A stretch of 64,000 bases of DNA from Brevundimonas sp. (GTDB lineage: Bacteria; Pseudomonadota; Alphaproteobacteria; Caulobacterales; Caulobacteraceae), in assembly GCF_027484365.1 (NCBI RefSeq), contig NZ_JAIXTC010000021.1, positions 1-64,000 of the forward strand. Reading direction: 5' to 3'. Below, piece after piece: positions 1-64,000 of the stretch. A program made the position numbers and the translations under genes. Below the pieces are notes generated by a model. The model had not been told where the DNA came from, did not search any database, and was given only the letters and a program-made list of their open reading frames with translations. Each line of letters starts with the position of its first letter. Within the stretch, counting starts at the first letter, position 1.

Positions 1-800
1 CGGTGACCGTAAAGGTCGCCGTCGCCGAGGTCGCGGTGGGCGTACCCGTGATCTGACCGTTCGTGGTGTCGAAGGCCAGTCCCGCGGGCAGTCCCGGCGA
101 CACGGCGTAGCTCAGCGTCCCTGTTCCGCCCGCGGCGGTGACGGGGGTGAAGGCGGTCGCCGCCACGCCCTGTGTCAGGATCCGCGACGCCACCGCCTGG
201 ACGGTATCCAGCGCCCCGTTGACGGTCAGGCTGAAGGTCTTGGACGAGGTCTGGGCCACAGGCGACGTCTGGTCCGTGACTGTGACGGTATAGGTGGTCG
301 CCGCCGAGGCGGAAGTCGGCGTGCCGGTAATCTGGCCGGTGGTGGTGCTGAACGTCAGCCCCGCTGGAAGTCCAGGCGATACGGCGTAGCTCAGCGTCCC
401 CGTGCCGCCGCCGGCGGTCACCGGGGTGAAGGCGGTGATGGCGGACCCCACAGTCGCCGTGCTGGATGCGACGGCCTGCGTGGTGTTCAGCGGCGGCGCC
501 GCCGGCGGATCGACCGTCAGGCTGAAGGTCTTGGACGAGGTTTGCGCGGTCGGCGTCGTCTGGTCGGTCACCGTGACCGTATAGGTGGTCGTGGCGGAGG
601 CGGACGCCGCCGTGCCGGTGATCTGGCCCGTGGTGGTGCTGAACGACAGACCCGCCGGGAGGCCCGGCGATATGGCATAGGACAGGACGCCCAGACCGCC
701 GCTTCCGGTCACCGGCGTGAAGGGGGTGATCGCCGCGCCGACGCTCACAGTCCGGGACGCCACCGCCTGGGTCGTGGTCAGGGTCGTGTCGGAGAACACA
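1..800 (-). repeat. Tandem Ig-like coding repeats, period about 279-291 bp
   Basis: 'gtcaggctgaaggtcttggacgagg' at ~225 and ~516; 'ataggtggtc' at 290 and 581 (291 bp apart), with a related copy near base 11. Confidence 0.75.
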
Positions 801-2791
801 TAGGCCGCGCCACTGGAAGACCCGGCATCGTCGCGGGTGATGGCGCCGGTCGCGATCGAGACCCCGTCAATGCTCACGCTACTGCCCAGCCGGTCGCGAT
901 CAATGGCGTCGCTGGCGGTCAGGATCTGCTGTTCGGTCCAGACGCCCCCGGCGCGCGTGAAGACGAAGACCGCCCCCCGGGTGATGCCACCGGCAGGATT
1001 GGTCGGAGCCCCGATCGCCGCCGTGTCGCCCTGCACGGCGAGCGCATAGCCGAAGTTGGCGTTGTCCGCCACGCTGCTGGGTTGCAGTCGAGCCTGCTGG
1101 GACCAGGTCGTTCCGGAGCGGGTGAAGACATAGGCCGTGCCGCGAGCGGCTCCCCCTGCCTCGGCGAAGGGCGCGCCGACGACGACAGTGTCGCCGGACG
1201 CGGCGACGAAATAGCCGAAGCGATCGTCAGCATTGGCGTCGCTGGCCTTCAGCTTGGCCTGCTGGGTCCAGATCGTTCCGGAGCGTGTGAAGACATAGGC
1301 CGCGCCGGAGAGAGAACCGAGGGAGTCTTCGGAATAGGCGCCCGCGATGACCGTATCTCCGGAAATGGCGACCGAATAGCCGAGGTTGTCGCTGGCCAGT
1401 CGGTCAGCGGCCGTCAGTTCAGCCTGCTGGGACCAGACGCCCCCAGACCGGGTGAAGACATAGACGGAGCCGCTGTTGTTTACCCCGCCGTCATCGGCCT
1501 GGTGGGCACCGACGACCAGGGTGTCGCCGTCAATATCGAGGTTAATGCCAAAGCGGTCGGTGCCGGTCGCGTCGGTGTTGACCAGCTTGGCCTGCTGCGT
1601 CCAGGTCGTGCCCGACCGCGTGAAGACGTAAACCGCACCGGAGTTGCGGCCACTGGTGATCCTCCCTATGGCGCCGACCGCCACGGTGTCCCCCGATATG
1701 GCGATCGACGTGCCCAGGGCGTCGTTGAGCTCGGGGGCTTCCGCCGGCACCAGCCTCGCCTGCTGGCTCCACACGCCTCCGGATTTCACGAAGACATAGG
1801 CGGCGCCGGTGTCAGTGACCGTGCCGCTTTCGTCCTTCCCGTTGGCCCCGACGACCACGGTGGATCCGGAAATGTCGATCGAATAGCCGAACTGATCGAT
1901 CGCCGCCGCATCGCTGGCGTTCAGGCGGGCGGCCTGGGTGAAGGTCGGGTCCACGATGATGGGATAGACGGCGTCTCGGGCGTCTACATCCACGGTGATC
2001 GTGTCGCCCAGGCCGCGCATGGCGGCAGGCAGTTTGCGCCCCGTGGCGTCCTTGACGATCAGGCCCGCGTAGCGAAGGCGGGCGCTCTTGTCCGCGTTGT
2101 TCAGGCGGATGTCATCGCCGTCCTGCTCGGCGATGAAGCCCCCGCCGACCTCCATCATGAATCTCAGGCTTTCGCTGGCCCCATCCGGCGCTTCCGCCAC
2201 GTCGAAGCCCTGTTCGATTCCGCCGGGGCGATTGATGTACCACTCGGTGACGTTTCCGCGCCGGAACTCGACGCGCTCGCCATTTTGAACGGGAGAAGCC
2301 GTCGACAACGGCTCGAGCGACTCGGGCGCGCCATAGGCCGCGAGACGAACCGGCAGGCGCCAGTCCCTATCCTTGCCCCCCGCAAGAGCGAAGCCGTCCT
2401 CATTGAAATGAGCGACATAGTCCTGTCGGGGGTTGGCCGCCCGTAGCGCGGTGGAGGCTGCGTCAGGGCGATCAGCTACAGGCGTCGGCGTGTAGATCGC
2501 CTCGGCCAACAGTCCCTCGATCTGCGCCCTGTCAGAGGATGACAGCGCGTCGCCGCCCGCCAGGCGGACGGCCGGCCGGTCAAGCTTTTCCGACGGAGAA
2601 GGCGTCGGTCGTTCTGTCGTCGGGCTGGAATTCGCGGCTGTCGAAAACAGGACGCCGGACGCGGGAATGGCGGCCGGCTCGACCCTCGCCTCTTGAGGCA
2701 GTGCGGTGGCCAGAGCGATTGCAAGCGCGAAAGCTGCAAGCCCTCCGACAGCGGTGACGAGACGGACCTTGACCACTGAAAGAGGCAACAT
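1..2791 (-). CDS. Large secreted repeat protein with FG-GAP-like and putative Ig (He_PIG-like) repeats; 5' part only, continues past the left edge
   Basis: The minus strand reads open from ATG at 2791 (MLPLSVVKVRLVTAVGGLAAFALAIALATALPQEARVEPA..., signal-like). It continues with VFTRSGTxWxQQAxL...VAxxGDTVVVGAP repeats and then AVSPGLPAGLxFSTTTGQITGTPTSASATTTYTVTVTDQ repeats. No stop before base 1. Confidence 0.8.
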   Translation of the reverse strand, partial: MLPLSVVKVRLVTAVGGLAAFALAIALATALPQEARVEPAAIPASGVLFSTAANSSPTTERPTPSPSEKLDRPAVRLAGGDALSSSDRAQIEGLLAEAIYTPTPVADRPDAASTALRAANPRQDYVAHFNEDGFALAGGKDRDWRLPVRLAAYGAPESLEPLSTASPVQNGERVEFRRGNVTEWYINRPGGIEQGFDVAEAPDGASESLRFMMEVGGGFIAEQDGDDIRLNNADKSARLRYAGLIVKDATGRKLPAAMRGLGDTITVDVDARDAVYPIIVDPTFTQAARLNASDAAAIDQFGYSIDISGSTVVVGANGKDESGTVTDTGAAYVFVKSGGVWSQQARLVPAEAPELNDALGTSIAISGDTVAVGAIGRITSGRNSGAVYVFTRSGTTWTQQAKLVNTDATGTDRFGINLDIDGDTLVVGAHQADDGGVNNSGSVYVFTRSGGVWSQQAELTAADRLASDNLGYSVAISGDTVIAGAYSEDSLGSLSGAAYVFTRSGTIWTQQAKLKASDANADDRFGYFVAASGDTVVVGAPFAEAGGAARGTAYVFTRSGTTWSQQARLQPSSVADNANFGYALAVQGDTAAIGAPTNPAGGITRGAVFVFTRAGGVWTEQQILTASDAIDRDRLGSSVSIDGVSIATGAITRDDAGSSSGAAYVFSDTTLTTTQAVASRTVSVGAAITPFTPVTGSGGLGVLSYAISPGLPAGLSFSTTTGQITGTAASASATTTYTVTVTDQTTPTAQTSSKTFSLTVDPPAAPPLNTTQAVASSTATVGSAITAFTPVTAGGGTGTLSYAVSPGLPAGLTFSTTTGQITGTPTSASAATTYTVTVTDQTSPVAQTSSKTFSLTVNGALDTVQAVASRILTQGVAATAFTPVTAAGGTGTLSYAVSPGLPAGLAFDTTNGQITGTPTATSATATFTVT
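900..1980 (-). repeat. Tandem FG-GAP-like coding repeats, period about 165 bp (55 aa)
   Basis: The 'cctgctgg..ccag' and 'gtgaagacataggc' segments recur around 1100, 1265, 1430, 1595 and 1760. Confidence 0.7.
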
Positions 2792-3471
2792 GAACGAGTT
2801 CCACCGAACGCGCTTTGCGCGAACCCGCGTATGGAGGCCGAAACGTCAGCGTCGGCGCAATGCTGCGGCAAGAATTCGCAATCGCGGCCAAACTCTTTGA
2901 TGGGCTCGACGTCTTCACCGGACAGCTCACCGATTACATCAGCGTTAGTGCCGTCAGCTCAGTCCAACAGCGCACAACAGATGAGAACCGACACAAATTC
3001 GGGAAGCGAACTCGTATGTCGGCGCAGGCGTCTTTCGACCCTGATGAACTTATCGTACCTGAGATCGCTTGATCAGATGTTCCTTCGGCGCTTGTAGTTT
3101 ATCAACGATTAAACAACAGACGGTATAGCGCCGAAACTGATTAACTCTGTATCCATGCGCTCACTGCCAATGCTTCGCCACCCGCTCCGAGGCGTCGGCG
3201 ATGCGGCGGAGCGGGCCGCTTGCCTTTGAGGATGCCGACGACTTACGGACCGAACCTGATGGTCCAGCATCGGATTGTTCCATCGCTCAGGTCGCGGAAA
3301 CGGACCGTGAAACGGCATGGAGCCGCTCCCCCACCCCGGCGGATGACGCCTGAACGAGCGCGGCGGCACGGCGCCAGCCTCCCCTGACGCCGCCCCCCCC
3401 CCGGCCAGCCTCAACCGGTGACCCGTTCGCGCCGGACCGAAAGAAGCTTCGTGGCGCCCAACAGATCGGGT

Positions 3472-4536
3472 TTATCGCCCGTCCTTGCCGTAGCCGGTCT
3501 TGATCCAGGAATAGAGCATCGAGCCGCCAATCAGGCCCAGGGTCGCGATCAGCGACCACTGCGGCTCGAGATAGGGCACCAGCGCCTCGCCAGTCAGGTC
3601 CTTCCAGGCCTTGTAGAGGCCGAAGTTCCAGATGATCTTGACCCCGATCAGGACCAGCACCATCGACAATCCGTACTTCAGATACTTGAAGCGGGCGACG
3701 GCTTCGGCGAGCATGAAGTACATCGACCGCAGGCCCAGGATCGCGAAGATGTTGGATGTGTAGACGATGAAGGGGTCTTTCGTGACGGCGAAGATCGCGG
3801 GCACGGAATCGACCGCGAAGATGACGTCGACCACCTCGACCATGACCAGGGCCAGGAACAGCGGGGTCGCGAACAGGACCAGCCGCCCCGTACCTTTGGG
3901 ATCGGGCTTTTTGACGAAGAAGTTGTGGTTGTCGATGGTGTCGGTGATCCGCATCCGTTTCCTGAGGATTTTCAGGACGGGGTTCTGATTGAGATCCATC
4001 TCGTGGTCGCCGCCAAAGATCATCTTCCAGCCTGTGAAGATCAGGAAGGCGGCAAAAATGAACAGCACCCAGGTGAACTCGTTCACGATCGCAGCACCGA
4101 GCGATATAAAGATCGCCCTGAAGACGATCGCACCCATAATCCCCCAGAACAGCACACGGTGCTGATACTGGCGGGGCACCGCGAAGAAGGTGAAGATCAT
4201 CCCGATGACGAAGATGTTGTCGAACGCCAGCGCCGTTTCGAGCAGATAGCCCGTAAAGTATTGAAGCACGGCCTGCTGGTTGAGATTCTCAGCGCTCATA
4301 TAGTAGCGCGGATCGGGCTCATAGACGAAGTAGACATAGGCCCCGAACGCGATGGCGATCGAGGCGAAGGACGCCCACATGGCCGCCGATTTTTTGGCCG
4401 AAACGACCCCGTCCTTGCTGTTCACGACCCCGAGGTCGATCCACAGCAGAAAGCCTATAAAGGCCAGGAAGGCGATCCAGAGCCAGATCGGCTGACCGAC
4501 ATAGGTGGACGCAATAAATGGAAGGGACTCAAGCAT
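3472..4536 (-). CDS. TerC family integral membrane protein
   Basis: MLESLPFIAS...WIDLGVVNSKDG...LAFDNIFVIGMIFTFF...VVDVIFAVDSVPAIFAVTKDPFIVYTSNIFAILGLRSMYF. Longer start at 4596 is possible; internal Met preferred. Confidence 0.92.
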   Translation of the reverse strand: MLESLPFIASTYVGQPIWLWIAFLAFIGFLLWIDLGVVNSKDGVVSAKKSAAMWASFASIAIAFGAYVYFVYEPDPRYYMSAENLNQQAVLQYFTGYLLETALAFDNIFVIGMIFTFFAVPRQYQHRVLFWGIMGAIVFRAIFISLGAAIVNEFTWVLFIFAAFLIFTGWKMIFGGDHEMDLNQNPVLKILRKRMRITDTIDNHNFFVKKPDPKGTGRLVLFATPLFLALVMVEVVDVIFAVDSVPAIFAVTKDPFIVYTSNIFAILGLRSMYFMLAEAVARFKYLKYGLSMVLVLIGVKIIWNFGLYKAWKDLTGEALVPYLEPQWSLIATLGLIGGSMLYSWIKTGYGKDGR

Positions 4537-4554
4537 CCCGCACCCCCGAATTTT

Positions 4555-4575
4555 GAAAAGGTGCTGCGTTGCACC
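4555..4575 (-). promoter_or_regulatory. Leader hairpin upstream of the TerC gene (GGTGC-AACGCA-GCACC-TTTT)
   Basis: Perfect 5-bp inverted repeat followed by a short T run on the minus strand, just before the preferred TerC start. Confidence 0.3.
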
Positions 4576-5034
4576 ATCCATGCGGGGATCCGACATCGCA
4601 GCCGACGCCTCGGCTGCCAGAGGGGCCCGGACCCGTGGAGGGGCCGGTAATGAAGTCAGAGCTTCGCCGCGTCAACACCTACTTTAGCGCACGACATGTT
4701 ATGGTAAGCGTTTTTGTTCGCCTGTCAGTTTATTGCGGTCGTCGCGGCGCACCATCTCTTGTGCATCTGCGCATCAGTATTTTCAGGCTGATCCGGCGAT
4801 TGATCCGATACGCACATAATACTTATTCATTCGCCGCATAAGAATTTGTTATTGGCGGATTTTGCGGATCCAGAGCATCTTGTCTATGCGGCCCGGGCCC
4901 CTCTGACGATCGATGGCGATCGTGATGTCGGACCGCATCGGGTGCGCTCGATGACGGGGTCCGGCTTTTGTTTCCCCCCAATCGAACCGACGACTTCGTC
5001 GTCGAGCGCTCCCCTTCAGAGAAGGAGAGGCTCC

Positions 5035-5220
5035 ATGTCTAACGTGTTGGCGCATCGGCTACGGGGATTTCATTCCCTGCTCGAGATGGCGTTGAAGGAC
5101 GAGCGGGCGCGACCGCGCCCCGATGATCGCACCATTGCGGGCATCAAGAAGAAGAAGCTCGCCATCAAGGACCGGCTCGCCGTCTTTGATGGTCGTCAGA
5201 CGCCGACTGCGTCGCGCTAG
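5035..5220 (+). CDS. YdcH/DUF465-like small protein
   Basis: 61 aa MSNVLAHRLRGFHSLLEMALKDERARPRPDDRTIAGIKKKKLAIKDRLAVF; IKKKKLxIKDRL pattern of the YdcH family; AGAAGGAGAGG upstream. Confidence 0.65.
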   Translation: MSNVLAHRLRGFHSLLEMALKDERARPRPDDRTIAGIKKKKLAIKDRLAVFDGRQTPTASR

Positions 5221-5317
5221 TCGCCGAAGGGGTCGGCGGCCACCCCGATCGCCGACCCCGATCGTCCCCGACATCAACATGCGTCGCCGCCCGCCGGCGA
5301 CCAGACGTGAGGTTCTT

Positions 5318-5788
5318 ATGCCCAGATCAAACAGACTGCTTCAACGACGCGCTTCGATCGACCCGGACGACGTCTGGACCCCCGGCGACATCGTCCAGAT
5401 GGACGCCGTCGTGGCAGGCTGCGCCATGGTGGCCCAGGCCGACGGCTGGGTCACGCCGGAGGAACGCAAGGGCATGATCGATCGAATGCGCAACTCCCCC
5501 ACCATCGCCTTCTTTGGCGTCGACGACGTGCTTGTCCTGTTCGAGGCGCTGAACCTGCGCTTCGAACGGGATCCGGATGATGGCGAGGCGACGGCGGAGG
5601 TGGCCGTCTCACGCCTGCGCGGCCAGTCCGGAGCCTCTCGCGCGCTGATAGAAGCCGCCTGTCTGGTCGCCGAGGCGGACGGGGGCGTTGATGCCGAGGA
5701 GCGGGCGGTGATCTTGCGGCTTTGTACGCTCCTCGACCTTGATCCGGCGTCGTTCGACCTGCTGCCGCGTGAAGGAGGGCCACGATGA
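5318..5788 (+). CDS. TerB family tellurite resistance-like protein
   Basis: ...DAVVAGCAMVAQADGWVTPEERKGMI...AACLVAEADGGVDAEERAVILRLCTLLDLDPASFD; paired TerB acidic motifs. Confidence 0.85.
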   Translation: MPRSNRLLQRRASIDPDDVWTPGDIVQMDAVVAGCAMVAQADGWVTPEERKGMIDRMRNSPTIAFFGVDDVLVLFEALNLRFERDPDDGEATAEVAVSRLRGQSGASRALIEAACLVAEADGGVDAEERAVILRLCTLLDLDPASFDLLPREGGPR

Positions 5789-5970
5789 GGGTCGGCACAT
5801 CCTCGAATCCCGCTGCATACGCCTGGGCCCTGCAGCTCACCCAAATGACCGGTCGCGTGGCGTCGCATCAGAGCACGCCCACCGATCGTCCCGTCGATCC
5901 GCCGAAGGCCATCAGCGATGACGCCGCGATCCGCAGACCCAGCCGCCATACCTTCGACATCCGGGTCTGA
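5785..5970 (+). CDS. Small hypothetical protein, translationally coupled to terB-like gene
   Basis: ATGA overlap with the preceding stop; 61 aa; no family recognised. Confidence 0.35.
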   Translation: MRVGTSSNPAAYAWALQLTQMTGRVASHQSTPTDRPVDPPKAISDDAAIRRPSRHTFDIRV

Positions 5971-6061
5971 CCGCGCGTCAGGGCCGGGCGAGCTGTCCGT
6001 CATCCGTAATGTCGCACACCCGGTTCCACGCCATGCCCCTGAAGGCGGGGGTCACGGCATC

Positions 6062-6322
6062 TGACCTGCCCCCTTCCTGATCCCTCGGTTTGAGTGAGCG
6101 TCCGTCAACCTCAAGGAGACGGAGATGAAGAAGAGCAGGTTCGCCGCGGCGCAGTTCATCGGCGTGCTTCGGGAGCAGGAGGCCGGCAGCCCGACGGCGG
6201 AGGTCTGCCGGCGGCACGGGATCAGCGAGCAGACCTTCTATCGGTGGAAGGCCAGATACAGCGGCATGAGCGTCCCGGACGCCCAGAAGCTGAAGGCGCT
6301 GGAGGACGAGAACCGGCGGCTC
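6062..6322 (+). mobile_element. Truncated IS3-family element: left end plus 5' part of orfA
   Basis: TGACCTGCCCCC IS3-like terminus at 6062, then orfA start [66 protein letters not shown], cut off at the MFS stop codon. Confidence 0.8.
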
Positions 6323-6355
6323 AGGCGTGGATGTCCACGTCCTTGCCTTCCCTGA
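6125..6355 (+). pseudogene. IS3-family transposase OrfA remnant
   Basis: HTH region and ...KLKALEDENRRL retained; the last ~10 codons read into adjacent non-IS DNA. Confidence 0.8.
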
Positions 6356-7982
6356 CCAGCAGGAAGCCCAGCGCCGCTGTCGCGATGGCGATGACGATCG
6401 GATACCAGAGGCCGTAGTAGATGTTGCCCGTGGCGGCGACCATGGCGAAGGCCGTGGTCGGCAGGAAGCCGCCGAACCAGCCGTTGCCGATGTGATAGGG
6501 CAGCGACATCGAGGTGTAGCGGATGTTGGTCGGGAACATCTCAACCAGGGCCGCCGCGATCGGGCCGTAGACCATGGTCACATAGAAGACGAGCACGAAC
6601 AGGATCGCGATGACCAGCGGCTTGTTCACAAGGGCGCTGTCAGCCTTGGCAGGATAGCCGGCGGCCTTGAGGGCCTCGCCCAACCCCTTTTCCCAGTCTG
6701 TGCGGGCCGTCTTGAAATCGGCCGGAGGCATGGTCTCGCCGCGGAAGCTCTGAACGGTTGTTCCACCGATACGGACCTCGGCCACCGTCCCTGCGGGAGC
6801 GGCGACGTTTTCGTAGGTGACGCCCGCCTTGGCCAGCCAGGACTTGGCAAGGTCGCAGGACGTGTTGAACACCGTCTTGCCGATCGGGTCGAACTGGACC
6901 GAACAGTCGGCGGGGTCGGCATAGACCGAGACCGGAGCCGAAGCCGTGGCCGCCGCCAGTTGCGGATTGGCCGCGCCAGTCAGGGCATGGAATAGCGGGA
7001 AATAGGTCAGGGCCGCGATCAGGCAGCCGCCCAGTATGATCGGCTTCCGGCCGACCTTGTCCGACAGCCAGCCCCAGAAGACGAAGAAGGGGGTGGCCAG
7101 CAGCAGGGCCGCGGCGATCATCATATTGGCCAGCGCGCCATCGACCTTGAGCACACGCTCAAGGAAGAAAAGGGCGTAGAACTGGCCCGTGTACCAGACC
7201 ACAGCCTGACCGGCCGCCAAACCGACCAGGGCGATGAGCACCAGCTTCAGATTCGGCCATTTGCCGAAGGAGTCCTTCAGGGGGGTCTTCGACGCCTTGC
7301 CCTCGTCCTTCATGCGCTGGAAGGCGGGGCTCTCGGCCAGCTTCAGCCGGATCAGCAGCGACACGCCCAGCATCAGGATCGAGAGCAGGAAGGGAATGCG
7401 CCAGCCCCAGTCGAGGAAGGCCGCCTCCCCCACTGCGAACCGCACGCCGAGGATCACCAGCAACGAGATCATCAGCCCGGCCGTGGCCGTGATCTGGATG
7501 AAGGAGGTGTAGAAGCCGCGTTTGCCCGGAGGCGCATGCTCGGCGACATAGGTCGCGGCCCCGCCATACTCTCCGCCCAGGGCCAGCCCCTGGATCAGCC
7601 GCATCAGCACCAGGATGATCGGCGCGGCGATGCCGATGGCGGCGTAGTTGGGCAACAGACCGACCACGAAGGTCGACAGACCCATCAGCAACATGGTCAC
7701 GAGGAAGGTGTTCTTGCGCCCCCACAGGTCGCCCAGCCGCCCGAACACGATGGCCCCGAAAGGCCGCACCGCGAACCCGGCGGCAAACGCCATCAGGGCG
7801 AAGATATAGCCCGTCGTCTCGTTCACGCCCGAGAAGAACTGGGTCGTGATGATCGCGGCCAGGGAGCCGTACAGATAGAAGTCGTACCATTCGATCACCG
7901 TCCCGACCGACGAGGCCAGGATCACCAGCCGGTCGTCCTTGCCGATGCGGGTGTCGGGCGTTCCAGCACGGGTATCGGTCAT
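6321..7982 (-). CDS. MFS transporter, metabolite:H+ symporter (MHS) type
   Basis: MTDTRAGTPDTRIGKDDRLVILASSVGTVIEWYDFYLYGSLAAII...GRLGDLWGRKNTFL...QGLALGGEYGGAATYVAEHAPPGKRGF. About 130 aa hydrophilic insertion between late TM segments. Confidence 0.92.
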   Translation of the reverse strand: MTDTRAGTPDTRIGKDDRLVILASSVGTVIEWYDFYLYGSLAAIITTQFFSGVNETTGYIFALMAFAAGFAVRPFGAIVFGRLGDLWGRKNTFLVTMLLMGLSTFVVGLLPNYAAIGIAAPIILVLMRLIQGLALGGEYGGAATYVAEHAPPGKRGFYTSFIQITATAGLMISLLVILGVRFAVGEAAFLDWGWRIPFLLSILMLGVSLLIRLKLAESPAFQRMKDEGKASKTPLKDSFGKWPNLKLVLIALVGLAAGQAVVWYTGQFYALFFLERVLKVDGALANMMIAAALLLATPFFVFWGWLSDKVGRKPIILGGCLIAALTYFPLFHALTGAANPQLAAATASAPVSVYADPADCSVQFDPIGKTVFNTSCDLAKSWLAKAGVTYENVAAPAGTVAEVRIGGTTVQSFRGETMPPADFKTARTDWEKGLGEALKAAGYPAKADSALVNKPLVIAILFVLVFYVTMVYGPIAAALVEMFPTNIRYTSMSLPYHIGNGWFGGFLPTTAFAMVAATGNIYYGLWYPIVIAIATAALGFLLVREGKDVDIHA

Positions 7983-7987
7983 AAAGG

Positions 7988-8911
7988 TCAGCCTCGCGGT
8001 GAAGGTGGATTGGCGCTGGCAACGGCAGCGATGGCGATTGCGCCCAGAACGCCGGATCGACCACCAAGGCCGGGACCGACGAGATAGTCGGCGATGGCGT
8101 CGGCATCGTCCAGATGTTTGAGGTAGCCGCCCAGTTCCGGCTTCAGCCGGGCCCGCGCGCGATTCAGCAGGGCGGGCATGCCGCCGACGCCGCCGCCGAT
8201 GACGATGCGCTGGGGCGCGAGCACATAGGTCAGGCTCGCCGCCATCTGGGCCAGATATTCGGCGACCAGTTCCCAGACGGGATCGTCGCTCAAGAGGGTC
8301 TCTCCGGGACGGCCAATCCGCGCGGCGATGGCCGGACCGCTGATCAGACCCTCCAGGCAGCCGCCATGGAAGGGGCAGGCGCCCGCAAAGGGATCGCGCG
8401 CCGGATCGCGGCGCATCGGCAGATGCCCGGCTTCCGGATGCAGGACGCCGTGCACCAGCGCGCCGTTGGCGACAATGCCCATGCCGACCCCTGTCCCGAC
8501 CGTGACGTACACATGGTCGGACAGCCCCTGGCAGGCGCCCCATCGTCCTTCGGCCAAGGCCGCACCCCCGACGTCGGTCGCCAGGCCGATCGGCACGCCG
8601 AACCGTCTCAGGGGATCCAGAATGTCAGCCCCTGACCACCCCGCCTTGGGGGTCGCCAGGATGCGCCCAAAATCGGCATTCGTCCGGTCGAGCCCGACCG
8701 GGCCGAAACTGGCCACGCCGATGGTGTCAAAGCCCTGTTCGGAGAACCCCGCTTCGAGAACCGCCTCCACCCGTCGCAGGGTCTCGGCCGGGGTCGTGGT
8801 CGCAATGCGGATCGGCTCGGACAGGTCGCCCGGCCCCTGACCGAAGGCGACCACGACCTTGGTGCCCCCGAACTCAATTCCCGCAAATCTCCTCATTGGG
8901 CGGCAACCCAC
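7988..8911 (-). CDS. ROK family sugar kinase (fructokinase-like)
   Basis: [18 protein letters not shown]...[37 protein letters not shown]...[20 protein letters not shown] zinc-site CxxHxxCxE-like. Confidence 0.92.
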
Positions 8912-8953
8912 CAGAAGACCTCTTAGGGCGCAAGACGGAGCGGACCCGGCGAG

Positions 8954-9142
8954 GTGTCAGTGATCGGGTTCGACGACCTGCCCTTCGCCGAACATGCCCA
9001 TCCTCGCCTGACCACGGTTCACCAGGACCTGAAGCGCGGAGCTGCCGCCCTCGTGGAATTCCTCTTCCGCCAACTGGACGGCGAAGAGACCTCATCGGCG
9101 ATTCTTCCGGTCACGATCATCGGACTGGAATCGTCCGTCTGA
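8954..9142 (+). pseudogene. LacI-family transcriptional regulator, C-terminal remnant
   Basis: MSVIGFDDLPFAEHAHPRLTTVHQDLKRGAAALVEFLFRQLDGEETSSAILPVTII matches the LacI C-terminal effector domain; no HTH or N-terminal part upstream. Confidence 0.8.
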
Positions 9143-9572
9143 CGGAACTTGTGAATAGCTGAGCCGGCGTCCGGCACCTGACCTAGTGCCGTCAGATCAA
9201 CTTCGGCCTGACTTCAGGCAGGCCCCCTCGCCCGCCCATGGCACAGCTGCGTTCCACGCTTGACGTGCCGCTGATCAGAACAGCTTCATCCCTGGTCGGG
9301 AGCCCAAACGCCGCTGCATGCAGCAGGTGCTGTAGTCGGCGGCGGGTGCGGGCAGGAACCGCTGCTCCGGAAGCTGAGACGTGTGAACTCGGCTCCCGCC
9401 GGTGAATCGGTCGATGCGATTTCTCAATCCGGTCGTTTTCTCTGAGCCGACCTGGGTGGTGCAACGCGGTGAGACCGGATGCATCACCGCAAAGACATGG
9501 GTTCCAAATGCGTCACCGCATCTACGCCACCCGAGACTCTGACGGGCCGGCCCGCGGTGGACCTTGTCGCCT

Positions 9573-10496
9573 TCAGCGGTTCAGCGGCAATGGCGGCACA
9601 TGGGTTTGAACGACAGCCCGACCCGACGCGATCGACCAGATCTCCCGGTCGGCCGTCCGGTCCCACGCCCAGCCCTGGCCCTCGAACTCGACATTGACGG
9701 TGGCGACATGGCGCAGGACCGACCCGGCCTCTGGCAGGGCGAGGACATACAGTTCCTTGGCGTCGTGCCCCGAAACATACAGCAGCCCGTCGTCGCCCCA
9801 ACCTCCGCCCGAACTGGACGTCGGGGCGAACCGTTCCAGCACCGACGGCGGAAACACCCAGCTTTCCATACGCCGCCACTCGTCGTCGAACTTCACCAGT
9901 GTCGTGGTGGTGTGGTCACGGCCCGGCTGGCCGCCGCGCTGGTCATAGTTGGCGAACAGGGCCCACCAGGCGCCATCCTTGCGGTCGACCCAGGTCAGCG
10001 ACCCGATCTGTTCGCCGAGGCTGATGCTGTCGATGTGGGCCAGGGTGTCCGGATCGAACACCTCGACCGAAGAGACCATCGGCACATGCGGAAAGTTCGA
10101 ATGGCCGCACATCAACCTGCCCTCCAGCACGGCGCAGGCATTGAGATGGATGAACAGGGTCCGGTCGCCCGCCCATTCCGCCAGCTTCGCGCCATCCGAC
10201 TTGGCGTACTTGCCGATACGGGTGTTGACCACGGCATAGAAGACATCGCCTGCCGCCGCTGCGCCCTGGCCCGCCTCCATGATACCGGGATAACGCCGTA
10301 ACTCGACCGAGCCGAACGTCGGCGGGGCCGGCGGTTGCGGGATGGGCCGCTCCTGTTGGCGAGGATAGCTGGCGAGCGGCGGAATCGGCCGTGGTTCGGC
10401 GGGCTGGGCGACCGTCGGGCGGTCCTGGCCGCGCGCGGCAGCGGTGCCCAGGGCGAAGACGGCCAGGGCCGTGGCGGCCAGAATGAGTCTGGGCAT
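9573..10496 (-). CDS. Secreted hypothetical protein, beta-propeller-like
   Basis: Signal peptide MPRLILAATALAVFALGTAAARGQ; repeated short strands (VEVFDPDTLAHIDSISLGEQIGSLTWVDRKDGAWWALFANYD). Family not identified. Confidence 0.6.
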   Translation of the reverse strand: MPRLILAATALAVFALGTAAARGQDRPTVAQPAEPRPIPPLASYPRQQERPIPQPPAPPTFGSVELRRYPGIMEAGQGAAAAGDVFYAVVNTRIGKYAKSDGAKLAEWAGDRTLFIHLNACAVLEGRLMCGHSNFPHVPMVSSVEVFDPDTLAHIDSISLGEQIGSLTWVDRKDGAWWALFANYDQRGGQPGRDHTTTTLVKFDDEWRRMESWVFPPSVLERFAPTSSSGGGWGDDGLLYVSGHDAKELYVLALPEAGSVLRHVATVNVEFEGQGWAWDRTADREIWSIASGRAVVQTHVPPLPLNR

Positions 10497-10735
10497 CGGC
10501 GTCTCCAATCCCCTCCCTCGAGGGAAGGCAAGGCTGGGGCGAGAAAGGGGTTCACCGCACCCGCCGGCACCAGCCTGACCCCCACTCTTCAGTACCGCCT
10601 AGGCTCCAGCCGTGACGAGGTCTCGTCAGACTCAGCGCAGTTTCGAGACAGCCTTGCGAACAATTTACAGGCCGCCCGAACGGCGAACGGTTTCAGACCC
10701 GTCCGCTCCGGTTCGTTCAGATCAGGGGAGCCGGC

Positions 10736-11695
10736 TCAGGGCTGGATCGCATCAGAACGCGGACGCGCGCGGACGCCCAGATGATTGGCCGAGGGACGTT
10801 CCCGGCCCGGCACGGCGGTGTGGATCGGACGGTTCAACACAACGGGTCCATTCGCAGACTCGACCACCATGGTCGTGGATCCGCCACCGTCCAGATTGAT
10901 CGCGTCACTGGCTCCCAAAGCGACCAGAATGTCGGTCAGTTCGTCGAGACTGGCGCCTTCGCTGAAACCCGGCTGGCGTCCATCCACGGTCACAAGCCAG
11001 GCGAGCCGACGGCGGGCATCGAGTCCGACGGCGGTCCGGGGGTGACGGGCTGCCCCATAGGCGGCGTCAAAGGACTCATAGGACAGACGCTGGCCGTCCC
11101 TCAGAAGCCGCGGACCGGCCGCCATGGCCTCACGCACCCCCGGGCCGCACTCCTGGCCATCCCGGATCACCACCTCGGCCTCACGCCAGATACACAGGAT
11201 GGCGTTGACCCGCCGGTCGAGGTCCGTTTCGATCGGGGACACAACCCGCCCGTCATGGATCGCGGCCCCGGAGACATCCGTCCCCTGACCCGGTTGGGGG
11301 ATATAGTCATCTCCTCCGGGCGAGCCCCCTGCGAAGGGCAGGAAGTAGCCTCCATTGACGGCCGCCTGCCAGTCCTGGGCCATGAGCGCCTCGGATGTTT
11401 TCAGCGCCCGGTATTCGTGGCCATCGCTGGAATCGCCAGGGGTGACAATCAGCGACACGCCCGGAGCCGTCAGGTCGATCTGGAGCACCTGTATCGCCAT
11501 CGGGACCGGCCCTGGCGCAGGCAGGGTCCGATGTGACACGCCATCAAACAGGGCGACCCAGGGCGCAGGATCCGGATGGGCCATCGAGAGGGTGCCGCAC
11601 GCAGAGATGGCGCAGGATGCAGCGGCAATAATGGCTCTCGCAAGAATGGTGGACGAACTAATCATTACATCCTCAGTATTCAGACCAATATTCAC
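10736..11695 (-). CDS. Phosphodiester glycosidase family (NAGPA domain) secreted protein
   Basis: AAVNGGYF...RHPRTAVGLDARRRLAWLVTVDGRQPGFSEGASLDELTDILVALGASDAINLDGGGSTTMVV; typical NAGPA motifs. Confidence 0.88.
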   Translation of the reverse strand: MNIGLNTEDVMISSSTILARAIIAAASCAISACGTLSMAHPDPAPWVALFDGVSHRTLPAPGPVPMAIQVLQIDLTAPGVSLIVTPGDSSDGHEYRALKTSEALMAQDWQAAVNGGYFLPFAGGSPGGDDYIPQPGQGTDVSGAAIHDGRVVSPIETDLDRRVNAILCIWREAEVVIRDGQECGPGVREAMAAGPRLLRDGQRLSYESFDAAYGAARHPRTAVGLDARRRLAWLVTVDGRQPGFSEGASLDELTDILVALGASDAINLDGGGSTTMVVESANGPVVLNRPIHTAVPGRERPSANHLGVRARPRSDAIQP

Positions 11696-11916
11696 AGGAT
11701 CGCAGCATCACAGGATTCTGGACGCTCCTTCTATTGCTTCTGACGCTGCCTGTCTCGGCCTGCCCGTGCAACGCCTATGTCTATTCGTAAAAAATTCGTT
11801 AACTCACTATCTAAACTTCTCCTAACGGATGCGCCGTTGTTGTCAGTCGCTGCGACGACATCGCCCCGACGCAGGCGCCTTGCTGAACAGCGCAAGCCTG
11901 CAGGGGGAATATTTCC

Positions 11917-14469
11917 ATGACGTCTTCGCTTCGCGCCCTCCTCATGCTGATGAGCAGCTCGATCGCCTTGTCGGCTGTTGCCGGACAGGCCTTTGCGCAG
12001 TCGGCCGCCGCCGACCAGCATGCCACTGACGTCGAGGAGATCGTCGTTGTCGGCTATCGCGCCCAGAACGCACAGGCGATCCTTGCGCGTCGTCAGGATG
12101 AGCGGATCGCCGACTATCTCGCGGCCGACGATATCGGCAGCCAGCCCGACTACAACATCTCCGATGCGATCCGTCGCCTGCCCGGCGTCCAGACGGTGTT
12201 CGATGAAGACGAAGGCAAATTCGTCTCGATCCGCGGCCTTAACCCCAGCTACACCCTGGGTGCCTTCGATGGGGCGACCCTGGCGACCTCCGAACGCTCG
12301 AACCGCCAACTGAACATGGAGGCAATCCCCTCCGGTGCGATCCGCCAGGTCGTGGTCACCAAGTCCCGGACGCCCGATGTCGACGGCAATGCGATCGGCG
12401 GCACGCTGAACCTGATCACGCGCTCCCCGTTCGATTCGCCGGGCTTCTATCTCGCAGGCACAGCCTCGGGCGGCATCTCCTCCGACACCGTCGTCCCGGG
12501 TGAAGGTTTTGGCCGCGACTATGACGATGCGCCGAACTGGCGCTTCGATGCGACCATGTCGCAACGTTTTGGCAGCAGCGGCGAATTCGGCGTCCTTCTC
12601 GGCCTCAACTATCTTCAGCGCAACCGCGACCAGGAAAGGCTCCTGCCGCAGCAGGTCCAGCCCTCCATTTCCGCGACTCCGACGCCCGTGGGGGCCCCGG
12701 CGGCTGCGGCGGCCCAGACGGATTTGCTGTGGTCGACCTATCCGAACACCATTGAACGGCTCGGCGGCATCCTGAAGCTGGAATGGGAGCCGATGTCCGG
12801 CCTGCGGACGGGCGTTTCGTTCGTTCACTACGTCCAGAACGACAACGAGCTGCGCCATTCGCAGCGACTGCGCAACGGGACCGGCGGCAACGCCAGCTTC
12901 GTCCGTTTCAACGATTTTCCGCTCGAGAAGCCCACCACGGTGGGCCAGTTCTTCATCGACTGGACCCCGGACGAGGATCAGACCCTGGCCTTCCGGGCCT
13001 CCTATTCCGAAGCCCAATTCCTGGAAGCGTCCAACCAGCTTCAGTTCAACCTGACGGGTCCTGCGGCGACGTTCGATGTGGGCCTCCAGGGCCGGGTGCC
13101 GGTCGCGACCAACCTTGACCCACGCCTTTCGAACCCGGCCAGCTACACCCTGCTGAACAACGCCTTCACGCCCTATGAGGACGACAGCGACGAATATGTC
13201 CGCGAAGTCGCCTTCGACTACGGCCGCAATACCGAGCGCGGCGACATGGGTCTGGGGATTGGCCTCGGCGCCAAGGTCCGCGAGATCATCCGCGACAACG
13301 ACTCGACCACCTGGAACTGGGTCTATACAGGCGCGCCCCTGTCGCTCGGCCAGTTCGCGGTCCCGACGAACTACAGGCCGCCGTTCGGCAGCTTCAACCA
13401 GATCTTCATCGACTTCGACGCCTTCAACGCCTTCTTCAACAGCAATCGCGCCAGTTTCACGGGCGGGCGCAACGAGAACCGGCAGGCCGACTGGCTGTTT
13501 GAAGAGGACGTCACCGCCCTCTACGGCCTCGTGCGCCACGCAGGCTCGCGTCACACCCTGATCCTCGGCGGTCGCTACGAGGACACGGAAACCTCGGTCG
13601 AACGCAACCGCACCCAGGGCACGGCCCAGTCGCGCGTGACCCGTGACGGCCAATACGACCACTTCCTCCCGTCGATCACCCTCCTTTATGATCTCACGGA
13701 CTCACTGCGACTGCGCGCAGGCGCGGCCCGCGCGGTGGGACGCCCCAACCCCAGCCAGCTCGCCTCGGGCGAAACCGTCAATCAGACCACCGGGGCCATC
13801 AACCGTGGCAACCCGGACCTGCTCGCCCGCGAAGGCGACAGCTATGAAGCCTCTCTGGAATACTACATGCCCGGCAATGTCGGCGTGTTCTCGGTCGGCG
13901 TCTTCCGCAAGGAGATCAAGAACGAGATCGTCACCCGTCTGACCGTCGCCGGCGGCCCCAACGGCGAGGACGTGACGCAGCCCGTCAATGCCACAAGGGC
14001 AGACGTCCAGGGCCTCGAGCTCAACGCCGTCATCAACAACCTGCCCCTGCCGGGCTGGTTGTCGAACTTCGGCGTGTCTGCCAACGCCTCCTTCATCGAC
14101 GGCAGTTTCGATACGGGCGGCGCGCGCGGCACGGTCGACGTGCTGCAAGGCCAGGCCGACACCCTCGCCAATCTCGCCCTCTTCTATGAGCAGGGTCCGT
14201 TCCGTGCCCGCGCCGCCTACGCCTATGTCGGCGAAGCCTTCACCAGTGTCAGCGCGACCGACCTGACCGGTGTGACGGATCGCTATGACGCGGCGACCAG
14301 CACCCTGGACCTCCAGGCGCGCTATACGATCAATGATCGCTTCGAACTGATCGGAGAGGTTCGCAACGCGACCAACGAAGAAAAGATCAACTACACCGGA
14401 AACGACATCTATCGGGACGTGTCCTTCTACGGGCGTCAGTTCTGGATCGGCACCACGTTCGGGTTCTAG
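11917..14469 (+). CDS. TonB-dependent receptor
   Basis: Signal peptide, VEEIVVVGYRAQ TonB box region, plug DAIRRLPGVQTVFDEDEGKFVSIRGLNPSY, terminal strand GRQFWIGTTFGF. Confidence 0.93.
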   Translation: MTSSLRALLMLMSSSIALSAVAGQAFAQSAAADQHATDVEEIVVVGYRAQNAQAILARRQDERIADYLAADDIGSQPDYNISDAIRRLPGVQTVFDEDEGKFVSIRGLNPSYTLGAFDGATLATSERSNRQLNMEAIPSGAIRQVVVTKSRTPDVDGNAIGGTLNLITRSPFDSPGFYLAGTASGGISSDTVVPGEGFGRDYDDAPNWRFDATMSQRFGSSGEFGVLLGLNYLQRNRDQERLLPQQVQPSISATPTPVGAPAAAAAQTDLLWSTYPNTIERLGGILKLEWEPMSGLRTGVSFVHYVQNDNELRHSQRLRNGTGGNASFVRFNDFPLEKPTTVGQFFIDWTPDEDQTLAFRASYSEAQFLEASNQLQFNLTGPAATFDVGLQGRVPVATNLDPRLSNPASYTLLNNAFTPYEDDSDEYVREVAFDYGRNTERGDMGLGIGLGAKVREIIRDNDSTTWNWVYTGAPLSLGQFAVPTNYRPPFGSFNQIFIDFDAFNAFFNSNRASFTGGRNENRQADWLFEEDVTALYGLVRHAGSRHTLILGGRYEDTETSVERNRTQGTAQSRVTRDGQYDHFLPSITLLYDLTDSLRLRAGAARAVGRPNPSQLASGETVNQTTGAINRGNPDLLAREGDSYEASLEYYMPGNVGVFSVGVFRKEIKNEIVTRLTVAGGPNGEDVTQPVNATRADVQGLELNAVINNLPLPGWLSNFGVSANASFIDGSFDTGGARGTVDVLQGQADTLANLALFYEQGPFRARAAYAYVGEAFTSVSATDLTGVTDRYDAATSTLDLQARYTINDRFELIGEVRNATNEEKINYTGNDIYRDVSFYGRQFWIGTTFGF

Positions 14470-14560
14470 GCCGCGCAAGCGTTGGCAACTGGGCTCCGGG
14501 CCGGGCTGGAGGGTTCGGTCAGGACAACCTCGCCAAACTGAAGTGGCCCTGACGTGACAC

Positions 14561-14638
14561 GGTTGCAGGCAACCACGGCCGCCGAGGCGGCCGTCGCTGG
14601 TGCTCGTCCCGGGATCGACCTGCTGGTTATGCAGCAGG
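14561..14638. terminator. Cluster of three inverted repeats between convergent genes (possible bidirectional terminator)
   Basis: GGTTGC-AG-GCAACC (14561-14574), ACGGCCGC-CGAG-GCGGCCGT (14575-14594), CCTGCTG-GTTATG-CAGCAGG (14619-14638); no T tract. Confidence 0.35.
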
Positions 14639-14683
14639 CGCGTCAGCAGGCTCAATGTGGCACCGGTGTCCCTCCGCGGCCCC

Positions 14684-15454
14684 TCAGATTCCGGCGTACC
14701 ACTCGTATCCGCGATCGGGCCAATAGCCCCCATTGCCGCCCTGGATGTCGGCGAAGCTGGCGACCGCCTCGATCCGACGGATGTATTTGGCCTGTTTGTA
14801 GCCCAGCTGCCGCTCGACCCGCAGCCTCAGCGGCGCCCCGTGGGGCACGCCCAGAACCTCACCGTTCATGTCATAGGCCAGAAGGGTCTGGGGGTGGCGG
14901 GCGTCGACCAGGTCGATGCTCTCGTAATAGCGCGGCCCGTCCTCCGTCTGGGTCAGGGCGTCGAAACAGTGGAAGACGATGTATTTCGCCTCGGGCTTCA
15001 GCCCCGCCTCGTCGAGCAGGGTCTCCAGCCGGACCCCAGTCCACTGGCCGATCGCCGTCCAGCCTTCCACGCAGTCATGCTTGGTGATCTGGGTCCTCGC
15101 AGGGCGCGTGCGCAACTCGGCCAGCGACAGCGACAGGGGCCGTTCGACCAGTCCGCCGATCTCCAGCCGGTAGTCGGCGAAATCCGCGTCCCTCAGCGCC
15201 ACATAGTCCGACGCTGCCGGATCGATCGATCCGTTCGGCTTGAAGTCCGGACTGATCTCGGAGACGTCGTATTCGGGCGCCAGGGCCTCGCGTGGCACCA
15301 GCAGACGCTGGGACCGGCGCGTCAGCGCCTCGGCGGACACCTTCAGCCGCTCACTGAACGACACGCCGCGTTCGCAGGCGGCAAGGGCCATCACGCCGGC
15401 GGTCGCCAGGACCCGACCCAGCCAGGTTCGACGGTTCATCGCAGGCGCGCTCAT
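14684..15454 (-). CDS. Molybdopterin-dependent oxidoreductase (sulfite oxidase/MsrP-like)
   Basis: Lipoprotein-like/Tat-like N-terminus NRRTWLGRVLATAGVMALAAC; ITKHDCVEGWTAIGQWTGVRLETLLDEAG (Mo-binding Cys motif); ...GVPHGAPLRLRVERQLGYKQAKYIRRIE. Confidence 0.92.
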   Translation of the reverse strand: MSAPAMNRRTWLGRVLATAGVMALAACERGVSFSERLKVSAEALTRRSQRLLVPREALAPEYDVSEISPDFKPNGSIDPAASDYVALRDADFADYRLEIGGLVERPLSLSLAELRTRPARTQITKHDCVEGWTAIGQWTGVRLETLLDEAGLKPEAKYIVFHCFDALTQTEDGPRYYESIDLVDARHPQTLLAYDMNGEVLGVPHGAPLRLRVERQLGYKQAKYIRRIEAVASFADIQGGNGGYWPDRGYEWYAGI

Positions 15455-16242
15455 TTGGGTTCTCCATCAGCGGGAGTGGTCGGCTCGAGCACGAACCAGC
15501 CTGTGATCATAGCCCGCATGTTGTTGTAGAACCCGGTCCAGATCACCAGGCCCACGTGGATGACGATGAAGCCCACGATCAGTCCTGCCGAGATGAAATG
15601 CAGCGTCCGCGCCGACTGCCGTCCGCCCATGATCTCCAGAAGAATGCCGCCGATCGCGTTGAAGCCCGGCGACATCGAAAGGCCCGTGATCAGCATCATG
15701 GGAAGGATCACGAGGATCATCGTCACATAGGTCAGCTTCTGGATGACGTTGTAGGTCCGGGCTTCCTCATCCTTCGGGAAGTGAAACCGGGCGTGTTCCT
15801 TCACCGAAGGCCAGAACCCCTTCAGGTCCATTCCGGTCGGCCAGAGCCGCCGCCCGAACCGGCGGGTGATGAAGCCATAGGCGAGGTAGATCAGACCGTT
15901 GATGACAAACAACCAGGCAAAGAAGAAGTGCCAGTGCCGCGCTTCCGCCAAGTTGCGGCCCTGCGGGATCAGAAGCCAGTTCGGGATCGTGGGAATGCTC
16001 AGCCACGGGTCGGCAAAGTTGGTGCGCACGCCCCAGTCGAGATGAGGGTGGGCAAGCAGGATGTTCAGCCCGCTCATGATCAACACCACGACGGCCACGA
16101 CGTTCAGCCAGTGGCTGATCCGGACCAGCACAGGGTGGCGCCAGGTGTCGGTGCGTCCGCCGGGCAGGGGCCGGTCTGCAGGTCCCGGGCTCGGCATCTC
16201 CGGAGCCTCGCCCCCGGCCTCATCGAATGGACGGTCAGTCAT
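15451..16242 (-). CDS. Cytochrome b/b6 domain (cytochrome b561-type) membrane protein
   Basis: RISHWLNVVAVVVLIMSGLNILLAHPHLDWG...HFFFAWLFVINGLIYLAYGF...HFISAGLIVGFIVIHVGLVIWTGFYNNMRAMITG; overlaps the Mo enzyme start by 4 nt. Confidence 0.9.
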   Translation of the reverse strand: MTDRPFDEAGGEAPEMPSPGPADRPLPGGRTDTWRHPVLVRISHWLNVVAVVVLIMSGLNILLAHPHLDWGVRTNFADPWLSIPTIPNWLLIPQGRNLAEARHWHFFFAWLFVINGLIYLAYGFITRRFGRRLWPTGMDLKGFWPSVKEHARFHFPKDEEARTYNVIQKLTYVTMILVILPMMLITGLSMSPGFNAIGGILLEIMGGRQSARTLHFISAGLIVGFIVIHVGLVIWTGFYNNMRAMITGWFVLEPTTPADGEPK

Positions 16243-16655
16243 GCAGTTCCCCCCGACAGCCTGCGGACGGTCTCACGATCCGACCGGCGCGCAAACCGCC
16301 ATTTCCGGTGGTTTCGATCCAGCGGGCAGAAAGGTTACACGGTCGCCTGGTCGGGCAGACTGAAAGATCACCCGCGGCCGCCTCAGGCGGGCATCCTGCG
16401 GTCGCTTGTCGGTTTTCGGCTGGCAGGCCGGAAGGGCTCTCCTTCAGACGAACGCCGACGATCCTGCCGTCGTTCTCCGGACGGTTGCCCATACCGCCGG
16501 AGATCATCCGCCGGCTGCAAGGCCCCCCTGATTCCTGGTCCGGCCGCGCCGCGCTTCAGAACGAGGCGACGCGCCTTCACCGACCGGCTGCTCCCTGTCC
16601 TCTGCCGCGCTGTCGGCCTCGTGCGCCTGTCCGGGGGCCATTGTCGTTATCGAAG

Positions 16656-17303
16656 TCAGTCTGAATCGAGCGGCCGATCGATCCGGCCATCGACCATCAC
16701 GACCCGATCATCCGCGAGGCGATCGGCGTCGCGCGGGTCGTGCGAGACCAGCAGCATCGGAAGGGCGGTCTCGTCGCGCAGGACGGCCAGCCAGGGGAGA
16801 AGTTCGTCCCGCCGGGGCCCGTCAAGACCTGCGAACGGCTCGTCCAGCAGCAGCAGGCGCGGATCCGACGCCAGGGCCCGGGCGATGGCCACCCGCCGCG
16901 CCTCTCCGCCTGAGAGGTTGCGTGTCCAACGCCCCAACAAAGGTTCAAGCCCCAGCAGGCGCAGTATGGGCGCAATATGGATGGGACGCCCGGCGAAGCG
17001 GCACCCGTAGTCGATGTTTTCCGCCACGGTCAGATGCGGAAACAGGCGTGCATCCTGAAACACGTAACCGATCCTGCGCCTATGGGGAGGCGGCATCTGA
17101 CCCGATCCGGCGTCCAGGATGGTCTCTCCGTCGACCACGAACCGGCCGGTCTCGACCGGAATCAGTCCGGCGATCGCGTGCAAAAGGGTGGTCTTGCCGG
17201 CCCCCGACGCGCCTTCCACCGCCACGATCCGCGCAGCGCTTTCGAACCGCGCCTGGATGCGAAAATCGCCCCGGGTCGCGACGATCTCACACCGGATGGT
17301 CAC
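16656..17303 (-). CDS. modC: Molybdate ABC transporter ATP-binding protein
   Basis: GTG start overlapping the modB stop; Walker A GASGAGKTTLL, signature NLSGGEARRVAIARAL, Walker B LLLLDEPFAGLD; operon context with modA/modB. Confidence 0.88.
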   Translation of the reverse strand: MTIRCEIVATRGDFRIQARFESAARIVAVEGASGAGKTTLLHAIAGLIPVETGRFVVDGETILDAGSGQMPPPHRRRIGYVFQDARLFPHLTVAENIDYGCRFAGRPIHIAPILRLLGLEPLLGRWTRNLSGGEARRVAIARALASDPRLLLLDEPFAGLDGPRRDELLPWLAVLRDETALPMLLVSHDPRDADRLADDRVVMVDGRIDRPLDSD

Positions 17304-18007
17304 ATCACTGCGCTCCGTCGCAACAGGCGGCGATTGACCCATTCCGTCGCCAGCAGGGCGGCCACACAGACAATGACCGACAGAAGCGCCAGCCGCAGAG
17401 CCGTCGCCTCCCCGTCGACCCGCTGCAGCACGGCATAGATGGCGACCGGAAGGGTGCGCGTCTCGCCCGGGATGGCCCCGACAAAGGTGACCGTGGCCCC
17501 AAACTCTCCGAACGCCCGCGCAAAACCCAGCAGGCCGCCCGCGATCAGCCCCGGCAGCGCCAGCGGAAGGGTGACCGTGGCCAGCACCCAGTGGGGCGGT
17601 GCCCCAAGTGTCGCCGCGGCCTGTTCCACGCCCCGGTCGATGCTCTCGATCGCCTGACGGATCGGTCGCACCATCAGCGGCAGGGCCATCACCGAAGCCG
17701 CCAGGGCCGCCCCCGTCCAGCTGAATGACAGGCTGATCCCGAAGGTCTCCGACAGCCACCGACCGACTGGTCCGCGCGCCCCGAACAACAGGAGCAGCCC
17801 AAGCCCGGTCACCACCGGCGGCAGCACCAGAGGCAGATTGACCAATGCCTCCAGGATCCAGCGTCCGGGAAATTTCCCCCGCGCCAGTACCAGAGCCAAT
17901 CCGGCGGCGACCGGCAGGGTCGCGATCGTGGCCACCGCCCCGACCCGCAACGATAGAACCAGCGCCTCGATCTCGAACGCGGTCAGGGGCGCGAACAGGT
18001 CACTCAT
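17300..18007 (-). CDS. modB: Molybdate ABC transporter permease
   Basis: MSDLFAPLTAFEIEALVLSLRVGAVATIATLPVAAGLALVLAR...ARAFGEFGATVTFVGAIPGETRTLPVAIY. Confidence 0.93.
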   Translation of the reverse strand: MSDLFAPLTAFEIEALVLSLRVGAVATIATLPVAAGLALVLARGKFPGRWILEALVNLPLVLPPVVTGLGLLLLFGARGPVGRWLSETFGISLSFSWTGAALAASVMALPLMVRPIRQAIESIDRGVEQAAATLGAPPHWVLATVTLPLALPGLIAGGLLGFARAFGEFGATVTFVGAIPGETRTLPVAIYAVLQRVDGEATALRLALLSVIVCVAALLATEWVNRRLLRRSAVM

Positions 18008-18347
18008 CGCCGCTGTCCAGCGCCGCCAGCCGCGCAAGGGTCGGCGCCGCGACAGCCTCGAGCTCCGCCCGAAGCGTCTCATAGGCGGCCAGCAGGGTTT
18101 CGCCATGCTCGGTGAGTCGCGATCCGCCCCCCTGGGCCCCACCTCGCGCGGTCACCAGAGCCGGTTTCCCGGTCAGGTCGTTGATCGCCTCCATCAGGGT
18201 CCATGCCCGGCGATAGGACATGCCCATCCGTCGTGCGGCTTCGCTGAGCGAACCGGAGTCCCGGATATGGGCCAGGAGTTCCGCCTTGCCGGGGCCGAGC
18301 CGGCCTTCGCCGATCCGGATCTGGAACCACAGCCGCGTCGATCTCAT
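18000..18347 (-). CDS. ModE-like winged-helix regulator (DNA-binding domain only)
   Basis: 115 aa; GPGKAELLAHIRDSGSLSEAARRMGMSYRRAWTLMEAINDLTGKPALVTARGGAQGGGSRLTEHGETLL; no Mop/TOBE domain. Confidence 0.88.
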   Translation of the reverse strand: MRSTRLWFQIRIGEGRLGPGKAELLAHIRDSGSLSEAARRMGMSYRRAWTLMEAINDLTGKPALVTARGGAQGGGSRLTEHGETLLAAYETLRAELEAVAAPTLARLAALDSGDE

Positions 18348-19075
18348 CGCCCCGGCCCGAATCCATGACGGGTGAACACCACCCCCGCCGCCTCCGACTG
18401 AAGAAAGGCCATCAACGACCCGGCCTCTCTTGCTGCCGTCGCCGTCAATGCGGCCGGATAGGCGATGTCAGGCTGAAACGCCGCTGCGGGCACATTGACG
18501 ACGCGCGCGCCGTCGTAGCCGAGCGCGTCGCTGCGATAGACGATCCCCAGGTCGACCTCGCCCCTGGCCACGAACCCGCGCACGGCCCTGACGTCCCCCG
18601 CCAGGATCAGATTGGGCGAGACTGCGTCCCAGACGCCTGATCGCTGGAGCATCTCGCGGGCATAGCGCCCCGCAGGCACGCTCTCCGGGTCGCCTATAGC
18701 GATCCGGCCTTGCCAGGCGAAATTCACGACCGGGCGATCGGACGGCGCGATGACGACGAGACTGTTGGTGAGCAGGGTCACCTGGCTGTCGGCCCGGATC
18801 GCCCCCTCCCGCGCCAGTCGGCCCATCCAGAGGTCATCGGCCAGCACCACCAGGTCGGCAGGGGCTCCCGCCAGGAGCTGACGCGCCAGCTCCCCGCTGC
18901 CGGCGTACACGGTCCGCACGGGACCCCTCCCCTCGGCTTGGAACTTCGCCGCAAGCTCGGTCACAGCGTCAGTGAGCGAGGCGGCCGCAAACAGGGTCAG
19001 CGGCAAGGGTGCAGCGGGGCGACAGCCGGAAACGAGGGCCATGGCTCCGGTCAGCACGCCGCGCCGTCCGATCAT
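18344..19075 (-). CDS. modA: Molybdate ABC transporter substrate-binding protein
   Basis: [25 protein letters not shown]...[29 protein letters not shown]...[13 protein letters not shown]. Confidence 0.93.
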
Positions 19076-19109
19076 CGGTCCAGAAATGACTTTGCTCCGC
19101 CACAGGCTT

Positions 19110-19133
19110 CGTTATGCTGATATGAGCATGACG
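19110..19133. promoter_or_regulatory. Candidate ModE-type operator in the modA/moaA divergent gap
   Basis: CGTTATGC-TGATATGA-GCATGACG, 7/8 dyad over the moaA start codon; resembles CGnTAT..ATAnCG Mo-box halves. Confidence 0.45.
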
Positions 19134-20153
19134 GTCCTGCCCGCGTCCAGCCGCGTCGCAACGCCGATGGTCGACCCGTTCGGCCGAACGATCGACTATG
19201 TCCGTGTCTCGGTCACCGACCGGTGCGACCTGCGATGCACCTACTGTATGGCGGAACGGCAGACCTTCCTGCCGCGCGCCGAACTGCTGAGCCTCGAGGA
19301 ACTGGACCGGCTGTGCTCGGTCTTCGTCGGCCTCGGGACCCGCAAGCTGCGTCTGACCGGCGGGGAGCCTCTGGTGCGCAAGGGGTTCATCGATCTTGTC
19401 GCGCGCCTGTCGCGGCATCTGGCTTCGGGGGCGCTGGACGAGCTGACCCTGACCACCAATGGCACCCGTCTGGCCGAGCACGCCGAAGCTCTGGCGGGCC
19501 ACGGGGTGCGCAGGATCAATGTCTCGCTGGATACGCTTGACCCTGCCGCCTACCGGCGGATCACCCGCGGCGGGGATCTGGCCAAGGTGCTTGAAGGACT
19601 GGCGGCCGCCCGCGGCGCCGGGATTGCGATCAAGATCAACACTGTCGCCCTGAAACAGGACAACGGCGCCGATCTGCCGGCCATGATCGAGTGGGCGCAC
19701 AATCTGGGCATGGAGATCACCCTGATCGAGACCATGCCGATGGGCGAGATCGAGGCCGACCGGACCGGCCAGTTCCTGTCGCTGAGCGACGTGCGCCGCG
19801 ACCTTGAGACCCGCTGGACCCTGACACCGCTGGTCCGGCGGACCGGTGGCCCGGCCCGATATGCCCGCGTGGAACAGACCGGCGGGACCGTCGGGTTCAT
19901 CACGCCCCTAACGCATACGTTCTGCGGCGACTGCAACCGGGTGCGGGTGACCTGCACCGGGACGCTGTTCCTTTGCCTCGGTCAGGACGATCACGCCGAC
20001 CTGCGCGAAACCCTACGCGCTCACACCGACGACGGTCCGGTAGCCGAGGCCATCCGCGCCGCCGTTGCCCGGAAGCCCAAGGCGCACGATTTCCGTATCG
20101 GCCTCGACGTCGCGCCCGCCGTACGGCGGTCCATGTCCGTAACGGGAGGCTGA
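19122..20153 (+). CDS. moaA: GTP 3',8-cyclase
   Basis: Radical [26 protein letters not shown]-terminal [19 protein letters not shown] cluster. Confidence 0.96.
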
Positions 20154-20155
20154 GC

Positions 20156-20392
20156 ATGGCGCGTGTGCTTCTGTTCGGGGCCCTCGCCGATGCCGCCGGA
20201 TGGCGCGACCGGGACATAGAGGGCGACACGATCGAGGCCCTGCGCCTTTCTCTGTCCGGAGACGAGCGGCTGGCGGAGCGGCTGGCGCGCCCGGGCCTGA
20301 TGACGGTGCTGAACCAGGTGGTGGTGCGCGGTGATCATCCGGTCGGCAAGGACGACGAGGTGGCCTTTGCCCCACCGGTCAGCGGAGGCTGA
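20156..20392 (+). CDS. moaD: Molybdopterin synthase small subunit
   Basis: 78 aa ubiquitin-like, ends ...DEVAFAPPVSGG (C-terminal GG). Confidence 0.93.
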   Translation: MARVLLFGALADAAGWRDRDIEGDTIEALRLSLSGDERLAERLARPGLMTVLNQVVVRGDHPVGKDDEVAFAPPVSGG

Positions 20393-20394
20393 AC

Positions 20395-20859
20395 ATGGTC
20401 CGACTTGAGGCCGGGCCGGTCGATCCCGGGGCACTACTTGAGGCGTTCTGCCGCGACCGCACGGATGTCGGCGCGGTCGTGAGCTTCACCGGCCTGTGCC
20501 GGGCGGCCAGCGAGGGCCTCCCGGTGACGACCCTGACCCTCGACGCCTGGCCCGGCTTTACCGAAGCCGTGATGACCGAACTGGAGGCGAGCACCCGCGC
20601 GCGCTTCGACGTTGTCGACGTCCTGGCGGTCCACCGATGGGGCGAAGTCGGGGTTGGCCAGCCCATCGTCTTCGTCGCCGTGGCGGCCGCACACCGACGC
20701 GCCGCCTTCGAGGCGGCCGACTTTCTGATGGACCAGTTGAAAACCCGTGCGCCCCTGTGGAAACGCGAGGACGGCCCGAACGGCCGTCGCTGGATCGAGC
20801 CTCGCCCATCGGACCACGCCGACGCCGCCCGCTGGACCGAACCGGAGCCTGCCGAATGA
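20395..20859 (+). CDS. moaE: Molybdopterin synthase catalytic subunit
   Basis: [16 protein letters not shown]...[50 protein letters not shown]. Confidence 0.95.
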
Positions 20860-21425
20860 CCGACATCCCGTCTTCCGACACCCTGCCCGCGCCCGGCGGC
20901 CGGCTGCTGCTCGATCAGGCCGTGACGCCGGTGCGCATCGCCGTCCTGACGATATCGGACACCCGCGACCACGACAGCGACACCTCCGGCGCGATCCTCG
21001 CGGAACGGATCGCGGCGGCGAGCCATGTCTGTGTCGACAAAGCCATCGTCCCCGACGCCGTGGATGCCATCCGGGCTCAGGTCACGCGCTGGATTGCGTC
21101 AGGAACGGTGGACGCGATCCTGACCACCGGCGGTACCGGCCTGACCGGTCGCGACGTGACGCCCGAAGCGCTGGAGCCGTTGTTCGACAAGCGGATCGAC
21201 GGCTTCTCGGTGATCTTCCACACCGTCAGCTACCAGACCATCGGCCTGTCCACGCTGCAGTCGCGGGCGACCGCGGGGATCATCAACGGTGTCTTCGTCT
21301 TCTGCCTGCCCGGCTCCAACGGGGCCGTGCGCGACGGGTGGGACAAGGTCATCCGCTGGCAGCTCGACAGCCGTCACCGTCCCTGCAACCTGGTCGAACT
21401 CATGCCCCGGCTGCTGGAGGTCTGA
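20856..21425 (+). CDS. moaB: Molybdenum cofactor biosynthesis protein B
   Basis: [26 protein letters not shown]...[21 protein letters not shown]...[21 protein letters not shown] overlap. Confidence 0.93.
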
Positions 21426-21913
21426 TGGCCGGGGACATGACAGGCCTGACCCATATCGACGCCGACGGCCGCGCCCGTATGGTCGACGTGTCGGCCAAGG
21501 CCGTGACCGTCCGCGAGGCCCGCGCCGAGGGCCGGATCATCATGGAACCCGCCACCCTCGCCCTTGCCCTGTCAGGAGCCGCGAAAAAGGGTGACGTGCG
21601 CGCCGTCGCCGAGATCGCCGGCGTCATGGCGGCCAAGAGAACCGCTGACCTGATCCCCCTGTGCCATCCCCTGCCGCTGGACGCCGTCGTGGTGACGGTC
21701 GAGGCCAGTCCGGACGGATCGGGCCTGTCAGTCTCGGCCACCACCCGCACGACCGGTCGCACAGGGGTCGAAATGGAGGCTCTGACGGCCGGGACCGTGG
21801 CCCTCCTGACCCTGTACGACATGCTCAAGGCCGTCGATCGCGGCATGACGATCGAGGCGGTCCGGGTGGTCGCCAAGTCCGGCGGCGCATCCGGCGACTG
21901 GACCCAGGCATGA
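21425..21913 (+). CDS. moaC: Cyclic pyranopterin monophosphate synthase
   Basis: [29 protein letters not shown]...[16 protein letters not shown]...[31 protein letters not shown]. Confidence 0.96.
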
Positions 21914-23133
21914 GCCTTCCCACAGTCGAGGCCGCCCGCACGGCCATACTGACGTCAGTCAGGGCGCTGCTTCCAGAGCCGGTGCCGTTGATCGAGGCCG
22001 ACGGCCGCTGGCTGGCCGAAGCTGTGACCGCGACACGGGATCAGCCCCCCTTCGACGCCTCGGCCATGGACGGCTGGGCGGTGCGGACAGCCGACCTCGG
22101 CCTCGCGTCGCTGTCGATTGTCGGACAGAGTGTCGCGGGACGGGGCCGGGCCATGCCCCTGGGTCCGGGCGAGGCCGTCCGCATCTTCACCGGCGCGCCG
22201 CTGCCGCCCGGCGCGGACCGCGTGGTGATCCAGGAAGAGGCGACACGCGACGGCGACCGCCTGACGGTCCAGAGCGCACCGGACGCACCGGCCTGGGTTC
22301 GCCCGCGCGGGTCCGACTATGCGGCAGGCGCCGGTCTGCTGGAGGCGGGCCAGGCGCTCAACCCCTGGCGGGTCGCCCTTGCCGCCTCGGCCGGCCGGCC
22401 CGAATTGACCTGCGCGCGCCGTCCCAGGGTGGCCATACTGGCCGGTGGCGACGAGGTGGTGGAACCCGGCACCGCTCCTGGACCGCATCAGATCAGCGAC
22501 GCGGCGGGTCCTGGCGTGGCCCTGGTCGCCCGCCGCGCGGGGGCGGAGGTCCGCCGCCTGCCTCTTGTTGGAGACACGCTGGCGGGGATCGCCGCGACCC
22601 TGGCGACAACCGAAGCAGACCTGATCGTCACCATCGGCGGGGCCTCGGTCGGCGATCACGACCTGCTGAAGCCGGCGGCCCGGTCAAGGGGCGCGATCCT
22701 TGTGGTCGAGGGCAGCGCCATGCGCCCGGGCAAACCGGTCTGGTTCGCCACCCTGCCCGACGGCCGCGCCATTCTGGGCCTGCCGGGCAATCCGGTCTCG
22801 GCCCTGGTCTGCGCGGAACTTTTCCTCGCGCCGCTTCTCGCCGCCCTTCAGGGCGGAGCATCGGAACCGGCGTTTCAACGTCTGCCCGTCGCTGCGGCCA
22901 TGCCCGCGAACGGGCCTCGGGATCACTATATGCGCGGTCGCATTGTCTACGATGCGGACGGCCGCCCCAGGGCCGAGGCCTTGCCCGATCAGGACTCGTC
23001 GATGGTGACGACGATGGCCCAGGCAGACTGCCTGCTTCGGCGACCGCCCCATAGTCCTGCTCTGGCGGCCGGCGATCCGGTGCTGGTTCTGACCCTGGGA
23101 TCAGGCCCGAACGATGGGATACGCTCGACCTGA
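21910..23133 (+). CDS. moeA: Molybdopterin molybdenumtransferase
   Basis: [15 protein letters not shown]...[14 protein letters not shown]...[12 protein letters not shown]...[16 protein letters not shown]. Confidence 0.95.
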
Positions 23134-23408
23134 TTCCGGCTCTGCAACGCAGGCGCTGGAACGCTGTGACGCCAGAACAAAATCAGCTGCACGAGACATC
23201 ACCTCACTCGGCGGCCTGGCCGTCTTCGGTGGAGACCGGCCGGGATCAGGCCGACGCCACGCTCGTCGCGACCACAGAGCCCATCGGCGAACCATCCAAT
23301 AGTGACGCGTTCACTGGCGCGGTGAAACGGCGGCTACGCGTCATGAACCCCGACTGCACCTCCTTCACAGCAAGGCCCGGCCACATCGCGAGATTGACGC
23401 ACGGGATT

Positions 23409-23432
23409 ATATTGGCATCCTGCGTGCAATAT
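23409..23432. promoter_or_regulatory. Shared operator site A
   Basis: ATATTGGCAT-CCTGC-GTGCAATAT: left half perfect, right half one base shorter; just before the 23446 gene. Confidence 0.65.
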
Positions 23433-23445
23433 TCAGGAGGTTGCC

Positions 23446-24345
23446 ATGCGGCTTTTGAGAACGCCCGATTCCAGTTTCGCGAATCTGGAAGGCTATGATT
23501 TCGCGCCGCACTACACCGAAATCGCCGACGCGGACGGAACCGTCATCCGGATCCACCACGTCGACGAGGGTCCGCGAGATGGACCGCCGGTCTTGCTGAT
23601 GCACGGCAATCCGACCTGGGCCTATCTGTACCGCAGGATGATCCCGATCCTGGCCGCCGCCGGCTGTCGGGTCATGGCTGTGGATCTGGTCGGATGCGGC
23701 CGATCCGACAAGCCGGCCGAAAAGTCCGACTACACCCTTGCCCGTCACTATGACTGGATCGGTCGCTGGATGGCCGCGCTGGACCTGAAGGGGCTGACCC
23801 TCTTCTGTCAGGACTGGGGAGGAACGATCGGCCTTGCCCAGGTCGCCAACATGCCCGAGCGGTTCGACCGGGTGATCGCATGCAACACCGGCGTGCCGGC
23901 AGGCGAAGGCGGCAATGAGATGCTGCGGAACTGGCTGGCGATGATGGCGGTCCTGCCGGAATTTCCGTTCGACGCCGTCATGCAGGGCGGGATGACGGTT
24001 CCCCTCACCCCCGCCATGATGGCCGCCTATAAGGCCCCCTTCCCGGAGCCGGCCTACCAGGCGGGAATCGTCGCCTTCCCGCAACTAATCGCCATCTTCG
24101 AAGACAATCCCGGCGTGCCGCTGAACCGCGAGATCCGCGAAAAACTCAAGCGTTTCAACAAGCCCTTCCTGACCGTCTGGGGCGGGAAGGACGTGGTGAC
24201 TCCCGGCGGCGATCGGCGCCTTCAGCGTGAGATCCCCGGAACGGCGGGGCAGCCTCACCTTCACCTGCCGGAGGCCGGCCACTTCTTGCAGGAAGATGCA
24301 CCGGAGGAAGCGGCGCGCGCCATACTCTCCTTCATGGGGCGCTGA
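23446..24345 (+). CDS. Alpha/beta hydrolase, haloalkane dehalogenase-like
   Basis: MHGNPTWAYLYRRM, VDLVGCGRSDKP, nucleophile LFCQDWGGTIGL, acid VWGGKDVVTPGG, histidine EAGHFLQEDAPE. Confidence 0.85.
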   Translation: MRLLRTPDSSFANLEGYDFAPHYTEIADADGTVIRIHHVDEGPRDGPPVLLMHGNPTWAYLYRRMIPILAAAGCRVMAVDLVGCGRSDKPAEKSDYTLARHYDWIGRWMAALDLKGLTLFCQDWGGTIGLAQVANMPERFDRVIACNTGVPAGEGGNEMLRNWLAMMAVLPEFPFDAVMQGGMTVPLTPAMMAAYKAPFPEPAYQAGIVAFPQLIAIFEDNPGVPLNREIREKLKRFNKPFLTVWGGKDVVTPGGDRRLQREIPGTAGQPHLHLPEAGHFLQEDAPEEAARAILSFMGR

Positions 24346-24384
24346 GGGAAATCGGGCGTCCCTCCGTCGGCCGACCAGCGGGAC

Positions 24385-24849
24385 TCACCCGCCCTGGCGC
24401 GTCCTGAGCCACGCCGGCAGGACGGTCTCGATATTGAGCTGGCCTTCCAGACCAGCCGCCCTGTGCACCGAGATCGCACGCCATTCGGCCGAGGTGCTCA
24501 TGGCCGTCAGGGCGGCGCGGTCGGGATACTGGGCCAGGGCGACCTCATCCCAAAGCCTGTCGACCTCACCGATCGCCAGCCAGGTGACGTCGCCAACAAA
24601 CAGCACCTTGCCGCCGAAGGCCGTGATCATCGGACCGACCTCGGCCCCGTAAAGGGCATAGGCCTCGCGCCCGGTCAGGTCGCAGGGCCGCCCGTCCTCA
24701 TAGACGGCGCGGTCACGGAACTTGAGCAGATTGACCATGACGATCGGCCCGGAAGGCCCCGCCTCGAACATGCCCTTCTTCTGGGCCTCGGAAACCGGGT
24801 AGAGTGCGTTTCTGACCTGTACGGCGGGACTGGCGTTCATTGCGGGCAC
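24385..24849 (-). CDS. DUF1330 domain protein
   Basis: GPIVMVNLLKFRDRAVYEDGRPCDLTGREAYALYGAEVGPMITAFGGKVLFVGDV...YPDRAALTAMSTSAEW. Confidence 0.8.
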   Translation of the reverse strand: MPAMNASPAVQVRNALYPVSEAQKKGMFEAGPSGPIVMVNLLKFRDRAVYEDGRPCDLTGREAYALYGAEVGPMITAFGGKVLFVGDVTWLAIGEVDRLWDEVALAQYPDRAALTAMSTSAEWRAISVHRAAGLEGQLNIETVLPAWLRTRQGG

Positions 24850-24856
24850 CTCTGTT

Positions 24857-24881
24857 GTTTCGTCACACAGGATGCCATAAT
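24857..24881. promoter_or_regulatory. Shared operator site B
   Basis: GTTTCGTCAC-ACAGG-ATGCCATAAT in the divergent gap 24849/24918; right half strong, left half weak. Confidence 0.5.
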
Positions 24882-24917
24882 AATCATGCCAGACAAGATC
24901 GAGACCGGAGCTTCATC

Positions 24918-26003
24918 GTGAACGAGATCACCCAGATCCAGGTGCGCAGGAACGACCTGCACACCACGCGGATCGTAAACCGGCCCCTGCCCGAACTGGC
25001 GGTTGGCGAGGTGGTGGTGTCCGTCGACCGGTTCGCCTTGACGGCCAACAACATCAGCTATGCCGTCACCGGTGATTTCATCGGCTACTGGGGCTTCTTC
25101 CCCGTGGACGCCGACTGGGGCGTCGTTCCGGTCTGGGGCTATGGGACGGTGGTCGCGTCCAGATGCCCAGACATTCCGGAGGGGGAGCGCCTGTACGGCT
25201 TCTTCCCCATGGCGTCACACGTCGTGCTTCAGCCCGGAAAAGTGACGGCGAGCGCCTTCATGGATTTCGCCGAGCATCGCCGCCCCTTGCCGGGCCTCTA
25301 CAACCGCTATGTCCGGACCGCCGGGGACCCACCCGAGATCGCCGCCATGGGGGACGAGCGGTGCCTGTTGTTCCCCCTCTTCGCCACCTCATACATTCTC
25401 TCGGACTATCTGGAAGACAACGCCAATTTCGGTGCGACCCGCGTCCTGATCGGCAGCGCCTCGTCCAAGACTGCCTTCGGCCTCGCCCATCTGCTCTCAA
25501 AGGCCCCCGGGCGGACTCTCGAGATCATCGGTCTGACGTCGCCCGGCAATGTCGCGTTCACAACCGGCCTCGGCCTCTATGACCGGGTCATCACCTACGA
25601 CCAGATCGGCACCCTTGAGACCGGCATACCGACCGCACTTGTGGACATGTCGGGGTCAGGCGCGGTGATCCAGGCGGTCGACGACCATCTGGGCAAGGAC
25701 GTGGTGCTCAGCTCCATCGTCGGGGCGACCCACTGGGACGCCAAACGGCACAAGGGCGAGACGCAAGGTGCAAAGCCCACCTTCTTCTTCGCGCCCGCCC
25801 AGTTCGGCAAGCGCGAGCAGGACTGGGGCCCCGGGGTCGTGATGCAGCGCGCGCTTGAGGCCAGCGCGCGTGTCGCGGCTGATGCCCGGTCGCTGCTCGA
25901 GGTGCGGCACAGCCGGGGGGCGGAGACCGTCCGCGACGCCTATGTGGAAATGCTGAACGGCCAGACGCCGCCCCGCATCGGAGTGATGCTGAGCGTCGCC
26001 TGA
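24918..26003 (+). CDS. DUF2855 family protein (MDR-like fold expected)
   Basis: VGEVVVSVDRFALTANNISYAVTGDFIGYWGFFPVDADWGVVPVWGYGTVVAS...ERLYGFFPMASHVVL; GTG start. Confidence 0.82.
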   Translation: MNEITQIQVRRNDLHTTRIVNRPLPELAVGEVVVSVDRFALTANNISYAVTGDFIGYWGFFPVDADWGVVPVWGYGTVVASRCPDIPEGERLYGFFPMASHVVLQPGKVTASAFMDFAEHRRPLPGLYNRYVRTAGDPPEIAAMGDERCLLFPLFATSYILSDYLEDNANFGATRVLIGSASSKTAFGLAHLLSKAPGRTLEIIGLTSPGNVAFTTGLGLYDRVITYDQIGTLETGIPTALVDMSGSGAVIQAVDDHLGKDVVLSSIVGATHWDAKRHKGETQGAKPTFFFAPAQFGKREQDWGPGVVMQRALEASARVAADARSLLEVRHSRGAETVRDAYVEMLNGQTPPRIGVMLSVA

Positions 26004-26023
26004 TCCGCCGCCTCTGCGGCCCG

Positions 26024-26845
26024 TCAGAGGTTGTCGGTGATGATCGCCGGTGCAGGGAAGGCGGCGCTGAGGCCGCCGCAGACGTTCAGGGCCTGCCCGT
26101 TGACATAGCGGGACTCGTCGCTCGCCAGGAACAGGGCCGCATCGGCCATGTCCTCTGCCGCCCCGATCCGGCGCATCGGATTGATGTCCGCGAGCGGATT
26201 TGTGCCAACTGCCGCCTCGAGAAAGTCGAACGAGGGCTTGGTCATCGGCGTGGCGGTGCCGGCCGGGCAAAGCGCGTTGACGCGTACACCCTTCCGCCCC
26301 AGCGACTGGGCCGTGTTCTGGACCAGGCTGATGACGCCGGCCTTGGAAGCACTGTAGTCGATCGGACCGGAGTTGGCGCGCTGGCCCGCGATACTCGCCG
26401 TGACGATGATCGCGCCCGACCGCTGTGCGGTCAGTCGCGGCGCGCCATGTTTGATGAGCAGCATGGGCCCCAGGAGATTGATCCGGATCGTCTCCATGAA
26501 ATTGGCGACCTCCGTGCCCTGGATCGGCACCATCCAGCCGCCCACCCCGGCATTGGCGACCAGGACGTCCAGTCCGCCGAAGCGCTCCGCGGCGGCCGTG
26601 ACGAAGGCCTCAACCGAGGCCTCATCGGCCACGTCGGCGCGATGGAACGCGATCCGCTCGGAGGCTTGATCGAAGCCCTCGAGCGCCGCATCCAGGCGAC
26701 GCTGGGAACGGTCGACGCCGAACACCCGCGCCCCTTCCGCCACGAAACGACGGGCCATCGCCAGGCCGATGCCCCCCGCAACCCCGGTGATGAGGGCGAC
26801 CTTGCCCTCGAGTCGTCCACTGCTCATGGTGTCTTTCCGATGCAC
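26024..26845 (-). CDS. SDR family oxidoreductase
   Basis: KVALITGVAGGIGLAMARRFVAEGARVFGVD...VLVANAGVGG...IDYSASKAGVISLVQNTA...YVNGQALNVCGGLS. Start probably 26827. Confidence 0.93.
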   Translation of the reverse strand: MHRKDTMSSGRLEGKVALITGVAGGIGLAMARRFVAEGARVFGVDRSQRRLDAALEGFDQASERIAFHRADVADEASVEAFVTAAAERFGGLDVLVANAGVGGWMVPIQGTEVANFMETIRINLLGPMLLIKHGAPRLTAQRSGAIIVTASIAGQRANSGPIDYSASKAGVISLVQNTAQSLGRKGVRVNALCPAGTATPMTKPSFDFLEAAVGTNPLADINPMRRIGAAEDMADAALFLASDESRYVNGQALNVCGGLSAAFPAPAIITDNL

Positions 26846-26847
26846 TG

Positions 26848-26872
26848 ATTATGGCATAGTTAGTGCCAATAT
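26848..26872. promoter_or_regulatory. Shared operator site C
   Basis: ATTATGGCAT-AGTTA-GTGCCAATAT in the divergent gap 26845/26909. Confidence 0.72.
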
Positions 26873-26908
26873 ATAGACTGCCGCAACCCCGATCTACGAA
26901 AGCTACCC

Positions 26909-27907
26909 ATGACCCGACCGACCCAGATCCGTCTCGCGCAGCGTCCCGTTGGATCGGCTGATGCAGACACCTGGACGACGACCCACGACGCCGGCCGCGA
27001 TCCGGAAGAGGGAGAGATCCGGCTGAACGTGACCCACATCTCGCTCGACCCTGCGATGCGGGGATGGATCAACGCCGGTCGCAGCTACGTCCCGCCTGTC
27101 GGGATCGGCGAGGTTATGCGGGCCATCGGCGTGGGCGAAGTGACGGCCACGGCGTCCGATCGCTTCCAGGTCGGGGAGATCGTGATGGGCCTCACGGGGG
27201 TTCAGACGGACGCCACGGTCGTCGCCAAGGATTTCAACAAGATCGAGCCGTCTCTTGCTCCGGCCTCGACCTTCCTCGGCGGCCTCGGGATGCCGGGCAT
27301 GACCGCCTATTTCGGACTGCTGGACATCGGCAAGCCCGAGGCCGGACAGACCGTGGTTGTCTCCGCCGCAGCCGGCGCTGTCGGAGCCGTTGTCGGACAG
27401 ATTGCGAAGATCAAGGGGTGTCGGGTGGTCGGTCTGGCCGGGGGACCCGAGAAATGCCGCTACGTCGTCGAGGAACTGGGGTTCGACGCCTGCATCGACT
27501 ACCGGTCGGGCTCGTTGCATGAACAGCTGAAGGCCGCCTGTCCGGACCGGATCGACATCTATTTCGACAATGTCGGCGGCGAAATTCTGGACGTTTGCCT
27601 GGGTCTTCTGGCCCAGAAGGCCCGGGTCGTGATCTGCGGGGCCATCAGCCAGTACAACGCCACTGAAGGCATGACCGGGCCGGCCAACTACATGAGCCTG
27701 CTGGTCAATCGCGCGCGGATGGAGGGGTTTGTCGTGTTCGACTACCAGAAGCAGTTCCTGAGCGCGATCATGGAGATGGCCGGCTGGATGATGTCCGGTC
27801 AGATCAAGTTCAGGGAGCATGTCGTCGAGGGCATCGAGAGCTTCCCCGTCGCGTTCGACATGCTGTTCGCGGGGACCAACTTCGGCAAGCTGGTGATCAG
27901 GGTCTAG
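26909..27907 (+). CDS. NADP-dependent oxidoreductase, zinc-independent MDR (CurA/YncB-like)
   Basis: HISLDPAMRGWINAGRSYVPPVGIGEVMRAIGVGEV...GGLGMPGMTAYFGLLDIGKPEAGQTVVVSAAAGAVGAVVGQIAKIKGCRVVGLAGG. Confidence 0.92.
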   Translation: MTRPTQIRLAQRPVGSADADTWTTTHDAGRDPEEGEIRLNVTHISLDPAMRGWINAGRSYVPPVGIGEVMRAIGVGEVTATASDRFQVGEIVMGLTGVQTDATVVAKDFNKIEPSLAPASTFLGGLGMPGMTAYFGLLDIGKPEAGQTVVVSAAAGAVGAVVGQIAKIKGCRVVGLAGGPEKCRYVVEELGFDACIDYRSGSLHEQLKAACPDRIDIYFDNVGGEILDVCLGLLAQKARVVICGAISQYNATEGMTGPANYMSLLVNRARMEGFVVFDYQKQFLSAIMEMAGWMMSGQIKFREHVVEGIESFPVAFDMLFAGTNFGKLVIRV

Positions 27908-27913
27908 CCGGGA

Positions 27914-28546
27914 TCAGCCGGCCGTCCAGATCAGCTGGAACAGGGCGGCACACAGGGCCAGCACCAGGGCGACCGCTGTGCGCGGGCCCGCGACCAGGGT
28001 CGAGATCGGCTGGGCGGGAAAGGCCATGGCGTGGGTCAGGGCCGCCATCTTCAACCCGTGCGCGCGAAGGAACGCTTCGTCGGTCGCCAGCTTCATCATG
28101 TCTTTGCGGCTGCGATAGCGCATCAATCCGGCGATGCTCCAGCCCGGATCTGGCGGTACGTTGAGGGCATCGACGTAACCCGAGATCTTTCGGTAGCTCA
28201 GGAGCGGAAGCCCCCCGTTCGCGATCAGGGTGGGGGCGAAGACGGAGAAATAGGCCTTCAGAAGAGCGAGGCCGCTGCGGCTCTCGCCCGAGACCGGATC
28301 GGTCACTGCACCGGGCCGGACGCGGATCAGATTGACCATGAGGAATTCGCGGCCGTCGTCCTCTTCGAGGAAGCGACGGATCTGGGCCATGTCGTTCAAC
28401 CCCGGCGGCCAGATCGCCTCCGCCCGGGAAATCATGGCCTCGATCTCATGCCTCCGGATCGGACCCCTCCAGTTGTCATACCAGAGGCGAAAAACGCCAT
28501 AGAGGACCGCGGCCACGATCCAGATCATCCAGGGTCGCAACTCCAT
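27914..28546 (-). CDS. Membrane-anchored DUF1330-like protein
   Basis: N-terminal TM (MELRPWMIWIVAAVLYGVFRLWYDN) and C-terminal TM (GPRTAVALVLALCAALFQLIW) flank EFLMVNLIRVRPGAV...LLKAYFSVFAPTLIANGGLPLLSY. Confidence 0.6.
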   Translation of the reverse strand: MELRPWMIWIVAAVLYGVFRLWYDNWRGPIRRHEIEAMISRAEAIWPPGLNDMAQIRRFLEEDDGREFLMVNLIRVRPGAVTDPVSGESRSGLALLKAYFSVFAPTLIANGGLPLLSYRKISGYVDALNVPPDPGWSIAGLMRYRSRKDMMKLATDEAFLRAHGLKMAALTHAMAFPAQPISTLVAGPRTAVALVLALCAALFQLIWTAG

Positions 28547-28554
28547 CGACGATC

Positions 28555-30210
28555 TCAGTTCGACCAGGTGACGTAGGTGTCGCCGGTCTGGATAGGCTGA
28601 TCGCCGGTCCTGTCGACACCCACCGGCGCCTCGACCAGGGCCGGCCACATGGGAGCCCTCTGGGTCCTGTCGTGAGCTTCGAGCTGGGCTCTGAGCGCCG
28701 CGACCACCTCGGGTCTGCTGGCGGCCAGGTCATTCCGCTCGGTTGGATCGGAGGCGAGGTCGAACAGCCAGGTCCGGGCCGGACGGTCGAGCACCTGGAG
28801 TTTCCAGTCTCCGGCGCGCACGACCCGATAGCCGCCTGACCTCCAGAACAGGGCCTCATGCGGACGACCGGATGACTGCCCCGAAAGGAAGGGAGACAAG
28901 TCCACGCCGTCCATCGCACGGTCTGACGGCATGGAAGCACCCGCAGCGGCGGCAGCGGTGGCGAAGATGTCGAAATGCGAGACTGGGGCCGTCAGCCGTG
29001 TTCCCGCCGGAATACGGGCCGGCCAGTTCATGAAGTAGGGCACGCGGATGCCGCCTTCGAAGAAGGTCAGTTTCCAGCCGCGGAAGGGCTTATTGATGTC
29101 AGGCAGGCCGATGTAGTTCGCACCACCGTTGTCACTGGTGAAGACGACAAGAGTGTTGTCGTCGAGTCCCTGGGCCTTCAGTTCGGCCATGATCCGCCCG
29201 ACGCCGCGGTCGAGCGCGACGATCATCGCCGCATAGACCCGTTCACGGTGGTCGGTGATGTGGGAGAGCGCGTCGTAGTCCGACTTCAGCGCCTGAAGGG
29301 GCGTGTGGGGCGCGTTGTAGGCCAGATACATGAAGAACGGCCGGTTCCGGTTCGCCCGTATGCCCGCCAGCGCCTGGTCCGTCAGATAGTCAGTGATGTA
29401 GCCGTCGGGATGAAAACGGTCCCCGCCGTTGTACTGGACGCTGTAGGGCAGGTTCGCCCACAGGAATTTGTCGATCGGATCGAAGTCCTGACGCGAGTTG
29501 ACGACATCCGGATCCCGCGCCGGCAGATACATCTGGCCGCCCACCATGAAGCCAAGGCTTTCGTCGAAGCCCTGGTCTTCCGGCCGCATTCCCGCAGTCT
29601 CGCCGAGGTGCCATTTGCCGAGGTGCATGGTGTGGTAGCCACGCGTCTTGAGGAGCTCGGCAAGGGTGATCTCTCCGGCCGGCACCCCCATCTGTTCATA
29701 GGAGGGGGTCTGATCGACCCGGTCGCGGCGGAAGACGGGCCGCAGCTCCCGATCCCTTGGCGCCAGGGTCGGGATCAGCTGGGCCATCTGGACGGGGATC
29801 GAGGTGAACTCGAAGCCGAACCGGGTCGGATAGCGACCGGTCATCAGCGCTGCGCGCGAGGGGGAACAGGTCGCATTGCCCGCATAGCCCGATGCCAGCA
29901 CCGCCCCGCCCTGCGCCAGGCCGTCGATATTCGGAGTGCGGACGCTCCCCTCCCCGAGGCCGCCGTTCAGGCTGACGTCGTTGAAGCCCAGATCATCGGC
30001 GAGAATCACGATGACATTGGGGGGACGATCGGCCGGGGCTTCAGTCGCCGATGCCGGGCCGGGTTCCCACACCACGGGGCGGTTCGGTCCGACCGGAGGC
30101 GCGCGCCAGCCCGCGATATGCAGGATGACATAGTCCTTGAGCGCAACCCCGCCGAACCCAAGCACGAGCAGCCCGGCAAGGGCTCCACCGATCCAAACGG
30201 CCCGCTTCAT
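28555..30210 (-). CDS. Type I sulfatase, N-terminally membrane-anchored/Sec-type
   Basis: MKRAVWIGGALAGLLVLGFGGVAL anchor; NVIVILADDLGFNDVSLNG; formylglycine motif GNATCSPSRAALMTGRYPTRFG; GKWHLG; FTSDNGG. Confidence 0.94.
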   Translation of the reverse strand: MKRAVWIGGALAGLLVLGFGGVALKDYVILHIAGWRAPPVGPNRPVVWEPGPASATEAPADRPPNVIVILADDLGFNDVSLNGGLGEGSVRTPNIDGLAQGGAVLASGYAGNATCSPSRAALMTGRYPTRFGFEFTSIPVQMAQLIPTLAPRDRELRPVFRRDRVDQTPSYEQMGVPAGEITLAELLKTRGYHTMHLGKWHLGETAGMRPEDQGFDESLGFMVGGQMYLPARDPDVVNSRQDFDPIDKFLWANLPYSVQYNGGDRFHPDGYITDYLTDQALAGIRANRNRPFFMYLAYNAPHTPLQALKSDYDALSHITDHRERVYAAMIVALDRGVGRIMAELKAQGLDDNTLVVFTSDNGGANYIGLPDINKPFRGWKLTFFEGGIRVPYFMNWPARIPAGTRLTAPVSHFDIFATAAAAAGASMPSDRAMDGVDLSPFLSGQSSGRPHEALFWRSGGYRVVRAGDWKLQVLDRPARTWLFDLASDPTERNDLAASRPEVVAALRAQLEAHDRTQRAPMWPALVEAPVGVDRTGDQPIQTGDTYVTWSN

Positions 30211-30246
30211 GATCACTCCCCGTCCGGCCCTCCGCATCGGAGCCAG

Positions 30247-30277
30247 TACATATTGGCATGCAGGATGCCAATATGTA
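30247..30277. promoter_or_regulatory. Shared operator site D (perfect 31-bp palindrome)
   Basis: TACATATTGGCAT-GCAGG-ATGCCAATATGTA, 13/13 arm match, in the divergent gap 30210/30315. Confidence 0.85.
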
Positions 30278-30280
30278 GAA

Positions 30281-30296
30281 GCCTCTGTAAAGAGGC
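30281..30296. promoter_or_regulatory. Leader hairpin GCCTCT-GTAA-AGAGGC
   Basis: Perfect 6-bp stem with tetraloop between operator D and the EF-hand gene. Confidence 0.4.
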
Positions 30297-30314
30297 ATAG
30301 AGCACCGAGGAGAA

Positions 30315-30608
30315 TTGGAGATGATCGACCGAACCCTGCTGGCCGTCATGTTGCTGTCGTCGGGTCTGGCGGCTGCGCCGGATCACGCCGAAGCGGGCAC
30401 GCCAGCCGAGGACTTTGTCGCCAGCGACGCGGACCGTTCAGGCACGCTGAATGCCGCCGAGTTCCGCCGCTTCATCGCCCTTGGTGTTGCAGCCGGCCGT
30501 CCGCGGGCGGTGATGATTCGGGACAACAACGCCTATGACATGGCCTTCGGTCGGGTGGATCGCGACCGGAATGGTCAGCTCTCGCGCGCCGAACTCCAGA
30601 TCCGCTAG
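30315..30608 (+). CDS. Secreted EF-hand calcium-binding protein
   Basis: Signal peptide; two EF loops SDADRSGTLNAAEF and VDRDRNGQLSRAEL. Start at 30321 also possible. Confidence 0.8.
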   Translation: MEMIDRTLLAVMLLSSGLAAAPDHAEAGTPAEDFVASDADRSGTLNAAEFRRFIALGVAAGRPRAVMIRDNNAYDMAFGRVDRDRNGQLSRAELQIR

Positions 30609-31021
30609 CGTTTGTCGCGCCGAAGCCTGCGGTCTCCATAGACCGCGACCAGCCAGGCGATCACGACGATCGGCAGCAGGATCGTGTTGAAGACCTCCCC
30701 GGGCACCTCGACAGGGAGGGGTCTCCAGAACTGCAGGTTCACGACGGCCCCCGCGGTCAGCAGGGCCTGCAGGCCGAGCCCCAGCGTCACAAGGTCCCTT
30801 CGGGCCGCGAGAATGAACCCCTCGAAAAGCCCGACCCCGATCTGGTTGACGCCGATCAACGCGAACAGGGGGATGATCGTGTCCGCCGACGTGCTCAGAT
30901 CCAGTCCGGCGATCGTACCGGCGCCGCCGTCAGGACTGAAGGCATGAACCCCGCCACGCGCCAGGTTCATGAGGGCGAACAGACCAAGGACGATGGACGG
31001 CCCGAGTTTGAAGGGGTTCAT
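30605..31021 (-). CDS. DUF4345-like small membrane protein
   Basis: MNPFKLGPSIVLGLFALMNLARGGVHAFSPDGGAGTIAGLD...LFALIGVNQIGVGLFEGFIL; four hydrophobic segments. Confidence 0.5.
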   Translation of the reverse strand: MNPFKLGPSIVLGLFALMNLARGGVHAFSPDGGAGTIAGLDLSTSADTIIPLFALIGVNQIGVGLFEGFILAARRDLVTLGLGLQALLTAGAVVNLQFWRPLPVEVPGEVFNTILLPIVVIAWLVAVYGDRRLRRDKR

Positions 31022-31128
31022 GGAATCGGCCTTTCCGAGTCTGTGACCACCCGCCGTGTTGAAAGGTGCGGTCGCTGAAGTGAGTCGTCTGGCCTTCCGG
31101 TGGGTTTCATGATCCAACGCCAGTCACT

Positions 31129-31153
31129 TATACTGCACCATGAGTGACGATAG
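31129..31153. promoter_or_regulatory. Shared operator site E (degenerate)
   Basis: TATACTGCAC-CATGA-GTGACGATAG in the divergent gap 31021/31191; keeps only the CAC-N5-GTG core and partial flanks. Confidence 0.35.
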
Positions 31154-31190
31154 ATGGCAAGCCGAGCCGTCGAGCCACCTCGGGAGTCCC

Positions 31191-31649
31191 ATGCCGCAAA
31201 TCATCTCCGCCGAGAGCCTTGCCACCCGCACTGGCGACGATCTCGGTGCGTCAGACTGGGTCCTGGTCGATCAGGACCGGATCGACCGCTTCGCGGCGGC
31301 GACCGGTGATCATCAATTCATCCACGTCGATCCCGTCGCAGCAGCCCAGACCCCGTTCGGCGGAACGATCGCGCACGGCATGCTGACCCTGTCCATGGCG
31401 ATCGCCATGTTGCCGCCGGGCTATCTCCTCGTGGAAGGCCTGGTGATGGCCGTGAACTACGGGTTCGAAAAGGTCCGGCTGATCGCACCGGTGCCGGTCG
31501 GATCGGAAATCCGGGCCCACCATCGGTTCCTGGGCGCGACGCCGCGAGGGTCCGGCTGGTTGTTGCGCAACGAGATCTCGGTGGAGATCAGGGGTATGGA
31601 CAAGCCAGCCCTGACCGCTGAGTCCCTCATTCTGCAGCTCACCGCCTGA
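31191..31649 (+). CDS. MaoC family dehydratase
   Basis: MPQIISAESLATRTGDDLGASDWVLVDQDRIDRFAAATGDHQFIHVDPVAAAQTPFGGTIAHGMLTLSM. Confidence 0.92.
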   Translation: MPQIISAESLATRTGDDLGASDWVLVDQDRIDRFAAATGDHQFIHVDPVAAAQTPFGGTIAHGMLTLSMAIAMLPPGYLLVEGLVMAVNYGFEKVRLIAPVPVGSEIRAHHRFLGATPRGSGWLLRNEISVEIRGMDKPALTAESLILQLTA

Positions 31650-31651
31650 AC

Positions 31652-33256
31652 ATGAGCACGGACATCTTCGACTTTATTGTCGTAGGCGCAGGCTCCGCCG
31701 GATGCGTCCTGGCCGAACGGCTATCCCGCGATCCCCGCCATACGGTTCTGCTGCTCGAGGCCGGCGGATCAGACGACGCCGCCGTGATCCGCACACCGAT
31801 GCTGATGGGGCTGGCCATCCAGTCACGGGCCTACAACTGGCACTATGAGACCGAGCCCCAGGGCGAATTGAATGATCGGCGGCTCTATTGGCCGAGAGGG
31901 CGAACCCTCGGCGGCTCGAGCGCGATCAATGCGATGCACTATATCCGGGGCGCGCACGCCAACTACGACGAGTGGCGCGACGTCTGCGGCTGCGAGGGTT
32001 GGGACTGGGATTCCGCTCTTGCGGCGTTCCGCGAGGTCGAAGGCCAGTCACGGGGCGCTGACGCCTACCACGGGGCGGACGGGCCTCTCACGGTCCAGGA
32101 TGTGTCGCCGCTCAATCCCCTCACCGAGGCCTTCTTCGAGGCCGGGGGCCTGCTCCAGTACCCACGCAATCCGGACTTCAACGGCGCCGGGCAACTCGGG
32201 TTCGGTCCGTATCAGGTCACACAGCGCGGCCTTCGACGCTGGAGCGCGGCCGACGCCTTCCTGAAGCCCGCCCTGTCGCGGCCGAACCTGACGCTTCGAA
32301 CGGGCGCCCTCACCCGCCGTGTCCTTCTGGAGGCTGGCGTCGCGCGCGGCGTGGAGGTCGAGGTCGACGGTCGCTGCGAACTCCCCATGGCGCGGCGCGA
32401 AGTCATCCTCTGCGGGGGGGCCGTCAACTCGCCGCAGCTTCTGCAACTGTCCGGTATCGGCGACGCCGGCGATCTCAGGAACGCCGGCGTCACCCCCGAG
32501 ATCGACCTGCCGGGCGTCGGCCGCAACCTGCAGGATCACATCGACATCATCGGTCAGATCTCGACCCGCAGCGCCACATCGATCGGCCTGTCTCTGCGGG
32601 CGCTGCCGACCCTGATCGGGGGCGTCGCCGCCTGGATGGGCGGTCGGGCCGGCCCGCTGTCGACCAATCCGATCCAGGGGGGCGCGTTCGTCCGGTCCTC
32701 ACAGGCCGGCGACCTGCCGGACATCCAGCTGGTGTTCACCCCGGGCCTCGCGGCGCCGCATGGTCGAGAAATGCCGCTCGGCCACGGCGCCACCCTTCAC
32801 GCCTGCGTCCTTTATCCGGAAAGTCGGGGGCGGCTCCGGATCGTCTCCAACGATCCGGCGATGCCGCCGGCGATCGATCCGGCCTATCTGACTGCGCCCC
32901 GGGACCTTGAGGTCCTGACAGACGGGCTGGAAATCGTCCGCACCCTGCTCGGCTCGACAGCTTTCGACTTCGACCGTCGCGCCGAGCTCCTTCCCGGGCC
33001 AGACAAGACCAGCCGTTCGGACCTGATGGACGATGTTCGGGCGCGGGCCGAAACCCTCTACCATCCGGTCGGTACCTGCATGATGGGGCGGGGTGAACTG
33101 GCCGTCGTCGATCCCCAGTTGAGAGTCCGGGGTGTGGAACGGTTGCGGGTCGTCGACGCCTCGGTCATGCCCAGACTGGTCGGCGGCAATACCAACGCCC
33201 CGACCATCATGATCGCCACCCGTGCCGCCCCGATGATCCTGGAGACCGCCCCATGA
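31652..33256 (+). CDS. GMC family oxidoreductase (FAD alcohol dehydrogenase-like)
   Basis: DFIVVGAGSAGCVLAERLSRDP..VLLLEAGG; YWPRGRTLGGSSAINAMHYIRG; GGAVNSPQLLQLSGIG; YHPVGTCMMG. Confidence 0.95.
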   Translation: MSTDIFDFIVVGAGSAGCVLAERLSRDPRHTVLLLEAGGSDDAAVIRTPMLMGLAIQSRAYNWHYETEPQGELNDRRLYWPRGRTLGGSSAINAMHYIRGAHANYDEWRDVCGCEGWDWDSALAAFREVEGQSRGADAYHGADGPLTVQDVSPLNPLTEAFFEAGGLLQYPRNPDFNGAGQLGFGPYQVTQRGLRRWSAADAFLKPALSRPNLTLRTGALTRRVLLEAGVARGVEVEVDGRCELPMARREVILCGGAVNSPQLLQLSGIGDAGDLRNAGVTPEIDLPGVGRNLQDHIDIIGQISTRSATSIGLSLRALPTLIGGVAAWMGGRAGPLSTNPIQGGAFVRSSQAGDLPDIQLVFTPGLAAPHGREMPLGHGATLHACVLYPESRGRLRIVSNDPAMPPAIDPAYLTAPRDLEVLTDGLEIVRTLLGSTAFDFDRRAELLPGPDKTSRSDLMDDVRARAETLYHPVGTCMMGRGELAVVDPQLRVRGVERLRVVDASVMPRLVGGNTNAPTIMIATRAAPMILETAP

Positions 33257-34683
33257 CGAATTCCCCCGAGATCTCAGAAGCCCGTGACCTGATCCGTTCG
33301 GGCATCGAGGCCCAGAGAGCGGCATTCGCGCGGCAGCCCCGTCGCCCGCTCGCGGACCGGCGCCGCGACCTGGAGGCCATAGAGCGTCTGGTCCTCGACA
33401 ACGAGGCGGCCATCGCCGACGCCATCGACGCTGACTTCGGTGGTCGATCCAGACAGGAGACCCGCCTGCTCGAGATCGCTGTGACGGCCCAGGCGGCCCG
33501 TCATGCCCGCAAGGCCCTGGCGGCCTGGATGAAGCCCCGCCGTGTGGGTACCCCCGCCACGGCGGCGCCGGGGCGATCCCTGATCCGGCATGACCCCAAG
33601 GGAGTCGTCGGTATCGTCTCGCCCTGGAACTATCCGGTTCAGTTGACCCTAGTCCCGCTGGTCGCCGCCCTGGCGGCGGGCTGCAGAGCTCTGGTCAAGC
33701 CGTCGGAGCTGACGCCCCGCACCAGCCAGCTGATGGCGGACCTGCTCGCCGACCGCTTCCCTGCCGACCAGGTCGCGGTCGTGACGGGCGGAGCCGATGT
33801 CGCCGAAGCGTTCTGCGCCCAGAGGTTCGACCATCTTTTCTACACCGGCTCGACCCGGGTCGGGCGATCAGTGGCCGAAGCTGCGGCTCGTCATCTGACG
33901 CCGGTCACACTGGAGCTGGGGGGCAAGTCCCCGGTCATTGTCGATGATGCGGTTCCCCTGGAGCGAGTCGTCCACCCCCTGGCCTGGGGCCGGTTCCTGA
34001 ATGCGGGCCAGACCTGCGTGGCGCCGGACTATGTACTGGCGACGGGGGGCCGCGCCGAAGCGCTCGGCCAGGCCGTGATCCGGCAGGCCGAGACCTTCTA
34101 TCCCGACCTGGCCTCAAACCCCGAGTACACGGCCATCGTATCGGACCGGCATCATGCCCGGTTGACGGCCATGATCGACGAGGCGCGGCACCGGGGCGTT
34201 CAGGTTCTGCAGGCGACGCACGACCCCGCAGCCTGTGCGCTGGCCGGACGGATCGCCCCCACAGTCCTGATCGACCCTCCCGCTGATCTGGCCGTCATGC
34301 GCGAAGAGATTTTCGGCCCGTTGTTGCCGGTCCTGAACTGCCCGTCGATCGCGGCGGCGTGCGCCCGTGTCAGCGCCGGAGAACACCCGCTCGCCCTCTA
34401 TGTTTTCAGCGATGATCACCGGGTGGTCGGTCAGGTGCTGGAAAGCACCCGCTCCGGCGGCGTCACCGTGAACGCCACCATGCTTCATCTCGCCAACGAA
34501 AACCTGCCCTTCGGGGGTGTCGGGGAAAGCGGATCAGGCGCCTATCACGGACGTCGCGGGTTCGAGGAATTCAGCCACGCCCGCAGCGTTTTTGTAGCGG
34601 GGCGCTGGCACTCCAGCCGCCTGATCGCACCGCCCTACGGGGCCGCCTACCGGTTTGCCTCGTCCCTGGCGCTGAAATCCTGA
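33253..34683 (+). CDS. Aldehyde dehydrogenase (coniferyl aldehyde dehydrogenase-like)
   Basis: GVVGIVSPWNYPVQLTLVPLVAALAAGCRALVKPSELTP; FYTGSTRVGRSVAEAAARHLTPVTLELGGKSPVIV; NAGQTCVAPDYVL; ATGA overlap with the GMC gene. Confidence 0.94.
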   Translation: MTNSPEISEARDLIRSGIEAQRAAFARQPRRPLADRRRDLEAIERLVLDNEAAIADAIDADFGGRSRQETRLLEIAVTAQAARHARKALAAWMKPRRVGTPATAAPGRSLIRHDPKGVVGIVSPWNYPVQLTLVPLVAALAAGCRALVKPSELTPRTSQLMADLLADRFPADQVAVVTGGADVAEAFCAQRFDHLFYTGSTRVGRSVAEAAARHLTPVTLELGGKSPVIVDDAVPLERVVHPLAWGRFLNAGQTCVAPDYVLATGGRAEALGQAVIRQAETFYPDLASNPEYTAIVSDRHHARLTAMIDEARHRGVQVLQATHDPAACALAGRIAPTVLIDPPADLAVMREEIFGPLLPVLNCPSIAAACARVSAGEHPLALYVFSDDHRVVGQVLESTRSGGVTVNATMLHLANENLPFGGVGESGSGAYHGRRGFEEFSHARSVFVAGRWHSSRLIAPPYGAAYRFASSLALKS

Positions 34684-34684
34684 G

Positions 34685-35173
34685 CTAGGGCAGTGTGCGA
34701 TAGCCGAGGACGACGACCGCCAGCATCATGACCTCCGCAGCGATCAGGGGCAGCGCGTCCCGGCCGCTTCCATCCAGCACGGCGCTGACCAGTCGGCCGG
34801 CGATGATGACCGAGAGCATGACCAGAGGGATGATCAGAACATCCGACCGGTTGCGGACTGCGGCATAGATCGCTGATCCTCCGATCATGACGAAGATCCC
34901 GAGGAAGTCACCGCGCAGGGTCGACATTCCGACCGGACCGGAGGCTTCCAGGCCGAGGCGCAGTGCTGCCCGGGCGGGCGTCAGAAGAAAACCGGCGGCG
35001 AGCGGCAGGGTCAGCCCGCCCGTCAGGAGAAGTGCGATCCGGACGATTGTGTTCAAGAGCTGCCCCCCGGCATGAACGGTGAATGAATGGCCTTCCGCGT
35101 CGGATCGAACCGGACGCGAACCCTGAATAGCGGGACCCACTTCGGCCGCAAGGCCCAATCCTATCAACCCCAC
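34685..35173 (-). CDS. DUF4345-like small membrane protein; start uncertain
   Basis: ...LLNTIVRIALLLTGGLTLPLAAGFLLTPARAALRLGL...STLRGDFLGIFVMIGGSAIYAAVRNR. True start probably downstream of the listed GTG. Confidence 0.5.
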   Translation of the reverse strand: MGLIGLGLAAEVGPAIQGSRPVRSDAEGHSFTVHAGGQLLNTIVRIALLLTGGLTLPLAAGFLLTPARAALRLGLEASGPVGMSTLRGDFLGIFVMIGGSAIYAAVRNRSDVLIIPLVMLSVIIAGRLVSAVLDGSGRDALPLIAAEVMMLAVVVLGYRTLP

Positions 35174-35176
35174 TTT

Positions 35177-35201
35177 ATTTTGACACTCATAGTGCTAACG
35201 T
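35177..35201. promoter_or_regulatory. Shared operator site F
   Basis: ATTTTGACAC-TCATA-GTGCTAACGT in the divergent gap before the TonB receptor. Confidence 0.55.
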
Positions 35202-35287
35202 AGTTCGCAAGTCCGCCGTGAACCACGAGACGGGACGAGCAATGGCTGCGGTTTTCATCACGCCGACAGCCAAGGGGGAGAGATGAT

Positions 35288-37735
35288 ATGAAGGCCAAGA
35301 CCGGACTCGGAGTCTCGCTGCTCGCACTCACTGCGGCCATGATGACCGGAACCGCTGCCGTTGCGCAGTCCGCACAGGACAGTGAACCCGTAACACTGGA
35401 TGAAATCGTCGTCCTGGCGACGAAGCGTCCCGAAAGCCTGTTCGATGTGCCGGTCGCCGTCACGGCCTATTCAAACGAGCAGCTTCAGGCGGCCCAGGTT
35501 CGCGATGTCCGGGACCTTCAGATCGTCGCGCCGACCCTTGTCGTCAATTCCAGCTCAGGGTCGACACAGACCATTTTCACGATCCGCGGCATCGGCACGC
35601 CGGGCCAGAATACGGGGCTCGAGCAGTCGGTCGGGGTGTTCATCGACGGCGTCTACCGGGGCCGCCCGGGCGCGGCCCTCGGCGACCTCGCCGACGTCAG
35701 CCAGATCGAGGTGCTGCGCGGACCCCAAGGGACCCTCTTCGGCCGGAACACCTCCGGCGGCGTCATCAGCGTGCAGACAGAACTGCCGGAGTTCGTCCCC
35801 GGCGGGCAGATCGAGAGTTCGCTGGGCGATTACAACTACCGTCAGATCCGCGGAACCGTGACCGGCCCGATCTTCGGAGATTCGGTCGCCGGCCGGCTGA
35901 CTGCCACATCCCAGCAGCGGGACGGCTACGTCGAGGATTTCAATGCGGGCGGAACCTACAACGACCGTTCTCGCTGGTCGGTGAAGGGGCAGTTGCTCTG
36001 GGACATCTCGCCCAGCGCGACCCTGCGACTGATCGCCGATCGGTCGGAAACAGATGAAATCTGCTGCGTCGCCGTACCCGTCTTCTACGGTCCGACGGGC
36101 GTGGCGATCTCGGCGCTGGGCGGCGTCCGCCGTTCAGGCACGGCCGGCGCCTATGGCGGCGTCTCCGGCGTCTTCGTCGACAACAGCCGCTATGAGGTGG
36201 CGCTGAATCCGGCGAGCCAGCCGGTCAGCGACGCGTCGGTAGACCAGGGGATTTCGGGCCAGCTGGACTGGAACCTCGGGTCGACGGACCTGACCGTCAT
36301 CGCATCCCGGCGGACCTACGAGACGCTTCCGACCGTCGACGGCGACTACACCAGCCTCAATCTGCTCACCCAGAAGACGGGGCAGGACATCGAGGAAGGA
36401 TCCCTCGAAATCCGTCTGGCGTCCGCCGATCCTGACGCCCGACTTGAGTGGCTGATCGGCGGGTTCCTGTTCAACCAGGATATCTTCGCCGACCAGGAAT
36501 TGCGCTACGGAACCCAGTTCCGGGCCTATCTCGAGGCCATTACCCCTCGCGTCACGATCGCACCCGGCGTGACCATCCCCATTCTGACCCGCCTCGAACA
36601 GGCGACCGGACGGCCGGTCGGAACGTTCGGCGCGGCCGGTGTCGCGGTGAACGACGACTACGACTACGAGAGCCGCAGCGCCGCCGTGTTCGGACAGGCG
36701 ACCTGGAACGCTACCGAGAAACTCGAGATCACTGGCGGCCTGCGCTACTCGCGCGAGGAAAAGAGCGCCGACTACCGGATCCAGTCGTTCGATCCCCTGT
36801 CCCAGATCCAGTTCGTGGGCCCGCTGGCGCCCTTCGCAGCGCTGAGGACCCTGCAGAACTTCCCGGCGGTGAACCCCTTCTCGACGGAGTTCACCGACGA
36901 CGATGTCTCGGGAACGCTCAGCGCCGCCTATGAGCTGTCCGAGGGGGTGAACCTGTTCGTGCGCTATGCGCGAGGCTACAAGTCCGGGGGCTTCAACCTC
37001 AGCCGGACGGCCGCACAGACGACGCCTGGCAACCCCGTGGCCGACCCGAATAGGGTCATCTTCAATCCCGAGATCGTCGATGCCTATGAGGCCGGCGGCA
37101 AGTTCCGCTTCTGGGACGGCCGGGCCCAGATCAACGCCAACGTCTTCTTCCAGACCCTGGACAACTATCAGACCAACGCCTTCGACGGGACGTCCTTCAG
37201 GATCATCAACGCCGGGGGACTGGAGAGCAAGGGACTGGAGTGGGATTACCGCATCCAGCTGACGGACGACATCATCCTCGACGGCGGCGGCACGCTCCAG
37301 GACGCCCAGTACACCGACTTCACCAACGCCAGTCCGACGGCCGGCCAGATCGTGGCGGGCCAGACCGTGCAGGACCTGAGCGGCCAGACGCCGAACTTCG
37401 TGTCCGATGTCCTGATTTCGGGCGGGATCACCTTTGCGAAACCCCTGAACAGCTCCGTCGGCCTGCGCGCCAACCTCAACTACCTGTATCGCTCTGACTA
37501 CACGACCGCCCAGGACCTGGACCCTCTGTCACTTCAGGACGGGTACGTCCTTCTGAACGCCAGCCTCGGCCTGGGCACGCTCGACAAGGCATGGGGGGTG
37601 GAAATCTGGGTTCGGAACCTGACCGACGAACGTGTCGCCAACATCATCTTCGACACGCCTTTCCAGGCCGGCAGCCAGAGCGCCTTCATGGAGCCGCCGC
37701 GCACGGCCGGCATCACCCTGCGTCGCAACTTCTGA
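35288..37735 (+). CDS. TonB-dependent receptor
   Basis: VTLDEIVVLATKRPESLFDVPVAVTAYSNEQLQAAQVRDVRDLQ...VLRGPQGTLFGRNTSGGVISVQT...PRTAGITLRRNF. Confidence 0.95.
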   Translation: MKAKTGLGVSLLALTAAMMTGTAAVAQSAQDSEPVTLDEIVVLATKRPESLFDVPVAVTAYSNEQLQAAQVRDVRDLQIVAPTLVVNSSSGSTQTIFTIRGIGTPGQNTGLEQSVGVFIDGVYRGRPGAALGDLADVSQIEVLRGPQGTLFGRNTSGGVISVQTELPEFVPGGQIESSLGDYNYRQIRGTVTGPIFGDSVAGRLTATSQQRDGYVEDFNAGGTYNDRSRWSVKGQLLWDISPSATLRLIADRSETDEICCVAVPVFYGPTGVAISALGGVRRSGTAGAYGGVSGVFVDNSRYEVALNPASQPVSDASVDQGISGQLDWNLGSTDLTVIASRRTYETLPTVDGDYTSLNLLTQKTGQDIEEGSLEIRLASADPDARLEWLIGGFLFNQDIFADQELRYGTQFRAYLEAITPRVTIAPGVTIPILTRLEQATGRPVGTFGAAGVAVNDDYDYESRSAAVFGQATWNATEKLEITGGLRYSREEKSADYRIQSFDPLSQIQFVGPLAPFAALRTLQNFPAVNPFSTEFTDDDVSGTLSAAYELSEGVNLFVRYARGYKSGGFNLSRTAAQTTPGNPVADPNRVIFNPEIVDAYEAGGKFRFWDGRAQINANVFFQTLDNYQTNAFDGTSFRIINAGGLESKGLEWDYRIQLTDDIILDGGGTLQDAQYTDFTNASPTAGQIVAGQTVQDLSGQTPNFVSDVLISGGITFAKPLNSSVGLRANLNYLYRSDYTTAQDLDPLSLQDGYVLLNASLGLGTLDKAWGVEIWVRNLTDERVANIIFDTPFQAGSQSAFMEPPRTAGITLRRNF

Positions 37736-37759
37736 CCGCGACCGTTTCGGGGCAGGACC

Positions 37760-39106
37760 ATGGGGCTCAGGGCGGCGATCGGGCCTCTGGTCGCGCAGGC
37801 GATCACATCGAACCGGCGCCGCGACGATCAACGGCGTCGGTTCGAGGCGGCTCGCTTGCGTCGCGGGCAGCCGCACGAAATCCTCTATTTCCATCAGGCG
37901 GATGATCCCTATTCCGCCCTGACGGTCGAGAGGCTCGCAGAGATATCCGCGCGATACGACGTGGTGATCACACCCCATCTGGTCCCGCCGCCGGCCGACT
38001 GGGCGGCTCCGGAACGCAGGAGACTGGAGGCCTACAGCCGCCGCGACGCCGCACAGATCGCCGCCGCCTACGGTCTGGCCCATGAGAGCCGCTCGGTGCC
38101 GCAGACCGAGGCGGTGCGTCGGGCCGAGGCCGTGCTTCAGTCCGCCATTGCCGCAGGGCAATTCCTTGCGGCCGCGCCGGTCGTCAGCCGCGCCCTGATC
38201 CAGGGCGACTCGCTCGACGAGGCCGCGACCGCCTTCGGAACGGCGGACGCGACCGTCGTGGCGGCTGCCCTTGCGGAGGGAAGCCGGCTGCGCGACCGCC
38301 TGGGCCACTATCTCGGCGCGACCCTGTTTCACGCCGGGGAATGGTACTGGGGCCTCGATCGTCTGGGTGATCTCGAGGCCCGTCTGCGGACCCTGGGGTG
38401 TGGCGACTCGTCCGCGGACCGGATGGTGGCCGCCCGCCCTGAGCTCCGGTTCGGGGAGACGGACCGTTCGGCCGATCTCTCGACACCGGCGCTGGAGATG
38501 TTTCTCTCGTTCCGCAGCCCCTACACCTATCTGGCGATCGACCGGACCATCGCGCTGGCGTCCCACTATCGGGTGGAGCTGCGCCTGCGTCCCGTCCTGC
38601 CGATGGTCATGCGGGGACTGCCCGTTCCGGCCGCCAAGCGGAACTACATCCTCAGGGACTGCAAGCGGGAGGCTGAACGGCTCGGGCTCCCGTTCGGCCG
38701 GGTCGCCGATCCGGTCGGGCGTCCGGTGGAGCGGGGCCTTGCCGTCCTGCACGGAGCCATCGGCGTCGGGCAGGGTCCAGCGTTTGCGACCTCCTTCCTT
38801 CGCGGTGTTTTTGCAGAGGGCGTCGACGCCGGGTCGGACCGGGGCCTGCGGACGCTGGTCCAGCGCGCCGGTCTCGAGTGGCGGCAGGCCCAGGGCTGGA
38901 TGGCGGATGACGGCTGGCGAACCGAGGTTGAAAACAATCGCCTCGCGATGTTCGCCGATGATCTTTGGGGGGTGCCGTCCTTCCGGTTCGGCCAGCTGTC
39001 GACCTGGGGCCAGGACCGCCTCTGGCTGGTCGAGAAGGCCGTCGTCGAAACGCTCGGCCACCCCCGCGGGGTCGCCACCAGGACCAGTCCCAGGACACCA
39101 TCATGA
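37760..39106 (+). CDS. Tandem double-domain DsbA/2-hydroxychromene-2-carboxylate isomerase-like protein
   Basis: Domain 2: LEMFLSFRSPYTYLAIDRTIALAS...GVPSFRFGQLSTWGQDRLWLVEKAV. Domain 1: HEILYFHQADDPYSALTVERLAEISARY...GATLFHAGEWYWGLDRLGDLEARL. Confidence 0.78.
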   Translation: MGLRAAIGPLVAQAITSNRRRDDQRRRFEAARLRRGQPHEILYFHQADDPYSALTVERLAEISARYDVVITPHLVPPPADWAAPERRRLEAYSRRDAAQIAAAYGLAHESRSVPQTEAVRRAEAVLQSAIAAGQFLAAAPVVSRALIQGDSLDEAATAFGTADATVVAAALAEGSRLRDRLGHYLGATLFHAGEWYWGLDRLGDLEARLRTLGCGDSSADRMVAARPELRFGETDRSADLSTPALEMFLSFRSPYTYLAIDRTIALASHYRVELRLRPVLPMVMRGLPVPAAKRNYILRDCKREAERLGLPFGRVADPVGRPVERGLAVLHGAIGVGQGPAFATSFLRGVFAEGVDAGSDRGLRTLVQRAGLEWRQAQGWMADDGWRTEVENNRLAMFADDLWGVPSFRFGQLSTWGQDRLWLVEKAVVETLGHPRGVATRTSPRTPS

Positions 39107-40188
39107 CCCTTCGCCGCGTCGCCCTCGCCGCCCTCGCTCTCATCCTGTTGGCCGCGGGCCTGCTGATCGTGTTCCAGCGACCGATCGGGGCCCGGGTGTT
39201 GGCCAGGATCGCCGACACCCAGGTCGGACGCGACAGCGTCACCACCATGCCCGACGGTCTCAATGTCGCGCTTTGCGGTACAGGCTCCCCTCTTCCGGAT
39301 CCCACGCGGGCCGGCCCCTGTAGCGCTGTGATCGTCGGCGGCAAGGTCTTTCTGGTCGACAGCGGCGAAGGGGCGGCGCGCAATCTGTCACGAATGGGAA
39401 TTCCCGCCGGACGAATCGAAGCGATCTTCCTGACGCATTTCCATTCCGATCACATCGACGGCCTCCCCCCGGTCCTCCTGCAGCGCTGGGTCGGCGGAAC
39501 GCACACCCAGCCCACGCCCCTGTACGGTCCGGAGGGGGTCGAGGCGGTCGCGGCCGGATTCAACGCCGCCTATGCGCTGGATTCCGGGTACCGGACCGGC
39601 CACCATGGTCCGGAGGTCGCGCCGCCGACGGGGCACGGCGCCACCCCCATGGTCTTCAGCGCACAGGCGGCGGCCGGGCCGGACGGCGTGGTGGTCTACA
39701 ATGCCGGGGGCCTGGTCGTCAGGGCCTTCACGGTCGATCACGGTCCCGTCAGCCCTGCCGTGGGCTACCGCTTTGACTACGGCGGGCGCAGCGTGGTCTT
39801 CAGCGGCGACACGGCGGTTTCGGCGCATCTGAACGCCATGGCTACGGGCGCGGACCTCCTGATCCATGAGGCGCTGCAGCCGGCCCTGCTTTCGGCCATC
39901 GAGCATCGACTGGACCAGCGGGAGCTTCCCAACCTGGCCCAGGTCATGCGTGACATCGTCGACTACCACGCCACGCCGGAACAGGCTGCCGATGCTGCAC
40001 AGGCGGCGGGCGTCGACGCGCTGGTGCTCAATCACCTGGTGCCGCCGCAACCCTTGGCCTACGGCTATCCGGCCTTTCTGGGCGACGCGCCGAAGCACTT
40101 CGACGGGCCGATCACCGTGGGCGAGGACGGCATGCTGTTCAGCCTGCCGCAAGGCGGCGACAGGATCATCCGCAAGCGGCTGTTCTAG
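39103..40188 (+). CDS. Membrane-anchored MBL-fold metallohydrolase
   Basis: N-terminal TM; CGTGSPLPDPTRAGPCSAVIVGGKVFLVDSGEGAARNL; FLTHFHSDHIDGLP; FSGDTAVSAHL. Confidence 0.92.
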   Translation: MTLRRVALAALALILLAAGLLIVFQRPIGARVLARIADTQVGRDSVTTMPDGLNVALCGTGSPLPDPTRAGPCSAVIVGGKVFLVDSGEGAARNLSRMGIPAGRIEAIFLTHFHSDHIDGLPPVLLQRWVGGTHTQPTPLYGPEGVEAVAAGFNAAYALDSGYRTGHHGPEVAPPTGHGATPMVFSAQAAAGPDGVVVYNAGGLVVRAFTVDHGPVSPAVGYRFDYGGRSVVFSGDTAVSAHLNAMATGADLLIHEALQPALLSAIEHRLDQRELPNLAQVMRDIVDYHATPEQAADAAQAAGVDALVLNHLVPPQPLAYGYPAFLGDAPKHFDGPITVGEDGMLFSLPQGGDRIIRKRLF

Positions 40189-40189
40189 A

Positions 40190-40828
40190 TCAGTTCGAGC
40201 TCAGCCGGGCGGCCATCAGCAGGGACCGCAGCATATGTTCCACGACCCTCCGGGCCTGGACGACGGTCAGATGCTGGTCCCTACGCAGTCCGATCCAGGT
40301 CGGCCAGGAAGAGGCGGAAACCATCGACTGGAGAAACAGCGACCGGTCCGCCTCGTCCAGCGGCATGAGCGAGGCGGAAAAGACAGTGCTCAGATAGATG
40401 CTGTGGGTCACATCGTCCTCTCGGAGCATCCGGTCGATGACGGAGTTCTCGGACCTCATCGAGCCGGCAACGGCACGGGCGGGCGTGACATATTCCCACA
40501 GTCGCCCAAGCCGCTGGGCGACTGCGGTGACCCGTTCGGACTCCGGCAGCAGGCTGATGTCGCGGGAGTGGAAGCGGGCGAAGACCTCGTCCCGCTGCAT
40601 GTGGGTCGCTGCGACGATCAGCTCATTGGTATCGGAAAAGTGACGGAAGACGGAACGCCGCGACACATTCGCCCGGTCGGCGACCGCATCCATCGTCGGC
40701 ATCTGCCGGGTTTCGCGGACAAGGTCCAGCAGGGCCCTCGCGATAGCCAGGCGACTCCGCTCGCTCCGCACACGGCGGCCATCGACGAAGGGCTGATCAT
40801 CAGCGGTTCCCGCCAAGGCACGCTCCAA
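40190..40828 (-). CDS. TetR family transcriptional regulator
   Basis: SRLAIARALLDLVRETRQMPTMDAVADRANVSRRSVFRHFSDTNELIVAATHMQ; TTG start as listed, adjacent to operator G. Confidence 0.92.
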   Translation of the reverse strand: MERALAGTADDQPFVDGRRVRSERSRLAIARALLDLVRETRQMPTMDAVADRANVSRRSVFRHFSDTNELIVAATHMQRDEVFARFHSRDISLLPESERVTAVAQRLGRLWEYVTPARAVAGSMRSENSVIDRMLREDDVTHSIYLSTVFSASLMPLDEADRSLFLQSMVSASSWPTWIGLRRDQHLTVVQARRVVEHMLRSLLMAARLSSN

Positions 40829-40853
40829 ATATTGACATTATGAATGCCGAAAC
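40829..40853. promoter_or_regulatory. Shared operator site G
   Basis: ATATTGACAT-TATGA-ATGCCGAAAC, immediately upstream of the tetR start and in the divergent gap to the SCP2 gene. Confidence 0.7.
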
Positions 40854-40919
40854 ATTAGGCACTCCCGGTGGCCAAAGGCGCCACGGAGTTGATCCATCAA
40901 CATACCGGAGGACGGTGAC

Positions 40920-41222
40920 ATGACGCTAGACGAAATTACCTCGGAAATCCGGGGGCGGGTCGCCGCCAACGGGGGAATCAAGGGCAAGACGGTGAAGTTC
41001 CATTTCGGCGATGACGGCGCGATCCGCATCGACGCCAAGGGTGACGCCGTCGTCGTCGACAACGAAGACAGTGCGGCTGATTGCACGGTCAAGATCTCCA
41101 AGTCGGACTTCCTCGAAATGGCCGCCGGCAAGCTGAACCCCACGGCCGCCTTCATGTCGGGCAAGATCAAGATCGACGGCGACATGGGCCTGGCCATGCA
41201 GCTGGGCAACATCCTGAACTAG
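40920..41222 (+). CDS. SCP2 sterol-binding domain protein
   Basis: VKFHFGDDGAIRIDAKGDAVVVDNEDSAADCTVKISKSDFLEMAAGKLNPTAAFMSGKIKIDGDMGLAMQL. Confidence 0.94.
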   Translation: MTLDEITSEIRGRVAANGGIKGKTVKFHFGDDGAIRIDAKGDAVVVDNEDSAADCTVKISKSDFLEMAAGKLNPTAAFMSGKIKIDGDMGLAMQLGNILN

Positions 41223-41241
41223 GTGGTGCGGAGGCGGTCGC

Positions 41242-42405
41242 TCAGGTCGAGCGATCGCCCCAAACCTCACGGTTCTGCACCCGTGCGAGTCTGCGGCTCG
41301 CCCGGAGGTCCAGCCATCGGGACAGACCCTGCGGCGCGAGACAGGCCCTGACCGACGCCTGTTTCTCCGGATCCAGCGCCGCGAATGTGTCCGTGACGGC
41401 CTGCAGTTTGAAGACGCTGAACGCCCTCAGGGACGTCGTGACCGGCGTCCCGACAAGATCGAATGTCAGTTTCCCGCGAGGGCGTCGCTCACGGTCCGGC
41501 GACTGGACCGGGTCGCCTGCGACGATGTCGGGGTGTTCGCCAAGCCAGAGGTCCAGGGCGGCCACCTGGGCCTCCAGTTCGGCACCGTAGATGCAGTCGA
41601 CGGCCCTGAGCACGGGACCGAGGCTTTCGGCCACCCCGTCGTCAGCTGCCAACACAGGGTCCAGTCCGGCGAACTCGGGCATGTCGGCGTCCGGCGCGTT
41701 CATGCGTTCGACCCAGCGCCAGACGAAATAGGCCCGCCGCTTCATCTGCTCCGCCGGATAGGGGTCTCGGCCGAGGTGGGCGTAGAAGGACGACAGAAGC
41801 CCGAAGTCACCGACGCAAGGCGCGCCGCCGAGGAGATAGGGCGAGACGCGGAAGTGCGAGTCCAAGGCTGCGAGCAACTCGTCGTACGCCGACTCGATGG
41901 CCGGGATCACGGTCGGGGTTATTCCGAGGGCGGGCAGATAGCTCTGCATCTTGCCCATGGCGCCATCGGCCACGGCAGCCGCCTGCGAAGGATCGACGGC
42001 CGGTGCGATCGCGGCGGCGAAGGCCGTCCGCAGGAAGTCCATGTTCTGTTCGGGATAGTTCCATCGAAAATGCATGCCGGTCCGGATCATCCCCTCGTCC
42101 CCGAACAGCTCGAAAATCCGCGCGATGACAGACTGGCGCGGGCCGGAGGGATAGATGGAAACGGCCGGCGGAAGGACATTCTCGACATAGTCGAGAATGT
42201 CGGCCGTATCCTGGATGATCGTCCCATCCGGCGCTTCAAGAACCGGGATCATCAGACGGCCGAGCGACGGCGCAATTTCGCCCACGAACCGCGGATCGCT
42301 GATCAGCCGCTCTACGAAAGGCACGCCGCGTTTCCTCAGATAGGCGCGCGCCTTGCCGGTGAACATCGAGACAGGCATGCCGTAGAGGATGTAGGTCGCA
42401 GTCAT
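41242..42405 (-). CDS. GST-like protein with C-terminal extension (paralogue 1)
   Basis: YILYGMPVSMFTGKARAYLRKRGVPFVERLI...RLMIPVLEAPDGTIIQDTADILDYVE; extension ...FKLQAVTDTFAALDPEKQASVRACLAPQG. Confidence 0.82.
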   Translation of the reverse strand: MTATYILYGMPVSMFTGKARAYLRKRGVPFVERLISDPRFVGEIAPSLGRLMIPVLEAPDGTIIQDTADILDYVENVLPPAVSIYPSGPRQSVIARIFELFGDEGMIRTGMHFRWNYPEQNMDFLRTAFAAAIAPAVDPSQAAAVADGAMGKMQSYLPALGITPTVIPAIESAYDELLAALDSHFRVSPYLLGGAPCVGDFGLLSSFYAHLGRDPYPAEQMKRRAYFVWRWVERMNAPDADMPEFAGLDPVLAADDGVAESLGPVLRAVDCIYGAELEAQVAALDLWLGEHPDIVAGDPVQSPDRERRPRGKLTFDLVGTPVTTSLRAFSVFKLQAVTDTFAALDPEKQASVRACLAPQGLSRWLDLRASRRLARVQNREVWGDRST

Positions 42406-42417
42406 GGATCTACCTTT

Positions 42418-43485
42418 TCATCGAACGTCGCGACCCCAACGATCGCGGATGCGGGAGGGATCAGCCGGCGGGATCCCCGTGAAGGTTGCGCCGGACAGGA
42501 CCCGTGTTCCGTCTTCACCCAGAACCGACGCCACACGTCCTTTCATCGGCGGATCAAGCGCCTCGAAATCGCGGCTCAGCCGCGACAGCCGCCCGGCGCG
42601 ATAGGGGTTCGGCCGATAGCGGATGACGGCGTCGCCGAGCCGGTACAAGGTCTCATCCTGCCCCGCGGTCACGGCTGTGGCGTTGGCCGCCATCTCCGGC
42701 AGAAAGCGATCCGCAATCAGGCGGAACAGGTCCGCCAGATCATCTGGCACGGACGTCATGGTTCGCGCCCCGGGTCCGACCGGGCCCTCGAACGCCCACA
42801 ACCGCGTGGCCCAGGCGGCGACCGCCGGAGCCCGCTCGCGCATGATCCGTCCCGGGGTCGGATCGCAATGGAAGTGACGGAACATCGGGCCAAAGAGACC
42901 GATGTCCGCCCGCGTCGGCCCCGGTCCCATGACCCAGTCGCGCCGACGCAGGACGGGATCCAGAGCATCCAGAAGGTCCAGGTAGTCGGCCTCGATCCGA
43001 TGGCGATTGGCGGAGGTCACCCCTTCTCCGCGCAGATAGTGGGCCCGCTGCCGCAGCAGGATGAACTGCCGTTTCAGGGCATGGGGGCCGCCGACGTCGC
43101 GCAGCATGCCCCGCGCCAGCCGCGCGCTCATCAGCCGTGCATCGTCGTCGAAGGCCCAACGGTAGTAGAGAGCGGGTCGCCAGAGATGCTCGTCGGCATA
43201 GGTTTCGATCAGTCCGGCAAGGAAGGCGCAGGCCGGATCGGAGGGCGTGACGCCCGGCTGGGGCAACTCGTCTTCCAGGGCGTCGATGATCCGGACGGTG
43301 TCGGTCATCCAGCGTCCGTCCGGCAGCTCCAGCTGAGGCATCTGCCGAACGCCCGTATGTCGGGCCAGCCTCTTGAAGGCGCCCGTATCCATCTCCTCGA
43401 GTCGGTAGGGCAGGCCCCTGGCGCGCAGATAGGCTTCGAGCTTGCCCGTAAAATACGACAGATCCAGCCCGTGGACGACGAACAT
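42418..43485 (-). CDS. GST-like protein with C-terminal extension (paralogue 2)
   Basis: FVVHGLDLSYFTGKLEAYLRARGLPYRLEEM...VRQMPQLELPDGRWMTDTVRIIDALE; extension ...RLSRLSRDFEALDPPMKGRVASVLGEDG. Confidence 0.82.
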   Translation of the reverse strand: MFVVHGLDLSYFTGKLEAYLRARGLPYRLEEMDTGAFKRLARHTGVRQMPQLELPDGRWMTDTVRIIDALEDELPQPGVTPSDPACAFLAGLIETYADEHLWRPALYYRWAFDDDARLMSARLARGMLRDVGGPHALKRQFILLRQRAHYLRGEGVTSANRHRIEADYLDLLDALDPVLRRRDWVMGPGPTRADIGLFGPMFRHFHCDPTPGRIMRERAPAVAAWATRLWAFEGPVGPGARTMTSVPDDLADLFRLIADRFLPEMAANATAVTAGQDETLYRLGDAVIRYRPNPYRAGRLSRLSRDFEALDPPMKGRVASVLGEDGTRVLSGATFTGIPPADPSRIRDRWGRDVR

Positions 43486-43532
43486 AGCACCGCTCCATGC
43501 CAGCTCGATTGACCGGCCTTCCTGCTCCCATC

Positions 43533-43557
43533 ATTATGGCATCTTGAATGCCAATAG
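43533..43557. promoter_or_regulatory. Shared operator site H
   Basis: ATTATGGCAT-CTTGA-ATGCCAATAG in the divergent gap 43485/43593. Confidence 0.75.
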
Positions 43558-43592
43558 TAGACCGATCCAACGGTCCAGGGCGGAGGTTTCGC

Positions 43593-44636
43593 ATGCAAGA
43601 GAATCTGGCGGGGTCGGGCCTGTATCAGCTCAAGGGAGCGATCGGATCACCCTATTCGATGAAGATGCGCGCAGTCCTGCGGTATCGGCGAATTCCGTTC
43701 GTCTGGCAGGGGGGCATGGTCGGGTTCATCGCCGCCCAGGCGATGAAGGCCAAGGTGGTGCCGGTCCTGGTCACGCCGGAGGGCGAGGCCTGGAACGACT
43801 CAACCCTGCTGATCGAGCGACTTGAGGCCTGGCATCCCGGCTCGCGCAGTCTGGTGCCGACGGATCCGGCGGTGGCCTTCCTGTCGCTGCTGCTCGAGGA
43901 CCTGGCGGACGAATGGCTGGCCAAGGCCATGTATCTCTACCGCTGGGCCCGGCCGGTGGACCAGGAGCAGATGAGCCGCTGGCTCGCCTTTGACGCCGTG
44001 CGCGGCGCTGGAGAGGCCCGGATTCTCGAACAGGCGAAGATATGGCGGGACCGCCAGGTCGAACGACGCGACATCGTGGGGGTCGGCGAGGCGGCGCAAC
44101 CGGTCATCGAGGCCTCAGCCGCCCGGATCATGTCCGCCCTGGACCAGCGGGTGGTCGAGCGGGGGTTCCTGTTTGGCGACCGCCCGAGCGCGGCGGACAT
44201 GGCCTTCTACGGCCAACTGACCCAGCTCGCGACCGACCCGACGCCCCAAGCGCTCATGCGGGACCGGTATCCGTGGCTGTTCCGCTGGGTGCAGATCACC
44301 GACGATCTGTCGGGCGAGGTCGAGGGCCAGTGGGACGATGACGTCGATTCACCGCCCCTGAGGGCTCTGCTGGTCGAGTGCGCGACCCATCACCTTCCGC
44401 TTCTCACCGCGAACGCGGCGGCCATCCGGTCGGGACGGACACAGTTTCAGTATCGGGCCGGAGGGGTCGAACTGGAGCAGCCGACCGACCGCTATCAGGC
44501 CAAATGCCTGAAGGCGCTGCTGGAGGCCTTCGCCGCCCTGGATCGCGAGACTCAGGCCCGGCTGGTCCCGCTTCTGGCGGAGACCGGATGCCTGCCGTTT
44601 CTCACAGGAAATCATTCGGAAGGCGTTGCGGCATGA
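43593..44636 (+). CDS. GST-like protein with C-terminal extension (paralogue 3)
   Basis: YQLKGAIGSPYSMKMRAVLRYRRIPFVWQ...KVVPVLVTPEGEAWNDSTLLIERLE; extension ...AKCLKALLEAFAALDRETQARLVPLLAETG. Confidence 0.82.
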   Translation: MQENLAGSGLYQLKGAIGSPYSMKMRAVLRYRRIPFVWQGGMVGFIAAQAMKAKVVPVLVTPEGEAWNDSTLLIERLEAWHPGSRSLVPTDPAVAFLSLLLEDLADEWLAKAMYLYRWARPVDQEQMSRWLAFDAVRGAGEARILEQAKIWRDRQVERRDIVGVGEAAQPVIEASAARIMSALDQRVVERGFLFGDRPSAADMAFYGQLTQLATDPTPQALMRDRYPWLFRWVQITDDLSGEVEGQWDDDVDSPPLRALLVECATHHLPLLTANAAAIRSGRTQFQYRAGGVELEQPTDRYQAKCLKALLEAFAALDRETQARLVPLLAETGCLPFLTGNHSEGVAA

Positions 44637-47035
44637 CGGACACGCCCCCGAACGAGCGGCCGCGCCGCCATCTGGATCGACGCTCCCTTCTGATCGGCGC
44701 GGCGGCCGGGACCGTGGCCGCGACCGGCGGTGCCCTTGCCGTCGGTGCGATCCGCGAGGCGATGGCGCCCTACATCACGCCCTCGGCCGTGCCCGAGGGA
44801 CAGGCGGCCCGCGTGCGTGAATCCTTCAGGGACTCGCGGCCCTCCTACGCCGGATTGCCGACGGCGCCCGAGGGCGCCCCGAACATCATCACCATCGTGC
44901 TGGACGACGTCGGCTTCTCCGATCTGGGCTGCTACGGGAGCGAAATCCGGACGCCGACGTTCGACGCCCTGGCGGAAGCGGGCGTGCGCTATTCCAATTT
45001 CCGCACCTGCGCCATGTGCTCGCCGACCCGGGCCGCGCTGCTGACGGGCCTCAATTCCCATTCGGCGGGGATGGGCTGGCTGGCCGACATCGACAGCGGC
45101 TATCCCGGCTATCGCGGCGACCTGACCCGCGAGGCCGCGACCTTGCCCGAGATTCTGCGTGACGCGGGCTGGTCGACCTTCCTCGTGGGCAAATGGCATC
45201 TGAACAATGCCGCCAGCAGCGGCCCCAACGGTCCCTACTACAACTGGCCGACCTCGCGCGGGTTCGAGCGAGCCTACTGGTTCCAGGGCCATTCGACCGA
45301 CTATTTCAGGCCGTCCGAACTGTATGACGGCGTCGCCCCGATCGAACCCCCCACGGCCGAGGACTACTATGTTTGTGACGACCTGACCGATCGGGCGATC
45401 AGCTACATCCGGACGCAAAAGGCCATGTCGCCGGACAAGCCCTTCCATCTGCAACTCGCCTATCCGGGTGCCCATTCCCCGCTTCAGGCCAGGGGCCGCG
45501 AGCGCGACGCCTACAAGGGGTTCTACGATGCCGGCTGGGACGCCGTGCGCGCCGCCCGGCTCCAGCGCCAGAAGGCGATGGGTCTCCTGCCCGCGACCAC
45601 CAGCCTGCCCCCCCTCTCCTTCGGGGCTCGTCCCTGGGCTGAACTCGACGCGGTCGAGCGGCGCGTCTTCGCCCGATACATGGAGGTCTACGCCGCCATG
45701 ATCACCAATATGGACGCCAATGTCGGGCGACTGCTGGCGACCCTGAGCGAGCTCGGCCAGGCCGAAAACACCGTCGTTCTGGTGATGTCCGATAACGGCG
45801 GATCAGGAGAAGGCACGGCCGACGGTTCGCCCAATGTCTTCGCCCCGGCCTTCGGACGGCCGGTCCCGATCGAAAAGGCCGCCGAGCTCTATGGCGTGAT
45901 GGGCGAGGACGCCACCTTCCCCCACTATCCGATGGCCTGGGCCTGCGTGTCGAACACGCCGTTCCGGCTCTATAAACAGTATGCCCACCTCGGGGGCGTA
46001 GCCGACCCCCTGATCGTGTCCTGGCCCAGCCGAATCCGGGACAAGGGCAAGATTCGGGAGAAGTTCGTGCATGTCGTGGACGTCATGCCGACCTTGCTCG
46101 ACGCCGCAGGCGTGGATCGTCCGGAGTCCTATCTCGGCGCGCCGCAAAAGCCGCTGGAGGGAGCCAGCTTCCTGCCGAACCTGCTGTCGGCGGACGCGGC
46201 GACCCGCACGGGTCAGTACTATGAACTGGGCGGCAACCGGGCCTACGAGGACGAGCGCTGGCGGCTGGTCTGCCGGCATAAGCGCGGCACCCGCCAGGAC
46301 GAGGACGTCTGGGAACTTTACGATCTGAGCGGGGACCGCAATGAAAGCCGCGATCTCGCCGCAGCCCACCCCGACGTCGTCCAGCGACTTCGGGCGGCGT
46401 GGCAGGCGGACGCCGAGAAATACGGCGTCTTCCCGCTGGACGACCGCAGCCTGATGCTGAAACTGGTGCAGGACCGCCAGTCGAAGGGCATCCGCCCCCG
46501 CTGGGAGTTCCGCCCGCCGGTCGAGCGGATAACCCATGACGTGGCGCCGCTGGTCTGCGGCCTCGACCACGAGATCACGGTCGAGCTGGACTGGGCGCCC
46601 GGTCAGGACGGGGTGCTGGTGGCCTCGGGGTCCAAACACGCCGGCTATGTCCTCTATGTCGAGGACGGTCGCCTGTCCTACGAGTACAGCCTCGTGCCCT
46701 GGAGCGAACGGATCGTCGCCGACAGCCTGCTTCGGAGGGGCCGGAACGTGGTTCGCTATGTCCAGACCATGACGGCCCGCCCCTTCGACGGCGGCGGCGC
46801 GCTTTACGTGAACGGCCGGAAGGTCGGTGAACGCACCTATGAACAGGCGCTGTTCGCAACCGGCTATGACGGCTTCACGATCGGCGCTGACCTGGGGAAC
46901 CAGGTCTCGGCGCGATATGCGGGCCCCAATCCCTTCGGCGGCCGTATCGAGCGTGTATTGATCGAGGTCGACAACAAGCCGACGAATCCGCTGGAAACCC
47001 AGAGGTTCCTAGACCGGATGGGCATGACCGTATGA
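44633..47035 (+). CDS. Type I sulfatase with Tat-like signal
   Basis: DRRSLLIGAAAGTVAATGGAL; NIITIVLDDVGFSDLGCYGSEIRTP; formylglycine motif CAMCSPTRAALLTGLN; GKWHLN; VMSDNGGSGEG. Confidence 0.95.
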   Translation: MTDTPPNERPRRHLDRRSLLIGAAAGTVAATGGALAVGAIREAMAPYITPSAVPEGQAARVRESFRDSRPSYAGLPTAPEGAPNIITIVLDDVGFSDLGCYGSEIRTPTFDALAEAGVRYSNFRTCAMCSPTRAALLTGLNSHSAGMGWLADIDSGYPGYRGDLTREAATLPEILRDAGWSTFLVGKWHLNNAASSGPNGPYYNWPTSRGFERAYWFQGHSTDYFRPSELYDGVAPIEPPTAEDYYVCDDLTDRAISYIRTQKAMSPDKPFHLQLAYPGAHSPLQARGRERDAYKGFYDAGWDAVRAARLQRQKAMGLLPATTSLPPLSFGARPWAELDAVERRVFARYMEVYAAMITNMDANVGRLLATLSELGQAENTVVLVMSDNGGSGEGTADGSPNVFAPAFGRPVPIEKAAELYGVMGEDATFPHYPMAWACVSNTPFRLYKQYAHLGGVADPLIVSWPSRIRDKGKIREKFVHVVDVMPTLLDAAGVDRPESYLGAPQKPLEGASFLPNLLSADAATRTGQYYELGGNRAYEDERWRLVCRHKRGTRQDEDVWELYDLSGDRNESRDLAAAHPDVVQRLRAAWQADAEKYGVFPLDDRSLMLKLVQDRQSKGIRPRWEFRPPVERITHDVAPLVCGLDHEITVELDWAPGQDGVLVASGSKHAGYVLYVEDGRLSYEYSLVPWSERIVADSLLRRGRNVVRYVQTMTARPFDGGGALYVNGRKVGERTYEQALFATGYDGFTIGADLGNQVSARYAGPNPFGGRIERVLIEVDNKPTNPLETQRFLDRMGMTV

Positions 47036-47886
47036 GATGCGAGGGGACGACCGCAGCGATGGCGATCATCCCCGGCGGCCGCTATCGTCTGGGGTCGGAT
47101 GATCACTATCCCGAGGAGCGTCCGGCGCGCTGGGCCGAGGTGTCCGGCTTCGCCATCGATGTCACGCCGGTGACCCATGCGGCCTTCGCCCGGTTCGTCG
47201 CGGAGACGGGATGGATCACCACCGCCGAACGTCTCGAACCCGCCGGATCCGCCGTCTTCACCATGACCGACGGACCGGTGGACCTCGGCCGCCCCGACCT
47301 GTGGTGGCGCTTCGTCGAAGGGGCGGCCTGGCACAGTCCGCAGGGTGGAGGGTCGGTCGCCGTTGATCTGGAACATCACCCCGTAACCCATGTCTCTCTT
47401 GAAGACGCCCTCGCCTATTGCGACTGGGCCGGAAAGCGCCTGCCGACCGAGGCCGAATGGGAGGTCGCCGCGCGGGGCGGGCTGGACCATGCGGTCTATG
47501 CCTGGGGCGACACCTTCGCCCCGAACGAGCAGCTGATGGCGAACCTCTGGCGCGGCGCCTTTCCGTGGTGGTCAGAGACGCCCGGACCGGGCACCACGCC
47601 CGTGGGCGCCTATCCGGCCAACGGCTACGGCCTGTTCGACATGATCGGAAACGTCTGGGAATGGACGTCGGACCGGTTTGACCGGAAGTCGACCTGCGGA
47701 TGCAGTGGTCCGGCGGCAGGCGATGATCTCCGCACGCTCAAGGGCGGATCGTATCTCTGCGCCGGAGAATACTGCGCGCGCTACCGGCCGGCGGCGCGGA
47801 TCGGGCTGACGCCGAAAACCTCGACCGGTCACATCGGCTTTCGATGCGCCCTGCATCTCCCTTCCCGTCTGGACGAAGCACCATGA
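47032..47886 (+). CDS. Formylglycine-generating enzyme (SUMF1-like), no signal peptide
   Basis: [21 protein letters not shown]...[15 protein letters not shown]...[16 protein letters not shown]...[37 protein letters not shown] (both catalytic Cys). Confidence 0.95.
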
Positions 47887-48584
47887 TCGACCTGTACACC
47901 TCCCCGACCCCGAACGGCTGGAAGGCCTCCGTCGCGCTCGAGGAACTGGGTCTCGACTACGAGGTCCATGCCGTCGACCTGCTGTCGGGGGCCCAGCGGG
48001 CGCCCGACTACCTCGCGCTCAATCCGAACGGGCGGATCCCCACGATCGTGGATCGTGACGCAGGAGACTTCGCCGTCTTCGAGTCCGGCGCGATCCTCAT
48101 CTACCTCGCCGAGAAGACCGGGCGTCTGATGCCCGCCGACGCGAAGGGACGCAGTCTCGTGCTCCAGTGGCTCATGTTCCAGATGGGCGGGATCGGTCCG
48201 ATGATGGGTCAGGCCAACGTGTTCCATCGCTATTTTCCCGAGAAGATCCAGGTCGTGATCGATCGCTATCAGGGCGAGAGCGGTCGGCTGTTCGGCGTGC
48301 TGGACCGGCGGCTCGCGGATCATGAATGGCTCGCGGGCAACTATTCGATCGCCGACATCGCCAACTGGTGCTGGGTCAGGACCCACAAATGGTCCGGGGT
48401 CGACATCGCACCCTTCGAACACCTCCAGCGTTGGGTCGCAGCCATCGCGGCGCGGCCCGCGGCCCAGGCCGGGATCAAGGTGCCGTTCGATCTGGAAGCT
48501 GTCATCGCGGCCACGAAGACGGGGGCCGAGACGTTTGCGGCGGGCGGCCGGACACTGGTCAACATGGGCAAGCCCGAGGCGTGA
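47883..48584 (+). CDS. Glutathione S-transferase family (YfcG/Ure2-like)
   Basis: [33 protein letters not shown]...[32 protein letters not shown]. Confidence 0.93.
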
Positions 48585-48589
48585 CCGGA

Positions 48590-50380
48590 ATGCTTGCCGC
48601 GCTGCGTCGCGAGGTCCGGTTTCTGCGAGGCGGCCTGCGGACGCTTGCCCGGGTCAGCCGTCTGAAACCGGGATCCCGAGTCAACGTCGCCGACGACCTT
48701 GAACGCGCCGTCGACCGCCATGCCTCCCGCGTCGCGATCCTGTTCGAGAACGAGCGCTGGACCTATTCAGACCTTGAACAGAGAGCCAACCGCTACGCGG
48801 CCTGGGCCGTGGGTCAGGGGCTCGAGGCCGGGGCCACGGTCGCTCTGTTCATGGAGAATCGTCCCGACTATCTGGCGGTCTGGTTCGGCCTGGCCAAGGT
48901 CGGGATCGCCACCGCCCTGATCAACACCCAGCTGACCGGGACCGGCCTCGCCCATTGCGTGACCACAGCCTGCGCCGACCACATCATCGTCGACGCGCCC
49001 CTTGCCGAGGCCTGGCGGTCGGCGCGGCCCCATGTCGATGCAGACGTTTCGGCCTGGCTGTCGGGGGGCGTGGCCGACGACTTCGGCCGCCTCGATGACG
49101 TCCTCGCGGAAGGGTCATCCGGGCGGCCTGACCGCCGATGGCGCGCCGGGAGCCGGGCCGAAGATCTGGTTCTCCTGATCTATACCAGCGGCACCACCGG
49201 CCTGCCCAAAGCCGCGCGGATCACCCATCTCCGGATGCTGCTGACCATGCACTCGTTCGCTGCGGCCAGCGGATCGACGGCGCGGGACGTGATCTATGCC
49301 CCCCTGCCGCTCTACCATACTGTCGGAGGGGTCTGCGCGCCGGGCATCGCCCTGACGGTCGGCGGGGCCATCGCCCTGCGCCGGCAGTTTTCGGCGAGCG
49401 CGTTCTGGGCCGACTGCGTGCGGTTCGAAGCCACCCTGTTCCAGTACATCGGTGAGCTGTGCCGCTATCTGCTCAATGCGCCGCCGCAGCCGGACGAGCG
49501 ACGACACAGGCTGCGGCTTGTGGTCGGAAACGGTCTCCGGCCCGAAGTCTGGGATCGTTTCCAGCAGCGGTTCGCCATCCCCCGGATCCTGGAATTCTAT
49601 GGGGCGACCGAGAGCAACCTGACCCTCTTCAACTTCGACGGCGGCCCTCACGCCATCGGCCGGGCGCCGCCCTATATGAAATCCGCGGTCAATGTGGCGC
49701 TGATCCGGTTCGACCCCGTGGCGGAACGACCCGTCCGGGACGCCTCCGGCAGATGCATCCCCTGCCCGGACGACGAGATCGGCGAGGCCATCGCCCGCAT
49801 CGATCCGGCCAAGGCCCAGATGCGGTTCGAGGGCTACTCCGATGCCGAAGCGACGGAGAGCAAGATCCTCCGGAACGTCCTGGAGCCGGGGGACGCCTGG
49901 TTCCGCTCCGGAGACCTCATGCGACGCGACCGGCTCGGCTATTTCTATTTCGTCGACCGGATCGGGGACACCTTCCGCTGGAAGGGAGAAAACGTTTCGA
50001 CCACCGAGGTCGCCGAGGTGATAGCCTCCGTGCCGGGGGTTCTGGAGGTCAATGTCTACGGCGTTGAGGTTCCCGGCTTCGGCGGCCGTGCCGGCATGGC
50101 CAGCCTGGTGGTGGATGAAGATCGCTTCGATCCGGGCGAGGTGCGCCAGGCCGTCCACGGCGGATTGCCCGGCTATGCCCGGCCGCTTTTCCTGCGCCTG
50201 ACGCGGGCGATGGACACCACGGGAACCTTCAAGCAGAAGAAGTCTGAAGCGATCCGTGAAGGCTTCGACCCCCGTACGGTCGTGGACGCCCTGATGTTCG
50301 ACGACCCCCGACAGAAGGCCTATGTGCCCTTGTCGGAGACTGTTCACGACGAGATCGTCTCCGGAGCGCTGCGCCTATGA
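48590..50380 (+). CDS. Fatty-acyl-CoA synthetase (FATP/very-long-chain type)
   Basis: LVLLIYTSGTTGLPKAARITH; ILEFYGATESNLTLFNF; WFRSGDLMRRDRLGYFYFVDRIGDTFRWKGENVSTTEVAEVIA. GTG at 48581 also possible. Confidence 0.93.
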   Translation: MLAALRREVRFLRGGLRTLARVSRLKPGSRVNVADDLERAVDRHASRVAILFENERWTYSDLEQRANRYAAWAVGQGLEAGATVALFMENRPDYLAVWFGLAKVGIATALINTQLTGTGLAHCVTTACADHIIVDAPLAEAWRSARPHVDADVSAWLSGGVADDFGRLDDVLAEGSSGRPDRRWRAGSRAEDLVLLIYTSGTTGLPKAARITHLRMLLTMHSFAAASGSTARDVIYAPLPLYHTVGGVCAPGIALTVGGAIALRRQFSASAFWADCVRFEATLFQYIGELCRYLLNAPPQPDERRHRLRLVVGNGLRPEVWDRFQQRFAIPRILEFYGATESNLTLFNFDGGPHAIGRAPPYMKSAVNVALIRFDPVAERPVRDASGRCIPCPDDEIGEAIARIDPAKAQMRFEGYSDAEATESKILRNVLEPGDAWFRSGDLMRRDRLGYFYFVDRIGDTFRWKGENVSTTEVAEVIASVPGVLEVNVYGVEVPGFGGRAGMASLVVDEDRFDPGEVRQAVHGGLPGYARPLFLRLTRAMDTTGTFKQKKSEAIREGFDPRTVVDALMFDDPRQKAYVPLSETVHDEIVSGALRL

Positions 50381-51387
50381 TTGCAAGGCGGATCTGGGTT
50401 GTCCCGACGGCGGTCGCCTTCGTTCTCGGCGCTGCGGGCTGCACCCCGTCGCGTGGCGTCGAGCCCGCAGTCTGCCCGGCGACGCCCAGATCGGACGGCC
50501 CGGGACGACTTGTCGACGTGCCGGCAGGGCGCTTTCTCATGGGGGACGACGTCTATGCGGACGAGGGACCGCCGCGTTTCGAGACAGTCGCCGCCTTCCA
50601 GATCGATGCGACAGAGGTGACCAATGCCCAGTTCGCGCGATTTGTGAGGGAAGCGGGCTATGTCACGGTCGCCGAACGGCCGGTCGACCCGGGTCTGTAT
50701 CCGGGCATGCCGGCCGGAGCGCTACAGCCGGGTTCGGCGGTCTTCAGCTTCGACAGCACGCGCTTCGATCCCGCCGACGCCTCGACCTGGTGGGTTTTCG
50801 TGCCCGGCGCCTCCTGGCGTCACCCCGAGGGTCCCGGAAGCGATCTGAAGGGACGCGACTTCCTGCCGGTGGTCAATATCGCCCTGGCTGACGCACAGGC
50901 CTATGCGCGATGGGCCGGTCGTCGGCTGCCGACCGAAATCGAATGGGAATGGGCGGCCCGGTCGGCCGACCCTGCGGCTGACGAATCCAGTCGCCAGCCC
51001 TCGGAGGCCAACACCTGGCAGGGCGTCTTCCCCGTCAGGAACACCGTCGATGACGGATATTCGGGGGCCGCCCCGGTCGCCTGTTTCAAGCCCAACGGGC
51101 TGGGGGTCCACGATCTGATCGGCAATGTCTGGGAATGGACAGCCGATCCCTACCGACAAACCCGCCCCGCAGCGTTCGCGCCCGGCGACGCCGGACAGGA
51201 TCCCCGCCAGCCTGGAGTTGCCGTCGGCGTGATCAAGGGCGGCAGCTACCTATGTGCGCCGAACTATTGCATGCGGTATCGCCCCGGCGCACGGCAGGCT
51301 CAGGACCTGACCCTCGGCGCCTCGCACGTCGGTTTCCGGACAGTGAGCCTGGCCGGAGCACGCGGTCCGGACGCCGGCCCAGGCTGA
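50377..51387 (+). CDS. Exported/lipoprotein formylglycine-generating enzyme-like protein
   Basis: Lipobox-like [86 protein letters not shown] (both catalytic-type Cys). Confidence 0.93.
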   Translation: MIARRIWVVPTAVAFVLGAAGCTPSRGVEPAVCPATPRSDGPGRLVDVPAGRFLMGDDVYADEGPPRFETVAAFQIDATEVTNAQFARFVREAGYVTVAERPVDPGLYPGMPAGALQPGSAVFSFDSTRFDPADASTWWVFVPGASWRHPEGPGSDLKGRDFLPVVNIALADAQAYARWAGRRLPTEIEWEWAARSADPAADESSRQPSEANTWQGVFPVRNTVDDGYSGAAPVACFKPNGLGVHDLIGNVWEWTADPYRQTRPAAFAPGDAGQDPRQPGVAVGVIKGGSYLCAPNYCMRYRPGARQAQDLTLGASHVGFRTVSLAGARGPDAGPG

Positions 51388-51426
51388 CCGGCGCGTCGCC
51401 GACCCAGGGCCGGGACCGCAGATCGC

Positions 51427-51990
51427 CTAGCCGCGCGCCAGCAGCCGGCGCAGGCTGTCCGTCAAGGCTTCGACGGATTCGCCATAGCTGACCGGCTCGA
51501 CGAAGGCCCCGTCCTTGTCGAACAGGAAGAGTGTCGACGTATGGTCCATGGTGTAGGAGCCGCCCTCGATCGGGACCTTGCGGTAGTAGACCCGATAGGC
51601 CGAGGCGACCTTGGCCACCGCTTCGGGCGTGCCGGTCAAGGCCCGGAAGCGGGGATCGAAGTTCGACATATAAAGCCTCAACTGCTCCGGCGTGTCGCGC
51701 TCCGGGTCCACGGAGATGAAGACCACATTCAGCCGGTCCGCGTCGGGGCCCAGAGCCTGCATCGCTGCGCCCAGCTCGCCCAGGGTGGTGGGGCAGACCT
51801 CGGGACAATAGGTGAAGCCGAAGAAGACGGCTGAAGGCCGCCCCTCGAGGACCCGTTCGGTCACCCTCGTCCCGTTCGTGTCGGTCAGGGAGAAGGGGCC
51901 GCCGATGTCCACCGGGGCCTGCGGCGGGCCGCTGCAGGCCGTAAGCGCCAGGGCGGCGACGAGGACCAGCCCGGCAAGGGGACGCTTCAT
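51427..51990 (-). CDS. SCO family protein (Sco1/SenC)
   Basis: Lipobox LALTAC; FFGFTYCPEVCPTTL; VFISVDPERDTPEQL; MDHTSTLFLFDKDG. Confidence 0.94.
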   Translation of the reverse strand: MKRPLAGLVLVAALALTACSGPPQAPVDIGGPFSLTDTNGTRVTERVLEGRPSAVFFGFTYCPEVCPTTLGELGAAMQALGPDADRLNVVFISVDPERDTPEQLRLYMSNFDPRFRALTGTPEAVAKVASAYRVYYRKVPIEGGSYTMDHTSTLFLFDKDGAFVEPVSYGESVEALTDSLRRLLARG

Positions 51991-53348
51991 TACACCGGAT
52001 CCGCCGCGGTCTTGCCGGGCAGGTCACCGCGCCCGAGCGTGCTGTTCAGCCAGAGAGCGACGAGGGTCACGAGCGCGCCGGACAGCAGATAGGCGCCGGA
52101 GGCGATCAAGCCCCACTGCGACGCCAGTCCCAGGGCCGCGAGCGGCGCGAATCCGGCGCCGAACAGCCAGGCCAGGTCCGAGGTCAGAGCCGAGGCCGTG
52201 TAGCGGTTCCTTTGCGAGAAGCTCGAGGCGATCACCCCCGAAGCCTGCCCGAAGGCCAGTCCCAGCAGGATGAAACCCGAGACCATGAAGACGAGCTCGC
52301 CCGCCGGCCCGCCATCGAGAAGTTGCGGTGCAAAGCCGCTGAAGGCGGCGATGGCCGCCGCTGTGGCCGCCAGAACCGCCCGCCGGCCGTAGCGATCCGC
52401 CAGCCAGCCCGAGGCCATGATCGCACAGATGCCGGCGACCGCCGCGGCGATCTCGATCAGCAGGAAGCGGCTGGGTGATTCCTCGGTGAACAGGAAAACC
52501 CACGACAGCGGGAACACCGTCACCATGTGGAACATGGCGAAGCTGGCCAGGGGCGCGAAGGCTCCGATGACGATACGCGGCCCCTCCTCGCGGATGGCCT
52601 GAAAGACGGGGGTCGGCTGAAGCTCGCGCGTGTCGAACAGGGCCTGGAAGGTCGGCGTCACCACGATCCGCAGCCGGGCGAAGAGCGCCACGACATTGAT
52701 GGCGAAGGCGCAGAAGAAGGGATAGCGCCAGCCCCAGTCGAGGAAATCCGCCGCTGACAGCGACGTCAGGAAATAGGCGAACAGGGACGAGGCCACGATC
52801 AGGCCGATGGGCGCGCCCAGCTGCGGCACCATGGCGTACCAGCCCTTGCGATGAGGGGGCGCGCTGAGCGCCAGAAGAGACGGCAGCCCGTCCCAGGCCC
52901 CGCCCAGGGCGACGCCCTGCCCCATGCGGAAGACGGCCAGGAAGACCGCCGCCCAGACCCCGACCTGGGCGTGGCTGGGGACGAAGGCGATACAGACGGT
53001 GGACGTGCCGAGGAGCAGAAGCGCGAGCGTCAGGCGCGCACCCCGCCCGAAGCGGCGGTCGAACCAGATGAAGAAGGCGGTGCCGAAAGGCCGCGCGACG
53101 AAGGCCAGGGCGAAGACCGCAAACGACCAGGCCATGCCCTGCAGAGGGTCGAGGTGTGGAAAGATCAGACGCGGAAAGACCACCACCGAGGCGATCGCAT
53201 AGACGAAGAAATCGAAGAACTCCGACGTCCGGCCGATGATCACCCCGACCGCGATCTCGCCGGCGTCGATCTCGCCATCGCTGGCGTTGATCTGCGCGGC
53301 GTCGCGCTCGAGTTGGTCTGACGAAAGGTCGGCGTTGATACTGGACAT
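51990..53348 (-). CDS. MFS transporter (MHS-like)
   Basis: IIGRTSEFFDFFVYAIASVVVFPRLIF...FAVFALAFVARPFGTAFFIWFDRRFGRGARL; 12 TM pattern. Upstream start at 53420 possible but overlaps a palindrome. Confidence 0.9.
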   Translation of the reverse strand: MSSINADLSSDQLERDAAQINASDGEIDAGEIAVGVIIGRTSEFFDFFVYAIASVVVFPRLIFPHLDPLQGMAWSFAVFALAFVARPFGTAFFIWFDRRFGRGARLTLALLLLGTSTVCIAFVPSHAQVGVWAAVFLAVFRMGQGVALGGAWDGLPSLLALSAPPHRKGWYAMVPQLGAPIGLIVASSLFAYFLTSLSAADFLDWGWRYPFFCAFAINVVALFARLRIVVTPTFQALFDTRELQPTPVFQAIREEGPRIVIGAFAPLASFAMFHMVTVFPLSWVFLFTEESPSRFLLIEIAAAVAGICAIMASGWLADRYGRRAVLAATAAAIAAFSGFAPQLLDGGPAGELVFMVSGFILLGLAFGQASGVIASSFSQRNRYTASALTSDLAWLFGAGFAPLAALGLASQWGLIASGAYLLSGALVTLVALWLNSTLGRGDLPGKTAADPV

Positions 53349-53417
53349 GTCTCCGCGAGGCTCCGGGCTGAGCGGGATGATTTCGCGATCTCTTTCGGCC
53401 TTCCGGTCGAGCCGGGG

Positions 53418-53438
53418 CATTGGACAGATTGTCCAATG
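53418..53438. promoter_or_regulatory. Perfect palindrome between MFS and cyoA
   Basis: CATTGGACA-GAT-TGTCCAATG (9-bp arms) in the divergent gap 53348/53531. Confidence 0.6.
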
Positions 53439-53530
53439 TCGCCGCTCGCGGCAAACCCCTAACTCCGCCGATCCGGACCGCCCTCCCCCGATCGGGGTCC
53501 GGACCTTGGTATCTTGCAGGAACGGCCCAC

Positions 53531-54712
53531 GTGCGCCCTCACGCCTTCATTCTGTGTCTCGTCGGTCTGTTGCTGTCCGGCTGTCAGGCCGTCGTGCTCG
53601 ACCCGGCCGGGCATGTGGCCGCCCAGCAGCGCGACCTGCTGGTCATCTCCGTTGTGCTGATGCTGATCATTATCGTCCCGGTGATGACGCTGACGATCTG
53701 GTTCGCCTGGAAATACCGGGCCTCCAACACGACCGAAAAGTACGACCCGGAGTGGGACCACTCGACCCACCTCGAACTGGTGATCTGGGCGGCGCCCCTG
53801 CTCATCATCATCTGCCTGGGCGCCGTCACCTGGACGGGCACCCATCTGCTCGATCCCTATCGTCCGCTGGACAAGATCGACCACGACCGTCCGGTGCCGG
53901 CCGACGTCCGCCCGCTCGAGGTCCAGGTGGTCGCGCTCGACTGGAAATGGCTGTTCATCTACCCGGAGTACGGCGTCGCGAGCGTCAACGAACTGGCCGC
54001 CCCTGTGGACCGGCCGATCCGGTTCAGCCTGACCTCGTCCTCGGTCATGAACTCCTTCTACATCCCGGCCCTCGCCGGCCAGATCTATGCCATGCCCGGG
54101 ATGGAGACGAAGCTGCACGGAGTCATCAACGCAGCAGGCGACTACAAGGGGTTCTCGGCCAACTACTCCGGTGACGGCTTCTCCGGCATGAAGTTCACCT
54201 TCAAGGGACTTGATCCCGCCGCCTTCGACGCCTGGCTGGCCGCCGCGCGCCAGGGCGGAGGACGGCTCGACCGCCGGTCCTACCTCGAACTGGCCCGCCC
54301 GACAGAGAACGCGCCCGTGCAACGTTTCGCGGCCGTTGAGCCCCTGTTGTGGGACGCCATCGTCAACATGTGCGTCCAGCCGGGCAAGATGTGCATGGGC
54401 GAGATGATGGCCATCGACGCCCGGGGCGGACTGGATCTGGACGGCGCCCGAAACACCTTGCCCCTCGTGAACGACCAGTATGCCCGGCGTGGATCCTCCG
54501 TCTTCGGCGGCGCGGGCGAGGCCTATGTCATGGCCCTGTGCACGCCGGAAGAAGCCGCCGCGGCCGCCCTGGCCCGCGAACGCCTGTCGCATGAGGCGCT
54601 GTTCGCCACGCCGCGTCCGCCGGAACGCCTGCAAGGCGCCGGTCTCACGCGACGCACCCCCTTCATCCCCCAGTCGCCAGTCTTGATGGCGTCACTTGAA
54701 ACCGCACCCTGA
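53531..54712 (+). CDS. cyoA: Cytochrome o ubiquinol oxidase subunit II
   Basis: Lipobox [73 protein letters not shown]. Confidence 0.94.
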
Positions 54713-56736
54713 TGGCTGAGTTTTCCGCTACTGACCCGTCGGCCTTTGTCGAGGTCTCGCCCTTGCTCGGGCGTCTGACCTGGGCGGCGCTGCCCTACGA
54801 TCCGATCGTGATCGCGACCTTCTGCGTCGTCGCTCTCGGGGGCCTGACGGTGTTCGCCCTGATCACACGTTACAAGCTCTGGGGCTATCTCTGGAAGGAG
54901 TGGTTCACCAGCGTCGACCACAAGAAGATCGGGATCATGTACATGATCCTGGGCATCATCATGCTGCTGCGAGGCTTCGCCGATGCGGTCATGATGCGCC
55001 TGCAGCAGGCCATGGCCTTCGGCGGCTCCGAGGGGTATCTGAACGCCCACCACTACGACCAGATCTTCACGGCCCACGGCGTGATCATGATCTTCTTCGT
55101 GGCCATGCCCTTGATCACCGGGCTGATGAACTACGTCGTGCCGCTGCAGATCGGCGCGCGCGACGTCTCCTTCCCCTTCCTGAACAACTTCAGCTTCTGG
55201 ATGACCACCGCGGGCGCCGTCCTGGTGATGGCCTCCCTGTTCGTCGGTGAGTTCGCCCGCACGGGCTGGCTGGCCTATCCGCCCCTGTCCGGCATCGGAT
55301 ACAGTCCGGGTGTAGGGGTCGACTACTATATCTGGGCGCTGCAGATCGCGGGGGTAGGCACGACCCTGTCCGGCATCAATCTGATCGCCACCATCATCAA
55401 GATGCGCGCGCCCGGAATGGGTCTGATGAAGATGCCGATCTTCACCTGGACCAGCCTGTGCGCCAACGTCCTGATCGTCGCCTCCTTCCCCGTGCTGACG
55501 GCGGTCCTGGCCCTGCTCACGCTCGACCGCTATGTCGGCACCAACATCTTCACGAGCGACTTCGGCGGCAGTCCGATGATGTACGTGAACCTGATCTGGA
55601 TCTGGGGTCACCCCGAGGTCTACATCCTGATCCTGCCCCTGTTCGGCGTCTTCTCGGAGGTCGCCTCGACCTTCTCGGGCAAGCGGCTCTTCGGCTACAC
55701 CTCGATGGTCTACGCCACGGTCGTCATCACGATCCTGTCCTACCTGGTCTGGCTGCATCACTTCTTCACCATGGGATCGGGCGCCTCGGTGAACTCGTTC
55801 TTCGGGATCACCACGATGATCATCTCGATTCCCACGGGGGCGAAGATCTTCAACTGGCTGTTCACGATGTATCGCGGGCGGGTCCGGATGGAGCTGCCGA
55901 TGATGTGGCTGATCGCCTTCATGCTGACCTTCGTCATCGGCGGCATGACGGGGGTGATGCTGGCCGTACCGCCCGCCGACTTCGTCCTGCACAACAGCCT
56001 GTTCCTGATCGCGCACTTCCACAATGTGATCATCGGCGGCGTGCTGTTCGGCCTGTTCGCCGGCATCAACTACTGGTTCCCGAAGGCCTTCGGCTACACG
56101 CTCGACCGCAAGTGGGGCCTCGTCAGCTTCTGGTGCTGGGTCGTCGGCTTCTGGGTCGCCTTCGCCCCGCTCTATGTGCTGGGCCTCATGGGGGTGACCC
56201 GGCGGCTGCGGACCTTCGACGACCCGTCCTACCAGATCTGGTTCATCATCGCGGCCGTCGGGGCCTGCATCGTCGCCGTCGGCATCCTCGCCTTCCTGAT
56301 CCAGATCGCCGTCAGCGTCATGAACCGCGAGAAGCTGCGCGACGCCACGGGCGACCCCTGGGACGGCCGCACCCTCGAATGGTCAACCTCATCGCCCCCG
56401 CCGGAGTACAATTTCGCCTTCACCCCGATCATCCGCGACGGCGACGCCTGGTACGACATGAAGCGCAGCGGCTATGAGCGGCCGGTAACCGGCTTCGTGC
56501 CCATCCACATGCCCAGACCCACGGGCACGGGCGTGATCCTGGCCGGCCTCTCCGTGGTCATGGGCTTCGCTCTGATCTGGTATATCTGGTGGCTGGCGAT
56601 CGCCTCGTTCGTGGCCATCGTCGGCTACGCCATCTGGCACACCTTCAACTACGACCGCGACTATCACATCCCGGTCGAGACGGTGCGCGCGACCGAAGAC
56701 GCCCGTACGCGCGCCCTTGCCAAGGCTGGAGTCTGA
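54712..56736 (+). CDS. cyoB: Cytochrome o ubiquinol oxidase subunit I
   Basis: [78 protein letters not shown]. Confidence 0.97.
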
Positions 56737-56738
56737 TC

Positions 56739-57362
56739 ATGGCCGTCGCGATAGACCGATCCAAACCCTTCGCCTTCCATCCCGAGACGGAGCCGCATCA
56801 TCCGGACGGGCACAGCACCCTTCTGGGGTTCTGGCTCTATCTCATGAGCGACTGCCTGATCTTCGCCATCCTGTTCGCCACCTTCGGCGTGCTGGGCGGA
56901 AATTACGCCGCGGGTCCGGGGCCGCGCGACCTGTTCGACCTGAACCTGGTGGCCCTGAACACGGCCATGCTGCTGAGCTCGTCGATCACCTACGGCTTCG
57001 CCATGCTGGCGATGTACAAGGGACGACAGGCCCAGACCCTCGTCTGGCTGGCGATCACCGGAATGTTCGGCCTCGCCTTCCTGGGCATCGAACTCTACGA
57101 ATTCTCCCACCTGATCCATGAGGGGGCGACGCCCCAGCGTAGCGCCTTCCTGTCGGCCTTCTTCACCCTGGTCGGCACCCATGGCCTGCACGTCACCTTC
57201 GGCCTGATCTGGCTCTGCGTGCTGATGGTCCAGGTCGTGCAAAAGGGTCTGATCCCTGCCAACCGCCGACGCCTGATGTGCCTTTCGCTGTTCTGGCATT
57301 TCCTGGACGTCGTCTGGATCGGCGTCTTCAGCTTCGTCTATCTGCTGGGAGTCCTCCGATGA
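56739..57362 (+). CDS. cyoC: Cytochrome o ubiquinol oxidase subunit III
   Basis: LGFWLYLMSDCLIFAILFATFGVL...RSAFLSAFFTLVGTHGLHVTFGLIW...WHFLDVVWIGVFSFVYLLG. Confidence 0.95.
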   Translation: MAVAIDRSKPFAFHPETEPHHPDGHSTLLGFWLYLMSDCLIFAILFATFGVLGGNYAAGPGPRDLFDLNLVALNTAMLLSSSITYGFAMLAMYKGRQAQTLVWLAITGMFGLAFLGIELYEFSHLIHEGATPQRSAFLSAFFTLVGTHGLHVTFGLIWLCVLMVQVVQKGLIPANRRRLMCLSLFWHFLDVVWIGVFSFVYLLGVLR

Positions 57363-57748
57363 GCGCCCATCCCGAAACACACGACACCGGCCAGGACGGC
57401 CATCACGCCCATGACGGCGACGACCACGATCACGGCACCTATCGCAGCTATCTGACCGGCTTCATCCTGTCGGTCATACTGACGGCGATCCCCTTCGGCC
57501 TGGTCATGACCGGGGTCCTGCCGACATCGGCGACCGTCGCGCTCGTCGTCGGTTGCGCCGTCGTGCAGATCGTCGTCCAGATGATCTACTTCCTGCACAT
57601 GAGCCCGAAGTCCGAAGGCGGCTGGAACCTGCTGGCCCTGCTGTTCACCCTTATCATCGTGGTCATCGTGCTGTCGGGCTCGCTGTGGGTCATGCATCAC
57701 CTGAACACCAACATGATGCCGGTCCATGACATGGAGGCGATGCGCTGA
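57359..57748 (+). CDS. cyoD: Cytochrome o ubiquinol oxidase subunit IV
   Basis: YLTGFILSVILTAIPFGLVMTGVL...VQIVVQMIYFLHMSPKSEGGWN; His/Asp-rich N-terminus. Confidence 0.94.
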   Translation: MSAHPETHDTGQDGHHAHDGDDHDHGTYRSYLTGFILSVILTAIPFGLVMTGVLPTSATVALVVGCAVVQIVVQMIYFLHMSPKSEGGWNLLALLFTLIIVVIVLSGSLWVMHHLNTNMMPVHDMEAMR

Positions 57749-57751
57749 GCC

Positions 57752-58465
57752 ATGGCGGCCGGGTCCAAGCGCGTCGCCCTTCTGGGGCTCACCGTCGTCG
57801 CGGCCCTGATCTTTGTCGGTCTCGGCGTCTGGCAGGTCCAGCGGCTGGCGTGGAAGACCGCCCTGATCGAACAGGTCGAGAGCCGGGCCCACGCTGCGCC
57901 GGTCCCGGCGCCGGCCTCGATCGAGGGCCCCGCTGACGCCTATCGGGCCGTGCGGGTGGTAGGTCGTTTCCGCCACGACCAGGAATCCCTGGTCAAGGCC
58001 GTGACCGACCTGGGTCCCGGCTCCTGGGTCATGACGCCCCTGGAGACCGATCGCGGATTCACCGTGCTGGTCAACAGGGGATTTGTGCCCCAACAGACCG
58101 TTTCGGATAGCGGCGGGACCTGGGACCGCCCGTCCGGTCGCGTCGTCACGTCCGGCCTGATCCGGCTCAGCGAGCCAAAGGGCGGTTTCCTGCGGGCCAA
58201 CGATCCGGTGAACAATCGGTGGTTTTCACGCGATACAGAGGCCCTCGCCCGGGCCAGGGCCGTCGCAGGCCCCGTGGCTCCCTACTTCATCGACGCAGCG
58301 GCCGATCCTGCATCAAGCTGGCCGCGAGGCGGTCTGACCGTCATTCGTTTCTCCAACTCCCATCTGATCTACGCCCTGACCTGGTTCGGCTTGGCGGCCC
58401 TGGCGCTGTTCGCCGCCTGGCGTGTGCTAAGGGACCGGACCCGTCCGACGGGCGACGAAGGGTAG
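57752..58465 (+). CDS. SURF1 family protein
   Basis: LGVWQVQRLAWKTALIEQVESRAHAAPVP...VNRGFVPQQ...GLIRLSEPKGGFLRANDP...HLIYALTWFGLAALALF. Confidence 0.93.
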   Translation: MAAGSKRVALLGLTVVAALIFVGLGVWQVQRLAWKTALIEQVESRAHAAPVPAPASIEGPADAYRAVRVVGRFRHDQESLVKAVTDLGPGSWVMTPLETDRGFTVLVNRGFVPQQTVSDSGGTWDRPSGRVVTSGLIRLSEPKGGFLRANDPVNNRWFSRDTEALARARAVAGPVAPYFIDAAADPASSWPRGGLTVIRFSNSHLIYALTWFGLAALALFAAWRVLRDRTRPTGDEG

Positions 58466-58475
58466 ACGACGCGAC

Positions 58476-59756
58476 ATGACCGGCAATGCGAGCATTCTGG
58501 ACGCCGCCAATCGTGAGAACCTCCGGCTTCTGATCCTCCTGCGCTGGATCGCCGTCGTCGGTCAGGTCGTGACCATCGCGACAGTCTCCTTCGTCATCCG
58601 GATAGACCTGCCGATCCCGGCCATGGCCTTTATTCTGGCAGCGCTCGTGGCCTGGAACGGCGTGTCCATCCTGCGCTGGCGCAGCGGCGCGCCGGTCTCC
58701 AACCTGGAGATCTTCGTCGGCCTCCTGGCCGATGTTCTGGCGCTGACCGGCCAGCTCTATCTGAGCGGCGGCGCCGCCAATCCCTTCGTCACCCTGTTCC
58801 TGCTCCAGGTCATTCTCGGGGTCGCCATGCTGGAGTTCCGTCTGGCCGGCGCCCTGACCGTGGTCACGGCCGCGGCCTTCATCGGCCTCGCCTTCCGCAG
58901 CATTCCGCTGGCGATGTCGGAAGCCCAGCAGGTCGACTTCCTCGATCTGCATATCCAGGGAACATTCATCTGCTTCCTGCTGACGGCCGGGCTGTTGCTG
59001 GTCTTCCTCGCCAGGATCGCCAGCAACCAGCGACAGACGGACCAGAGGCTCGCCGAACTCCGACAACGCGCGGTGGAGGAGGATCATGTCATGCGGATGG
59101 GGCTGCTCGCCGCCGGCGCCGCCCACGAACTGGGCACGCCCCTGGCCACCCTGTCGGTGATCCTGGGCGACTGGCGCAGGCTGCCGTTCTTCAAGCGCGA
59201 CGATGATGCGCGCCAGGAGCTTCAGACTATGGCGGCCGAACTCGAACGCTGCAAAGCCATCGTCTCCGGAATCCTGGTGTCCTCCGGCGAGTTGCGCGGC
59301 GAGGGCACGGTCAGGACCACGGTGCGCGCGTTTCTCGACGAACTGGTCGGCGAATGGCAGGCCTCTCGCCCCGTCCCGCGCCTGGTCTTCGTCAATGCAT
59401 TCGCGCCCGACGCCGCGATGGTGTCCGATCTCGCCCTGAAACAGGTCGTCGCCAACCTTCTCGACAATGCGCTGGACGCCTCTCCCCACGAGGTCCGGAT
59501 CGAGGCCCGCCGCGATGGCGAGGCGCTTCGGATCGCGGTGACCGACGCCGGCCCGGGCTTCGACGAGAACGTTCTGGCGCGTATCGGCAGCCCCTACATC
59601 TCGACCAAGAACAAGCCGGGCGGCGGACTGGGGCTGTTCCTCGTGACCAATGTCGCGCGGACGCTCGGCGGCTCGGTCCAGGCTTCAAATCCGGAGGGCG
59701 GCGGCGCATGCGTCGTGGTGACCCTGCCCCTGTCTGCGCTCGGACCCACGTCATGA
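58476..59756 (+). CDS. RegB/PrrB-like redox sensor histidine kinase
   Basis: TM motif LYLSGGAANPFVTLF (RegB GGxxNPF); H-box LLAAGAAHELGTPLATLSVILGDW; NLLDNALDASP; GGGLGLFLVTNVARTLGG. Confidence 0.92.
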   Translation: MTGNASILDAANRENLRLLILLRWIAVVGQVVTIATVSFVIRIDLPIPAMAFILAALVAWNGVSILRWRSGAPVSNLEIFVGLLADVLALTGQLYLSGGAANPFVTLFLLQVILGVAMLEFRLAGALTVVTAAAFIGLAFRSIPLAMSEAQQVDFLDLHIQGTFICFLLTAGLLLVFLARIASNQRQTDQRLAELRQRAVEEDHVMRMGLLAAGAAHELGTPLATLSVILGDWRRLPFFKRDDDARQELQTMAAELERCKAIVSGILVSSGELRGEGTVRTTVRAFLDELVGEWQASRPVPRLVFVNAFAPDAAMVSDLALKQVVANLLDNALDASPHEVRIEARRDGEALRIAVTDAGPGFDENVLARIGSPYISTKNKPGGGLGLFLVTNVARTLGGSVQASNPEGGGACVVVTLPLSALGPTS

Positions 59757-60283
59757 CCACGCCCTCCCTGGTCATCGTCGAGGACGACAGCGCCTTCTCG
59801 GCCACCCTGGAACGGTCGTTCCGGCGCCGTGGCTATGAGGTCGCCACCTGCGACAGCCTCGCCGGTCTGGAAGCCGTCCTCGAAGGATTTAGCCCGACCT
59901 ATGCCGTCGTCGACCTGAAGATCGTCGGCGGGTCCGGCCTGGAATGCGTCAAACGCCTGAACGCCTTCGATCCGGCCATGAGGATCGTGGTCCTGACCGG
60001 CTACGCCAGCATCGCCACCGCGATCGAGGCGACCAAGCTGGGCGCCTGCTACTACCTGGCCAAGCCCTCCAACACCGACGACATCGAGGCCGCATTCGCC
60101 CGGGACGGCGGCGATACCGCGGCGCCTCTGACTGTCCGCCCGACGTCCATCAAGACGCTGGAGTGGGAACGCATTCACGAGACCCTGGTCGAGGTCGACT
60201 TCAACATCTCCGAGGCTGCCCGACGCCTGGGCATGCATCGGCGAACCCTGGCGCGGAAGCTGGAGAAGCGAAGGGTTACCTGA
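59753..60283 (+). CDS. RegA/PrrA/ActR-like response regulator
   Basis: SLVIVEDDSAFSATLERSFRRRGYEV...AVVDLKIVGGSGLECVKRL...VVLTGYASIATAIEATKLGACYYLAKP; Fis-type HTH NISEAARRLGMHRRTLARKLEKRRV. Confidence 0.94.
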   Translation: MTTPSLVIVEDDSAFSATLERSFRRRGYEVATCDSLAGLEAVLEGFSPTYAVVDLKIVGGSGLECVKRLNAFDPAMRIVVLTGYASIATAIEATKLGACYYLAKPSNTDDIEAAFARDGGDTAAPLTVRPTSIKTLEWERIHETLVEVDFNISEAARRLGMHRRTLARKLEKRRVT

Positions 60284-60397
60284 CAAGCGGAGCCCTCGCA
60301 CCGTCATCACGCCGCCTTTGCCCGAGACGCTCCGGCGCCGGTCTGCAGTCCCTGCCGTCGACGCCTTGGCCAATACCGGGTGATCGACCGGGCGAAT

Positions 60398-60427
60398 CAA
60401 AATGGCCGGACCTTGCGGCCCGGCCAT
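60398..60427 (-). terminator. Intrinsic terminator for the 60495 TonB receptor
   Basis: Minus strand ATGGCCGGGCC-GCAA-GGTCCGGCCAT-TTTTGATT: 11-bp stem (one G-T), GCAA loop, short T tract. Confidence 0.8.
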
Positions 60428-60494
60428 CTGATACGGGTTGCCTGGACGACCGAACCTGGCCGTCAGATCATCGGTCCGTGAAGACGGCCGGTGA

Positions 60495-62987
60495 TCAGAA
60501 GTAGAAGCGGACGGCCGCGTTGACGCTGCGACCCGGCAGGGCCTGGACGAGGCTGAGTCCGTTGGCCGGCAGAGAGAACGCAGCCACATCCGTCAGGGCC
60601 AGTTCGTCGAACAGGTTGACGGCGTTGAGCGAAACCACGACCCGGTCGATCGGACGGACCTGCAGGAAGGCGTTCACCGTGGTGTAGCCCGGCATGGTGA
60701 GCTGGTTCTGGTCCTGGGCGTAGCTTTCCGTGGTGCCGACGATGCTGGCGCCGACGGTGAAGAGGTCGTTCTCATACTGCGGCATCAGCTGGAAGATCAC
60801 ATCCGCCTGACGACGCGGCGTATTGCCGATCAGGGCCGGGTCCGCCGCAGCAGTGATCTCGGCGCTGGTGATCGTCGCGCCGGCCGCGAGGCTGAAGGGA
60901 CCGCGGCGGATGCCGCCCTCGAACTCGGCGCCCTTGGCCTGATAGCCCTGGGTCAGCAGAACCAGCGAGGTCTGGCCGTTCGCGTCCGGTCGGATCTGCT
61001 GGTTGGTCTCACTGACCTCGGCCCAGAACCCGGTGACGTTCGCGAAGAGGCCGTCCGTCCGGTATTTGAAGCCGATCTCGGCCTGGTCGACCGGGTCATA
61101 GGCGGCTTCAGAGCGGGCCAGACCGCCGCTGACGGGATCGATGGCCGCCGTGCGCAGGATCTTTTCGGCCGCCGCCCGACCGCCGCTGCTGTAGCGGGCG
61201 AAGGTCGAGATATTCTGTGAGATCCGATAGTTGGCGCTGACCGAATACGAGGTGTAGTCGTAGCCGTAGTCGACCGGGATCGCGGTTGAGGCCGTGGGGA
61301 AGGCGAAGCTCCGCTCGGCCTCGGACAGGACGCCGTCGCCATTGGCGTCGATCGCCCGGACACTCGTCGCGCTGTTGGTGGTGGTGACGCCGCTGACGTC
61401 GCCGCTGTCGAACCGCACCGATGCGCCCAGCGCCAGCTTGCCGATCCGGTAGTTCGCCGAGGCATAGGGAGCCAGGATGCTGTAGTCGACGTCAAACCGG
61501 GCGTTCGACCCCGCGCCGGCCGTCGGGCCGAAGAAGTTGTAGATTCCGCCCTGGGTACGGCGGGTGCCGTTGGCGTTGATGATATCCACCGGAGCGGCGT
61601 TCCCCCCGCCGACGACATCCTGGAAGAAGGGGATATACTGGCGGTCGAACTGCAGCTCCTGTTCGGCGCTGTAGATGCCGACCGTCGTGGTCAATTCGCC
61701 GGCCCCGATGTCCCAGACCCGGCTGGCACGCACGTCGCTGGTGAAGTTGTTCAGGCTGTCGACCTGGCTGTTGACCAGGGTCGAATAGGCGATCAGCCCG
61801 TTGCCGTTCAGGGTCGAGGCGTTGGTGATCGTCTGGCCCTGACGGGGGCCGCCGGCATAGGCCAGGGTGCCCGGTCGGGCGCCGAATGCGAGAGGCAGGA
61901 CCGCGGCCGGCGCGAGGGCCAGCGGATAGTTCAGGACCTGGCTGCCGGACTGGTCGGCGAAACGCATGTTGCTGGAGACGGTCCAGCCCGCGAGGTTGAA
62001 GCGCGACTGCAGACCGATGGACTTGACCTCGGCGTGGTTGCCCGTATCCAGGTTCCCCTGGGCCAGGTTCCCGTCACCGTTGAGATACGGGAAGGCGTTG
62101 AAGTTGCTTGTGGTGAGCGTGTCGCTCGTGATCGAATAGCCCGGCACGTCCGAGTAGGTCGGATCGTCATTGCTGCCGGAGACGAGCATCGGCGCCGGGC
62201 CATAGCCCATCACGGTGTCGTCGAGCAGTTTTCCCTCGAGGCGCACGAAGCCGCCCTCGAACTCCTGGGTGATATTGAACTTGAACTGTCCGCCGTGATT
62301 TCCGTCGAAACCGGATTCACGGACGCCCTCGCCCTCCCGGTAGAAGCCGCCGACGTGGAAGCGCAGCGTATCCGTCAGGTGGCCGCCGTAGCTGAAGTCG
62401 ACGCGAGAGTTGCCGTAATCGAGGCCGGTCGAGACCTGGACCGATCCGCCCTCAACCTCGCCCGTCTGGGAGATCAGGTTGATGACGCCGCCCGGCGCGT
62501 TGGAGGCGAAGGTCGAGGCCGAACCGCCGCGGATCGACTCGATCTGCGCGACGTTGAAATCGTAGCGCATGAAATAGTCCGGCGTGAACGCCAGGATGTC
62601 GCCGAACTCCAGGATCGGCAGGCCGTTTTCCTGGAACTGGAGATATTTCGCGCCGCTGCCGACCATCGGCAGGCCCCGGATGGTGTAGTTGCCGTTGACC
62701 TCGCCCGAGCTGGCCTCAGCCCGGATGCCCGGGATGGTGCGGAAGATGCCGACAATCGAGGACTCGCCGATCTTGATGATCTCGACGTCATTCATCGAGC
62801 TCGTCGAAGTGGCGCTGTCCAGACGGTCGCGTGCACGCGCCACACCGGTCACGACCATCTCGTCGTTCGCCCGGGTCCGGCTGGCCTCCCAGGCCGTGGG
62901 CCGGGCCTCGGCCTGCGTCGACTGTGCATGAGCCGGCATCGCCAGAAGAAGGGGTGCCAGCGCAGCGGTGAGATACAGGGATTTCAA
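60495..62987 (-). CDS. TonB-dependent receptor (TTG start)
   Basis: Signal MKSLYLTAALAPLLLAMPAHAQS; EMVVTGVARARDRLDS; plug FRTIPGIRAEASSGEVNGNYTIRGLPM; IESIRGGSASTFASNAPGGVINLIS; terminal VNAAVRFYF. Confidence 0.94.
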   Translation of the reverse strand: MKSLYLTAALAPLLLAMPAHAQSTQAEARPTAWEASRTRANDEMVVTGVARARDRLDSATSTSSMNDVEIIKIGESSIVGIFRTIPGIRAEASSGEVNGNYTIRGLPMVGSGAKYLQFQENGLPILEFGDILAFTPDYFMRYDFNVAQIESIRGGSASTFASNAPGGVINLISQTGEVEGGSVQVSTGLDYGNSRVDFSYGGHLTDTLRFHVGGFYREGEGVRESGFDGNHGGQFKFNITQEFEGGFVRLEGKLLDDTVMGYGPAPMLVSGSNDDPTYSDVPGYSITSDTLTTSNFNAFPYLNGDGNLAQGNLDTGNHAEVKSIGLQSRFNLAGWTVSSNMRFADQSGSQVLNYPLALAPAAVLPLAFGARPGTLAYAGGPRQGQTITNASTLNGNGLIAYSTLVNSQVDSLNNFTSDVRASRVWDIGAGELTTTVGIYSAEQELQFDRQYIPFFQDVVGGGNAAPVDIINANGTRRTQGGIYNFFGPTAGAGSNARFDVDYSILAPYASANYRIGKLALGASVRFDSGDVSGVTTTNSATSVRAIDANGDGVLSEAERSFAFPTASTAIPVDYGYDYTSYSVSANYRISQNISTFARYSSGGRAAAEKILRTAAIDPVSGGLARSEAAYDPVDQAEIGFKYRTDGLFANVTGFWAEVSETNQQIRPDANGQTSLVLLTQGYQAKGAEFEGGIRRGPFSLAAGATITSAEITAAADPALIGNTPRRQADVIFQLMPQYENDLFTVGASIVGTTESYAQDQNQLTMPGYTTVNAFLQVRPIDRVVVSLNAVNLFDELALTDVAAFSLPANGLSLVQALPGRSVNAAVRFYF

Positions 62988-62994
62988 GAGAGCC

Positions 62995-63014
62995 TCCGGA
63001 ATGGGTATTCCGGA
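62995..63014 (-). promoter_or_regulatory. 5'-leader hairpin overlapping the ribosome-binding site of the 60495 receptor
   Basis: TCCGGAAT-ACCC-ATTCCGGA (perfect 8-bp stem) followed by GG-CTCTC-TTG; SD GGAGG partly inside the stem. Confidence 0.5.
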
Positions 63015-63373
63015 CTATGTATACAAGAAACGATTATTTTTGGTTAAGTGACACCAGAATACAGGCCTGCCCCGGAAGTCTAAAAGCCACAGCCCAAGGG
63101 ATCGAGTAAGTATAGATACCTACCTTGATCTACGTAGGAATACGTATCGGATCGGCGTGCGCAGGTGGCCCTCCGGACCGGAGCGATGCGCGGCGCACAG
63201 GCAGGCTGCGCTCGTCCGGGGCCAGCCCCCTGACCGACAGCCGGAGTTGCAGACGCGGCTGGAGGATTGGGCTTTCTGGACCGCGGGACGACGTCACTCG
63301 AAGCAACCGCGGCTTCGCGCTTCCGCCGTCAGGAGGCACGGCCGGCGAAGACACCGCGCCGTGGGCGGCCGGG

Positions 63374-64000
63374 CTAGAACTCCTGCCAGTCGTCCTCGAT
63401 CACGGCGGCTTTCAAGGCGAGCGAGCCGGCCGTTCGCGGGGCCTCCCGTAACGGCCTCGAGAAGGTCGGCGCGGGTCGGCGCTCGCGCTGGCTTGTCGTC
63501 ACCTGGGGTTCGGCAGTGCGTGTCTTATTGAGGCGGAAGCGGGAGACCAGGGTCGCCAGTTCGTCCGCCTCGGTCGCCAGAATGCGCGCCGCTGCGGTCG
63601 CCTCCTCGGCCATGGCTGCGTTCTGCTGGGTCGCGCGATCCATGCTGGCGACCGCGCCGTTGACCTGCTTCATGCTCTCGGCCTGGGTCTGGGCCCCTTG
63701 GGCGATATCGACGACCAGGGTGTTCGCGTCGCCGATCCTGGACACGACACGCGCCAGCATGTCGCCCGTCTCGCCGACGCGGTCGACGCCGAGTTTGACC
63801 TCCTCGGACGACTTGACGATCAGCTCCTTGATGTCCTTGGCGGCGTCCACCGTGCGCTTGGCCAGTTCACGGACTTCACCGGCGACAACGGCGAAGCCCC
63901 GGCCGGTTTCGCCGGCGCGAGCGGCCTCGACCCCGGCATTCAGAGCCAGCAGATTGGTCTGCAGGGCGATGCCATCGATCATCGTGATGATCTCGCTGAT
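63374..64000 (-). CDS. Methyl-accepting chemotaxis protein, C-terminal part (continues beyond right edge)
   Basis: IDGIALQTNLLALNAGVEAARAGETGRGFAVVAGEVRELAKRTVDAAKDIKELI MCP hairpin; C-terminus ...VIEDDWQEF. Confidence 0.95.
   Translation of the reverse strand: MSEIITMIDGIALQTNLLALNAGVEAARAGETGRGFAVVAGEVRELAKRTVDAAKDIKELIVKSSEEVKLGVDRVGETGDMLARVVSRIGDANTLVVDIAQGAQTQAESMKQVNGAVASMDRATQQNAAMAEEATAAARILATEADELATLVSRFRLNKTRTAEPQVTTSQRERRPAPTFSRPLREAPRTAGSLALKAAVIEDDWQEF

Follow-up and report, generated by a model that had tools for sequence, protein, structure and literature searches.

Genes and features at the tetR locus

The window, that is, the whole stretch of DNA analyzed, covers 64,000 nt of a Brevundimonas contig (NZ_JAIXTC010000021.1, positions 1 to 64,000; genome G000). 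A gene on the minus strand, tetR (40190-40816), encodes a TetR-family regulator of 208 residues. Its reading frame, listed as 40190-40828, matches the N-terminal helix-turn-helix domain that marks the TetR family (Pfam TetR_N [PF00440], E = 1.1e-6, 28.8 bits against a cut-off of 24), and its helix-turn-helix sequence is MPTMDAVADRANVSRRSVFRHF. The AlphaFold model (mean pLDDT 73, moderate) has ten helices arranged in the all-helical TetR fold with a C-terminal ligand/dimer domain. Its fold matches in the PDB are TetR proteins, with TM-scores mostly of 0.45-0.7, and the best sequence match among solved TetR proteins shows low similarity (E = 3.5e-5). For the ligand the model gives little guidance, as it is too weak and resembles TetR proteins in general. 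Pfam scans of the cluster ORFs detected no DNA-binding domain other than TetR within 23.4-51.4 kb, in agreement with the preliminary description, which had named this protein as the sole recognizable DNA-binding regulator of that region.

The listed start codon of tetR, TTG at 40828, is CTG in a related genome (G337). TTG at 40816, together with a GGAG Shine-Dalgarno sequence at 40823-40826, is kept in all four tetR orthologues compared. The true start is therefore probably TTG 40816 and not the listed codon at 40828.

The neighbor of tetR across a gap of 103 bp is the divergent gene scp2 (40920-41222, plus strand), which encodes an SCP2 sterol-carrier-like protein (Pfam SCP2, E = 9.7e-23) and has an orthologue of 91-98% identity at the equivalent place in three genomes. 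On the other side, convergent with tetR, lies mbl (39067-40188, plus strand), coding for an arylsulfatase/RNase Z-like MBL-fold hydrolase (Pfam Lactamase_B_2) whose best PDB match is the arylsulfatase 8gyg (E = 1e-24). In other genera, mbl precedes tetR on the same strand.

The wider cluster is rich in enzymes. The gene abh (23446-24345, plus strand) encodes a hydrolase of the haloalkane dehalogenase family (NCBIfam PRK00870, 377 bits against a cut-off of 265); its product matches PDB 6f9o with E = 3.5e-94, and the catalytic Asp/Asp/His and the halide-binding Trp align with 6f9o and 5esr. There are two sulfatase genes, sulf1 (28555-30237, minus strand; Pfam Sulfatase, E = 2.9e-51), for which the start codon is provisional, and sulf2, in an ORF at 44378-47035 (plus strand; Pfam Sulfatase, E = 1.3e-57), for which the true start is probably further downstream. 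The cluster also encodes two FGE-type proteins, four GSTs, a GMC alcohol dehydrogenase, an aldehyde dehydrogenase, a long-chain acyl-CoA synthetase, a MaoC protein, and a TonB receptor.

Probable palindromic operators of the cluster

Between tetR and scp2 lies a 25-bp palindrome at 40829-40853 (ATATTGACATTATGAATGCCGAAAC), which reads ATATTGACAT-TATGA-ATGCCGAAAC. It is 66 bp from the ATG of scp2, and its other end adjoins the Shine-Dalgarno sequence of tetR, so that it lies within the promoter region of the regulator's own gene. The preliminary description had it facing scp2 and beginning at the base next to the listed tetR start codon. Both points hold for the listed start, and with the start at 40816 the real start codon is separated from the operator by 12 bp. 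The same spacing of 12 bp recurs at the dehalogenase gene, between the palindrome at 23409-23433 and the ATG at 23446.

We built a 25-bp weight matrix solely from sites in three related Brevundimonas genomes (G168, G337, and G186) and then ran it on the window. Seven strong sites scored 24.9-38.3 bits, and the next-best candidate scored 10.6 bits; the maxima of 100 shuffled windows averaged 10.2 bits and did not go beyond 20.2 bits. The tetR/scp2 site, which scored 31.4 bits, still reached 24.7 bits when all tetR/scp2 sites were removed from the training set. The palindrome consensus is ATATTGRCAY-N5-RTGYCAATAT. Eight sites, A-H, had been claimed for this cluster; seven stand clearly above background, and no candidate for an eighth operator rises out of it (31129, 10.6 bits; 28470, 7.4 bits).

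All seven sites are intergenic within the one cluster, and six of them lie between divergent genes. Besides the tetR/scp2 site, these are the site upstream of the dehalogenase gene (23409-23433, 27.4 bits, kept in G168); that between the genes for DUF1330 (minus strand) and DUF2855 (plus strand) proteins (24857-24881, 25.1 bits, with a counterpart at local position 6565 of G168); that between the genes for an SDR (minus) and a PTGR/curcumin-reductase-like protein (plus) (26848-26872, 32.9 bits, kept in G168); that between sulf1 (minus) and an EF-hand protein gene (plus) (30250-30274, 38.3 bits); that between orf34 (minus) and the TonB receptor-DsbA-MBL genes (plus) (35177-35201, 24.9 bits); and that between gst2-gst1 (minus) and gst3-sulfatase2-fge1-gst4-acyl-CoA synthetase-fge2 (plus) (43533-43557, 34.1 bits). 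The last three are kept in both G337 and G168. The listed start of gst3 (43548) falls inside the operator at 43533, and ATG 43593, which follows GGAGG, is the likelier start.

The 3.4-Mb genome was scanned by pattern, not by weight matrix. The core TTGGCAT-N5-ATGCCAA has seven matches with up to two mismatches. Four of them lie in a 17-kb part of the cluster, and no site with zero or one mismatch is found anywhere else. The sole zero-mismatch site is the one at 30250, a perfect palindrome. The three other two-mismatch matches, elsewhere in G000 (stretches L053-L055), were rejected: the full matrix gives them no more than 3.6-10.2 bits, which leaves the cluster sites on their own.

The palindrome at tetR/scp2 is kept in G000, G337, G186, and G168 (AATATTGACAT...GAATGCC), while the surrounding bases vary. 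Its arm at 40832-40837 is TTGACA, where most other strong sites have TTGGCA. All four genomes share this arm, and since it matches a -35 hexamer that could serve scp2, the operator may double as the scp2 promoter. This match, and the recurrence of TTGRCA arms, could also be read to mean that the palindrome is a by-product of promoter, terminator, or coding sequence and not an operator. We consider that most improbable, given the 25-bp two-fold symmetry and constant N5 spacer, both kept over genera, the count of approximately five matches in 299 genomes for the pattern read backward against more than 100 for the true pattern, and the confinement of the strong window sites to gaps between genes of the cluster.

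TetR and the palindrome in related genomes

The full orthologous cluster is found in G168 (TetR 77% identical) and G337 (TetR 82% identical). G186, a Brevundimonas MAG, holds a remnant (L039, 11901-13941) with tetR (TetR 76% identical), scp2, a 51-residue match to fge1, and gst4, and this remnant is a natural deletion of the cluster. Its single operator is the tetR/scp2 site, retained despite the loss of most of the cluster.

For a comparison over greater distances, TetR homologues of 28-35% identity from other Caulobacteraceae genera were picked by protein similarity alone; R[ST]VFR is the common core of the recognition helix of the TetR homologues. A site above 15 bits was present within 2 kb upstream of tetR in 45 of 64 distant loci, in most of them above 20 bits; its usual place was the tetR promoter (-71 to -213) or the region in front of an mbl gene preceding tetR. 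The 13 control loci, which are the other TetR genes of G000, had no site, with scores of at most 9.1 bits. Altogether, 22 of 71 TetR loci had no site above 15 bits within 2 kb upstream; extending four of these 22 uncovered a more distant upstream site in each, in front of mbl and abh orthologues.

We then counted the exact pattern TWNTGRCAYNNNNNRTGYCANWA in 299 Caulobacteraceae genomes, scoring TetR as present at E <= 1e-12. The motif was present in 68 of 97 genomes with TetR and in 24 of 202 without it, and because the genomes are related, the Fisher p value of 5e-24 overstates their independence. Within single genera, the motif was found in 30/32 genomes with TetR versus 6/39 without it (g22) and in 30/37 versus 14/35 (g6), and on the tree the operator label needed 13 changes versus a shuffled mean of 19; these within-genus tables and the tree test guard against kinship only in part. 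The motif sites elsewhere precede orthologues or homologues of sulf1, abh, mbl, gst2/gst3, sulf2, the DUF2855 gene, and orf28, also in several genomes counted as lacking TetR, and sulf1 has operator-associated orthologues in other genera. The recurrence of cluster orthologues beside the motif points to a family-wide regulon and not an accident of the window. In one clade of another genus (L114-L117), the order sulf1, abh, operator, mbl, gst3, tetR forms a compact cluster. A plasmid search found no such TetR on plasmids, and a class-wide search of 385 sampled genomes found none beyond the family at E <= 1e-22.

The preliminary description had proposed TetR as the likely owner of the operator, and this proposal was strengthened by the conservation in four genomes, by the contrast between distant and control loci (45/64 versus 0/13), and by the co-occurrence across genomes. 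Conceivably, a regulator encoded elsewhere owns the palindrome and TetR is a bystander beside one site: G000 encodes 13 other TetR_N proteins, and 24 genomes have the motif without a TetR match at the threshold used. The loci of those 13 proteins lack the site, however, and several of the motif-only genomes have a more diverged tetR beside it; in four genomes so scored, the diverged tetR is in the same stretch as the site. Moreover, TetRs of this subfamily accompany the motif from genus to genus; among 131 Brevundimonas genomes, few contain the cluster, and elsewhere in the genus the motif is near background. An outside owner is thus quite unlikely, and we continue with TetR as the owner of the sites.

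Three Brevundimonas TetRs of 46-50% identity (in G207, G180, and G107) have the identical stretch SRRSVFRH, and the palindrome is absent before their tetR genes. The best scores in approximately 120 kb around these homologues were 21.2, 15.5, and 12.1 bits. The 21-bit match, in G180, was rejected as an operator: it resembles a G107 sequence just upstream of a tRNA-like gene and was taken as a tRNA promoter. Common to the three loci, by eye, is a TTATTACG-like element upstream of tetR, which is possibly a different operator read by the same recognition helix. In these genomes, either specificity would be set by other contacts or the sites lie elsewhere. Of these three loci (L044-L045 in G180, L046 in G107, L042 in G207), two adjoin gmc/aldh, and that of G180 also adjoins sulf1.

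Probable autoregulation, and possible ligand and substrate of the regulon

Autoregulation, which the preliminary description had considered likely, appears as a conserved arrangement, because in most loci the site lies either in the tetR promoter or at the start of the gene stretch to which tetR belongs. Taken together, the sequence comparisons argue strongly that TetR owns the palindrome and is autoregulated, with a probability that we put at roughly 0.9. A TetR dimer would bind the seven cluster sites through the palindrome, and at the tetR/scp2 site it would hold down its own level along with the expression of the catabolic genes. In front of tetR and the dehalogenase gene, where the sites adjoin the ribosome-binding sites, bound TetR would keep RNA polymerase out; the operators ending 12 bp before both start codons fit such promoter occlusion. 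A compound of the pathway would then bind the C-terminal domain and free TetR from the DNA; this could be the lipid-like substrate, with its sulfate or halogen, or a product, for example its acyl-CoA. The ligand is likely a pathway compound, as proposed before, and possibly a CoA ester, at which the fold matches hint weakly.

Repression is suggested by the operator position and by a rule from the literature: TetR regulators less than 200 bp from a divergent gene were repressors in that study (PMC3511530), and the gap between tetR and scp2 falls under this distance. On the other hand, some TetR proteins activate transcription, such as AtrA (PMC3511530), and the distances from operator to start vary in the cluster, so that blocking of the promoter core is not needed at all sites. 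TetR could then own the sites and act as an activator or dual regulator at some of them. Both the under-200-bp rule and the occlusion-like position of the operators beside the Shine-Dalgarno sequences of tetR and the dehalogenase gene speak for repression, and we regard activation as unlikely.

As an autoregulated repressor, TetR would belong with TetR, EthR, DesT, and QacR (PMC3511530), which likewise combine an N-terminal helix-turn-helix with a palindromic operator, placed in a short gap between divergent genes, and with likely autorepression. The present case differs in that one local regulator faces seven operators over 20 kb, mostly between divergent pairs. Such a switch is of a common type, and the novelty lies in a regulon that spans the family and in its unexplained chemistry. 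The acyl-CoA-sensing regulators B. subtilis FadR, T. thermophilus FadR, DesT, and M. tuberculosis FasR are among the fold matches of the model, as weak matches (E ~1e-3, TM-score 0.4-0.65), and the cluster encodes proteins in keeping with them, namely the acyl-CoA synthetase, the MaoC protein, and SCP2. We found no published description of the regulator or the motif in a search of mostly open-access literature.

As for known pathways, the alkyl sulfate (SDS) degradation module of a Psychrobacter plasmid (PMC10779009) is also a cluster for using sulfate esters of lipid-like molecules; in the present cluster, sulfatases stand beside alcohol and aldehyde dehydrogenases. The present cluster differs in its two S1 sulfatases with FGE-type proteins, MBL-fold hydrolase, four GSTs, and haloalkane dehalogenase, which are all probably controlled by one TetR. 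The dehalogenase itself resembles PRK00870 haloalkane dehalogenases of solved structure (6f9o, 5esr, and 4mj3) in its score above the family cut-off and its kept catalytic residues. The same search of the literature found no report linking a dehalogenase of this type with sulfatases and a TetR in one regulon.

The regulated dehalogenase and sulfatases suggest that the substrate is lipid-like, with sulfate and probably halogen. Chlorosulfolipids, which are made by freshwater (chrysophyte) algae, fit the enzyme list of the cluster. We tentatively raise the possibility, which we hold to be doubtful, that TetR is the master switch of an undescribed Caulobacteraceae-wide pathway for removing sulfate and halogen from lipid-like molecules such as these chlorosulfolipids, and that a halogenated or sulfated intermediate or its CoA ester releases it. 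If so, TetR would be a natural sensor for organohalogen-sulfate lipids, and a halogenated sulfolipid as substrate would open the question of who degrades such molecules in nature. More generally, TetR and its palindrome provide a regulator and an operator that can be tested as a pair, for an entire catabolic cluster that is unexplained and found repeatedly in Caulobacteraceae. Since the motif marks regulon genes in other genera, it offers a way to enumerate the whole pathway; TetR, for its part, could lead to the substrate through a search for the compound that makes it leave the DNA.

G168 has two further operator-like sites (L035, at 2186 and 3774; 17.2 and 19.2 bits), near a second dehalogenase paralogue (2458-3348, 46% identical) that is absent from the window.
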